Shown in pieces: positions 1 to 64,000 of a stretch of DNA of 64,000 nucleotides. The DNA is from Terfezia claveryi. Taxonomy: Eukaryota; Ascomycota; Pezizomycetes; Pezizales; Pezizaceae. Positions within the stretch are counted from its first letter, which is position 1. Every line of letters starts with the position of its first letter. Position numbers and translations under genes: made by a program. Under the pieces are notes generated by a model. That model worked only from the letters and a program-made list of their open reading frames with translations, did not search any database and was not told where the DNA came from. The DNA lies in assembly GCA_015179025.1 (NCBI GenBank), contig WHUX01000266.1, positions 1 to 64,000 on the forward strand, in the 5' to 3' direction.

Positions 1-3000
1 TCTCCTTCTCACTATCCTCCTGTTCTTCACTCCCACTCCCGTCCGTTTCCTCACTATCACTATCCTCCTCTTCAATTACCCTCCTCTGCTTAACCCTTCT
101 CGATCCTCCCTGCCTAATTTCCCCCAAAGAACGGCCTAAAAAATCCCCAAGCTCCTGTTCCTCCCGCTGCGGTTGATCCGGAACTTCCTTTACTTGTTTG
201 GCTTGTTGTGGTGCTGTTTGCGGTGGCAGAATCTGTGGGCTAATGGTTCCGGAAGTTAGTCCAGTCCCAAATCCCTCGACACTGCTTCCAGCATCGAATT
301 CGTGGAGGAGGATTTGATTAAAGACCTGTTGCTGTGGCTTATTTTGGCCTAGAGCCCGCGCACGCTCTTGTATCCTTGATACGGACGAGACTGTGCGGAG
401 AATAGGAACGTTGCTGGCCGCAATTGTTTCTGCTTCGAGTGGGAGTGCTACCACAGGTCATATATTAGCACAGAAAAACTTGGGGGAGTTTGGAGGCTTA
501 CTCGACCTCCTTTCGAACCCAATTCCCTTCGGGGAAGTATCAAAGCTGGTACTGGCTCGCTTGACTCCCCGTTCCGGTGTCTGTGGAGGCTTTTTGTCAC
601 TATATATACCTGCACGTCAGCCAACACCCTCACATTCTATTGGAAACATAATCGAGACCTCGCTGATTCCTTCTCGGTCTCCTCAAAAAACGGTGTCCCA
701 GCGTCAAGCTTCACTCCACCTCCAGCCGTATTATCACTCTGCCCCGGGCTCTTAAATCTCTCAGCCGGTACCTGCGACGGTAACTCAATTGACTCGTGCT
801 TCTTTTCTGTTGCTTGTTCCGCGTCCTGACTCGCCTGCTGCAAATTACCTACACTCGCCCGTTTTAAAGCCCTCTCCTTCCTCCGCTGACTCCCACTCTT
901 CTTCTTCTTCTTTTTACTTCCACTCCTCTGAATTTTCGGCTCTCCTCCGGATCCCGCGTCGTCACCCACAATGAACGAGTCCTCACTCGGAGTAGGACTG
1001 CTTGGTCGAGTATTATGTACCGATGAGGTAGCAGTTTCGATAACTTCTTCACCAGCAGCTTCGAGTTCTTCGGCGAGGGAGATGGCCGATGATCGTCGAG
1101 ATTTAGATTTCTTCTTCTTGGATCCGCTACGGGAGAGAGTAGTATCTTCGCCGGCAGTGTCAATAGGTATAGGAGGTGGCGGAGGAAGGTCGATGAGCTG
1201 TTCGTCTTCGGGGATAGGTGGAAGCTCCACGGGGATGTCGGCAATGTCTGATTCGGGCTCTTGGATGAATTCGCTGGTGTTCGCGAATTCGGAGGGAAGC
1301 TGCTCGTCGCGCGCAATTGTCTCTGTCTCTGTCTCTGCTTTTTCGGTTTCCTGTGGGGGGCCAGTCACCAGAGCCTCAATCGCACTCGCAGTCGCAATGT
1401 CTCGCTCAGCGCTTACGATGGCGGGGTCGGTATCGATAATCTCCCCCGCGCCCTTCGACGTTTTTCTCTTTAGCTTGGCGCCTTCTTGATCTTCTACAGG
1501 GGCAACTGCTTCTGCGTCGGGTAGGCCCGGAGAAACCTGTGCTTGCGCTTCACCCTCAGGCTTCTGCTGCGCGGCGACGGGTTCGTCTTTGTCAGCCGCT
1601 TCCGCTTCAGACGATGGAGCGATGGAGCTTCCGTCGGGGATGGTGGGATGAAAGGATGTGGTGGTTCCCCCAGCTGCAGCTGATGACTTGTCAAGGTGTG
1701 GGTTCGCTGCTGCAGGAGGAGGGGCTGGTGCATGAGCGACAGGGTTTTCAATTGGTGCAGCTGGATATCACAATCATACAGGGCTAATCGTCAGCTCGTT
1801 GTTGCCACGCAAATAACCAATCGCGCGGCCTATGTGCGCCATGCGCATGGGTGGAAGGATTTCTTTTTTCACTCACCTTCTGATCTTGACGTTGTTTGTT
1901 CATCACGGACACTGTGGTTTTCCTTGGCCTGGAGGCTAGCAGCCGACCCGCGTCTCTCGCGCTCGTGCTCCTCGCGTCGCTGCCTCTCCGCCGCTTGCTT
2001 CTTCTTGAGCGTTTTGAGCGATCGGGCCGAGAGCTTCTTCCGTAGAGTCGACGGTGGCGTGAGATGTGTAGATGATCCTGCCGATGAATGCTCCCCGTCA
2101 TTGTCGCTGTGACTGTATTCTTCGGCTTCAGATGCTTCAACAGCAGGCTCAGGAACCGGGGCAGCGTCCTCTGGTATCGAGGCAGGAGCATGCTTCTCCT
2201 CAAACTTCGGTAGTAACTGTGGCGCTGGAGTAGGAGACGCCGAGGGAACCTCCATTACCGTCGAAAGCGGCCTGAATATATATCCACCTTCCATCTGCGC
2301 ATTTTCCACAGGTGACTGTCCCTCTAGTGATCCTACCGACGATGACAACGCTTCTGGTGTAGCACTCGCCGCCGGGGAGTTTGAGCCCCAAGTACCTGGC
2401 TGCGTGAAATCCACCATCGGCATAACAAGTGACTCTCTCATCCCCACAGGCGTTGACGGTGTATTTGAGTAATTTTGAGTGCTATCGTCCACCTCTACCT
2501 CCGTGCGTTCCACATTGGTAGTCCCCATGGTCACACCATCAACCAGATCAAACGAGACTCTGCTCCTATTCCTCTCCTCCATACTTCCCTCATCCGTCGT
2601 ATACCCGCTACTCATAACCTCTTCTCCTGCGCTTGCACTCCCCTTCCCTTCTTTCTTATCTTTTCCAAACGAAAATCCCCTCTTCATTCCAAAGAGACTC
2701 TATACCCTTCTAGTTAGCTGCAGTCTTTATTATTATAAAATCACCTCCCGTGTAGCACGCACCTTCTTCTTCCCATCCTTATCCTTGCTCTTCTTCTCCT
2801 TTTCCTTCTCGGCCTTCTTCTCCTTCTTCTTTCTCTCCTTACCCTTTTCCTTGTCAAAGCCCCAAGTCTTGGCCTTAAACAACCCCAAACCTGAAGGCGA
2901 CGTATCACTCAAATGTCCCAGTGTCGGCATGCTCGCAGATGTAATCTTGGCTCCTCCAGAAATGGCAGACATTGGCCTTGTATCATCCACCGAGTCCCTA

Positions 3001-6000
3001 AAACTTGAACCTGTAAGTGACGACTGTGAGGGAGTTCTAAAGCCAAATCTATGCGACAAAGGCGAAGATTGTGCCTTCGCTTGCGCGGCTGCAGCAGCTT
3101 CCTCGGGATCGGGAACGACAAGACGAATTGTCTGGCTCGGTCTCAGTGGGGTTCGGCTCTCGTAATTCGGGATATCCTCCGTAGATGCTGGGTAATGCTT
3201 CATAGGTAACTCCCCCCTTGGCACCGTAGGCTCCGTCATCGTCCTACTCAACCTTGGAATGTGTGAAAACCATGTTGGCGTTCGATTAGACGCTGGGCCC
3301 GCTTCGGTTGGTTGTTCTACTGGGGACTCTTGTCCTGAGGAAGGGTAGTCCATACTCTCTCTTCTTGATCCTCCTAGAACTGGCGGCCTAGATGATGATG
3401 GCGTTGGAATCAATGAGGGCATTGACTGGGAGTATCTCGATGGTAGGGCGTTAGGATCCTTGATATTCTTGTCTGCCGTCATCCACAAACTCAACTCATC
3501 CGAAATTCTTGCAAGTCCAGGGACATTGTTCTTCCTTGAGGGACGTGGGAGCGCACTAGTGGGTGATGGCGGTGTGGTCCTAGATGATCCTGCCGTTGGA
3601 ATGGGCTCAATAGGAGAGGTTTCGTCCGATTGACCCCCGACGTTGCTACGAGGTTTGATCTTGATTGCCCTGCTCATCAAACCACGGAGTCTATTCTTTG
3701 GTTTCTCTGGTTGTGGCTTGCTTGCCTCCTGCACAACCTCTGGGACCGGAACGTTCCCCATGGTATGAATCTCATCTGGTGCTGCCTCGAGGTCACTGAC
3801 ATTCACATTCACCATCGCCTGATTCCCCAGCCCCACATCCAAACTGACCTCCACATGACTTTGCTTCCCCAATTCCATAGGCCCATCTTCATCTTCTACC
3901 ATCTGCTTAGACTCCACTTTCTCCTCTTCCTCCACTGGCTTCACTTTCTCAATTTCTCCCTCAGCCTCATTTACCAATACCCTCTCAGTCTGCTCTTTCT
4001 TATTCTCCGTAGTGTTCTCTTCTTCTTTAATCCCCGGTGCCGGACCCTCCCCAAACATTCCCGTCAATGACTTCCTCTTCTTATTCTTCTTCCTCCTCCT
4101 CCGCGTTGATGCCGTACTTCTAACCGAATCCATACTTCTCATACTCTCCAATCCCCGCATCGTATTCTCTAATGACGTTGATCCCTCACCCGTAACCTCC
4201 GTCTGTATTTCCGAAATAACAGATCCCTCGATCACAGATGGCTCAGGCTCAAGGTCAAATTCAGTCTATGTCCCATATGTCAGCCACAGTTCACCCTTAA
4301 CACCATTATTTTTAGTTCTGTGCTCACCGCGTAAACCTTCCCAGTAACTATATCATAATACTCATACTCTTCCTCGCTTTCCTCCATGATCGTATCCAAA
4401 ATCACCCCTGACGCCAAAGCCTGCGCCATTAGTGCTCGCGCTTCTTCATCTTCTGGGTTCTCCTCAGGCTCCTCATCGTCTTTGGGTTCTGGGATCAATT
4501 GGAGGTTCGCGGATTCGAGTATCGCCTCCTGCTCCCGCTCCTCCGGTGCCTCAATTGATTTTACTTCCCCTTTAACTTCTACGACAGCAACGGGCTTAAC
4601 ATCATCTCTCATCTCACCCTGAACATCCCTCCACGCCATCTTGGGTGGAACCGCAGGAGTTTCTGCCAATGATACCTGCGAAGCCGTCTGTTGCGTCTTC
4701 TCCAACGCACTCGCAAACTCCGCCGACTCCGAAGCTAAATCTCTCGCGGCAGACCCTTGTTGTTCCTTGCCCGGCGATGTAGTTATCTCTGCCAGTGCCT
4801 CTGCTGCTTTTCCACCAACTTCAACCACCTTCCTCCTCACTCCAGCAAAGTAATCCGACCATGATCCTGGTGCATCCGTGCTCGATGCGCCAAGCTTGAC
4901 TTCTGGTGAGAGTAGAGACACAGGAGCGGCGTCAGGCGGGAGTTGACTGAGAGTTAAACCTGGTTGGTTATACTCGGTTGTAGAGGTCTCAACTTCGTGC
5001 TCCTCCCGAATTGATTCCTCCACTGGCACAAATGACATCCTCCTAGAAAGTGGCTCCGCCTGTGGTGTCTTCATTCCATCCTCTTCCTTCCCTTCTGCAT
5101 CCTCATCGTCAACTAAATCCCCATCGACTCTACTCTTCTCCCCTGGTGACTTAGGCGCTTTTTCAAGCAGCCCAACCGCCGGGCCCCTAAAGTACTTGCC
5201 CAACTTCCTGCCCCAGCTGTTCGCATCCGCAGGGATATTCCGTGGTATATTTCCAAAATCAAACTGTGACGACGCCCTACTCAAGGTGCTAGTTGTAGAT
5301 GTTGTTTGAGAAGCTGCTGTTGTTAATGGTCGCTCATCATCAATTTCATCGTCGATATACGCTGGAGGCGGGGAAGGCGGGGACAGTGGTGGCGAGTTTC
5401 GCGGGGCAGAAGCTACAAATTGTTTCGGTGGAGTAGTAGGAGGCCTCATATTCTTAGATGGCTCAGGAGAAATCGTCGACGCCCTCGCAGGCAGTGCGAA
5501 GGATGGCAAAGGGGACATCGCCGCAGCAGTCACGGTAGTGGACAATTCAAGCGACGATGACTGCCTCTCGGAACCCCAGGAAGTAGCCCGCTTCAACCCC
5601 TTAAATGTATCTTCAGATGAACGAATAGGAATGGGAGGTTGATCAAACAATGCTCTTCTCACAGTCAAATCATGCGTGGGGCTGGTACTCCTAGTCCTCA
5701 CCCCCTCCGGAAGTGGAAATATCCCCGCATCAGGCTTATCAAACATCTTGACCTTCTCCTCAAAAGCACTCTTTGGTCTGTTCTCGAGCGCATCAATTGT
5801 CTCTTCCCTTGTAAGTAAAGATCCCAAATCAAGTGGTGCTTCTCGCTCCTGCTTCCTTCTCAAACGGCCCTCCTTCCTTGCAGTGGAAATCTCGCTATCA
5901 TCTGCACTCATGTTAAGGCTCTCAGAGGAATCGTACATGGAGGATCGTTGTAGTTGTTGTTCGCGGCCAAAAGTGGAATCAAATGTACCCCTTCGCCTAC

Positions 6001-9000
6001 GCAACGATCTAATAGTATCGTCCCACGGATGCGAGGCTGAGTAGCCAAGAGTGGACGGTTGAGAAAAGCTGAGTCGAGAAGTAAGATCATCTCCGAGACC
6101 ACTATCACAGCCCCAGGTGCTTTCAGGGGCTGGAGGGTGGTTTGCAGCAGTGCTCTTTTGCCCACGGCGAGATGCCATATAGCTGTCTAGGGCAATAGTC
6201 GATGGAGTGGGAGTGAGGTCACTTGGAGTCACTTGACCAGAACCCAACGCTTCTTCATTCACCCCCGGGATATCTGCAATGGAGCCCCGTCTAGACACAC
6301 TCTGAGAGCTAGTAATAGGTTCGTCCCATTTGTATGACTGCGCATGTTCATCGGTGATAGTATAGTCTGATGCTGCAGTGCTAGCCATAGTCGAGTCGCT
6401 AGGATATGAAATCAACCGCTGCCTCCTGACCTCCGCATTGTGCCGCTGCTGCTCCTGTTCCTGTTGCTGCTGTTGTGATATTAGAGTACTCTTCTTCTGC
6501 CACCTACTCAGTGCAGGGAATTCATCTACAGCATCTCTATACGTGCTGCTCCTAGTGGGTGTCTCTCCTGTCGGTGTCAGTGCAGTCCAGTCTTGGATAG
6601 GAGAGCTTCGTCGATGATTAATGGCTGGAATCACGCCTCCTTGTTCTTCGTCTGCAATCTCTTCCATTGATGGTTGATAAGCTAGGCATCGGTAAACGGG
6701 GACACGGTGGTCAAGGACAAGGCCGGAATCGAAACCAGAGAACTCGGCCGCGGCGGTAGCGCAGGCAATGAATTCGTAGTCTTCCTCCACGGCTTGTGTC
6801 CGCTCCTCTGGGGTGCGAGGCTTCTGCTCCGTCTCATGTTCTTCTTCCGCTACCTGATCTGGTTTGTCTTGTAGAACAGTTGGTAACAGTGAAAGCCCAC
6901 CGTCCTTTGCCTCGTCTTCCTGGTCCTCATAGTGCTCTTCTTCTACTTTCTGTCTCTCTGGCTCCATTTTCTGCTCTTCCGTGAACCTGGGTAACTGCAC
7001 TTCAGGCTCCGGACTTACCAATTCCAGTGGGAAAATATCACTCGGTGTCACTGGGAAGGTAGCAGCATATTTCTGCTTCGGTGTCTCCGCACCACTACCC
7101 TCCCGTCTTACTTCATCAACGACCTCCCATGAATCGGATCTTTCAGCGGGAAGTGGTCTAGTGGCAATTTCGGTCAATGACAAATCTGGTGAGTCCTTCC
7201 ACTCCGGAGAGAATGCAAGCCCATTTTCTGATGGTGTCTGGAGTTCTGCGTCTGTCCCAGTATCGGTGGTGATTGGAATGGCTGTAGTGGTGATGGTCTT
7301 GGGGGTCTGAGGGGCGACCGCGGCGGATTCAGTGAATAATGGTTGCTCAACTAGAGGAGTCGCAAAGACTTTGGCTTCGTCATGATGAATGTCAACATCG
7401 ACTTTTTCGACTGGAATCCATGTCGCTGGGACTTCCGACTCAACCGGCGCTAGTGTTTGTTTCTCCGCTGCGATTTCCGCCGTCTCCGTCCAATATTCTG
7501 GATTGACATGCTCCACCACCGCCCCATCATATCCTAGAGTTGGAGTTTGTTGCTCGTCGATACTACTTTCTTCAATATCACCCACATCAACAGCTCTGAG
7601 TGCAGGCCTGACAACTTCAGTCGAGTCGTCTTCACGGGATATGGTCTGTTCATCTTCTGGGGGCTGTGGTAGTGGGACTGCACCTGACACTGCTTGCACC
7701 AAGGGAACATCGGATTCTGTAGTTGAGATGATATGAGGAGATGTTCTGCTGACTCCAATGGATGTAGGATAGGACACATGCTAGTTCAGGGTAATATTAG
7801 CATATATGGTTCACACTGGAAACCAAAATAAACATACCTCAGTTGTAACTGTAGGAACTTCCACTTGGGCATAAACAGGAGCAGGAGCAGCGCCGACAAG
7901 TGTAGTAGATATAACATCAACGTCAACAGGCCGGTCTGTATGAGAAGTTGATTCGGGGTCTGGAATATTGGCATGAGTAACTTCGGCTTCTGCGATCAAG
8001 GTAGACTGCACAGTAGTAGCTGGGAATGCTGCTTCCACCGTCTTCTCCGTGAGCGCCTCACCCTCCAAATCCCCCCCAATTGGCAATGCCGACGCCGACT
8101 GCTCCGGCACAAATCCAAAGTAGTCATATCCTTCCCCTGGTACCTCCAGCCTTGGAGACTTCGCCCTATCACTCCCTCTAGTCTGCGGCCTACTCTGCGG
8201 CTTCCCATCTATGAATCCTGTTCCCTCCACGAACACCCTCGGTGGGCGCCTCATCGCACCCTCAGCAGGCGTAGGCACAATTTCAATCAACCTTGGAATC
8301 GGCCACGGCGCGACCCAAGACCCAGTACTCTCTGGAACTTCATAAATCTTAATCTTCGGTAGTGCATCAGCATCTTCATCGTCAGATATAGCTAAAATAC
8401 CATCTGGACCATCAAGGAGATCCGCAAGATTTAGTGGTGGTGGTGGTGGAGTATCTTTCTGTTCGCCTTCTGAATCAGAGTCATTGTCAACAAGATCAGT
8501 CAAATTGTCAGGCTCAGGGTGTGCAACGATCTCGTCGAGTCCGAAAGCCTGCCGAACATTCTCAATTTCCTTGCGGCGTTCCACTTCGCGAATACGTTCA
8601 CGCTCCTGACTTCGTTGATGGATTCCGGTGCGGAACTCAGGAGACGCTTCCCGCTCTTGACGTTGGCGTTCCTGGATCTGCCCTTGCTCTTGTTCGATGG
8701 TGTGCATGACCTGAGGAACGGAGCGATCGGTGATTTGGGAGTCGGCATTGATGGAGGTGGCTTCTTCAGATAGTCCGCGGGATTGCACCTCGTCAGAGTC
8801 CTCTGGTAGGGATACTTCGCATGCATCCTGGAGCAGCCGCTCCTGCTGTCTCTGATATAGCATGAGCTGTACCTGGTAAGCGGCCAGCTGCTCTGCTCTC
8901 TGCCTCTTTTGAGCCTCCAACAACTCCTGTAGTTTCCTTTGGAGTGCCTCCTGCTTCTCTTTCTGCTTCCTCTCTGCCTGCTCAATCTCCAATCGCCTCT

Positions 9001-12000
9001 TCTCCTCTTCCTCTCTCTTTGCCTCCATCTCCTCCAATTCTCTCTGCTTCTCCTCCTTTTCCAAACGTAATCTCTCCGCCTCCGCTTGCGCCTCGGTTGT
9101 TTTCTCTACAGCGAGAGCCTCCAGGACAATACGCTCCTCTTCCTCCCGGCGGCGCTGTTCCGCTCGGCGAGCTTGCAATGCGGTTGCAGCAAGAAGTGAT
9201 GCTCTGTACTCTGCCATTCGGCGTTCCTGATCGGCCTGGATTTCTCGCTCACGCTGTTGCTCTCTTAGATGTTCCTCTTGAATTCGTTGGTGCTCCTCCT
9301 CACGAAGCCTCTCTTCCTCAATGCATCTTGCTTCCTCAGTAGCCCTCTCCGCCTCAACTTCAGCCAGCCTCTCCTCCTCCATAACCCTCCTCTCCTCCGC
9401 CGTCCTCCGTTCCACAACCCTTGCCTCTTCTATAAGCCTGGCTTCCTGTTCCTTGAGCGCTTGAATCTCTGCAACTCTCCTCGCCTCCTCCTCAGTGATC
9501 CTGACTTCCTCCGCAATTCGAGCCTCCTCCGCCTCACGAGCAATGCGGAGCTCCTCATCTCTGCGAGCTTGCTCCTCGGCAATATACTGTTCTCGAGCAA
9601 TCCTTGCCTGTTCGATCCTATGAGCCTGCTCTATAATTAAGGCCTGTTCTCGTGGAATCCTAGACTCCCCAATTCGGCGAGCCTCTTCGGCTTTGCGAGC
9701 TTCTTCAGCAAGGCAGAGCTCTCTAGATATTCGCTCTTGCTCAGGGCGTCGAGCTTCCTGCTTAGCGAGCTTCTTCTCCAGTGCAATCCTCGCTTCTTCG
9801 GCAAGTCTCGCTTCCTCGATCCCCCTCTCCTCCTCAATTCTCACTCTCTCTAGCTCCATTAATCGCATCTCCTCTCTAACCCTCGCCTCTTCTGCCATCC
9901 TTGCTTCACTCCTCTTTGCCTCATCAATCCTTCTAGCTTCCTCCACATGATAGATTTCCCTCGCCATTCTGTCCTCCTCTTCCCTCTTCGCCCTCTGTTC
10001 AGCTTCCCGCTGTGCATTCTCTTCGGAAATTGCCCTCTCATAAGAAATCTTCGCCTGCTCAGCGGCAATAGAGGCTAATCTCGCCTGCTCGGCGCGCCGA
10101 GCTTCTTCAATCCTAGCTACTTCAATTGCGGTAGCTTCGGCGGCAGCTGCTGCTCTTCGTTCTGCTTCCAGACGACTCTGCTGTTCGGCGATGCGCTCTG
10201 CCTCGATGCGGCGGGCTTCTACATATACATATTAGTAAAGTTTCTTCCTTGCATTCTTTGATGTTTCACTCACCAGCTTTCCACTCCTCTTCCATTCTCC
10301 TCTCTGCCTCAACTCTCTCTTGTTCTGCAATTTCCCTAGCAATACGTTCCTCCTCCATTCTTTTCTCAAATGCAATACGCTCAGCTTCCCTCCTCTCTGC
10401 CTCGAGCCTCTCTTGTTCTGCAATTTCCTTAGCAATACGCTCTGCCTCCATTCTCTTCTCATACGCAATTCGCTCAACTTCAACCCTCTCTTGCTCCACG
10501 CTTTCTCTAGCAATACGTTCTTCCTCCATCTTTCGCTCATATGCGATCCTCTCCGCCACCCTCTTCTTAGCTTCAACCCTCTCCCTCTCTATCCTCTCAG
10601 CCTCAATACGCTCAGCTTCCAATCTCTCCCTTTTTGCAATCTCCACGGCGATTCTCTCAGCCTCTAATCTCTCCTTCTCAATCCTCTCAGCTTCAACCCT
10701 CTTTCTAGCAATTCGTTCCTCCTCCACTAATCTCCGCTCATATTGCAATTTTTCTCTCTCCCTTCTCTCAATCTCGATTCTCTCAGCTTCAGCCCTCTCC
10801 CTTGCAATTCGTTCCTCCTCTAATCTCCGATCATATTCAATCCTCTCTCTCTTCTCAGTTTTAACCCGCTCAGCTTCAGCTCTCTCCCTGGCAACACGTT
10901 CCTCCTCCAATCTCCGTTCATATTCAATCCTCTCTCGCTCCCTCCTCTCAGCTTCCTTCCTTTCAGCTTTTAATCGTTCCTTCTCAACAGTCTCCGAAGC
11001 AATTTGTTCGGCTTCAATTCTTTGCTTGTGTTCATATTCAATTCTCTCCGCCTCTCTTCGTTCAGCTTCAATTCGTTCTGCCACTCGACGCTCATATTCA
11101 ATCCTCTCCCTCTCAGCAATCTCTCTTGCGACACGCTCAGCTTCGATCCGTTCAGCCTCTATCATCTCCCTCTCCCGTCTCTCACTCTCCATCTTCTCTG
11201 CTAGTGTAGCTGCTGCCACTCTCACAGCTTCTTCTTCTGCCAGGCGCTTGAGTTCGGCTTGTCTTATAGCTTCTTTTCGAGCTGCCTCTTGCCTTGCTGC
11301 CTCTTCCTCAGCCAGACGCCTAAGTTCTGCTTGTCTTAGGGCTTCTTGTCGGATGGCTTCTTGTCGGATGGCTTCTTGCCGTGTTGCCTCTTCCTTCTCC
11401 AGGCGCTCGAGTTCTGCTTGCCGTAGTGCTTCTTGTCGCAAGGCTTCTTGTCGCTCGGCCTCCGCCCTTTCCCTAGAAATTCTCCCTTCCTCAATTCTCT
11501 CCCTCTCAATCCTCTGCCTCTCTGCTTCCGCTGCTGCTGCTGCGACTCTTTGAGCTTCTTCTTCTGCTAGGCGTTCGAGCTCGGCTTGTCTTAAGGCCTC
11601 TTGTCGGAGAGCTTCTTTTCGAGCTGCCTCTTGCCTTGCTGCCTCTTTCTCAGCCAGACGCCTAAGTTCTGCTTGTCTTAGGGCTTCTTGTCGGATGGCT
11701 TCTTGTCGGATGGCTTCTTGCCGTGATGCCTCTTCCTTCTCCAGGCGCTCGAGTTCTGCTTGCCGTAGTGCTTCTTGTCGCAAGGCTCCTTGTCGCAAGG
11801 CTTCTTGTCGCAAGGCTTCTTGTCGCTCGGCCTCCGCCCTTTCCCTAGAAATTCTCTCTTCCTCAATTCTCTCCCTCTCAATCCTCTGCCTCTCTGCTTC
11901 CGCTGCTGCTGCTGCGACTCTTTGAGCTTCTTCTTCTGCTAGGCGTTCGAGCTCTGCTTGCCTTAAGGCCTCTTGTCGGAGAGCTTCATTTCGAGTTGCC

Positions 12001-15000
12001 TCCTCCTTAGCCGCACGCTCAAGTTGTGCGTGTCTCAAAATTTCCTGCCTTGCCAACTTCTCCCGTTTCACTCTCTCCTGTTCTACCCTCTCAGCCTTCT
12101 CCCTTGCAACCGTCAACTCATACTCAATCCTCTCGTTTTCTCTTTGCTCATTCTCAATCCGTTCAGCTTCTAATCGCACCCGCTCCAGTTCCGCTAAACG
12201 GGCGGCTTCAGCTCCCGCAGCACGGCGGGCAGCTTCTGCGAACAAGTTAGTTCATCCCTTAGATAAGTATAGGCCCTTCCAAAGGGTGGAATTACAGAAC
12301 TAACCGACACGCTCCCGTTCCATTCTCTCCTGTTCCGCAACCCTCTCCCACTCTAGTTGCTCTTCATATTCCCTCCTTGCTCTCTCCATTCCCTCCTTCT
12401 CAGCCGCCGCCGCTGCAGCAGCAATCTTCGCAGCCTCTTCCCTCTTTGTACGCTCAACTTCCGCTTGTCTCATAGCTTCTTGCCTTAGTTCTTCTTCCTG
12501 TCTCGCTGCCTCTTCTCTTGCTATCCTTGCTTGTCTCGCAACCTCTAGCATGGCCACCTCCCTTCGAGCCGCCTCTTCCCTCTCTTGTCGCTCCCATTCC
12601 TGCACTCTTCTCTTCTCCTCTTCCATCCCCCTCCTCCGTTCTTCCTCCACTTTCTTCCTCTCCATCTCCGCAATCCTCAACTGCTCCGCAGCAAATTCCA
12701 TTTCCAACCTCCTCGCCTCTGCCAGCCTCTCTTCTTCCTTAATCCTCGCTGCTTCAGCCTCCGCCTTAGCTTTGATAGCCTTATTATGAGCTTCTTCGAT
12801 CTTCTTGTTTTCTTCCAACCTCCGCAATTCCTCCTGCCGGTGGACCTCAGCTTGAAAAGCCTCTTCTACTCGTCTCTTCGCCTCAGCTTCTTGATAGGCC
12901 CTCTTAGCAACTTGTTCCTCCTCCCATTTCCTTCTCCGTTCATCTTGCTGCTGAATCCGGAGAGTTTTCTGATGTGCCGCCACTCGAGCTTCATACTCCG
13001 CAACCACTCTCTCTTCTAGCGCCTTCTCCGCCGCCGCATTCGCGCGTGCTCTTCCATTCAGATCTTCCTCCTCCTCCCTCAACCTCTCTATCTCCCGCTG
13101 CCCCTCCTCCCGATCCCGTTCCTCCCGCTGATGTAACTGCGCTTCCATGTCTCTACGGGCCCTTTCCTGCTTCGTATATCCCTCCTGTGGTGGCTGCATT
13201 CCACGCGTCAGTTTACTATTGCTGTTATTGACTGCAAACCCCCCCCCCGCGCGTAGGGTATCTACCTCCAAAACCTGAAAAAAAGGATTAAACTTTCCTC
13301 CTCCCGTGATCAAGGGGTTGTTGATTTCCATTAGCTCACTCCGAAATGCTTGTGGCTGGTCCTGCGCCGCTTGCGCATCTCGCATTTTCTGCATCTGTTG
13401 CCGTAGATCAGAGCGGGCGGAGAGGTTACGATCTCGTGGGTCGGTTTGAGTGTTATTCAAAGGAGGTCGGGTGGTCATACTGGTGAGGGTCGTTGCGTTT
13501 GAGATTGTTGAGCCAGGGGAGGAGAAGGGTTCCGAGCGGACAGAGACGGAACCAGGGTTTACGGAACCAGTAACGGATTGGGGTGCTGGTGGTGCTGGGA
13601 GGGGAGGGATGGATTTCACATTATATGATGCGCGATAGTCGCTGTGCAGGATTGGCGCTAGAGGTGATGGGACTGAGGTCGAAGGGTATACAGGGGAAGG
13701 AGTCGGTGCACCGGCTGCTACTGCTGGAGGAGGTAATGCTGTTCGTTGGCTAGGTGTTACTCCATCCCCGTAGCTCTGCTGCCTCTGCTGCTGTATGTTT
13801 GATGCGTGGTGACGAAATCCTGATCCCCTAGATTGGTGTGAAGGCGGCCTTTGCGAAGACCCAGTGGATGTCGCATACTCAACATCGAACCTTGTTGGAT
13901 CATCTGACGACCGTTTTGGATATACCTTCATCAACCCTGGGGATTCAGGCCTCGCCCTTCCATCTGATGAATACCGCCTCCCCGATTGAGTCCTATGTGT
14001 TGCACATGCGGCATCTCGCTCGTCCCCGCTATCGTCTACCCATTCTCGATCGGATGGGCCTTCACCTTTTTTGCTCTTGCTGTTAAGATTGCTAAGGCTC
14101 CCCCTTTTTTTGTGCTTATTCTTCTTCTTATCGCCAGATCCGCCAAACATTCCCCAGAAACCACCCCTAGATTTTGCGGGGGAGCGTTCGTCAGAATCAT
14201 ACTTCGCCCCAGTAGAGGATTGCGACCTCCCACCAACCGAGCTCCGGCAGGAACTTTGACTCCTCAGGGATGCAGCTCCATAAGCCAGACTCGAATTACT
14301 CCCTGTAGAATGTACACTCGTCGGCCGCTGATTTTGGTAATGGCCTTGTTTATGTCCGTCACTCCTTCGCCTAGCATGACTGTGACCACTCATTGGCGTC
14401 TCCAGCCTTACTCCCCCATATACCGAGCCCCCATGGTCGCTCTCACTCTTCCAACTGTCTCTCGACTGCCGCCTTTGTACGAACGAGCTTATAGGTCTCA
14501 TATTACGGCTTCCAGCGCCATATCCACTTCCACCCCTTCCCTCATGTCTTGTCCGGCTGTCACCACCATAGCCAAATGACCTCTCAATGCTACCCCTCGT
14601 GGTCCTGATACTCGATGAAATTGAATGCGTTATAGAATCTAGGGAAACTGTATCCCACGTCTGCTGGCTCCTATTCTTCTTTTTGAACTCTCTAAGGGCG
14701 GAAGCAGGGGAGGTAGTTGCACTCGGGTAAGCCCCAAACGCCAGTCCCTCGTCAAAAGAGCTAGAGGAGTATGCTCTCGACGCGCTCTGGCGATCTTTCA
14801 CCTTCTTCTTACCACCAAAGGGCCAGAATCCCCTCGATTTCGGCTTCGCTTCGGAATTGCTTGGAGATGTCGATGGTGAGATTCCATACCCATATGCCAA
14901 CCCGCTATCACCGGAGTTCGACGACGCATCAGATGCATCAGATGGTCTCTTTCTATGACTTCGCTTCTTCGTGACCCGGTGGTAGTGTAAGCCTTCTGGT

Positions 15001-16319
15001 TCTCGGGACTCCGCAAACATGACATTAGGCACAACTCCTCCTCTTCCTCCCGAGCTTGATTCAGTAGGTTTGTAGTAATGCGGATTAAACCCATCCCTAT
15101 TAAATCCAGGATCATAGTAAACACTTTCTTTCCCCGCCTTGGAAGATTCCGCTACAAACATCCCACCCTTTGACGACGATGCAGAGGGTATTCGGCCATG
15201 AGAGTGCACAGAAGAAGCACCATGGACATCATGATCCCCAACCGCTAGTCCATCATCACTCGAGTACCCGCTATGCACCCAGCTCTCTCTCGCCTTCCTC
15301 CACATAGTCGTTGCCGCCGCGCCCGTCGCGCCAAATATCCCATTCTGTCTCGCTTCCTGCTGCCGTTGGAGGTACTTCATTTCCCGCCTATGCTCACGAG
15401 CCATATTCTTCTTCATTTTGGCGAGCATTCGCTGCTCGTAGATATCCTCCCTCCTAAGTCGTCTCGTGCGTTCACTGCCGCTACCGCTATCTGTTGGGGA
15501 GCTATCTGTGCTAGAAACTGAGCTCTCAGAGGTATCATCCCACCAATGGAAATGTAATGATCCCGATTTCTTCCTTCGCAGTGTCAGAAACCGTACCTTC
15601 CGGTACTTGCCAACGTAGTAAATCTTTCTCCTCGGCGGCCTATAATTATGCGGCCGCGGGCCCTTTGCAGGATCCCAGTTCTTTGGAAAACATTTCTTGC
15701 ATAACCCGCTCGCGACAGAATACTGCTCAAAATGCGCGATTTGCTCGCGCTCATAGCGCTTATATGCCTTGCATAGATTCTTTATTGATTCCCGGAGTGG
15801 TAGCGATGGTTTTTGGACGAGGGGGTTTTCGTCGTAGGAGTGATGTATCCCTAGATGGGAATGATATCCTTGATTCTGGTTGTGATTTTGTGGAGTTGGT
15901 GGATCTTCCGTCAGTACGGGGTGGGAGTAACCGCCGTTCGTGGGCGCAAGCATTGGAGATACAGCGTGATAGTCTGCATTCTGTACGGTTTGGTCGATAT
16001 AGGACGGTTCCGGGTGTGGGTTATATACTACAGGCGTAGATGAGTAAACTTGCGGGGAAGGGGAACAATAGGTACCTGCACCAGTCGTCGACAGCATTCC
16101 CATTCCCGTTGATGCGACTGGCGGCGCCGTATACGGCTTGCTGATATTATGCATATATGAAGGTATAGGGTTGGTTCCGTTTGCGCCGTTGGAGGAGGGG
16201 TATGTTGGCGCAGAGTTATCAAGGTAATAGGTATCTGCTTCACCTCTATTCCACATATCACCATTCTTGGCCCCGCTTGCCATCTTAGATAGCGCACCAG
16301 ATGGCGCACCAGACGACAT
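1..16319 (-). CDS. Giant coiled-coil, involucrin-repeat-like protein, possible Leashin (Woronin body tether); C-terminus beyond left edge
   Basis: I read nine exons: 16319-12305, 12235-10274, 10218-7838, 7780-4328, 4265-2745, 2699-1877, 1760-659, 599-502 and 447 to the edge. All joins keep frame and use GT..AG, giving more than 5,260 codons without reaching a stop. The start at 16319 has an in-frame stop just upstream. Residues 1-200 are Pro/Ser/Tyr-rich; about 190-250 is a basic segment with a CKKC motif, possibly a binding module; Ser/Gly-rich disorder follows to about 1040. From there to about 2400 the protein is a long Glu/Arg/Ala coiled coil of AERIARE-type repeats. The rest is acidic and disordered with KKKK-rich patches. 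Fungal proteins of this size and layout are annotated as involucrin-repeat protein or Leashin, which tethers Woronin bodies near septa. That name is inference from architecture, not from aligned residues. The gene itself is well supported. Confidence 0.85.
11220..11990 (-). repeat. Tandem duplication inside the giant gene's coiled-coil exon
   Basis: Two near-identical coding blocks follow each other, offset by about 342 bases at one end and about 372 at the other. Each encodes a stretch with [18 protein letters not shown] followed by runs of RQEAL pentapeptides. The later-coordinate block carries 30 extra bases, two more RQEAL units. The copies differ at few positions, so the duplication is recent compared with the rest of the coiled coil. 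Confidence 0.85.
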
Positions 16320-19300
16320 AGTAGGCTGATGCAGTCAAATGCAATAGCTCGATAGATTAAAGATTAAGTTTTAGGTATGATGACGATGTTCCCGGCGTTG
16401 TGGCAGGATATTCGGAGGAAGCGCAGTAGTATAGCAATATCGAGTAGCGCGTAAATGCTGTGTTTTCCTGAACCCAACTCCAGCACGGAAGCAATGGAGA
16501 CAGAAAGGGACAAGTCGATGAACGGACGTTTGGAGGAGGAAAATCGTTTTGGTCGTTGATGGTCATAAACAGGCGAGTAAGACAAGTGCAGTGCACGGGT
16601 GATAACAACAGAAAGCTAGAACAAAAAAAGTGAAGTCAAGGTCGTGACAATTCAATCCAAATCTGTTGATACTTAAGGCCTAGTTAGAGTATGCTAGGGA
16701 CTGGTGAGGAGGGGAAGCGCAGCTGTGGGAAAGCGGTGGTGAGTGGTCAGTGGTTTTAGACAGACGGGGTATATCGGTAGCCTGGCGTCTCGACCCGTTG
16801 TGGGTGGTGGGTGATTGAAATTGATTATGCACAACATCCAGGTTGATGTCAGGAATACGAGAAATATCGATGCCCCAGGCAGTTTAGATGTTAGCCTGGC
16901 AAGGCAAGATGGCCAATGGGGGGGTACCCCAATATTTGTCCACATGGATCTACCAGTGTATCCAGTTTGCGTATCAACTTCTGTTGCAGCCATAGATTCA
17001 GGCCTCCACCCTCTGAATTTCCCTAACTTCCGAGGGCATTGTGCAGGTGATCGAGCACCCACATACCGATGTGTGACCCTGGTACCGGTATTCTACCATG
17101 TGGAAACGCTCTCTTCCCACATCCAGCATCGATCAACAGGCGCGGGTGTTTTCTCGGCCTTATTTGAGGTACTATTGCAACTGGTGACTATACCAACATT
17201 GAATTCACATCTTTGTGACAGCCAATTGATGCGGAGAATCGAACTATCACACCTCTTCGCTGATAAAACTGCCCTGAATGTGGGTTGGCACCACGCAATT
17301 GGCCGTGCAAAACAGCACGAAACCGAAACATTACAGATGCGGCTCTTCATTGCAGAAGGAGACTTGAGACCAGGGTCCCAATTGGCCCATCGCGTCTATT
17401 TGCAGGAAAGCGCGATTATTTGCGATATGTGATGTGGGCAAGTGCTCTGGCCAGGGAAGAAAAGCATACCCTGGTACCTTGCCCAACCGCCTTGCTGCAT
17501 CATGAGAAGTTAGTTCAGCTGAAAATCTCCCAAAATATTATGTACTCAGTGTCTTTACAGCGAGGGATAAGATAAGAAGGCTACATACGAGTCGCCTATA
17601 ACCCATTATTTCAATGACCTCTCAGCTATGGTAAGCCGTTAGGTACAATCTCCCGAGCTTCCGAAGCCGAGTTTTGTATCAATATCCGACTTCCCACCTC
17701 GAAACCGAACCTAAACTCCTCTAATCTTACGGGCACAGTGAAATTTCTGTGCCCGCCAGCCCATTCAAATTCTTTAATCGAATGCTCGTGCGCTACAAAT
17801 TCATCAGTTTCTCGGGACTCTCAAACTCGATCTCCATTCGCAATGTCACAGTTAACCTGTTAACCTTAGGTCAACGTCGGCCATGCATACATATATACTG
17901 CAGTTGTGCCCAAGAAACTTTTGTTTTTGCGTTCCTTGTGTTCAACAAGAGAGCTATTCCAGTGAATGCTGTGCTCCCACCGGCGACTTCATTCCTTTGA
18001 CGCTTCAAATATAACCGACCCACCCATGATCGTGTGGCGTAAAATCCAAAATTAGGATATTAATCATCTTCGGGCTCCAACAGTCGTAGTACATATCTCT
18101 CCTCCGTTGATATCAGGCCATTACCAACACCATATCAATGGACCTGCATGATTGATACTCCCAACGCGCAGAGGACTACAGAAAATAGCCCACGTGCGTT
18201 TCTCAGGGTATTTTACTTAAAGAATCTGTCCAAATTAAGGAAAGAAAAGAATTGTGGGTATATATTCAATGTCAGTATAGAGTACAACAATATCACCTGC
18301 CTTTCCACCTGCCATCCAGTGGTCTCGGAGGCAACCCCGCCTCCCCCCGTGCAGCTGACGATTTAATGTAATGTCATGTACCGGTATCACCTTATGCCGA
18401 GTCATGCATGGAGACTTGACTCTCCCTACCGGTATTGGCTGTTAGTATGAATACACATAAATCCCGGTCGGGAGTACACTCCACAAATATCCAGCCCACA
18501 CCAACGCTAAATAACCCCATCAATGTAAAATAAACCCAAATAAAACCCCCATCATCTATACTCACCTCACCCAGGCTGTAGCTACCCCTCACATCCCGCA
18601 CCCACCAGTAAAATAACCCACCTCTCATCATCACACTCCGTGCTTATCAAACCACCCAAAAGTGCTTCCCACTCCACCTACCCGCCCTGCACAGCAACGC
18701 AGGGTCCACGCAAGGAACACCTACCCTATTGGTATGGGCCCATGCCTAGAAAACATTGGATGGCAAAATCCAAATTATTGTCTTATCAGAAAATACTGGA
18801 TGCCGTCCTACTTCGATGTTATGCACAATGATGTCGCTCCCCGGAGGCACGAGACGTCGTGCATACTTGGGCTTGCAACCAATCGCTTCGTTTTTAACGC
18901 TTCTGTTCCCAGTTGGTGAGACATGGCCTCTCTAGGTAAAGCTATAGTACTATAATTTTTTCCTTTTCGAATAATGGGGTAATAATGGGTTGCAAGATGG
19001 GATATCATGTCGGCGGCGAGGAGAGGGGAGGTAAACGTCCAAGCCTGCTAACACCTAAGCGAGTCATGAAGCTAACCCAACTCCGGCAGTCTTACCCTCA
19101 ACTCCATTCCACCTGTTCATGTCCATGGCCATGTGATCACTCTCCCGCCTAAAACGCTGCAGTCTCGCAGCAGACCAAGCAAACCATGAAGAAACAAACG
19201 AGCCTATAAGGATTAAAGGACGGCTCCAACGGCCTGAAGAATCTGATATACCTCAGAGGGCAAAATCCCGCAATCTAGAGATGATTCAAGATGCACGAGC

Positions 19301-22300
19301 TCACGGTTCACGTGTTTTGTTGTATGTTTCAGCGCTTTATCAGATTATAGAGGACGTACATATATATCCTGCATGATGGTTGGCTAGAAATTGGAGCCTA
19401 TTTTGATTTTGTAAAATCATCCCAGCATCCGTCAAGTTGGACGGCCCTATGTCTCCGGTGCTTTTTTTTTGTACTGTGCCCCCGTAGATCATGTGGAAAT
19501 ATACCTAACCTATATTTTACGCCTTCAACCAGAAATTCGGAATCCAGTTCAAATTTCATGTCCATAGCACCTTCCTACAAAGATCCTTGAACCCAAAATA
19601 AATCTTATGAGGGAATTGGAAGAAAAGTAGAATTTATGGTGAAAGTACTTCAGGAGAAAGCTCGGATGTCGTATGTGGACGTTAACCAACGTCTCTATTG
19701 TCTGTACTGTGATTCTAATACAGAAGAACATATTGCTCAAGACAATTTAGGAAATTAAATAATACCCCCATCCGACCTTAAGCACGGCGATATGCAGTGG
19801 TATTACTACTAATACTTATAATTGTCTTTGCTTTGTCCCAATCTATTCCGGCTACTATAATCAATTGCACCAACTATTCTCCTCTAAGCCTGAAATATAG
19901 AATGACGACTTGAAGGCCTCCAAGCTATAAACCCTTCATGGGACCGAATAGGAGTAATGAGTATTTAAAATAAAAATAAAAATAAATAAACCCTTCCGTG
20001 CTTGCTAGGGAGTATCTGCACCGCTATGAGAGGTACCTTCAATTCTCCCCAACAATGGTGATATTGACACATACCAGTACCACCATGACAAAATGCATGC
20101 TCACAGGATGGTAAGTTTCCCTGTCCCAGCACCCGCGCGCAGCCGGTTTCTCATTACCCTCAGCCGATGGACTTGCGAGCTAGTCCGTGGGCAGCTATTA
20201 CTGCTGGATTCGACTCTGCCTCGCGGGAACAACGTACTCTACCTCTTCACCTATAACCTCTCGTCGTCAGCCCTAGCGTACGTAGCTTTTCGCAGGATGA
20301 GGAAGCATTGTGCAAGGGAAGGCCAAAATATATAATCAAAAAAAACAATTAATCTAACCCGTGATATGCTAGTCCAAAAAAAATTCTGTGCTTCATGCGT
20401 CAGGACCTTTTCCCTCTTTTCCAGCCATTGCGGCTACAGATAGAGCTGATAATCGTGTATACCATTATTGTTGCGATGTTCTCCTAAGAAATTCAACTCT
20501 TCTATTGCATACAGATTTATAATCTTTTTCGAGAGACATATACACCGCATGGACCTCCTCCCACCACTGGTAGAATACTTCTGGTAACAATCAGGCTCTC
20601 GGGTATTCACGTGACTAACACACTGCCAGATCCTCCCTGTTTACCCTTGCCAAATCTTCCCTGTTTACTGTCCTACCCTCCATGCCCCAGTACCACCTCT
20701 CGTATACCTAGTGCAATGCTGGGACGAGGGACGAGTGAAATCACTTGTTGCTCTGCGTAATTCTTGTCCCTTGAGGTGAGTTCAGGGTAATTTATCTAAT
20801 TTCAATTCAACTCTACGAGCACTGTGTATTCGAAGGAGCACTTCGATTTATATTGCACACCTTAGGGAGTTTGAGTTGCATTTTAAAGTCAAGATGAGAA
20901 ACAGTGATTAGTTGAGTCTTTTTACATACCCGTTTCCCACCACCTGTAGCCAGGAATATGGAGAGGTCTACTGTGAATTTATTAATTATTCTGCTGTATT
21001 CAGCGTGAGGGAGGCTCGAGGGAGATATACGTTTCTGGGGGAAGGCAAAACTTCTACAGAGAGATGGACGAGCTTGTGTAGTCTCATGCCAAGACTCTAG
21101 TTGATCGCAAAAGCGAAAGGCTTGTGCAGTTAGAAGCTTGTAGAAGTATATATTAGAAGACCTTTTACTTACAGCTAGTACATTTGAGGATTTTATAAAG
21201 AGATTACCATAAAGCTAAGAGAGGAGCCTACAAGAGATGATAAGAGTAAAATAGAATGAGCATGCAAGGTACCATCCCTTCTCCTTCCTCCTTCTCCAGA
21301 ATTATTTTCAACCGGGGGCTGTCGCATCGACCCGGAACAAAACCACCCTGTCATCAGCAGTTGATTGAACGTAGGGAGACTTCATGTATTAAGCACATTT
21401 CTCTAATCTTTTGAACTTTTGGGCGGGGGGAAGTTGTTTTGGGGGTTTCTTCGGCTTCGGTTCCGCTGGGATTTTTCCCCGCAGTGGCAGAAGTTTTTAG
21501 TTCACGATATCAATCAGTAAGCTGTTAAGTGAGCTAACCATCCTTAGTCTGACTCCAAAAGCCCTAACTTTGCCTCCCAGTAAACCTTTTTATGTTAGGC
21601 GGATATGAATGTGGCTGACTAGTTGGTAAATCACGAGCTGCGGCGTCACATAATAAATTGTTTGGGCAGCCTGTGCATCATCCCACAGGAGTTCCAAGTC
21701 GCTTGAAGCGTCGTATTCGGTCTGATAAACAGAGCTGCTACTTGCGGGCGACTCACTGAAAAGTCGTCTAATTGATTGCCTACAGACTGTTGTCCTTGAT
21801 ATAGTCAGACTTTTGATTGTGCATCTGGACTGGATCAGGATAGCTTGAAAACTGTTTTCCACTCCAGTCTATGTGCATAACCTCCTGCTATGTTGTATCA
21901 AAAAAGGTCTTTGACTGAAGTCATGCAGCTAGACAAGGTCGACCTAGCCTCGTAGAACCAGTCTGTTGTCTCTGGGAGTTTGTCGACGTCACGAACCTGC
22001 TAGTTACTTGGCGTTGTCACTTGTATACTAGCGTACTTTACTAGCGTACTTTAGTAAATAAACATTCTCTCAAACTCCCCGATTTCTAACAGGTTGGCCA
22101 CTAGAACGTTGATTCGGCACTGCAACTTTGATCTCTGTATTTAGAATCACACAGCCATACCCCACAAGATCAGCTACAGCTTGATAAGTTGAATAGACTG
22201 TTAACATTAAGGACGTCAGTCGTAATCCCCAGTATACCACTCAACACAACATATTCTAAGTGATTTCATTTGGGAGAATTAACGACTTTGAGATTTTGAT

Positions 22301-22996
22301 ATGCTTCTTGGTGTCATTGCTGTTCGCTGGTTGCACACATTTGAAATCTCACACGGTATCCTGCAAGATTCACCCACCCAAGAATATGTGTGTAGAAAAG
22401 TCTGCTCGAGGCTATGCATTAAGGCATATTCGACTGACATCGTCGAGAAGAAGCTTGCTTTCGCTACTGGGTGTCTCTAGAATGTTTGCAATGAGGCCTA
22501 GGGAGACATGGAGGTTTATACTCAAGTTCGGAGAATCGTCAACTCAGCTGTACATGCATTACTACCGGAGAACGAACCTCGAGACCTCTAGGTTGCACAT
22601 GTGTTCCAGGGAGTGGTGCAGCATAGCAAAAACATAATTACACCTATAAGTACATATAGCACATGAACAGTCTACGAACTGAAGTCCGAGGGTTGATAGA
22701 TATAGCCTGGTGCCTACCAGGCTACAGTAGAGATTTATAATACTTAATTTATTCGGGTATAAAAAATATCAATTAAAGTAAAACCCATCCCGTCCGTCCC
22801 TTGTACATGTTCCAAACCCCGCTCCATTCCCAAAACAATTTCAACCAATGATTCCATCGCCAATAAAAATTCCTGTCGTAGCGTTCTAACTTGTTGCGTT
22901 GATGCATCCCGTCATCGAGATCTTTGCACCCACGATTGTATGCCCCCAGGAACTGAGAAGCACATAAAGTGATATACCCCATCTCCGCAGGGAGCG
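16320..22996. other. Gene-poor region upstream of the giant gene
   Basis: No convincing gene is seen in 6.7 kb. The longest open frame (16815-17432, plus) has no recognisable domain, no low-complexity pattern shared with neighbours and no intron support, so I treat it as chance. Base composition is mixed, with short A/T tracts near 19970. A 13-base motif ACTAGCGTACTTT is directly repeated at about 22028-22055. The promoter of the giant gene must lie at the low end, but I cannot point to specific elements. Confidence 0.6.
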
Positions 22997-23520
22997 AGAT
23001 GTTTTGAGGTGCTTGTAGGGTTGGAACCCAGGGAACGGCTCCCACCCGCGCGAACTTCCACCCCCCCACCACCAGGACCCAGATGTTTTGAGGTGCTTGT
23101 AGGGTTGGAGCGCAGAGAACGGCTCCCACCCGCAGGAACTTCCACCTCCCCACCACCAGGACCCAGATGTTTTGAGGTGCTTGTAGGGATGGAGCCCCAA
23201 CAACGGCTCCCACCCAAGCAAGACTTCCGCCCCCGCCCCCGCCCCCCAGATGTTTTGAGGTGCTTGTGGGGTTGGAGGCCCAGCAACCACTCCCACCCGA
23301 GCGAACTTCCCCCCCCCAACCCCCGAGCCAACCCAGATGTTTTGAGGTGCTTGTAGGGGAGGGGTCGAAAGAACGACTTCCACCCGAGCACCCCCCAGCC
23401 AGACCCCAGATGTTTTGAGGTGCTTGTAGGGTTGAGGTCCCAAAAAGGGGCCCCACCCGAGCAGACGTCTCCCTCCCCCCGGCAGCCGGAACCCAGAATG
23501 TTTTGAGGTGCTTGTAGGGT
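22997..23520. repeat. GC-rich minisatellite, seven units of about 84 bp
   Basis: The core GATGTTTTGAGGTGCTTG recurs seven times, at about 22997, 23081, 23165, 23248, 23335, 23408 and 23495. Spacings are 84, 84, 83, 87, 73 and 87 bases. Between cores lie C-rich stretches with runs of 7-9 C. On the minus strand long frames are open in all three phases (22773-23456, 22886-23443, 22912-23544), repeating STSKHLG, QAPQNIW and YKHLKTSG respectively. Units of 84 are multiples of three but 83, 87 and 73 are not uniformly so, which argues against one long repeat protein. Confidence 0.9.
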
Positions 23521-23604
23521 TGGAGTCGATAGAACGACTCCCAACCCAGAACAGTCGCGAAAGTTATCGTTTATAACCTATCTAAAGAATTGTCTTTATT
23601 TATT

Positions 23605-23626
23605 AAAAAAAAAAAAAAAAAAAAAA
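23605..23626 (+). repeat. Poly-A tract (22 A) following the minisatellite
   Basis: Twenty-two consecutive A follow the minisatellite by about 85 bases. With it they could mark the tail of a retroposed transcript, or be a simple tract. Confidence 0.9.
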
Positions 23627-25736
23627 GTGTATAGTATTGTAGTGTAGTGTATGACACGCTTTGCGAATTTTCGCTGAGGAGTCATAGGAGGGGGGGCGAT
23701 GGTGCGAATCGCCCAAGGTTATGGCGCTTCGGTAACGCCCTGGGTGGCTGATGGGGAGGCGAGTTGCAGGGATGCTCTCGAAAATCTTCTACCTCAACAG
23801 AGGTGAGATTCTAAAGCCACGCTGGCACCTCAATCCTTTCGGTATTTGTTGCCGGGACCGTTCCTGTGTGCGCCTGTGCGCGCCTGTGTGCGATTCACCA
23901 CATGAGCAGACTCTTACAGTCCGCGGATCTGGTGCCAGGAAGACTGTGGTCCCTTTCCCACCAAAGAGGAGAACCGCCGAGGGAGAAAAGTCGTCGGTAT
24001 CGACAGCGTCCAACATTCCCCGCAGTTGCAGGCTGGCTCAACTCAGCCCCACGCAGAAGCAACATCTCAACATCTCAACATCACAATCGCTCAACATTTC
24101 AAGTGGTGAGGGAGGGAAGGAGATTTGGTGATGGGTGCTGAGGTGAGTTGATGAAAGAGAAGCTGCGAAGTGGGGGGAGTCTCATTAAATATTTCAACGT
24201 GTGGAGGCCTGGAAGGCCTGAATTTTCCGCTAGGCTTAATCGAGGTTAAGGGGTTGGAATCGGCTGACGAAGGAATATTAGTCTCGGGATAAGCTCGGCT
24301 ACGAGAAGGCCGGTGCTCTGCTCACCAGTCTAAGGCTCGGTTCGGAATGTTAACTGCTTGGCGGCGGCGAATAGGCACGTGAGGGAAAAGGCCCCCAGTG
24401 TATGTTGAGGGTAATTGAAAGTGCATCGCTCCCGCAGAGGCGAGGTTCCATCGTTCTCTGTGCCGGCACAATGTCCAGCGATCCCAATCACACGTACCTA
24501 GGTTCCTATCTACATCTTGATAATATGATATGTTACCTTCTTTAGAAAGAAACTATACCTTGCATGTCAGACACGCATAAAATACGGAATAATCAGGTGA
24601 ATAATCCCCCACCACAAAGTCATCCCACACCATTTTCGTAGCAATTTGTATGGGTGTGGGAGCTTCCCAGACCCCTTGTTCTTATGCATACAATATGATT
24701 CATAGTCAATCTGTCACCGGTATGAGTCATAGGCAATCCTCATCAGCCCAAGAAATTGGCGAGAGAGGCCTCACGAGTCTCACTTGTGAAAGTCAGTCAG
24801 AATTTCAGCGACTGGAAGCTTAAATTCCCCTTTTGGGACATACTGCTACCTTTTTACTATCAAGCTTCTTTTTTCAGGCTAATCTCAAGAAGGAAAGTGT
24901 AGTCGTTCAGATTATCCCGAAGGCGGAAATCTGTCGAAACCACACTGGAGGGCCTGAAAACGGTAGTACAGTCGAAAATTCCCTGACTCCGGTGTCACAC
25001 AGCAAGGATCGACAACCAACGACCGGGCTGCGGAACTTTGACCTAGTATAATATTAGATTTCCGAGACGATCAAGGACATAACTCTATATCCAATTGTGG
25101 AGGGTTCCAATTAATAATATATGCATATTACCCAGTATATGGAGCCGAAATACTGCACTTACTTGCATCTATTACTCAATATATAATATATAGTCCTAGG
25201 CTCGTTGAGGCCCGTTTTTACGCCAAAACTGTCCTATTTTCACTATTCTGCAGCGCTAGCGCACCATAACTTTCCCCCACGCACTGTATATTGTTGGCAA
25301 TTGCCCCACAGCTTATCGGTTATATAGAACTTAACTCATGAGCTTCATCTTATTTTTTCTAGGAGCACTCGAGCATGGCTTGGAATAAATATTTTACTCT
25401 AAAGCAACTCATTGCCAAATCTCACAAAATTGTATGGGGCTTGGCACTTTTAAACTTCGTACTGGTTAAGCGATTTATATTTCATGCTAGAATTTTATAA
25501 AATGGACTTAAGATATATAATTATGTACTATTATACCTCTAGATATGATCTTCCACTTTTTTTGGTTATTTGAGATAATCTAGGTCATGAAGTATTTTTG
25601 CAATTGGCTCAGTAACGGTAATCCCGAGTTTCGTGCTAACAATACTAATGAGGATTAATACCAGTTACCTCATGAGTGCTTCAATCTATAGTCACGAGTC
25701 CGCATCATTTCCATGCCCCAGCCATGCACAGAGACT
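23627..25736. other. Non-coding region with no gene seen
   Basis: No open frame here has gene-like features. A short tandem CAACATCT repeat sits near 24061-24080. The segment 24350-24480 is GC-richer than its surroundings, and 25060-25560 is AT-rich without recognisable coding. Confidence 0.55.
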
Positions 25737-25832
25737 TTTTTTTTTTTTTTTAAATACTTGTTACTCCTATGTGGCCCCATGAGGAGTCACCCAGAAACCG
25801 GGTGGATTCAAGGTTAAGGCAATTGGTACTAC
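25737..25832 (-). repeat. Dispersed repeat with A-rich end, copy 1 (SINE- or LINE-tail-like)
   Basis: Read on the minus strand, the segment runs from GCCTTAACCTTGAATCCACC through a GGTGACTCCTCATG block to AAGTATTT and a run of about 15 A. A second, diverged copy with the same order of blocks lies at 50395-50482. An A-rich end on both suggests a retroposon 3' end. I see no tRNA-like A and B boxes and no target site duplication. Confidence 0.45.
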
Positions 25833-26035
25833 GAAATCGAGCCTACTGTGTTATATTTAACCTACTCAGATTATTAGATCCTACCCTTATGCCTTGAGGC
25901 ATAGCTGAAGGGGTATATGATGCCTATAAGAAATATGAGGTTATGAACCATAGAACACTGCTCCATATTCGGTTGTCCATCATCCTTAGTCTGGTCGGTA
26001 CCATTTTGGGACCGGTGACTAGGAACTCCAGCTTA

Positions 26036-26164
26036 GTCTGGTTGGCCCAGATTAGTCTCGATCAGACCCTCGTAGAGGCTAGTCTCGGCGACTCGAGGGT
26101 CGGGTGCCGAGACTACGTAGAGGGACTCCAGACAAGAACTCTGGTGCTAACGTGCCAACCAGAC
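26036..26164. mobile_element. MITE, 129 bp, TIR GTCTGGTTGGC, TA target
   Basis: The element starts GTCTGGTTGGC and ends in its exact reverse complement GCCAACCAGAC, flanked on both sides by TA. The centre holds a second inverted repeat (TAGTCTCGGC / GCCGAGACTA). TA target duplication and short TIRs fit a Tc1/mariner-type MITE. No transposase is inside. Outside it, TAGTCTGGTCGGTACCATTT at about 25987 and ACTAAAATGGTA at about 26170 are also inverted to each other, as if this copy had inserted into an older relative. Confidence 0.8.
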
Positions 26165-26461
26165 TAGGTACTAAAATGGTATGCGTTCGTCAGAACAACC
26201 TAGCGGTAGGGTCTTGGCATGAGACTACTAAAATGGCGCATGTATAGGCATATTTTGGGTGATTTCTAAGCAATTGATTCTGGCTGCTAGCTTCAAGTCG
26301 TACTAATGTATATAGGGTAGTCTTGTTTATATAGCAAGAAAATAAGATAGCGTGTTTGTTAATGCATTAAATGCAGGTGCAATAGAAAATAAGCGCGCTC
26401 ACGTTGCGCATGGAGTGTAATCGTTACGTCAGAGAGGTATAATAATATGAAAGAAGCTGCG

Positions 26462-28960
26462 TCAGCGTGGGAAAGGTTTCGTCGGAAGAACCTCGTGACG
26501 CAGATTTCGTAGTTGCTGATGCTGTCTCTGTGCGAGCTCCTCCACAGCCCTCTCATCTTCCTTAGACAAAACTTTGCCCCCAGCTGTATTTACGGATAGT
26601 GTCCCTGTTCCCGACGGGGTATAACCACCAACACCAAGAAGTTCCCGTGCCATTTCCCTCTCACCATCAGAGAGCAAAGCATATTTCACAGCTAGTTTCT
26701 TCTTATGTTTGGGTGTGTGCTTTTTACCACAGTGGTGCTTGCGCTGGAGCGGGAGCTGTAGTGTCTTAAAAGCATTTGTCTGGACATTCTCTGGAGTCGG
26801 GGAAGGCGAAAGGGATGGGGAGGTAGCGGCCTGACACCTTTTGCTTTTTTAAGTTCTCATCACTTTTTAGTGGAGAAGTCCTTCTTCCCTGGGCTATGTA
26901 CACGTGATTCATTATTACCCTCATCTTCTGCAAAATTCGCCTTGGCGACGTCCACAGATCCTCCTATAGGGATTAAAGTCTCTGCTTCGTTCACCTCGGA
27001 AGTAATTTTCCCTTCCAGATATGTTTGATTTACCTCTCCGGTCACCCAAAGCACAGCATACCCAAGACCGAGCTGTGCGAGAGGTAAATAATTTTTGCTC
27101 CCAGCGAGAACGAATCTCCCAACTTCTCCATTGTAATCCCGTGTCTCTTTGATCGTCTGACTGACCTGATCCCAGTTTTCCCACTAGGCGCTCAAAATGG
27201 TTTTTGTCTCCCATTCTTTCGATCCACAGATGGGGAATGTTCCTGGCTGAGCCAAGGTGGTCGGGGGAATCGGGAAATCAGATGTAGCATGGGCATTTCG
27301 ATTCTTCAAGTTTTAACTTATTTACGAAATTCTCTCACTAGTTGCACTTACCCCAAGACCAGATATCCATCTGTAGAGATAAAAAAGTAAAACCTCTCAA
27401 ATCATATCTGCTGCTACACTGGCCTCAGAAGCTGCTTCTCCCTGTTGAGACCTTTCTTCCAATTAGTCGGGACCTTTCACTCGGCCCTTTTCCAGAAGCT
27501 TAGTTGACGCCTGTATCATCCTCTCTTCTTTCACAGCCGCGGTCTTCTTTTCACTATCGTATTCTCGAGCGTTCGCCCACTCCGAAAGTATCAGCATAAT
27601 GTCAATTCGTAGCTCTTGCTGCATCTTATCACCACTTTCCTCTTCTGATTCACTGATATTTCTGCCCTCCTCATTCAATTTTTCTTCACCTTCTACGCCT
27701 TCCTCTGCCAATAATAATGTGATAACCACTTCTGTAAATTTGAGACTACCCACGAGTTTAGTAATAGGATTACCTGCCTTACGTGCATTGTTAATCATTA
27801 TGTCGAACCAATTCCATCAACACCTTGATATAGGAGAAAGTTGACTGAAGCAATTGCTTCCTCAACCTTCTATAAGGTCTGTTTAGAAGCCTGGGCTTTG
27901 CGCTCATTGAGTGTTTGGACGCTCCGTAGAGTATTCACACGGGATTGATTTCTGACCGTGCCAAGGTGAGCTTTTTCACTCAGCAAGTTTACGATCTTGT
28001 AACCGTGTGGTCAGCTTTTGCGACTCAATCAGGAGAACTAGCCGAGATTTCGTCAGTGAAGTTGTCGTATTGAAACCATCATCGCCTTTTTTTCAACTAC
28101 GGTCCATTCTCCACTGGCTCTTCATCCTCAAACAACTGATCTATCTCTCCAAAGCTACTTCCTTCTTCTTGCTCTTAGGCTTGCCCCCCTCATCCTCTCC
28201 TGCAAGTCGTGGCTTGCGCTGCTTCGCCACGATATAACCACTGACTCCCTGTCTTACTTGTAACCTCCTCGATAGCCTTCTGCGCTTCTGCAAAGGCTTG
28301 GAGAGCTTCGTCAATCAGTGTATTGTCTTTTAGAACATCTTTCGCACGGAGCTCCGGGTCCATCCCAACGATGCTTAGTGCATCCTCAATAAAGGCTGGT
28401 GAGAACTCGGGTATTTTTGGGCTCAGCAACCGCTTGAGTGAATCTTCTCCTTTTTTCTTGAATTTCTTTCCTTATACCAGCTCTTTTTTGCCCTTCTTCC
28501 CCGGCTCCTCCAGTAGAGCAGGAGCTTCCTCCACATCTTGTTCACCTTCAGCGGGTAGTGGCTTAGCTTCAGCGGTTCATGACCATCTGTCGATCTCTAG
28601 TTATGGTACACTCTCGGCCTTCTGCGACAGATATGGAGGGCCAACTTTTGTCTCCCCTCGCCCTCCTTCACCAGCCGTAAACCATCTTCAGGACAGCAAT
28701 ACAAATGCCACCTCTTCATTCACGAAAACCACATTTCCTCCTGCATAAAACTCAAGATCCAGCCGATAATTTCCATCAGAAAATGTAAATTCCAAAAGTT
28801 GACGAAGGCTAGTAAGCCGTCTAGTGCGGAGATGCTTTCGAAGACGTGCAACGAGGGAGGAAGGGGAAGTTGATGTTGTTCGGGAGAAAGCCGTCAGCTG
28901 GCAACGAAACTAGAATTCGATGGTTACTATTTGGTAGGGCGAATTTGAGAACGAAGATTC
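26462..28960 (-). pseudogene. rqc2: Decayed copy of RQC2/NEMF (ribosome quality control, NFACT family)
   Basis: Reading down the minus strand, pieces appear in the order expected for Rqc2/NEMF but in shifting frames. They are: IFVLKFALPN near 28950; SRTTSTSPSSLVARLRKHLR near 28890-28830; EFTFSDGNYRLDLEFYAGGN near 28790-28735; a helical NFACT-N part (28190-28429); GQKLTTRL near 28020; GNPITKLV and WANAREYDSEKKTAAVKEE (27463-27798); YFFISTDGYLVLG near 27360; AQLGLGYAV near 27060; and KYALLSDGEREMARELLG near 26660. The true N-terminus and much of the C-terminal part are missing. Frameshifts and stops are too many for splicing to explain. In the family, Rqc2 binds stalled 60S subunits and recruits tRNA for CAT-tailing. 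A functional copy presumably lies elsewhere. Confidence 0.85.
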
Positions 28961-28970
28961 GCTGATATTA

Positions 28971-29012
28971 GTCTGGTTGGCACAAGCCCCTCCAACAGGG
29001 AATGTGGTCTGG
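28971..29012. mobile_element. MITE terminus of the GTCTGGTTGGC family beside the RQC2 relic
   Basis: The sequence GTCTGGTTGGCAC preceded by TA starts 11 bases beyond the last recognisable RQC2 residue codons. It continues AAGCCCCTCC..GGAATGTG, which is also found at 40381-40420. No clear partner TIR is seen; a related internal block (AGTCTCGATCAGACCCT) occurs at about 29352, so a decayed element may extend to there. Confidence 0.6.
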
Positions 29013-30534
29013 TTAGCAGCCCGGGGAGCTAAGTGTTCTTGTGTCTCGGATCTGAGCTGGGACAGGGACTTGGCTCACTGAAGATATATCAGTGAGTGTA
29101 TCGTAAGCAATGACCTAGGTAGCTACTAATCATTAGCGAGGAAGAATTTGGGGACAGATCAAGGGATGTAAATCGCTGCTTCATGTGATGCTATTGCCCT
29201 CGCTTTCCTTCTACTTTTTTAACTTTATTTTTTTCTTCCCCGTTCCAGTACCTCTGCGGGGCTGATGTAGCTGGGGAACATCAACGTCATGACGCTGGGC
29301 ACCGGTAGCTGTCTTACTTATTTTAACTTAGTAAGCTGTTACATAGTTGTAGTCTCGATCAGACCCTGGTAGCATAGTTGGTACTTACATATTGTAGCAA
29401 ATGTTAGCTGGGAAACAAAGATGGAAAACAAAAGCAATCTACAACGGACCCTGTCTCCGTCTAACAAGATCGACTGCCTTGCTGATTTATCTCGGGCCTA
29501 AACGTATGCAACCCTCCCCTCCCGCGGAGTTGGTGACTGCGCGGACTACCACACTAACTGCGCGGAGTTCCAGCGTCATTGAGCAAAAAAAAATTGAATC
29601 TTGATGCACAGCTTGGCGTTTACGCAAATTAACTCGGCCTTTTTCCGATAGCCGACAGTCCAACGACATCATTTTCGGACGGACGTTATGCATCCGAAAC
29701 GGGCCTTGATGTCGGTGTGATCCAGTCAAGATGAAGGAAGAAAGGCCGCTCTCGAACACTCAATTGCAAAAACAACGCTGTCTGCTATACCAAAACAAAT
29801 GACAGGTTGCTACCCGGACACATCTGAACCAGTGTCTGTCGCACATTCTGGGGGGATCGAGGTGGCCTAGAGTGTTCGGCGACAAGACACAAGCGTTTTG
29901 CTGTTGATTAAGAGATGGGCAAAGGAGGGGCGATGATGAGATGGGGTGGGGGCTTCCATGCGGCATCGAACGGGCTCGATGGTGCGTCGAATGTGAGGCG
30001 AGGTTAAACCCCCACCGTGCGGAACGTCGCATGCCTAATGGGATCACATCCTGATGCTTTGGTTGGCCCTCAGGATTACACCAAGCTATTCAGTAAACAT
30101 GAGGTATCGCTTTGAGAAAAAGAAACGTTCCCAGCTTTATTCGGGTAACATAGTAAAACAGTCCCGTGCCTGACATGTTTGCACGCCTGGGCTCGCTGAG
30201 ATTTCAAAGCCCGCGGGGAATAGTTACTGGAGTAGTGGGGTTTTAAATTCGAATTCGGGATATCATTAATATTACCCGCTACTATCAACCGTGATCTTAA
30301 AAACTAAAAAAAACCCTCACTCAGTTGACTAAGAAGTAGATCTGGCTCCACTTGACCCCTCATCGTCACATATATCATCATACCTCGCCCCCTTCATACT
30401 AAAACGTCTCCTTCTCCCCATCCATCCTCATCAACTAACATCATCATCACTTTTGGAATCCTTTCTCGACAGAAGTTGCTAGACATAACACACTCACATA
30501 CAAAACCTAAAGGGATCCTGAATATTCAAGCACA
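29013..30534. other. Region upstream of the 6-phosphogluconate dehydrogenase gene
   Basis: No gene is seen in 29013-30300. The last 200 bases before the start codon (30340-30534) are rich in C and T with repeated ATCATC, as is common in fungal promoter and 5' leader regions. Confidence 0.5.
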
Positions 30535-32733
30535 ATGTCTAATGACAATAAGGCAGTGTGAGTTCCCTCTTTACGAACTTTGCAGTGGGGTTCTTTGGGG
30601 CGTCGTAACGCCCCTCCCCTTATCACAACCAGCAAAAAAATTCCCATCTCCACAGTCAAACTCGGAATTGAGAAAGGCTGTGTGTTTGGAAAGCTTCAGT
30701 TCCGCATTTCGTTCATGAATGTGAACAAAAAGTAGTGATTGATCTTTGGCTGACGATAGAGAGCGCCTGGCGGGCATTGCCCGGAGGTTTGCGCATTCTC
30801 CGCAACCTAGTGGCGGTTAGTACTTTATTCCCATCCAGGGTTCGAAGGAGGGGGGCACGGGGGCCGGTCCCAGACCAGCACCCAATCGACATCATCACCA
30901 GGTATAGGTTATATAGAGCGAGCTGATCAATGTGTTTATTAGATCTCGGCCTTATTGGCTTGGCTGTCATGGGGCAGGTACGAATCACTTTTGCCCACTA
31001 CAAACTCGTCAACTAGCTAATATTCATCTTAAAGAACTTGATCTTGAACGCTGCCGACCATGGTACGCTCGACCCATCAAGCTTGTGCTGTCGAAGGGAT
31101 GCTAAATTATTCCATCAGGCTTTACCGTCGTTGCGTTCAACCGAACTGTTTCCAAGGTCGACGACTTTTTGGCAAAAGAGGCCAAGGGTAAGAGTGTCCG
31201 AGTTTCCATATGTTCTTATGTGGTGATGTTAACTTCATAAATTCAGGCAAGTCCATCATTGGTGCTCACTCCATCCAGGATCTTTGTGAGAAGCTCAAGA
31301 GCCCACGCCGAATTATGCTCCTCGTCAAGGCTGGTCCCGCTGTCGATGACTTCATCGCTGCTCTCTTGCCCTTCCTTTCTCCCGGCGATATCATCATTGA
31401 TGGAGGCAACTCTCACTTTCCCGACTCCAATCGCCGCACCAAGTACCTTGCTGAAAAGAAGATTCGCTTTGTCGGTGCTGGTGTCTCCGGTGGTGAGGAG
31501 GGTGCCCGATATGGTCCTTCTTTGATGCCTGGAGGAAACGAGGAGGCCTGGCCGTATATCAAGGATATATTCCAGAGCATTGCCGCCAAGTCTGATGGTG
31601 AGGCATGTTGTGAATGGGTTGGCGATGAGGGCGCTGGACACTTCGTTAAGATGGTCCACAATGGAATTGAGTATGGTGACATGCAGCTCATTTGCGAGGT
31701 AAATTTCATGCGGCCCCAGTACAAAGGGACATTATCTGACCCGTTTCTTAGGCCTATGACATCATGAAGCGTGGTCTTGGTATGACCAACAGCGATATCG
31801 GCGACGTCTTTACTCGATGGAACACTGGTGTCCTCGACTCCTTCCTCATTGAGATCACCAGGGATATCATGAAGTACAATGACCCAGCCGACGGAACTCC
31901 TTTGGTTGAAAAGATCCTCGATGCTGCTGGTCAAAAGGGTACCGGAAAGTGGACCGCAATCAACGCTCTCGACTTGGGAATGCCAGTCACCCTTATTGGT
32001 GAGTCCGTGTTCGCTAGGTGTCTCTCCAGCATCAAGCAGGAACGTATTAGAGCTAGCGAGCTCTTAGACGGACCGGATGTCAAGCCTGAGGTTGCTGACC
32101 AGCAGGCCTTCATCGATGACCTTGAGCAGGTATATGACGTTCAATGGCATAGTGATTCCAATAATCCGCTAATGCTTCTTTAGGCTCTCTATGCCAGCAA
32201 GATCATCTCATACGCTCAGGGTTTCATGTTGATCCGTGAAGCTGCTAAGGAGTATGGATGGAAGTTGAACAACCCTGCCATTGCTCTCATGTGGCGTGGT
32301 GGATGCATCATTCGATCCGTCTTTCTAGCTGATATCACAAAGGCCTACCGTGCCAACCCTCAACTTGAGAACTTGCTGTTCGACAACTTCTTCCGCACTG
32401 CTATCCACAAGGCTCAGCCTGGCTGGAGGAGAGCTGTCGGTAAGGCAATTGAGTGGGGCATTCCAACCCCATGTTTCTCCACTGCCCTCTCTTTCTACGA
32501 TGGATACAGGACCAAGAGGCTTCCTGCCAACTTGCTACAGGCTCAGAGGGACTACTTCGGTACGTGGATATCACATGATATCGGCTTCGCAAGTGCTAAT
32601 GCCATACCTAGGTGCCCACACCTTCCGTGTCAACCCAGACTGCGCTAGCGAGACCCTTCCCGTTGGCAAGGACATTCACATCAACTGGACCGGGAGGGGT
32701 GGCAATGTGTCTGCTTCGACATACCTTGCTTAG
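30535..32733 (+). CDS. gnd1: 6-phosphogluconate dehydrogenase, decarboxylating
   Basis: The enzyme oxidises 6-phosphogluconate to ribulose 5-phosphate, giving NADPH in the cytosolic pentose phosphate pathway. Well-supported exons are 30943-30977, 31035-31062, 31119-31187, 31247-31698, 31752-32129, 32184-32559 and 32612-32733. They encode the Rossmann segment [20 protein letters not shown], the NRT loop, [10 protein letters not shown], the signature [19 protein letters not shown], the catalytic loop [19 protein letters not shown], the [16 protein letters not shown] helix with catalytic Lys, and the C-terminal helical domain to [11 protein letters not shown]. Length is about 490 residues, normal for the family. 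ATG at 30535 (MSNDNKA) followed by a GTGAGT donor at 30558 is the likely start, but joining it directly to 30943 leaves the frame off by one. A small extra exon may lie in 30560-30940. Confidence 0.95.
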
Positions 32734-33788
32734 ATGCGTTGCTGTGATTTCCTTATGATTGTGATTGTAACGTATTAGTTTGCAGATGTGGGGGCAGTCA
32801 GAAGCCGCCAGACATTTGCGCCCTGTTTCCTTTGTTATTCTCTCGGTTGGGGTTATTTCTCTACTTATTGTAACACCTCTTGTTGTAAAAGCATCCTTTC
32901 ATTTACTCTGGTGTGAAATCAGAGCGGGGTTCAAGGGTCATGTTTTGATTCCACTGGTAAAGGAACATGCGCCCGTGGAAGGCGTAGACTATCGGTAGTT
33001 GGAAAAGGGAAAAATTCAAGGGAAGATACAGCCAGAGTCCAATTATCCAAAGGAATCCAGAAATTGTGAATTTGCGGCTTTATCAATGAATGTAGTTGAG
33101 ATCCCAACTTTCGAGCCGTGCCATAGAATACTACATGTGTGCTGACAAGTGCGGCCCCATTTTATGATCGAGGCACTCATACTCACCTTCGCCATCACCA
33201 TCGCAAATTGTGGGGGCCTCTGAACCCTTTCCCTCAGTGGAACTGTCCTATCCTTTTACCTTCCTTCCCCCTGTCATGGGACTCTGATCGGCTGTGAGGC
33301 TTCTCGTGATTCACCTTGGGCGCCACTAACTAACCCGTTGAGAGTTTAACTACCGTCGTTTCATCATCCCTCAGTCAATAGTACAATTGACAATACCACC
33401 GTCCAACGACGCTCCAGTAACGTTCCAGGGACACATCCCGCCAACGACAACCTGTCTTTCTAATACCCCTCCTTCCCTTCCCCCTTCCTCCCCCTCCCCC
33501 TTCCTCCCCCTTCTCCCCTTCTCCGCCATCACGCCGGTGCGGCAGCAACAACCCCGTGCAAAGAGGTGCCTGCGTGCCAAACAGGCGTTTCCGGGAAGTA
33601 ATTCGTTCGGCACTTTCCTTCAGCGGCTTTTTGGGTAGTTGTCGGGAATCGAGTTTCCTTTCGTTGCTTTTTTTTTTTTGTTGTTGTACTCCACGTTTTT
33701 GTGCTTTTCTTGAGCGATTGAGTTTGGAATTTTGTTATTCAGCAAGAGGGTATACTACGAAGCGGGAACATTTACGAAACCGAGCAAT
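32734..33788. other. Spacer between 6-phosphogluconate dehydrogenase and LSM12-like genes
   Basis: This holds the 3' end of one gene and the 5' leader of the next, both on the plus strand. A marked pyrimidine tract lies at 33460-33530. No further gene is seen. Confidence 0.6.
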
Positions 33789-34780
33789 GGACGGGCGGCG
33801 ACAATCTGGCACGGGGGGGAGAGGAAGTGGGGTGGTTACCCCCAGTGGTGGGGCAGGTGGGGCCCTGGCTGGAGGGCAAGTTGGAGCGGGGGGGCTTACG
33901 GGGGGTACGGAGTGGGTGGTGGGAACGAAGTGAGTTTCCCTCTTGACACCCCATGAGCCTGGCCCCTATCTCCTCACCCCCAGCCTCCAATTGCGGGAAG
34001 TGGGCCAAGGGTGAGCGAGCAATTGACTGATTTCTATTCCCGCTAGGGTCCGACTTACCACTATCATCGACGAAACCTACGAAGGCACCATCTTCGCCTA
34101 CGACTCCAGCACCAACACTGTCTCTATCGCACAACAGCCCACCAATACCTCCCCCCCCCTTGGCCCCTCAAACGGCACCTTCACACCCCCCCCACCACCC
34201 AACAACCCCAAGACTACCGCATCATCAAAATCTCCTTCCTCAAAGAAGTCACCGTCCTCTCTCGCGCTCCCCCAACTCCCACCCTCACCAACCCCTCCGG
34301 CACCTCCCTCGGCCCATTCACTTCTCTCTACCCCCCATCAACCCAATCTCTCTCCCGCTGGTCCTCGATCGCGAGAAAGCCGCTGTCAAGGCCGAAAGCG
34401 AGCGATACGCGACTAGAGGTGTGGGAGTCACGAAAGAAGCTCAGGATGTATTCGATGCGTTGAATAGGACGATGCAGTGCCGCTGGCAGGGGAAGACCAT
34501 TGTCGTGGTGGATGCGATGGTGGCTGTGGAGGAGCCGTATACGCCAGAAAGTTGTAGGAGCTTGGGTGCGGCCCAACCGGGGACGGGCGGGGCTCAGGGG
34601 GGAGAGAGAGCGTTAGGGAGGGTTAGGAAAGTGGTGAGTGCTTACCCTTTCTTCTTCTCCTGCCTTGGGGCACTTGTAGAGGGTGTCAATAGCTAACTGT
34701 TCTTGCATAATATATAGCTCGAGGGCGAACGTCGGCGACTAGAGGAGAAGAGAAAAGGTACACCCGTACCCACCTCTTAA
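33789..34780 (+). CDS. lsm12: LSM12-like protein (N-terminal LSM fold plus AD domain), with two apparent frameshifts
   Basis: Exons are 33789-33929, 34047-34633 and 34718-34780, all with GT..AG joins. The N-terminus is Gly-rich. It is followed by an Sm-like strand set (TTIIDETYEGTIFAYD, NTVSIAQ, then DYRIIKISFLKEVTVLSR) and a helical AD domain (GVGVTKEAQDVFDALNRTM, CRWQGKTIVVVDAMV, EPYTPESCRSLG) ending GERRRLEEKRK. LSM12 family proteins bind RNA and ataxin-2/Pbp1 complexes. Family homology jumps frame twice, between C runs at 34151-34190 and at 34331-34336. Each jump is repaired by one more C, so both are probably sequence errors; if real, the gene is broken. The neighbour upstream is co-oriented but separated by 1 kb. 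Confidence 0.8.
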
Positions 34781-35742
34781 ATATTTCCAGCTACCGCCCT
34801 CTCTGGCGAAATTGTGGGAGTATATTACGAAACTATATGAAATTACAAATAGCGTTTGGGTTACTGGGAGTGCATGGCTTCTGTTGGGTGGAGCGGGATG
34901 GAGGACGTGTGCGAGCTGAGGTGGGTATCGGGCGGGTGGGGTTAGTGGTGGGTTGGTAGACTTTAGCAGGGAAGAAGTATGGGATAGCCAAAGAAGGAGG
35001 GGGGATCGCGGTAAGGAGAGTTGGAAGTTGGGGAGGGTGTTTCACCGGAGAACCGAAGATTGGTGTTTGGCTATTTCTTTTTTTTTGGCGGAGTCACGCA
35101 TGTATCACGTGAAGGCAGATACAAGGGAGTTAGAGTACGGAATGCGGTGGGATTATGTGAAATAGTTACTGTACTACATAAACTACTACTTCTACCCATT
35201 ACAAAAGACAACTGTTTGCAAGTATGAGGGTGAATCTAATGTGAGATACAGGCCTGGGGAATAGTCCAAGTACAGCAGGGCCAAGGAATATGATATGATG
35301 TAGATTAGCAAAAGGAATGGATTTCCTTCCCACGAATGGATTTCCTTCCCTCGAATCCACGAATGTATTTCACGCAAGATCAATCAAGGCTTACTAGCCC
35401 ATGATAAGAATACGCACACATAATTAACCCTTCTGGAATCGAGGCTTCTAAAGGCATTCTATTGAAGCAATTACTACCTGCCGCTAACTGGTATCCATTC
35501 CATACAAATTACCATCCGTCGCACCACCTTAAACATAGCCTGGTTCCGTAAACATTCAGTGAGCTCGGAGAAGTCTATACCTGTTCCTAACCGAGCAAAA
35601 CAACATCAAAATATAATCTTTTAACCGCTCATCAACCAGGAAATAATAGCCCAATCCAGTACCCAGCACTAGAAACCATATTGACCAAATAAACAAATAT
35701 AACCTTAGGATTACGCGGAGAGAACAAAACAAAATCGGGTAA
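34781..35742. other. Convergent intergenic region
   Basis: This lies between the 3' ends of the LSM12-like (+) and glutamate dehydrogenase (-) genes. A direct repeat of AATGGATTTCCTTCCC occurs at about 35316-35350. No gene is seen. Confidence 0.6.
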
Positions 35743-38700
35743 TCATGCTATCGCGAGTTTTGAGTTGGAACGGGCCGACAGAGCCTTCATCTTCTTGCTC
35801 ATAAAGTCAAAGAAGGAGAATTGTGATGGTGCGCTTCCGTGCTCATAGATGAACCTCGAGGCAAGGTAACTTCCAAAAACAGCCCTAAGGTAGTTCTCTG
35901 GAACTCTCTTCAAAATCGTGTCCAAGCCAATCTTTTGTAAAAGTAGCTTGGGAAGAGCTTCCTCGAGAATAGCTGCCCTCAATGGGACATTATCCCACAA
36001 TTCACTTTTTTGGAGCTCTTCATCAAGTTTCGTGATGGCAACACTGAGTTCATCGGAGAGTATTGACCTTGGCTTCCCAGTGGCTGCGTGTTCTCGCCAG
36101 ATAGCCTCGAACTCAAGGGCTGCATTACGCTTAATGACCTCCTGTACAGCCTTGACATATTCCTTGTAAAAAACAGGTATCACCCCGTTATTGATGCACA
36201 TGTGCTCGAGGAAACCAGCGTCATCAAAAGCGAGGGCAGCAAGGACCTCCATAGACGACGATGTCACACCACCTTTGTTTGCAGATGCATCCTTGAAAAG
36301 GATACATCCGGCCTTCTCCAGTCGTAATTTGGCATCTTGTGTGATGAAGAGGTTGGCACCTTCGATGATGTAAGGGATTGTAGACTTCCCATCGACGATT
36401 AGTTTACCAACGTTGCTGAGATCAATTGCTTCTGGCCGACCTCCACATGGTGTGAACGTTTCATACTGGCCACCACGTAGGTGGAAAGTGTTTCTGAATA
36501 TCATACCGTTATTCACGACTTCTCCTGATGGGAGCTTGACGTCGGTCTCGTCCACCAATATACGGTAACCCTTCGGTGAAAGCTTCGCCAGGTTAAACTC
36601 TGATATCATTACCCTCTTCTTTGCAAGCCTGACTAGCTCTTGGCGGTCAATTCCATTGGGATCAACCAGGACACCGGATCCATCAACAATAGCAGTGTAC
36701 TTCTCATTGCTAAGAAGAATTTCGTTAGAACCAAGATCACCGTCAGGCCCACCAGTTTGCATTTTCCTGACGTGGGCAGGATTTATGCTGAGTTTCTTAT
36801 AGATTCCCTTTACGAACTCACGGACTGACAGAGAAGTCATTCCGTAAACGTCGTGCGGGATACCGCCAAGGCTCGGGCTCTTTCCAGTGAAGAAAGATTT
36901 CCACCATACAGCGCCACGAGTTCTTGCATGCTCCGTTGCCCAATCCACAAGATTTGCTGTATTCTCGTCTGGGCCCAAGAACAGGATCTCTGGTTGTTTG
37001 TGGAGGTCCACGATCGGGTCCTTTATGCCAGGGCTGTTTGCGGGGAGGAGCAAGTCAAGGATGGAATCGATATACTTCTGGAAGGCCTGGATAGCTTTAT
37101 CCTGATGATCTGCATCCAAGAGAACAACGCCCTTGCTTCCGCCTTCTGGGATATCCTTGTTCTTCCGCTGTTGGGTGTTTGCAAGATTGTAATTTTCGTC
37201 AAAAATGTTGCGGACATTGATGGCATAGAACTCCCGGTTTCTGCTTTTCACAATGCGAATACCACCTCGGGCAATATCTCTGAAGCGCTGTAGAATTATT
37301 AGTCAATACTCATAAATCATTTAAACAAGATGGCTTACCAGGTGGAACCCTCTGAATTCGGTTCCAATAACCAAGAACATCCCATACAACGGTTGCGGAT
37401 ATTCCACGGAAGGCAGGAAAGACGGATTTAGACGGAAGCTCAACGCAACTTTCGTAGGGGTATAGAAGTTAGTCTTCAACACATGCCTGTTGAAAACCAT
37501 GAAAGCATCCATGACCATTGCTTGGTGGTCATTAGCGACCTTCCTGCGGATAAGATCATGAATCTCTTGATCAGTTAGGACCCGGTCCACTTGTAACCTG
37601 AGAAAACTCAAAGTTGGCAGGAGTTCGTTATTCTCCCCTCGGGATTGTACGTAGTGAACGTCCGCAAATTGAAGGTAAAGGGACCGGACAAGATCTGGGT
37701 ATTGGTTAATGATCTCAAAAATATACTCGGATGTGAACGTCTCTTGGCGGAGACGGCGTTTGATCTTGGTTAAAACCTCCACATGCATGGGGTTATTGCT
37801 ATCCAGCAGTGATGCCAGGGAAGTATATTCCGAGCCCAACCTATTCAAGAAATGCCCAATGAAAATGCAAACGCAGTGTGCATAAATGGTCTCTTGCAAG
37901 CTCAGGGCACCTTCAACGAAATGGGCCTGAAATTTGTTTTGGGGCAGGCAGTAGAGAAGGGAAACCTCCTTCATGATCTGGTAGATGGACGCTTCGATTT
38001 GTGGGAATTGACGACCTGGGAAACTAGCTTCCATAATGCTCTGAGGGAGAGGACGTAAATAAATGGACATCACGGTAATACCACTGGAAAATTGCTCTAC
38101 TCCATGTTAGTGATATTTACGAAAATTCAGAGCATTGGGTTTCCTCACCAACATATTTTCGAGCACTGGTAACACCATAGTAGTGGTAGAGGTCACTCAA
38201 TGCACTGAACAAGCCAACTGCACTCCTCTGTTTGTAACCAACAACCAGACGTTTCTCCCGTGTACCCTCAACATCAAACATTTCAATCACTGGTCCACTG
38301 CGGGTTATGACACTATTGACTATGTTTTGATAAATCTCTTTTGTGTTTTCTGACACTTTCTCCAGGAATGCTTTGTCTGAGATCACAGACAAGTCTGTCT
38401 CATTTGGTGGGGGTTTGGATTGACAAAGTCACATTTGTAGACGAAGTAGCAGCGGAGCTGTTGTACCGAATTTGGGAGCTGTGACGACGAACGGAAGGTT
38501 TCCACACGATATGCCTTCTCAGGATTCGACGAGTTAAGATATTTCTCGTCAATTCGCTGTTCGTATCGTGGCCCAGAGAGAACCGAAACACCAGGAGTGG
38601 AAGTATCGATGTACACGGCATGATCTAGGCTCTGTAAATTTCATTTATTCCAGAGTGATGAGAGGAGTAAAATATCTACCTTCAGCTTCACGGTCAAGAC

Positions 38701-39176
38701 GAATCTCAAGACGCTTGTCATCTCGGGAGTATGCTGCTACTTTCCCAGCGTACAAGCTAAGGATATGATTGACAAGAGATCCTACAGACTCTGAGCGGAA
38801 GTACAAATCTAGGAAACAATTAGGATTGCTTAAGCTAAAGTTTGTAATCAGGAAGGGTACTAACCATCAATACCAAGGGCTGTGTAGAACCATTGGACCT
38901 CAGTTTCTATGAGCTCTGGGGGAATAAACCCCTTTGCTTCAAGAGCGTCCATCACTAGGACAAAATCAGCTTCAGGAAAATGCAGCAGTGTGAAGGGGAT
39001 TTCGAGGCCAAACCTTCTTCCATCTGCTTCTCTTTGCCTTCGAAAACGGGAGTAACGTAACCGGTGGCATCTGTGCTGGCTATTCTGCCCTTTCCGCCCA
39101 AGCTCAAGTGTGTGGGGTTTGGAGATGGTGTATTGAACCGGGCGTCTGAGGCCAACAAGGCTGCTCTGTCTGCCAT
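35743..39176 (-). CDS. gdh2: NAD-specific glutamate dehydrogenase, large fungal type
   Basis: The enzyme oxidatively deaminates glutamate to 2-oxoglutarate and ammonium with NAD and is used when glutamate is a nitrogen or carbon source. Exons are 39176-39014, 38954-38865, 38808-38680, 38631-38149, 38096-37339 and 37287-35743, about 1,010-1,020 residues. Visible parts: TPVFEGKEKQM near the start, EVQWFYTALGIDDLYF, LRCYFVYKCDF, DLYHYYGVTSARKYV, RFRDIARGGIRIVKSR, the catalytic-domain KGVVLLD block, LGPDENTANLVDWA, GTRG-like ARTRGAVWWKS, and IIEGANLFITQDAKLRLE with FKDASANKGGVTSSSMEVLAALA. Two one-base oddities exist. The G run at 38409-38413 is one base short, breaking the frame inside exon 4. 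The exon 3/exon 4 junction is also off by one. Their shifts cancel downstream, so both need raw-read support. Homology is unambiguous. Confidence 0.95.
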
Positions 39177-40331
39177 TGTTTTGGAGGGTATGTTGAGAAC
39201 TGAGGATGCTGGAGGGGGAGTTGGGTTTGGATGTGAAGGTCGAATACCTCACAGGTTGTGGAGTGACTGAGGGGATATATACTCAAATGCAAACTGGGGT
39301 AGCTCTTGTTGGGCGCCGAGCTGCTTTCAGGTTGGCTAGCTCCGTTAGATTTAGAGTTCAAGCGTTGGAGCTCAGATGGATATAATCGGTAAGGGGAAAA
39401 GCACCGACCAGCGTACGCTGTGATATCTAGGCAATTGTGATCTAGCAGATGAACTTACAGCGGAGTTCAGAGAGTAATGGGACTGAAATCCGCGACCCAC
39501 GGTGCAATATACCTTGATAACCTTGATATACTTGTACTGCAAAGTACGGGCATTGTCGATAGTTGAATTGAGACGGATATTCAAGCAATTTTGGGTCCAG
39601 TACTCTTCTGCCTAACAAGATGGAGAACAAAATTGCGAAAAAGCTCGAGGGGTGACCCTGCTCCTGCTGAGGGGGTAGATACTTCTTTGCATTCCTGTTG
39701 TTTGGCTACGATTTTTTTCCTCTCCAGCTTGGTTAGAAGGCGGCACCAAACCACACTCCCCGCGCTTGGTGGCATTCATGCACCGCAAGTCGTCGAGCAG
39801 AGAATGAAGGCGCCTGCAATCGGGACTGGGTTCTGGCACACCTTTCTATGGAGCTCCCCCAGTGCTAGTCCCCAGGCCGCATCTCGGATTCTGTAATAAT
39901 TCTAGGAAATTGCCTTACGAAAACAGAAACGGTTCCCAACAACTAGATTTTGATCATGACCATTGATCATGACCCAACAACGGGCTTTTGGCCAGATGGC
40001 AGCCCCACACCCTGCCTACTGTAGGCGGCTTATGAGATCCACAGCGTGGTCTGTTCACGGAGCTCGGGAGGACTAAAGTACCCCAGAATTTCCATCCACA
40101 GGGATTCCATCATCCTCCGCCATTCCCCCTGTTTTGACAATGGCTTCCGGGAATTATGAGCTCCTCCAACAGGGGTGGGATTTCGATAAATAAACATGTG
40201 TTTGGGTACGACCTAGTGGCGAACATCACTTACGATTCGGACTGCATTGCCAGATTTACGCGAGAAAGGAGCTCAAGGACGGGGGTTTTGCTGATGATGA
40301 CCTCAAATCGATATTCCAACCCATACAGCTA
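39177..40331. other. Upstream region of glutamate dehydrogenase
   Basis: No gene is recognised. Short open frames on both strands lack domains. The first few hundred bases should hold the glutamate dehydrogenase promoter; I see no clear TATA or known regulator site. Confidence 0.5.
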
Positions 40332-40609
40332 GTCTGGTTGCCCTTACTTACCGGTAAGCATTGGACCATCAGCTGGAATAGTCTGGCTTGCACTAGCCCC
40401 TCCCCAGCAGCTGGAATGTGTCAAGATTATCTCAAGCATCGCGGATTACTTTTTCCACCGCTTTTTCCTGTTTCTTCCATGCATTTCATCCGTTTCTCAC
40501 TTACTTTTGCGCCTCTAACCGAACAATGGGCGATCAAGTGTCTGAATACGGTTAGCATGGCTTGAAGTTTTGTCCCTGAATCTTGGCCTGTGCCCGGTAC
40601 CAACCAGAC
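40332..40609. mobile_element. MITE, 278 bp, GTCTGGTTG family
   Basis: The element begins GTCTGGTTG and ends CAACCAGAC with TA on each side, matching the 129-bp copy at 26036. A second terminus-like block (GTCTGGCTTGCAC, 40381) continues AGCCCCTCCCCAGCAG, shared with 28971-29012, so the copy may be composite. It carries no transposase frame. Confidence 0.75.
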
Positions 40610-41258
40610 TATATCTACTTGTAACTTAGTGCTTTCTTCTCCATGCTGGAGCTCTTTGTTAAACACTGATGCCTCTCCCAGTACAAATCTATCAAGGGGC
40701 TCTTGGTTGCAGACGCTGTTCCCCTCTAACTGCAGTTCTAGGCTTGTAGGCAGGTCGTGCAAGGAAGATCTGCCGCATTGCGGTATTCTGGGATGCTGGT
40801 TTCAGAGTTCCGAATTCTCATTACCCTATTCGATGAGCATGTGGTATTTCGCGCAATGCAACTGCCAAATATCTTACTACACTATTCAGATTCACGGCTG
40901 GAATATTTAAGAATGGATCGACATGTCATTACTTCTCGCTTTCGTGGCCTAGAATATCGTTATATGATACTTAGAGTATGCAGAAGTGACCGAGATATTG
41001 TAGGTACGGACCTTCTACAATCTGAAGCATCCTTTCAGCCTCATTAATAGGGACAGGCATACATCGATGCGTCTCTGAAAGAGGCAAATGGAACCTAGTG
41101 TTTAGTTAGGTATTTGAGTAAAACCACGCAATAGACTTCATTAGAAGATCATGGATATTCTAGGCTTCAGAGCATGAAGTGGCTGATGCCTGTCAAGAAT
41201 AACTAAAGGTTGCGGATAGGACGACCTGCTCACAACCAAAGCATCGCAGAAGAACGTC
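40610..41258. other. Spacer upstream of the membrane-protein gene
   Basis: No gene or repeat is recognised in this 0.65-kb stretch. It is moderately AT-rich. Confidence 0.5.
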
Positions 41259-43056
41259 ATGAGCACCAATACAAGCCGTCAAAATAGTGCCGGAGATGAG
41301 GAACCCGAGATCACGGCAAGAAATTATAAAGCTGATATAAACAAGCAACTTAAACCTGCATCTTTCTCTGATATTTTGTGCATTTGCTTCAAAGCAGTTG
41401 GATTGTTGCTCATTGCATTTATTTGCTTTGTTACACTTATCCACTTGAAGGTAACCCTCGACAGTAATAGGGACTTCAATTTCACAGGGAAAACCTTAGA
41501 TCCTAAGACGCAATACAGACGGAGACACCTTTACACAAATGTTCAACAGAGCAAATTGTTGATGTATGCAGGTATCATGGGATTTTGCGCAATCTCATTC
41601 TCCTCATTTTTCATGCAACTTATGTGTTTCTGGATTGCGAAAATGTGGTTCAAACAATCGGAACGGGTGGACAGGGCAGTACGGCTACCGACTCCACTGC
41701 GGATGGCTGTTATGTTCCAAATTGCCGACGGTGGGTGGGGAGGATTTTGGGGATATCTAACCTACGCGAAGGAGGGTAAGTATATCGGCCAGGTAACACG
41801 GGTGGTGCGCAAAATGAACCACAAGAGAGCCGTAACGAAACAGCCTATTCCAAGATGGGCAATCCATTGGCCGGCCTGGCTTTTGTTAGTCGTCTTGTTA
41901 ACCGGGTGAGATTCAACCTGCCACCATCACGCATTGCAGATTTATTGTCTAATCTTCGCCAGTACTGGTATTTCTATTTGTGGCATCGTGTTGCACACAC
42001 AATCAAGGCCAATTACTGTCATATCACGAGAGATTGTCCCCAAATCCGGCCGTTCTCACTTTGGAAGAAAATTAGCAGATTGATGTAAGTTTGCTGGAGA
42101 TCTACGCTGTACAAATTTTGCGGAAACGTACAAAACGTTGAAAGATACCTCAACCCTGAATAAGGCAGCAAGTTACAATGAATATGTCTACTTGGCACAG
42201 GCGAATGTTTCCTCACATATTGACTACGAAGCAAGTAGTTTTGGGTTAAAGACTGATTGCAATATTATCAGTGGATGCGCCGAACAGTGGAGTGCGAAAG
42301 CTCGCACCAAACATGGATGTGCCGATTATCCAATATTCGACTATATGAATTTCAAGGGCGACTTTGAATTTCTGATTGACAATCATGGGAATGGAAGTTC
42401 AGGTGGATCAACTACAATGAAGAAAAATCCATATCATATTGGCATACGTGGACGCCTTGACCCCCGACTGTCACCCACAGGCTCTTCCTCTACATCTGAT
42501 TCTGGCGAAAACCTTTTGCTTTGGTGCAAGGTCACAGCTTATAATATCACCTACGTCATCTTCAATGAAGATATCTCGGTCTTTAAGCCAGAGCATAGCA
42601 ATGAAGAAATAGGGAGGATATTTTGCGAGCCTTTTCATGGAGGTTTTGCTAACTTGCTGATGGAAGAGGATGGGATGGAAACGGAAAGAGTTGCTAGCTG
42701 CAGGTACGGAACCGCCCATAGGCATCCTCACAACAATTTATGTCCTCGTCGCTACACTTTCCTCAATCGCTTTTCTACTCACCGCTCTTGCGTATTATGC
42801 TGCCCGTAATTCCAGTAGTATTCGGGAGCTCGCCATGAAGATCAGTCTTGAGGGTTTGGTCGCGCAGCTGCTGAATCAGCACGGTACCGAAACCAGCTGC
42901 CAGATTGAGCATATCAGAGATTTATTCAATGAGAGGGAGAAGCCGCCAGAGATGACAGGCAAGGTGGGAGTCACGGCAGAGGGTGAGGATGGGTGGAGAA
43001 ATGTTCAATTCGTGGTTGTAAATGTTCCGGGTGCAGCGGAGAACTCAGTTGTCTAA
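41259..43056 (+). CDS. Unknown multi-pass membrane protein, one in-frame TGA
   Basis: Exons 41259-41905, 41963-42642 and 42704-43056 join in frame to give 560 codons. There is a short cytosolic N-terminus, then TM segments at about residues 45-67 (AVGLLLIAFICFVTLI), 103-125 (MYAGIMGFCAISFSSFFM) and 205-225 (AWLLLVVLLTGTGISICGIV). A large, probably extracellular middle carries several Cys and N-x-S/T sites (ANVSS, YNITY). A last TM follows near residue 445 (IYVLVATLSSIAFLLTALAYYA), then a cytosolic tail. The layout resembles fungus-specific DUF-type membrane proteins, but I do not recognise the family. TGA at 42081-42083 interrupts the frame where coding otherwise continues on both sides (GRKLAD / CKFAGD); TGG to TGA would be a G-to-A change. 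Either it is a recent pseudogene or a splice I have missed removes it. Confidence 0.6.
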
Positions 43057-44470
43057 TGTTGCACTGACTACTCACCCCGTACAGTAAGGATACCCTTGAG
43101 TATCCATTATTTCGAGTATTCACATGTTATGTACTATTCCTTGTTCTTTTGTCTCTAATATTTTGAATTAGTTGTCCATTTTACTGTATACTCCGCAAAA
43201 AATTGAGCGACTCATAATTACACACGAGAAGTAAGTAATAATCCACTTGAAATTCAGCCCATTCACCATAATTCACTTGTATTGTGTTTATATAATGCAT
43301 GTTTCTAATGTGGATCTACAGGAACTCCTCAAGATCTCGACCAATAACCTATATAATTACATTAATATAAGTATGTACTAAGCTAATCTAGAGGCCACCT
43401 TATACTGATGAATATCTACTGTATCGACCTTCCTCAGCCTATGACTATATACGAGCAATACGAAAGGTTCTAGGGCAGTAATCTCCGTATAGGAAGTTAG
43501 ACTTAGAATCCTGTCGTTCTGCAGTACATCTGCTGTACTTTCCTATATCATATTATAGTGAGAACCTTGAGTATCAATCTCATACTCTCTCGGCACTTGG
43601 GTTCCCCCGATCTCGGAGATATTAGACAACAGTTCCTCTCCAAGTTGATAACCCATGTAAGCAAACCAGCCGACGCCCAATAGTGCGAATACGGAGCAGC
43701 TCTCGGAACTACTACAACTAGCCAGGCCAAGAGAGAGATCTACATGCTAGGTTTTGTAGTCCGTATGCAATAAGAGTCTTGGGAAAATGACATAATATGT
43801 AGGCATATACTTATGCATAACATGCAATTTATTCAATCATGTGCTAATGGTGCCAACCAGACTAGTGCTAATGTACATTATATATTTTAACCTCGATTAA
43901 TCAATCAGCCTGTATTTTTGAGTTGCTAGAGGACTAAGACGCCTACTACATGCTCTTGAGTTATCGTTTATGTCGACGAGCTGATGATATTAGTGGAACC
44001 GGAGCTGGCAATTTGCCGATTCAGATCTGGAAATAAGCATCTGCGGAACACTGATGCAGGCAATATACTGCAGGCAATATACCCGGGTATTTCATTAGAG
44101 TACACTCGATTGAAATGACCGAAATATAAATACATCATGGTGCACTACATCACTCCGTTTTCGAATATCGACTGTGCGAAGTCCTTTGTCACTTGCTGTT
44201 TGCGAGACAGAGACTAGGGCTTTTTTGTTCTATTTTAGGCATAGTTTTGCCAAGTATGCGGGGCTCCCCGGAAGACGACAGTTGGATATCGAAGAGCAAT
44301 CACGGGGTATTAATGAAGGGCCCTAATTAGTTCCTGAGGCCCTCTATCGTGGATGGCTATTACCCGTAAAGCTCTAGACTAGTAGGTTTTTTTTTAATAT
44401 TTTTTTTAAAAGTCTATACACCGATTCGCCTTAATGTCATGCGGAGGTAGACTAGTAGGTGTATGTATAC
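43057..44470. other. Intergenic region
   Basis: No gene is seen. It is AT-rich, with a solo MITE end at 43852-43862 listed separately and T-rich tracts near 44390-44410. Confidence 0.5.
43852..43862. mobile_element. Solo terminus of the GTCTGGTTGGC MITE family
   Basis: GCCAACCAGAC is followed by TA, identical to the right end of the 26036-26164 element. No left partner is found within a few hundred bases, so it is probably a truncated copy. Confidence 0.5.
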
Positions 44471-44708
44471 CGTAGAGACTCGAGTTGTTCGCTAGCGTAA
44501 TTTCAATATGAGCTGCTACCCGGTAGTGCGGCAAGATATATTTGTATGGCAAATGCTGGTGGCTGCTTTATGCTCGACAAATCTAAACTGTTGGAGAGGC
44601 AGATGGCATCCTTCTGGTATGGCTTTCTGGTAGTTTAGCTCACCAGAAACACTTCTTGCTATGCAGCCCACATTGAAATTACGCTAGCGAATAACTCGAG
44701 TCTCTACG
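44471..44708. mobile_element. Small TIR element, 238 bp, TIRs of about 38 bp
   Basis: The left end CGTAGAGACTCGAGTT..GCTAGCGTAATTTCAAT (44471-44508) is matched, with two differences, by the reverse complement of 44671-44708. The interior of about 160 bases has no coding. TIRs are much longer than those of the GTCTGG family, so this is a different MITE or foldback family. Flanks contain GTATAC and GATACATA but no perfect target duplication. Confidence 0.8.
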
Positions 44709-45925
44709 ATACATAATGTATGTATCATCGGCTGCCACATAACTCGAATAACCTACCTCTTGCGTATTCTCGATCCGCTCATATTCAGAGATATATTATT
44801 TGATGTAACCGTTTTAAATTTAATGCTGGCTACGTACTTGTATTTAGGAGCTAACTTGCTACTTATTAAAAAGGAACATATACATAGAGTGGAGAAGCGG
44901 TCATTGGTGGCCAGACTTGACCACGTGAAGTTGAATATTTTTGCCACTTATCCAATCATGTTGCATGGTGGAATGTTAGTGTCACAGAATTAATCCATAT
45001 TGCTTCTGGCATGCATGAAGGTACGTACATGTATCTTCATGCATGGTGGTGACTTCAAATACCCATGCAGGTTTTCTATGGAAACAATTTTCGCCAGTTG
45101 AAAAAGCAATGTATCGCAGGCACTTGCATAATTGAGGGAAATTCAGCAGGGGTGACCGAGAGGCTAAACATTTGAATTTCGACCACTACCGTGCAAAGGT
45201 GAAAGAGGCAGGTAAGTACTTAGGTACCTTTCTCTTGATATGGAAACCAAATATTGGGAGCACTCTTCCCAATCCCCGGGAACTATTCATACATAAAGTG
45301 GAAGATTGGATTGACTTGGATCCTCAGGCGGCTCTTCGCGTCTATGTTGAAGGTAAGTCCCGTATGAATACTGGAGGTTGAAAGTAAGGATATTAAAGAA
45401 TATGAATAGTTACACCTCCTACTTCCTTGGCTACAGTTGTACGAGTTTAGGGTCAAGTCTCACTGAAATAACGTGTGACTTCTGATCTACTGCTATATAC
45501 TGTACCTCTCTTCCTCAAGCTCCATGGGGGCGGGGGCTTATCGCCTCAAGTCGTGGTACTTTCTCGATACCAGTTACAGTTAGTTGTATGCTGCTAGATA
45601 TACTCAGCTTGCAGACAAGAGGCAAATATGTCTTGTGCAACGCAACATACGCCAGCTTAGCGATAGCTTTCTCAGTTAGCGCTGATTCCCACCTGAATAT
45701 AAATTCCGTCAGTCCTAGCTGCAGGTCGTGAGAGAGATGAATGGATATTATCTTTTCTTCGCAATTCGCAATAACAGATACACGCCCGATGCTCGGTTAA
45801 AACGCGGGCAAACAAGCGGAAATATCAGTTTTCACAGAACTTGCGATTCAGGGCCTGTATTGTACGTTATTCCATAATATATTGCTGGGTACATCTACGG
45901 TACAGGGAGAGTAAAAACCGCAACT
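44709..45925. other. Intergenic region with a small uncertain frame
   Basis: A 69-codon plus-strand frame (45172-45381, containing a PNPRELFIHKVEDWID stretch) has two possible GTAAGT donors and could be an exon remnant. I cannot build a gene from it. Otherwise nothing is seen. Confidence 0.4.
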
Positions 45926-46795
45926 ATGAGCCAACCACAAGAACTACCGCCTCATAACCCAGCTCATGAAGTACCGGTGCATGTCCAAGCCCCAGGACAG
46001 TACCAGTACTTTCCCCCTCCTGCATCTCAACCACCGGGGCCTGAATATGTTCCAACCCCTGCTCAGACGCCAGCCCCACATTCGGCAGCCCCAGTTTCCC
46101 CGCAATCCAATTTTCCCCTTCAGCGCACATATGGCTCTCCGGATCAATATGGCTCAAATGCACCACCACTGCAGCCACCACAACAAGTACCTCAAGAGTA
46201 CTATCCACAGCCTGTACAAGGGCAATATGATGCTGAGAAAGGTGGGGTTCCGGCTTACATTCCACCACAGGGGGACGGTACCTCGGCTCCCGCCATTGCT
46301 CTGCCTGTAGAGGGAACAGCGGGATCCGGAGCGGCTCCTCCTGCCACGATTACATTGTTTGGAAGTAAGTGCTTTTTACTCTTTAGCCTAAATCTACCCT
46401 ACCTGACCACATGAGCCTCGTAGTGAGATCAAATGGAAACTCCAAATTAACAACATCAACATAGAGAAATTCACAAAACAGACAATCATCATTACTGCCA
46501 TAATAATCATCGTCATATGTATCTTCGTCATCGGTCTTGGGGCAGGCCTTGGAGCAAAGGGAAAGAAAAACAAGAAGGAAAACAAGTAATGTCCCACCCT
46601 CTCGTTCCACAATACCCTACTCGCTACGCATATATTTGCTAACACACAAATAGTTACAACCTCAAGGGTAATTCAGGATGTTCAGGCTGCGACTGTTGGA
46701 TTAATATTGATCTCCAAGAGTACAGTAATTGCATCAATCTGCAGGATCAGGTGTGGGATAATGATTTGTATAATCCATCTGACTATTTTATTTAA
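45926..46795 (+). CDS. Unknown small protein: Pro-rich N-terminus, one TM helix, Cys-rich tail
   Basis: Exon 1 (45926-46364) encodes about 146 residues of Pro/Gln/Tyr-rich sequence (PGQYQYFPPP, PAQTPAPHSA, PQEYYPQPVQ) and ends at a GTAAGT donor. Exon 2 (about 46424-46585) encodes KWKLQINN followed by a strong TM helix TIIITAIIIIVICIFVIGLG and a basic KGKKNKKENK stretch. Exon 3 (46654-46795), joined in frame after a CTAAC branch point, encodes a tail with CSGCDCW and further Cys and ends DYFI. The exon 1/exon 2 join is off by one base with the best splice sites, so one boundary or base is wrong. The layout suggests a single-pass membrane protein. No family recognised. Confidence 0.5.
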
Positions 46796-48426
46796 CGAGG
46801 TAACTGTTATGGGTTTTATGATAGGATTGAAGGAGCAGGCGTGTATTACCCTGAACTAGAGCTGGATTTTGATGGATATTGGCGCTCTAGTCTCCGAGGC
46901 TTAGCCTGCAGAATTGCTTCTCTGCCTTGGACAAGACATTGACCACTTAGATATTTAAGGGGAGTCTGGTAGCTGCGTTGGAGGTGGGACTTTAACTCGA
47001 TATGTGAGATTTTATTGGTTTGCTCTTAACATGAATTTTTTCATATTTACGAAATGCAATGAATCAAGTATATCATGAATAAACCTAAGGCACTGTCTTG
47101 CGTGCGAACTACTATTGAATCGCGCCGAGACTAAAGTTTCATGGTCTGGTTGGCACGGAATTTCCCAGAGAAATGTCATCTCCATTAGATGGACGTTAGT
47201 AATGGATGAAACTTGAAGCTTTATACAAGGCGGGACGAGCTTTAAGGAGCTATTCAGGGTATGGGGTAATGACTAATCAGATATAAAGGCTTAGTGGCTC
47301 CTGGTGATACTTCATCAGAAAAAGAAGGTTGATATATATTTCTTTTAAAGGCCCTGGCACTTTCACTCCCTATTGCTACACACCACGTACGGGCGGGTCT
47401 GACTAGATCACAGGACACTCGCCATATCGTACGATCATGTGTCAGTGACCGAAGATGCCAGACTAGAATAATGGGTCATCCGACAATGCACTTCGGACCT
47501 AAATATGATATGTTCGGTCAATGGAGAAAATATATTGGAACGTACTCATATATATCTATCATTATTGGTCTCGGATTGTGGCTGCTGAAGTTTTGTTGCT
47601 TTTTTTGCCCAGAACCTTGGATTTGGTACTAATTTAAACTTTTAAAGTTTAGATTACTCCTGTATATACCATTCATTGAGATTTGGACCGTAGATTTACC
47701 CATACACAAGCCCGGGCGATTGATACGAGTCTCTAGGCATCTGAATTTGACAGGGAAGACTTTATCTGGTACCCAATGGTTATTGATGCCTCTTTGGTCG
47801 ATCACGTGCATGGGCCAGGGTTTGTCAACACCTGACTTCCTACTTCACAACACGAGTCGCTTACACCCTCAAGGACTATAGAGACTAAGATCCTCCAATC
47901 CGCATTTATAAAGACTCAGTTCATATGTATGCAAAGTCTACTTAAGCAAATAAAGTTTTGATTCGGCTTGGTCTGTGTAACAAGAACAAAGAAGTAAGCT
48001 GCTAACTAACCCCATATTGCCAGAGACTAAAACAGTGCTGAATTGGGTAGTCGTACTAGTCAAGGACTTGTAATACCTTGGCCCTAAGAACTTCCACCTA
48101 AAAGGTGAGTATTCTGTTACAGAGAATCAAGTCAAGAGCAGCTATATAAAAGTAAGAAAATTCACTTTTCGGGAGTTCTTTTGCTAAAGGCTAGTTGTAA
48201 CCCCCACTTGCCAGTTGGCGAAATGGATGCCCATGGTAGCTGGAAAGTCTCTACAACCTGTTGAGGCTTTTGCTTACCTCCTCCTCCTCTCCTCATCACC
48301 ATCATTGTTATTGCAACTGATCTCATTGTGAATACTGAAGATTAGAACCCTAAACTACGAATCGCTAAAGAAAAAATCAAGGTAAACTTCTTTACTGCCT
48401 GGCTCTCTCTCAAGATACATTTACCC
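46796..48426. other. Intergenic region with a solo MITE end
   Basis: No gene is recognised. GTCTGGTTGGCAC at 47144-47156 matches the MITE terminus found at 28971; 30 bases before it, CGCCGAGACTA resembles that family's interior. The rest is AT-rich and featureless to me. Confidence 0.5.
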
Positions 48427-49514
48427 TTAGTCTCCACCGTGATTCATAATCATATTCTCTGGTTGACTTAACGGGTGCTTAATCAACGGAATCACAAATG
48501 GCAATACAAAAATCGCTCCCAGAATAATTGCAAGTCCGGATCTCAGACAAAGGCTTTTGAGGTCCCTAATTCACCGAGCCATCCCCGGTAATAATTATTA
48601 TTTCTCCTGATGAGGGAAGTAGATAAGAGCAGAAAGTAGGGAAGGAAAAAGAGGCAGAGGTTGTGAAGGTGGAGGAAGGATTACATACGCCTTCAATTTC
48701 ATTCGAGATGACCAAATTATTCGTGTTTTCCGGTCGAAATTCGTATATTTCATGTCAGGCTCGCAGTAGGCGTTCCGATCAATATCTAGAAAATATACGT
48801 TTTTTCTTGCATAATATGGGGCAGATGGGACCTGAACCCAATCTCCATCTGTCTTCTCCAGAGTCTGAAAGCTGACTGTAGAATCCCTTGAAGAACCTTC
48901 GGGACGACCAAGAAGTGCCTCCTGACTCGAAAAGAACGAGGTATCTTCTGGGAAAATCTGCTGGGGGTGATAAGATTGGACATAGGCTCTCGAAAGCGGT
49001 GTGATCGGACTCTCGGTTGATGTTTTAAATATCCCAACGGAGTCCAGGGAACTCGCAGACTGCGAAGCCCCAGAGGACGATGACTGAGGCCCAATCCACT
49101 CCCAATATTCTTTGCCTTTTAGATATCGACTTAAAGTACGGGAATGGACCTCCACCAGCTCTGCTGCTTCATCCTGCTGTTGAACGAGCTGTTGTATTGA
49201 GCGGTCTCCTATAATGAAATTCCAATTCTTATCTACAGTTGCTTTTGTAATTTTAGGGGAACAATCACTGTGTATAGCATTGTCCGTGTTTTGATTATAT
49301 TCTTCATACCTGAATTAATGTTAGTTCAAGTTCTTGTAGGACTGCTAAAACTGCTCTTTACTCACCCCTTCAAAAGATTTCGAACTTTCGATTCATTCTG
49401 TTCTAGCCGACTCTCTTTTTGATACATCATACTTCCATCCGGCAAGTTGCCATTTATCCCCTGACGTTTGCTAGCTGCAGTGCCACTTGCACTTGCGCTG
49501 GTGGCTGCCGACAT
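48427..49514 (-). CDS. Unknown protein with C-terminal membrane anchor
   Basis: Exons 49514-49366, 49309-48689 and 48565-48427 join in frame to 302 residues. Both introns have good donors (GTGAGT, GTATGT). The start MSAATSASASGTAASK is Ser/Ala-rich. A region at about 35-120 looks helical (KVRNLLKGYEEYNQ, SIQQLVQQQDEAAELVEVH), then comes YLKGKEYWEW, a Ser/Pro-rich spacer, and NVYFLDIDRNAYCEPDMKY near residue 220. The last exon adds a hydrophobic helix GLAIILGAIFVLPFVIPLI about 20 residues from the end. This suggests a tail-anchored protein facing the cytosol. No known domain is recognised. The third exon was found by extending past an in-frame stop using splice signals. Confidence 0.6.
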
Positions 49515-50863
49515 CGTGTTGTCCTGAGTGAATATAGAAACTCAGTTGGAGCCTCAGTCAAGGGTATGTAAACCCCCGCTCGGCATGCCGGTTCCCACTG
49601 CTGTATGTCTCACACTCAGCTGCGGGCTGGCATTGCGTATGTTGCAGGGGGTTCTTGCCCACTTTTCGCGTTCAACGTACCTACCTAGTTTAGTTCAACA
49701 CTAGAGATTGTAGTTTGGAGATTTTATGTCAATCAGACTGACTGATTTTATTACTGCTACGATAATATAAAGTAGTGACTTGCGGAGGAGGTCTCTAATT
49801 ATTTCTATATAGTTAGTCACATGCCAAGACCCTTCTGCTACTGTACATCCAGATGAGAATTGATTAGTCAGAACTCTTAGTAAACTGTGAGCGATCTTGA
49901 GTCTGATTGCACATACTATAGAATCCCGCAGTTAAAAAAGCACCCTTGTATAAGGGACGGCAGGGGTCTTGCACCTACGGCTCTGGAAATTGCAAAATCA
50001 TAGCCTTTTAGGTATACTAAAGTAAATAGTTCTTGATCCCAATTACCTGGAATATCTTCAAATATATAACTAGGAAATGTCTTTTCTGAGAAATTATAGG
50101 TCTGATTAAATAAAGTGAGGTACTACAAACTGCGTGGTGTTAAATCCCTAATGAACTTTGCCAAGACCACAGGTTTCGGAGGATTCAACTAAGTAGTATG
50201 TACTGTTAGTAAATTATACTGGGAAGAATATTCTAATTTTCTATTGTATAATGACTTTTGATATTGTCAAAGCCCCATGGCAATCCATTTCCTTCTGAGT
50301 GGGTGAAGGTGGGCGGGTTTTGTGCTAAATCGCAAGTGTCCGGAGGAAGGCGTTGTCGTAAATGATCTGAAGTTGACTATGTAAAGCAGCAAATTTTTAT
50401 TTTAATACTTACGGTTCCAGTAATGAGCCACCTGGAAACCAAAACCAGGGTGGATTCAAGACAAGGCAAGTTAATCTGCCAGGTCAGCGCCCCGGCGCCT
50501 ATATACCGCAACATAACCTGGAGTGCCAACTGGAAAAGGCAATTATAAAGAAGAGCATTATGAAGAGAACATTATCAACTGGATCAACCTTAAATAGTGA
50601 GCCTCTGAACGGCGGGTTCTGTAGGATTTACGAGGCTCGGAGGTTTGGTGATGAAATTTGAAGGCTTTACCGATTCGCTAGCTACATTCTATGTTGCCTT
50701 TCACGGTTGTACTGTGCGTTTCAATCTATGGATCTCCCTTAGACCCGTGTACTTCGAGTATATGTCATCCATGTCCGTGGTGGATTATGCTTATATCTCA
50801 CTTAGGTCGGGTTTTGTTACTGGTTCTAATAACTAAATGGGCTACCGATGCTTGGACCTATCT
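49515..50863. other. Intergenic region bordering the repeat-rich part
   Basis: No gene is recognised. AT content rises toward the right. The second copy of the A-ended dispersed repeat lies at 50395-50482. Short frames at 50645-50927 are unsupported. Confidence 0.5.
50395..50482 (-). repeat. Dispersed repeat with A-rich end, copy 2
   Basis: On the minus strand GCCTTGTCTTGAATCCACCC leads to a GGTGGCTCATTACTGG block, then AAGTATTAAAATAAAAA. The same blocks in the same order occur at 25737-25832. The two copies differ by substitutions and small indels in the middle. Confidence 0.45.
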
Positions 50864-50932
50864 GTCTTGGAATGAGAGGTTTTGCATAGCAACACTAACA
50901 GCGAATAGACAGATGAATGGCCAGTAAAGGGA
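50864..50932. repeat. Direct repeat copy A left of the Copia element
   Basis: About 70 bases starting near TTGGAATGAGAGG and ending GGGACACTT recur at 51266-51335. Copy A has the C and G versions at almost all differing sites. Confidence 0.8.
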
Positions 50933-51265
50933 CACTTCACCTGATATGGTGTCTGTAAGACAGTGCGAACGTAGAGTGAGCACGTAGATGTATATATAAG
51001 TATATGAGACGTTCGAGTATATGAGTAAATGAGATGTTTATCCTTAAGCTCCACCTCTCTAGAGATGCAATATGAAGAGCTCTATATACATGAAGGGATA
51101 ATGCGGATAGCTATTGCTATTACAGGTAAGTATTGCGAGAAAGCAGGTATGTGCTGGAGTTTCGTGAGGTTACGTGAGTGGCATATCACCACAATATCAG
51201 TATATGCGTGAGAGGCATATCGCCACAACTATTAAAATAAAAATGCCCATCCCCGTTAAGCTTTT

Positions 51266-51335
51266 TGGAATGAGAAGTTTTGCATAGCAACATTAACAGC
51301 GAATAGATAGATGAATGGCCAATAAAGGGACACTT
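51266..51335. repeat. Direct repeat copy B, abutting the Copia LTR
   Basis: This matches 50864-50932. The differences seen are C-to-T or G-to-A relative to copy A (CACTAAC/CATTAAC, GACAG/GATAG, CCAGTAA/CCAATAA), a RIP-like pattern. Confidence 0.8.
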
Positions 51336-51338
51336 TAT

Positions 51339-51971
51339 TGAAAGGTTTCTATGAGCGGAGATATCACGGTAGTAATTATGGAGTTGGTAGCGGTGGACAG
51401 TAGTGCTATTAAGCAGAGAGTGTAAGCGAGCAGAAGTGCGAGAGAGCAAATGGTAGAACTATATCAAGAGTAGACAGTCTATTGAGTCTAATCGAGATGT
51501 ATATAGAACTAGATACAGGAGTAGGAAACTCGTATATAATGGTATGAGTTGAGGGTAAAGATCTAGTAAGAAAGTCTAAGTTACATAACCTAAGAATAAT
51601 ATATTGTGCATATGTAAATGAAGAAATATATAGAGGTGTGTGACTGAGACAGTAATATGAGTTAATGAATATAATAGAAAGTTATAGAAGAGGTGATTAT
51701 TAAGTCTTGACAACTAAGATAAGTAAGTAGTAACTTTAAGTAGTAAAGCAATATTATACAATAATAATAGATATTAAGTTAGGAAAGTAAGTAAAGATAA
51801 TAAAAACATATGAATGATATATGAAAACATATGAAAGAAATAATACAGAAGTTTTTAATTGAGTAGCAAGTATCTGTATTAGATATTAGTATAATAAGAA
51901 AGTAATTGTAAAAGAGAATAATATATAATATAGAGATACTTAACTATATTGAAAGGAAATAATTATTTTCA
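51339..51971 (-). repeat. Copia LTR, 3' LTR in element orientation
   Basis: This 633-bp LTR runs TGAAAGG to CAACA on the plus strand (TG..CA). It is the less mutated of the pair: GCGGAGATATCACGG here is GTAGAGATATCATGG in the other LTR. Confidence 0.9.
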
Positions 51972-51984
51972 ACACTCTTTCTCA
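51972..51984 (-). other. Polypurine tract
   Basis: Minus-strand AAGTGAGAAAGAG sits directly before the 3' LTR, as needed for plus-strand priming. Confidence 0.7.
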
Positions 51985-52916
51985 CTTGTTATCTCATGAT
52001 TAATCCTTTAAAATAGGAGAACTATAGACTAGGAGAGATTTTTATATATATATTCATTGAATTATATTTACTAGAAATATATAATAATATAATAGTACTA
52101 GAGTTAATAAGTTTGCAGATAAAGTAGTGAGCAATATTAATGTATTTTGATTTATTAGAGATTTGAGGATTATAAGATAGGTCAATAGAGCTATTATTAT
52201 TATAGGAGAGAGTAGAAGGAATATCTTTAATTAAAAGCTTACTAAGTGTGTTCTAAAGCCAAATTTATTATTAAGTAATAGTATAACTAGTAATGTATTC
52301 TACTTCAGTAGTAAAGGTTATTATATATTTTTGTTTTTATGATCTTTAGTAGATAGTATAAGAAGCAAGCTTGAAGATATATTCTGAGGTTATCCATTAA
52401 GTATTATAGTATCTAACAAAGTCTAAATTAATGAATCCTTTAAGTGAAAGAGGTTCTCCAAGTTTATAGGTTAAAGTTAGATTGCAAGTACCCTTAAAAT
52501 AGTATAGAACTCATTAAACTACTCCAAAATGATTCTTTAATAGTTTGTAAAAAAATTGTAAGAGAAAAGTTATAGAAAAAGCTAAATTAAGATATATTCT
52601 AATAACTGTATATATAAGTGATCTAATAATTTGTTGATAGAGGGAGATGTCAGTAACCTTATCTTCATCTATATATTATTAAAGAGTATAGTTTAAGTTA
52701 AGAAGAAGAGTGATAGAGTTGCAGTCTATCATACTGAAATGTTCGAGGATCTTGTCAATATAGGAGGATTAGAATAGTATGATACTATACTTAGAGTACT
52801 TAATTTGAATTTCTAGAAGTCAATATAAGTTACTTATATCAGTTAACTTAAACTTTTATTTAAGTAACTATTTAGTAGATATTATGATAGCTGAGTATTT
52901 ATATCTGAATAAAGTA

Positions 52917-53168
52917 ATCATCAGGAAAGAAAATAGTTTGTCTCCAGTGTCTCTAGAGACAGTATTGCCACTGGAGACAAGGTGTGTCTCCACGATTGGC
53001 AGAATGTCTCCCAGTGTCTCTAGGAGACACTGAGAGACACTGAGAGACACATGGGAGACACTCAGGAGACACCAAGGAGACATAAAAGACATAAAAGACA
53101 CCAGAGACAACCCTGTCTCCTGGAGACACCACCTGGCGTCCCGATGCCACTTTTTTCTTGCTGATGAT
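52917..53168. mobile_element. Hairpin-like insertion in Copia RT, rich in GAGACA
   Basis: A 252-bp block interrupts the reverse transcriptase relic just after the LYIDNII codons. Its ends are inverted (ATCATCAGGAAAGAAAA against ATCATCAGCAAGAAAAA). The interior has well over ten copies of GAGACA or its complement TGTCTC. It is GC-richer than the surrounding element, so it arrived after the host element had decayed. Confidence 0.75.
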
Positions 53169-56100
53169 ATTGTCAATATAAAGGGTAAGTATAATTATAC
53201 TAGACTTATGAATAAATACACAGGAGTTAAAAGTATAAGTAGAGAAACCTATTGTTAGAAGAAAAGATACTATTTATCTATACTATTGATAAGGAGACTA
53301 CTTTAATCTATAAATAGATCGGTTAAGTTTAGTATATCTGCTGTCAATTTAGGTATCTTTTAGGAGTTGTATATAAATAATTTTATTCAAAGAGCTATAA
53401 AGGAAAGCTCCATTGATATTCATTTATTGAGGTTTCTATTAGAAGTCAGTAGATAGAGCAATAAAAAGGTGAAGAAAGTTATATCAAATAATAGGAGAGA
53501 AGATTTTATTGAAGTCTAAGCCAGGTTATTAAGAGAAACTTTGAGCAACTAGATGAGCTTTGTACTGATCAATATTTCTATTAGTATCTTACTTAATCTT
53601 AAATACTCATTTGCTTCTAATAATATTCTTATTCTATAGTATTGGAACTACTTTCCAAATATTTTGATTATTTATAGCTTCTAGCTTATTGTTTATAGCC
53701 TTTCTTTATTAGGCAAATTAATAGCCTGTTTGAAGATTCAAGGTTCATTACTATATTGTAGGACTAAAGTAATTAATACTTGGTCTGCTTTATTATCCTT
53801 ATTAAAGACTTTAGGTAGGTCTTTGATTAATCTAGAATAACTATCAAACTATATCTTTATACTAATTATAGGGACAATGGGAGCTTATATAGTTCTGAAT
53901 TTAATTAGCTTAAAAACAGCTCAACTTGCCTTAATGATAATTGTAGGTCTAACTATTTTTCTGCTAACAATTCAAGTAAAGTTTCGATCAATAGAATTAT
54001 TAGGTAAAGATTGTTAAAGGTCTTGAGGAAGAGAAGTAAGTAGTAAATATTTATCTTGATTTTGAGGTAGAAGAGGTAAGTAAATTTGTGAAGTTAGTTT
54101 AGGTATAGATCTAGGAGCTATTAGAGGAGAAGATAATATTGTAGTTAATATTAGAGGAATAAGAGAAAAGAAAGTAGTTGTATCTAATATTGTTTCAATC
54201 AGATAAAAAAGAGTTATACTAAGAAACCATACTTTATAAATAAGTGAGTGTTACTTAAAATACTATTCTTCTACTTCTTTTAGATTCCATATATACTATT
54301 GTTGCTAGAGATATTCATTTAGGAATTTTAAGCTAGTATATGGCATTACTTTAAGTAGAGAAGTAAAAAAGGAAAAAGTATTCATAGTTAGTGACTGTAA
54401 TAAATTAGTTGAGTTAGATATAGGTGAAGGTACCCCTTTTAGAGTTGTACTTGGTTTGAAAGTAATATTTTGTACTTAAACTATATATATATGCTTTCTA
54501 GAAGGTATATAGACCTTATAGATAGCTATGCTATTAGTATAATCAATGAATATACCTTTCTCAGCCTGTAGTAAGCTACAGGTCATTGTTCCTTATATAT
54601 ATATATATAATATTCCTTACCAAAGGGTAGAAGGTGAGAGATAATAGGTTTATTACTATAAAAGACCTTATAGAGAGTCTTCTCTTTGACAGCACTATGA
54701 GGTAACTGATTTCAGAGATAGGTTGAAGTTGAGTATACTTTAGCTTAGAATCTTTTGTTTATATTCATTAATATAGCCCTTATTATATTCTGTATTGTTT
54801 AGTTAAAGTATTTAGCTATAGTATTAGATTCATAAGAGTAAGAGGGTATTAGTTCATGTATAATACCTTTGGACTTAAAGAACTATTTGAGATCTTTATT
54901 AACATACTCTCTACTATTATTAGTATAAAACCATTTAATATGATATAATATTTGGTTTTTAACTAAGATAATGAAGTCTTAGATTGATTTAGTGGAGTCA
55001 AATTTCTGTTTAAAGAAGTAAACTCAGGAAGCATAAGAGTAGTCATTAATAAGTATGGTAAAGTAGCTTGCTCTACCAAAAAAGAGTGTAGAGAGTTTAC
55101 TATTAAGATCTAAGTAAATAAGTTCAAGAATATTGGAGGTACAAGATGTTATAGACTTAGAGATAAAATGAGTAGATTTAGTGAGTATATATAGCTTGTA
55201 ATAATAGTTATCATAGGGTATTAGGAGAATATTACTATCAGAGTAAAGTTCTTTATACTTGAGGACAGTAATAGCTTGATAACTAAATAACTAATACTAG
55301 TAATTGATTATTTTTCGAAAAGAAGAAACTAATGCTTTTTTATTTAACTTAATAATAAATGAGAGACTTCTAATAATTCTATTATAAATAACACAGAGTT
55401 ATTGTCTTTCTTTATAATATAAAACTCAGAGTCCATAGAGAAAGTAGAAAGATAAGATCAAATAGCATTCTAAGAAAATAGTAAGTAACTAAGAGAAGGA
55501 ATATATCAAATATTAATAAGATAAATAGTAAAAGTAGAGCTATCAGGGAAAGAATAGTTAAGAAGAACTGTCCCTGTTCCTTTAGCTTTAAGGAGATTAT
55601 TGTGAGCTCCTTTTATAGTTCCACTATCCTCTGAAAAGTTCTTGAAGTTTCCTATATTGTTAGTCATATAAGTACTATATACTGTATCGAATTTCTAGAT
55701 AGTTTTTTAGGATAGGTTTCTAATACTAAGAGCCTTGTCTTTGGAGCTACTAGAGCTACTAATGATTAGTGTCTGTTTTTTTTTGTCTTTCTTCTTTTTA
55801 TCTTTCTTCTTATCCTTGTTTGACTTCTTTAACTTTTAGTACTTTTACTATATATGACATATATATTTACTGAGTTGATGCTTCTTATAATAGGTATATT
55901 CAATATCAAAGTCACTATTATATTGTTATAATTGCTGCTGTTAAGGCTTGTTTTTCTTCTTGAAGGAGGCAGAAAAAGTAGTATCTTATTTTTTAATTTT
56001 AGAACTAATAGAGAGAAGGTATAGTTTTGTATCAATATAAGTGAGGTTGGATATAGCTAATAGATTGTCTACTATATTAGAGTAGTATTCAATGAGAAAG

Positions 56101-56750
56101 GAGAGGAGAATATTCCTTTTGACTTTGTCTTTATTAAGGAAAGTATCAAAAGATTTATAATATTAACTTAAGGAGCTAGTAAGAAAGTAAAGTCAAGACT
56201 ACTTAGTCTCATATTGCTTAATAAAATTAGAGAAGGAGGTAGTGGGAGTATAGGTTGAGATTAAGCTGAAAAGAGTATATAGGTAATATACAAAAGAGAA
56301 TAGAGTATTATAGTAATACTAGTCTTTGAGATGAGTTTAAATTTTATATAATGAATCAAACTTAGAGACAACCTTTAGTATAGGTTTACTGATAACCTGT
56401 ATTAGTATGAGGATAGCTTGATTTTCTATTACTGCAAAGAGTTATTTCTCTTCTTGTATTGTATTTGTTATAAGTTTGAGTCCTTCAATAATAAGTTCTT
56501 TATAACCTATACCTCTTATAATCATCTTAACAGTATTAGTCTAATCTTTATAGTTATCTTTACTAGTAAGTAATTTAATATTATTAAGTTTAACTAGAAT
56601 AGGCTTGAAGGCTTTTAGTAGTCAAAAGATAGAGGGTACAACCTTTTCTTTACCACTAGAACTAGATCCTGAACTAGATACTATTATATAGATATATGTA
56701 GGAGAGAAGGTAAATACGAAAAAGTTATCTAGTTGTTCTAAGATTATTTC

Positions 56751-56763
56751 AGGCTCATAACCT
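56751..56763 (-). other. Primer-binding-like site
   Basis: Minus-strand GGTTATGAGCC begins two bases inside the 5' LTR, the place and type of sequence used for tRNA priming in Copia elements. Confidence 0.6.
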
Positions 56764-57665
56764 ATTGAAAGGTTTCTATGAGTAGAGATATCATGGTAGT
56801 AATTATAGATTTAGTAGTAGTAGATAGTAGTACTATTAAGTAGAGAGTATGAGCAAGCAGAAGTGTGAAAGAGCAAATAGTAGAACTATATTAAGAGTAG
56901 ACAGTTTATTGTATTAGGAAAGATTTTTAGGATGGCTCTCATACTTTTTAATAGTATTGGGTAGCATTAAGTGGTATCGAGTAGCATTGAGTAGTATTCA
57001 GTAGTATTTAGGTGTCTCTAGTAGTATCCAGACAAATCTTGAAACATGTTTCTTGGATGCCACTAGAGACACCTGGATGCCATTAGATACCACTTATTGC
57101 TACTAGATGCTACTTAATACTACTTGATACTATGAGGAGGCAAACTTTTTGAAATTAAAATCTTTCCTGATAACTGAGTCTAATCAAGAAGTATATAGAA
57201 CTAGATATAGGAGTAGAAAACTTGTATATAATAGTATGAGTTAAGAATAAAGATCTAGCAAGAAAGTCTAAGTTTCATAACTTAAGAATAGTATATTATG
57301 TACATGTAAATGAAGAAATATATAGAAATATATAACTGAGACAGTAATATAAGTTAATAAATATAACAGAAAGTTATAAAAGAGATAATTATTGAGTCTT
57401 AACAATTAAGACAAGTAAGTAATAACCTTAAGTAGTAAAGCAATATCATATAATAATAATAAATACTAAGTTAGGAAGGTAAGCAAAGATAATAAGAACA
57501 TGTAAATAATATATGAATATATTAAAAAGAAATAATACAGAAGTCTTTAATTGAGTAGCAAGTATCTGTATTGGGTATCAGTATGATGAGAAAGTAATTA
57601 TAAGAGAGAACAATATATAGTATAGAAATACTTAACTATATTAAAAGGAAATGATTATTTTCAAT
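56764..57665 (-). repeat. Copia LTR, 5' LTR in element orientation, interrupted
   Basis: This LTR is homologous to 51339-51971 along its length, with an insertion at 56913-57172. Nearly all differences are T for C or A for G, including the terminal CA, now TA. Confidence 0.9.
56913..57172. mobile_element. Second hairpin-like insertion, in the Copia LTR
   Basis: A 260-bp block absent from the other LTR is bounded by ATTAGGAAAGATTTT and, inverted, TATCAGGAAAGATTTT. It shares the TCAGGAAAGA-type end and GTGTCTCTAG / CTAGAGACAC with the insertion at 52917-53168. The arms form an imperfect palindrome (GCATTAAGTGGTATC / GATACCACTTATTGC). It is more AT-rich than its relative. Confidence 0.75.
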
Positions 57666-57836
57666 ATACTTTACCTAATATATATGAGTATATATACTTG
57701 TAATATAGTATAAATATAGAGTGTGAATATATAGTGCAAATATATAAGTGAGTATATAGATATAAGATATTTGAGTATATAAATATATTACTCTGTAACT
57801 CTACTCTTACAATTCTCTCACAAACTATCAAAGGAT

Positions 57837-58330
57837 CACTTTAGAGCAGTTAAACAAGTCCTATGCTACCTTAAAGGTACTTGTGACCTCACTTTGACCT
57901 ACAAACTCGGACAACCTCTTTCATTCAAAGGATTTACTGATTTAGACTTTGCTGGATATTGTGACACTCGACGGTTGACCTCAAGATATATTTTCAAGCT
58001 CATCTCTTATACTATCTGCTAGAGATCACAAAAACAAAAATGCGTGACAACCTCCACTACCGAAGCAGAATATATTGCTAGTTCTACTGCTGCTAAACAA
58101 CAAATTTGGCTTCAGAATGTATTAAGTGAGCTTTCTATCAAAGATATTCCTTCTGCCCTCTCTTGTAACATAAACTGCTCTATCAACCTGTCTCATAATC
58201 CTCGAATCTCTAATAAGTCAAAACATATTGACTTTGCTTACTACTTCGTCTGTGAACTCATTAACTCTGGCACTATCATGCTTTTGAACATTCCTAGTAA
58301 ACACAATCTAGCAGATATATGCATAAAGGC
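57837..58330 (+). mobile_element. Copia RNase H fragment, opposite strand to the full element
   Basis: One frame reads HFRAVKQVLCYLKGT, FKGFTDLDFAGYCDTRRLTS, the STTEAEYIASS RNase H motif, QIWLQNVLSEL, SKHIDFAYYFVCELI and NIPSKHNLADI, the standard Copia C-terminal order. One stop (TAG near 58021) replaces the usual Trp. There is no RT upstream and no LTR. It has far less C-to-T decay than the adjacent element, so it has a separate origin. Confidence 0.85.
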
Positions 58331-58552
58331 TAGTGTGCGCCACGGGGTGAGTCGGTCCGAGTTTCTGGCCCTTACAACTCGTTTGGCTATTAACTCGCCT
58401 CGGTCTCTGCCTACTGCAACTCGCCTCGGACCACTTCGCTGATTAATCAGTGATCTACATATTACTCGCCAAGATCCCTTACTAACCTCGTTCACACTTG
58501 TGCATTTGCCAAGTCCAGGGTTTTCCGTTCTTTCCCCTATTCGTCCATGCAT

Positions 58553-58760
58553 ACGGCTTGTCACGGATTGCCCGTCTTGTCACGGATTGCCACTTTTGTC
58601 ATAGATTGCCAGTCTTGTCACGGATTGCCAGTCTTGTCACGGATCGCTCGTTTCGTCTTCCAGCATGGCACCGATCCCACTAAACCCCGTTCCTGTCCCT
58701 TTGTATGGTTTTTGCCAATGTCACCATTCTTAGTCACGGATTGCTTCTGCTGTCACGATT
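58553..58760 (+). repeat. 19-bp tandem array with TGTCACGGA core, left of the hAT gene
   Basis: Five units of about 19 bases (CTTGTCACGGATTGCCAGT and variants) lie at 58558-58652. Two more cores occur at 58733-58760. The core is shared with arrays at 62412-62565 and in two introns of the transposase. Confidence 0.85.
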
Positions 58761-59485
58761 TCTAGAACCATTCTTTCAAATTTCTCTCTTACGTTCTCTA
58801 TGCTCTGTTTGTGCTGCCATACGTCCACACATTCTATATCAAACATCCTACCTACTCGTCCCCATGTTATCCTTTTCCTTGCACCCAAATTTCTCACGTT
58901 TGCTTCTAATCCCTAAACCCTCCATCCGCCCTATCTTAATAATAATTCATACATAAATGCTCTTAAGATTCCTACGTCCACCCAAGAAGTGCCCACAGTT
59001 CCACATCGTGAATTATTCCCATTCTCCCCAAACTCAATTTACATCCCGTAAGTAATCAATGACTAAAATAAAAAAAATAAAAAAGAGTATCAAACATGGA
59101 TTCATCATGAGAACTAATCCACCCTGGTGTCGCTCGTCATAATAATCACAATTCAACCAAAAAAACAACACATTAAGGAAACCCATGCACAAAAAGAAAC
59201 CCACCCATACAAGGGAAGCTAATAGGAAAAAGCAAAACTCAGGTATAAAGGACAAAGGAAAAAAACAATGAACAAAGGATAATTGACCATACCTACCTCG
59301 GTTTGTGCCCCCTCAAGTATGCAGGCTCACACTTTGTAATTCCTACGCTGAGTGGGCCGTAACTTTTTCTGGAGCCTCATTGCCATTGAAGGCGTCAGGT
59401 TGACGGATGGAGAGGCAGGGCGCTTAGTCCCGCGATGTGGGGTGCAGGGTGTTGGGGTCCCTCTTTCCTCCCTCAATAGGCTGCC
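58761..59485. other. Non-coding stretch downstream of the hAT transposase
   Basis: No gene is seen. An open frame at 59034-59255 (minus) is hydrophobic but unsupported. The element's terminus should be here or to the left; I cannot identify a TIR. Confidence 0.45.
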
Positions 59486-60239
59486 TTAGAATAAGCCAAT
59501 TCCTCCCGCTGACTGCGCACTGAAATTGTGGAATGGGCTAGAAATCTGAGAAGTTGTATCTCCCATATCAAGATCATCTCCCTTAAACTCTTCCTCTCCC
59601 TCCACGCTACTCTCATACTCTGACACCGTATCACCATTTCCTGATAGTCCATCTAGAGTGACTGGCATCATGCAGCAGAGGAATTCTGTGTCATATCTGA
59701 GAGCCTGTCTCTCCTGGCTCACATCAATTTCATCATGATCAGCTAATCCTTCTTCCACATGTGCAGGAGTGTTCTCAGGGTCTGGTTCTGTATATTTTGC
59801 GTGTATCGAGTCCCAAGATTTCGTCAACATTAGCGCTGTGATCATCTGGTGACCCATTCGGTTCCGGCGGTAAGGCAAAATATCTCGAGCACTGCTGAAT
59901 ATACGCTCAACAGCCACAGATGTCAGTGGAATACTCAATATGTCCCTTGCCATTCGTGCTAGCGTCAAGTATTCAATGGCATGAACCTTCCACCAGGATA
60001 GGGGATACTGCCCATCTAGTATGGCCAGACCACTGGTTAAGTATCTCTTGACCTCCGGAATATTCTCTGATTTGGTCACTGTCCGCTCTTGTAGTCGACA
60101 TATGATGTAGGATTGCTCTGAATCGTCGAGGCGACTCTTCTGAGCCTGGGGCTCCAGTGCATACCTGGTGTAGTTAATATCAAAATATTCCTCAAACTGT
60201 ACTCTAAGTACCCAATAAGGTCAGATTCTCATTCGTTTC

Positions 60240-60298
60240 ATAATGTCACGGATACATCTGTTGTCACGAATGCATCTGTTGTCACGGAATGTACTCCA
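60240..60298 (+). repeat. TGTCACGGA motifs in the last transposase intron
   Basis: Three units (GTCACGGATACATCTGTT, GTCACGAATGCATCTGTT, GTCACGGAATG) lie inside the intron 60323-60204. Confidence 0.8.
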
Positions 60299-60984
60299 TA
60301 ACGTTCGTAGAATTGATACTTACTGGTAATATTCTATGTATGGTATGCAGTCAACAGCCTCCTGATTCATGGTAGGATCCTGTACCGAGACATTTCCCCA
60401 ATCCGCGTACAAGGATAACTTCTTAAATGGATCCAGGATAGTCGCTAGATTGTAGATGAGTGATTGTTTTTCCGTTCTCGAATAATACTTCTGCAATATG
60501 AGGTGACAGCCTTTCATTGCGCACAAAAATCCTGGTGCCCACGTCGCGCTGGCTGGAAGTTTGTGTATACGTTTGCGTTGTTTTTCGATGTGGTCGAAAA
60601 TGTCGTTGTAGATGAATAACGCGTTGTGTATAGTCGCATGCTGGCCTGTGGAAATAGCATGTGTATAATCAGAGAGCAGTTTCAGAAAAATTATAGCCTC
60701 CTGAACTTGGGCCCATTCTTCTTTACTCAGCTACAATAGGCTATACTTTCCTTCAGTTGTAGTCAGACTGATCCATTGTTCAATGTATGACTGTAGTCGC
60801 AATGCTCGTATAAGCATGTCAAAGGTGGAGTTCCACTGAGTTCTGACGTCCTGTATGAGGCCCATTGGCACGGGAGTGTCATTTTGGAGTTCTTTGAATT
60901 GTGCCAACCGTTGAGGACTAGCCACTATAGCTTTACACAGCTCCCGAACCTGGAAAACTGTTAGCACATGGGATTGGGGGATAG

Positions 60985-61065
60985 GATTCCATGACATTGT
61001 GGAATTCCATGACATGTGGAATTCCGTGACATTGTGTAATTCCGTGACATGTGGAATTCTGTGAG
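60985..61065 (-). repeat. TGTCACGGA motifs in the second transposase intron
   Basis: Four units on the minus strand (ATGTCACGGAATT twice, ATGTCATGGAAT twice), spaced 17-20 bases, lie inside the 144-base intron 61093-60950. Orientation is opposite to the intron array at 60240. Confidence 0.8.
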
Positions 61066-62120
61066 GGGTTATTGCAGAGCAAATATGACTAACCTTGCAT
61101 ACTGATCGCGCAAATGTACCTAGCGCATACCCTTGCAGTGCTTTGATTGAAGTCTCCACTTGAGGAGCAGATAAGATAGTGTCATTATTATCTGGGCTTG
61201 ACTTAAGTTCTTTCATAAACTGGTTGCTCACCAACGCGATAACATGTGCAAGGCAGGGAAGTCTATATTGCTCCGCATTCCACTTTGGACAGAATACATT
61301 TGCCTGTAAATGCTTGGCCAGTGCTATGTTGACACTAGCATTGTCTGAGACAATAGCTAAGACCCGGCTTGTGATACCCAAGTTCAGATTATTTGGCTTA
61401 GCTTATTGGCCAGTTGTACTGCATTATGAGATTCCCCTCCAAGGAATTGGAATCCGATAGTATGTTGACGCACTTGCCATTCTTTGTCTATGTAGTGGAG
61501 TGTTGTACCCATAAATACTAATTTATTAGGTGAGGTCCAACAGTTAGTGGCGAGGTAAAGCAATGTATTGTCTGGAAGGCTTTTCTTGAGCTTCACTTGA
61601 ATTTCCGCTGCATAATGATGTATACTACACCGAAGTGTAGTTGCACTAGGGATATTTATTCGAGGCCTGAGAAGGTTTAGGAGGTGGTGGAATTGTGGAT
61701 GCTCGATTGTCCGGAAAGGTAGGTTGGATGCAATGACTGTTTTCATCAGTTCATGTTGAAATACATCATCACTAAATTGAGGAACTTGTATAGCAGTAGT
61801 AGTTGCAGCCTACGGATAATATCAGTCTGCGTATTCTGCATTGGCACGGATTATATAATTACCCTCACAAACATGTTGGCAATATCCTCCTTCTTTCGCC
61901 CAGTTGCGGCGTGGTATCTCCTAGAGCTCAGGTGTAATTTCATGTGTGTCGTACCCAAGTTGAATGCACTCGGGTGCTGTAACGAACTGTTGCAACCCAA
62001 GCAATATATGAAAGGTTCTCTACTACTGACCTTTGTGCCTTGACCAAATTGAGCCCAGTGCATTACCGTTCGCAGTTTGGAATCCCATCGTGGTGGGCTA
62101 ATATTGTTTCGATTCAGCAT

Positions 62121-62411
62121 GTCCTTGGCAAGATTGTCACGGACTTTGCCGGCCCATTCGGTCGTCTCCCACCATTCTGTGAAACAGGCAGACTTCTCGG
62201 CCTCCTACTTGAACGCAGTACCCCCTAGAATCCTGGTGAGGGACGAATCTATCGCAAATGAAGGGACCAGGACGTTTGGAGAGATAGACATATTGGTAAA
62301 AGGGGTTGGCGGTTGATACTTTCAGGCTGTTGTAGTTGGTAGACTGGTCAAGCAATACATCAGGGAATTGAACATATTTATTAACTCTCTAGGACAGAGG
62401 GGACAGTATCA
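62121..62411. other. Upstream region of the hAT transposase
   Basis: This probably holds the transposase promoter. No distinct element or gene is recognised. Confidence 0.4.
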
Positions 62412-62565
62412 CGGACTTCTGTCACGGAAAACTACTTCTGTCACGGAAATCCGCTACTGTCACAGAAAACCACTTCTGTCACGGAAAACCACTTCTGTCA
62501 TGGAAAACCACTTCTGTCACGGAAAACTACTTCTGTCACGGAAAACTACTTCTGTCACGGAAAAG
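62412..62565 (+). repeat. 19-bp tandem array with TGTCACGGA core, right of the hAT gene
   Basis: Eight units of CTTCTGTCACGGAAAACTA and variants have an exact 19-base period. The array is 290 bases upstream of the transposase start, in the same direction as the left array. Confidence 0.9.
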
Positions 62566-62772
62566 TGGGTGGCTTCGAGAGGCGCATATCCAATGCCATA
62601 GGTACTTGTAGTACCTCTTCAATTCAAAAACTCAACGTTGTATACAAGGTTACACAAGTAAGGATACAGTAGGAAAGAAATGTCAGTTATTGGCCGACCC
62701 TTGCGCATCTACTGCACACCAAACCCAATTCCAATCCAAAGCCGCAATCCTCCGCGCAGGCCAATGCGTACT

Positions 62773-63728
62773 CTAATCATCATTTTCCAATGCTTCTGAG
62801 GCTTCTGAGGCTTCTGACGCTTCTGATGCTTCTGAAGCTTGTAAACTTTCCAAACTAGAAGACGACCCCCAAAGCTCGCTTGGAGAGCCAAAGCTTTCAC
62901 TATTGGTTGAGCAGGATACGCCTGAGGAACCACTATACTCTGAATCCACTGCACACTCTTCAACATTGTCCGCAATCATATCCACTTCTACGTCCGTGTC
63001 GCTCTCGCTAGATGTGGGAGTGTTCCATTGTAGTAAAGAGCATCTCCAAGTCCAGTCGGGCATTGCGTAGAAGTTGATAATCTCTGGAGGTCTACATAGA
63101 GTTAGCCTGACATTGTGATTAGATGCAACATTAAGAACATGCCTTCGGGAAGGTAGAAGCGAGATGCGCTCCCCACAACATTGTACTATTATTCTGGGCG
63201 ATGGGTGCCATGGTTGGGGCACAAATACACGATGTCGAGACACCAAGGCGTCTGGTATTCGATGGGTCTCGGAAAGCACCTAGAATAAGGTAAGTTACAG
63301 CTCAGATATTCTTCGGCCCAGTGTCAACTTACAGATGGAAATTGACAATTTTCGCATATACCCCAGGATAACGCACCCATGCCATTGGTAGTTGGTCGGC
63401 AGAGAGTCAGGTAAAAGTTGAAAAGAGTAACCCACAATAAATCGTAAAGAGTGTAGTTATCTAGGTAAAATGGATCCCAAGTAGACGTGGCTCCAGGGTG
63501 TAAGTAGTACCGACCTATCCAGATCAGCTCAAGGAGTACTTGGGCTGCTACTCGAGACTCAATCCTGCTTGGGTCGAATCGTTCCATAACCAACAGTGTA
63601 GCCTCAAATTTTACCAATTTACTGCTACCCAGGCTCAGGAAATATTGTAGTCCATTGTCCTGCTCCCACAACACTCTGAAGCATTCAAACGACTCTTCAT
63701 CATCCGGGTTGTAATAGTTCTCCGCCAT
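62773..63728 (-). CDS. Unknown two-exon protein with Ser/Glu-rich C-terminus
   Basis: Exons 63728-63333 and 63279-62773 join in frame across an intron with GTAAGT donor and TTCTAG acceptor, giving 300 residues. The start MAENYYNPDDEESFECF is acidic. Residues about 10-130 look globular and helical (LLVMERFDPSRIESRVAAQVLLELIW split here, then YDLLWVTLFNFYLTLCRP). A CENC pair sits at the exon end, and a mixed second domain has RHRVFVPQPW. The last 80 residues are Ser/Glu-rich and finish in five SEA repeats before LENDD. No TM or signal peptide is seen and no family is recognised. It lies beside a transposon, so it may be lineage-specific. Confidence 0.65.
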
Positions 63729-64000
63729 ATTGTTAGGCTAATATAAAATGGCAATACCTACATGCTATATATATATATAGTTTTATTCATTTATTTTATT
63801 TTTTATTTTTCATTTTTAAAAAAGAAAAAACTCGTTGCTCATATTCGATGACTATTGCCTATTCTAGGAATTATCTGGATATTGTAATACCGCATCTACT
63901 GGCGAATAACGATCCTTGTCAGTTCTCTGACTTTTGCTGCAGACATCATTATTAGCAAGTCAGTGAGTATGTTAACACCACCTGTTTTGCACTCGGACAT
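63729..64000. other. AT-rich right edge
   Basis: A TATATATATATA tract at 63766-63778 and a T/A-rich stretch to 63830 lie upstream of the gene. Nothing further is seen before the edge. Confidence 0.5.

Follow-up and report, generated by a model that had tools for sequence, protein, structure and literature searches.

Histone H3-like genes carried by hAT transposons have been published in Pyrenophora tritici-repentis (PMC3538342) and in Mycosphaerellaceae (PMC6710886), and the accessible parts of both papers interpret the histone as a captured host gene. In Hermes, according to the accessible text of PMC10368747, BED domains bind short subterminal repeats, and subterminal repeats of Ac are mentioned in the discussion of the same paper. 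Here we describe a hAT element of the truffle Terfezia claveryi in which a short motif, TGTCACGGA, stands beside or inside each recognised gene, so that the self-control or self-shielding of an element becomes directly testable. With a probability of roughly 0.55, we consider TGTCACGGA to be a site for a DNA-binding protein encoded by the element, which would serve transposition at the ends and gene control or anti-silencing inside.

The element and its genes

The window, that is, the whole stretch of 64,000 nucleotides that was analysed, contains the left part of a hAT transposon of about 12.6 kb, and the contig ends inside the element. All gene models were built from genomic sequence alone, with exon borders set by eye. 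The features of the window copy are listed below.

58323..58330, no strand: left target-site duplication, the 8 bp before the terminal inverted repeat (TIR), assigned by position; its right partner lies outside the window
58331..58348, plus strand: left TIR, TAGTGTGCGCC..., the element start; 27 of 45 homology rows begin at 58330-58331
58559..58643, plus strand: left subterminal array with a 19-bp period, four exact TGTCACGGA cores and one unit with two mismatches
59486..60203, minus strand: last transposase exon, with the hAT dimerisation domain (PF05699, E 1.3e-19); borders by eye
60204..60323, minus strand: transposase intron with three motif units at 60244-60288; splice sites by eye
60324..60949, minus strand: transposase exon with an in-frame stop in the window copy, absent from other copies, which read through
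60950..61093, minus strand: transposase intron with four motif units at 60988-61049; splice sites by eye
61094..61809, minus strand: transposase exon, frameshifted in the window copy and open in copy C54
61869..62291, minus strand: first transposase exon, with one in-frame stop, a zinc-finger-like CxxC...HxxxH stretch and an exact core at 62135
62407..62561, plus strand: internal array of nine units with at most one mismatch, six of them exact, in the gap separating gene B from the 5' end of the transposase
62773..63279, minus strand: gene B exon 2; no Pfam match; a 46% identical relative exists in the related family L003
63333..63728, minus strand: gene B exon 1; borders by eye

The preliminary description had placed arrays of the same direction on both sides of the transposase gene. 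Both arrays do lie on the plus strand, but that at 62407-62561 is internal rather than flanking, because the element continues beyond the window and is cut by the contig end at 64173. An element ending at this array was rejected: homology continues beyond it, and in other copies the inverted TIR partner lies about 12.6 kb from the left tip. A search of the 72.6-Mb genome with a 4.4-kb query gave at least 45 matches, self and fragments counted, a lower bound since 36 of 206 candidates were scored. Full-length copies measure 12596 bp (C773), 12844 bp (C54) and 12633 bp (C778); among seven copies examined, these three have both ends, each with an exact 8-bp target-site duplication, and in the other four one or both ends lie outside the fetched stretch or contig. 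The consensus start of hAT TIRs is YARNG, which is fitted by the TAGTG found at both ends of C773 and C54; the right end of C778 reads TAGTA. With its dimerisation domain, 8-bp duplications and short TIRs, the element has the characters of a hAT transposon. A search of a plasmid collection gave no match. The insertion site (window 57783-58322) presumably belongs to a Copia-like retrotransposon, at its RNase H end; a Pfam search gave no support for this. Elsewhere in the window there are long runs of tandem repeats at 10297-11894 (periods 87-93 bp and 15 bp) and a tandem array of 6.6 units of 84 bp at 22997-23543.

The transposase and gene B are encoded on the minus strand, and genes C, D and that of an H3-like protein on the plus strand. 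The spliced transposase model matches the hAT dimerisation domain PF05699 at E 6.9e-19, and its best protein matches are hAT transposases of Penicillium and Aspergillus, at about 27-33% identity. In the window copy, the transposase is interrupted by two in-frame stops and one frameshift; its first-exon stop is common to C54 and absent from C773, and the transposases of these two copies carry separate lesions. A zf-BED domain is present in some distant relatives of the transposase, but Pfam found none in the transposase itself, where the CxxC...HxxxH stretch was recognised by eye, and this counts against the binding-site reading.

A Pfam search with the models of B, C and D gave no match. Protein D begins with a basic stretch and ends in a long acidic tail, with dozens of D and E residues in copy C62, and its relatives were found in Terfezia boudieri, Tirmania nivea, T. 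claveryi and among metagenome proteins. A Pfam scan of 28 of these relatives gave only six weak one-member matches (HTH_23 being the best at 0.0039, and HMG_box_5 among the others at 0.066), no PDB sequence matched D below E 1, and the predicted structure of D, itself weak (mean pLDDT 56.4), had no structural match with an E of 0.001 or lower. Among the D proteins of T. boudieri and of metagenomes, some start with what may be translated motif units.

The gene for the H3-like protein lies beyond the window and is described from the C773 copy.

L042:6270-6947, plus strand: H3-like gene, the second intron of which holds three motif units

That intron is 77 bp long. The protein has 168 aa and matches PF00125 at E 1.9e-11; in the PDB, an earlier splice model matched H3 chains from E 8.8e-8, and the histone fold is closest to that of H3. 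In H3, ARTKQ is the context of K4, and ARKS is that of K9 and K27. The H3-like protein starts with MARTKQ and so keeps ARTKQ, and it has no ARKS in a divergent tail with insertions; since the conserved H3 tail is absent, we call it H3-like and not H3. A search for relatives among 5.8 billion proteins gave 11 candidates, and none of these reached E 0.001. An open frame rich in Gly, Ala and Pro (L042:6889-7206), situated between this gene and the right end, could represent a sixth gene or simply reflect composition.

The order of transposase, D and H3-like genes recurs across groups in which the compared transposase exon is only about 42-77% identical. In locus rows compiled by hand, a divergent D gene lies within 8 kb of the transposase at 12 of 32 loci with at least 78% identity, 25 of 49 with 55-77%, 8 of 14 with 40-54% (a bin that includes some decayed members of nearer groups) and 0 of 31 below 40%. 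In the first three bins, this D is followed by an H3-like match in 9, 9 and 5 cases. Counted from D, the H3-like gene is found downstream within 3.5 kb on the same strand at 52 of 96 loci, with one pair on opposite strands. Such a recurrent order in diverged groups points to a histone gene that has long been kept on this transposon lineage.

Distribution of the motif

Exact TGTCACGGA occurs 15 times in the window, always inside 58559-62561, compared with a mean of 0.32 expected by shuffling, and none of 100 shuffles reached 15; thus the 19-bp arrays reported earlier are real. The clusters of three and four units claimed for two introns were likewise found, at 60244-60288 and 60988-61049, the latter on the minus strand. 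Copies with at most one mismatch number 23 in 58331-64000 versus 5 in 1-58330, and one of them lies at 58732, beyond the left subterminal array. Tandem Repeats Finder delimits arrays at 58557-58644 (period 19 bp, 4.6 units), 60244-60288 (18 bp, 2.5 units), 60986-61064 (17-18 bp, 4.2-4.5 units) and 62415-62564 (19 bp, 7.9 units). The exact copy at 62135 is exonic, which speaks against a binding site.

In C773, 40 of the 41 exact cores fall into nine clusters, situated at both ends, in two introns of the transposase gene and next to or within the four further genes (B, C, D and H3-like); 40 of the 41 are outside exon models. Exact cores (in brackets, those with at most one mismatch) number 41 (56) in C773, 42 (57) in C54, 7 (31) in C778 and 10 (31) in C133, and in the partial copies 39 (50) in C21, 25 (34) in C62 and 3 (23) in C23; unit numbers vary among copies at the same place. 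Across the nine C773 clusters, the nine core columns carry 2.0 bits each and the flanking columns 0.03-1.08 bits, so that the core is constant while linkers and periods (12, 17-18 and 19 bp) vary. The two subterminal arrays are inverted relative to each other, and both read inward. A free satellite is not supported, because the nine clusters of one element share the nine-base core but not the linkers. Short derivatives also have the motif: ten places of about 0.7 kb, L004 included, match the L004 query nearly throughout; L002 (764 bp) retains five units together with TIRs and an exact duplication, and L004 has seven units and no matching duplication, with at most one mismatch per unit in both.

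In the whole genome there are 317 pairs of TGTCACGGA at 19-bp spacing (0 for a control pattern) and 883 pairs within 39 bp (1 for the control). Placement was assessed for the first 100 listed pairs, on C1-C32, and the first 100 listed single cores, on C1-C21. An element match lies within 3 kb of 91 of these pairs, and two more, on C11, belong to L003, which encodes relatives of B and C. Together, 93 of the first 100 pairs listed are linked to this hAT lineage, short derivatives included, either lying in an element or no more than 3 kb from one, contrary to what arrays spread genome-wide with no tie to hAT copies would give. The other seven, away from any element match, weigh against the binding-site reading (C1:932402; C2:135584 and 276593; C4:14423; C10:3448, 147895 and 147917); several of these repeat every 9 bp and could belong to repetitive coding sequence. 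Single cores often arise by chance, with 2136 occurrences versus 500 for the control, and of the first 100 listed, 49 are near elements and 51 are not; both facts are unfavourable to the same reading. Inspection of other hAT copies, as had been proposed, found clusters in copies of the lineage, and none of the pairs listed is within 5 kb of the five transposase matches below 40% identity on C1-C32. Copy C27, of a third group, has no motif pair among the pairs listed, again a point against binding.

Related families keep the clusters in place. In L003, where B and C are 46% and 47% identical to those described here, clusters with other linkers occupy the same two gaps, and over 170 aligned codons of B the third-position difference is 0.43 versus 0.31 for first and second positions. 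In the C45 and C23 copies of a second family, a motif pair lies 350 bp past the matching transposase exon, compared with 339 bp in C773.

Old copies are heavily decayed. Relative to C773, 772 of 878 changes in C778 are C-to-T or G-to-A, affecting 331 of 1042 CpG and 317 of 1756 CpA sites. The decay of the C778, C133 and C23 copies is RIP-like, being chiefly C-to-T at CpG and CpA, and A before CpG is worst affected. No protection of the motif from decay was seen in three old copies, in which changed motif CpGs versus other CpGs number 30/78 and 301/964, 34/75 and 287/930, and 17/46 and 142/557. In C133 the motif CpGs even decay faster (p 0.014), which fits a general raising of the rate by A before CpG, as in the core.

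Candidate roles of the motif

The earlier proposal of transposase-binding sites with an added regulatory role is in part supported and seems to be the best reading of the arrangement. We favour binding because motif pairs are tied to the element (883 versus 1 in the control, 93 of the first 100 listed), the core is constant across nine clusters with different linkers, nearly all C773 cores avoid exon models and the end arrays are mutually inverted. Moreover, L003 and the second family keep clusters at matching places, and L002 keeps the ends together with five units. To our knowledge, the subterminal repeats of known hATs are not usually reported inside genes, and this we count against the same reading. 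Its further support is the binding of short subterminal repeats by Hermes BED domains in the accessible part of PMC10368747. The reader of TGTCACGGA would most likely be the N-terminal zinc-finger-like part of the element's own hAT transposase. The inward-pointing subterminal arrays could help to assemble the cutting complex, like the short subterminal repeats of other hATs, and the clusters in introns, leaders and intergenic gaps may place the element genes under joint control of the same protein or of a second one, D or B. Core binding, the identity of the binder and the regulatory role are all things we infer.

The internal clusters might instead be mainly an anti-silencing or chromatin address, at which D or another element protein keeps the genes open, possibly by loading the H3-like histone. 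The layout is the same as that of the motifs, often tandemly repeated, that VANC21, an anti-silencing protein of Arabidopsis VANDAL elements, occupies in introns, intergenic and terminal non-coding regions, as given in the accessible part of PMC5735166; the element encodes an H3-like protein with ARTKQ and without ARKS, as well as D with its basic start and acidic tail; and the heavy C-to-T change in old copies means that the host attacks these elements. However, the motif CpGs in three old copies have decayed at least as fast as the rest, though these copies are probably dead, and D has a poorly predicted structure (mean pLDDT 56) and no recognised domain, so that we regard this role as unlikely, with some appreciable chance. 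Quite unlikely is a self-made chromatin system, in which a DNA-binding protein would read the TGTCACGGA clusters and D would load there an H3 with ARTKQ and without ARKS, and thereby exclude host heterochromatin, and the C-to-T mutation linked to it, from active copies.

A host transcription factor that binds the core, and that the element uses to switch its genes on together, would agree with clusters upstream of genes and in introns and with the seven of the first 100 listed pairs that lie elsewhere in the genome. Still, the motif shows a strong link to the element, and a host factor alone fails to explain the inverted arrays at the tips or their retention in derivatives of about 0.7 kb, which makes this explanation improbable. 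Neutral tandem repeats that slippage or conversion created and that then multiplied inside the element could account for unit numbers that vary among copies at the same place; conversion, however, would carry the linkers along, yet linkers and periods differ around a constant core, and cluster positions recur in the diverged family L003. We consider neutral origin very improbable.

Comparison with known systems

In a literature search covering titles and the starts of abstracts, with subscription papers mostly outside its reach, we found no publication on these elements, on this motif or on an H3-carrying hAT with arrays. H3-carrying hATs and the motif arrays of VANDAL elements are each already published, and their combination in one element is apparently unreported. 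VANDAL elements are Mutator-like and not hAT, and they have no histone gene, unlike the truffle element. The two are alike, as far as the accessible part of PMC5735166 describes the Arabidopsis elements, in being DNA transposons with several genes, in which introns, intergenic stretches and terminal non-coding parts carry tandem copies of a single short motif, and motif repeats are found in all three kinds of places here. With Hermes and Ac, as treated in the accessible text of PMC10368747, the element shares short repeats near both tips; it differs from them in that the 9-bp core forms regular arrays, most copies of which are internal. The likeness to the hATs of Penicillium and Aspergillus consists in the transposase protein matches. 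Compared with the accessible descriptions in PMC3538342 and PMC6710886, the truffle element likewise has a hAT transposase, TIRs and an H3-like gene, and it shares 8-bp duplications and C-to-T decay with the Mycosphaerellaceae elements (PMC6710886). By the same descriptions the published elements measure 5.6 kb and 9.5-9.9 kb, versus about 12.6 kb here, and motif arrays, present here, are described in neither of the accessible texts. Finally, whereas the published H3-carrying hATs were interpreted as captures, the histone here appears to be a long-kept passenger of the transposon.
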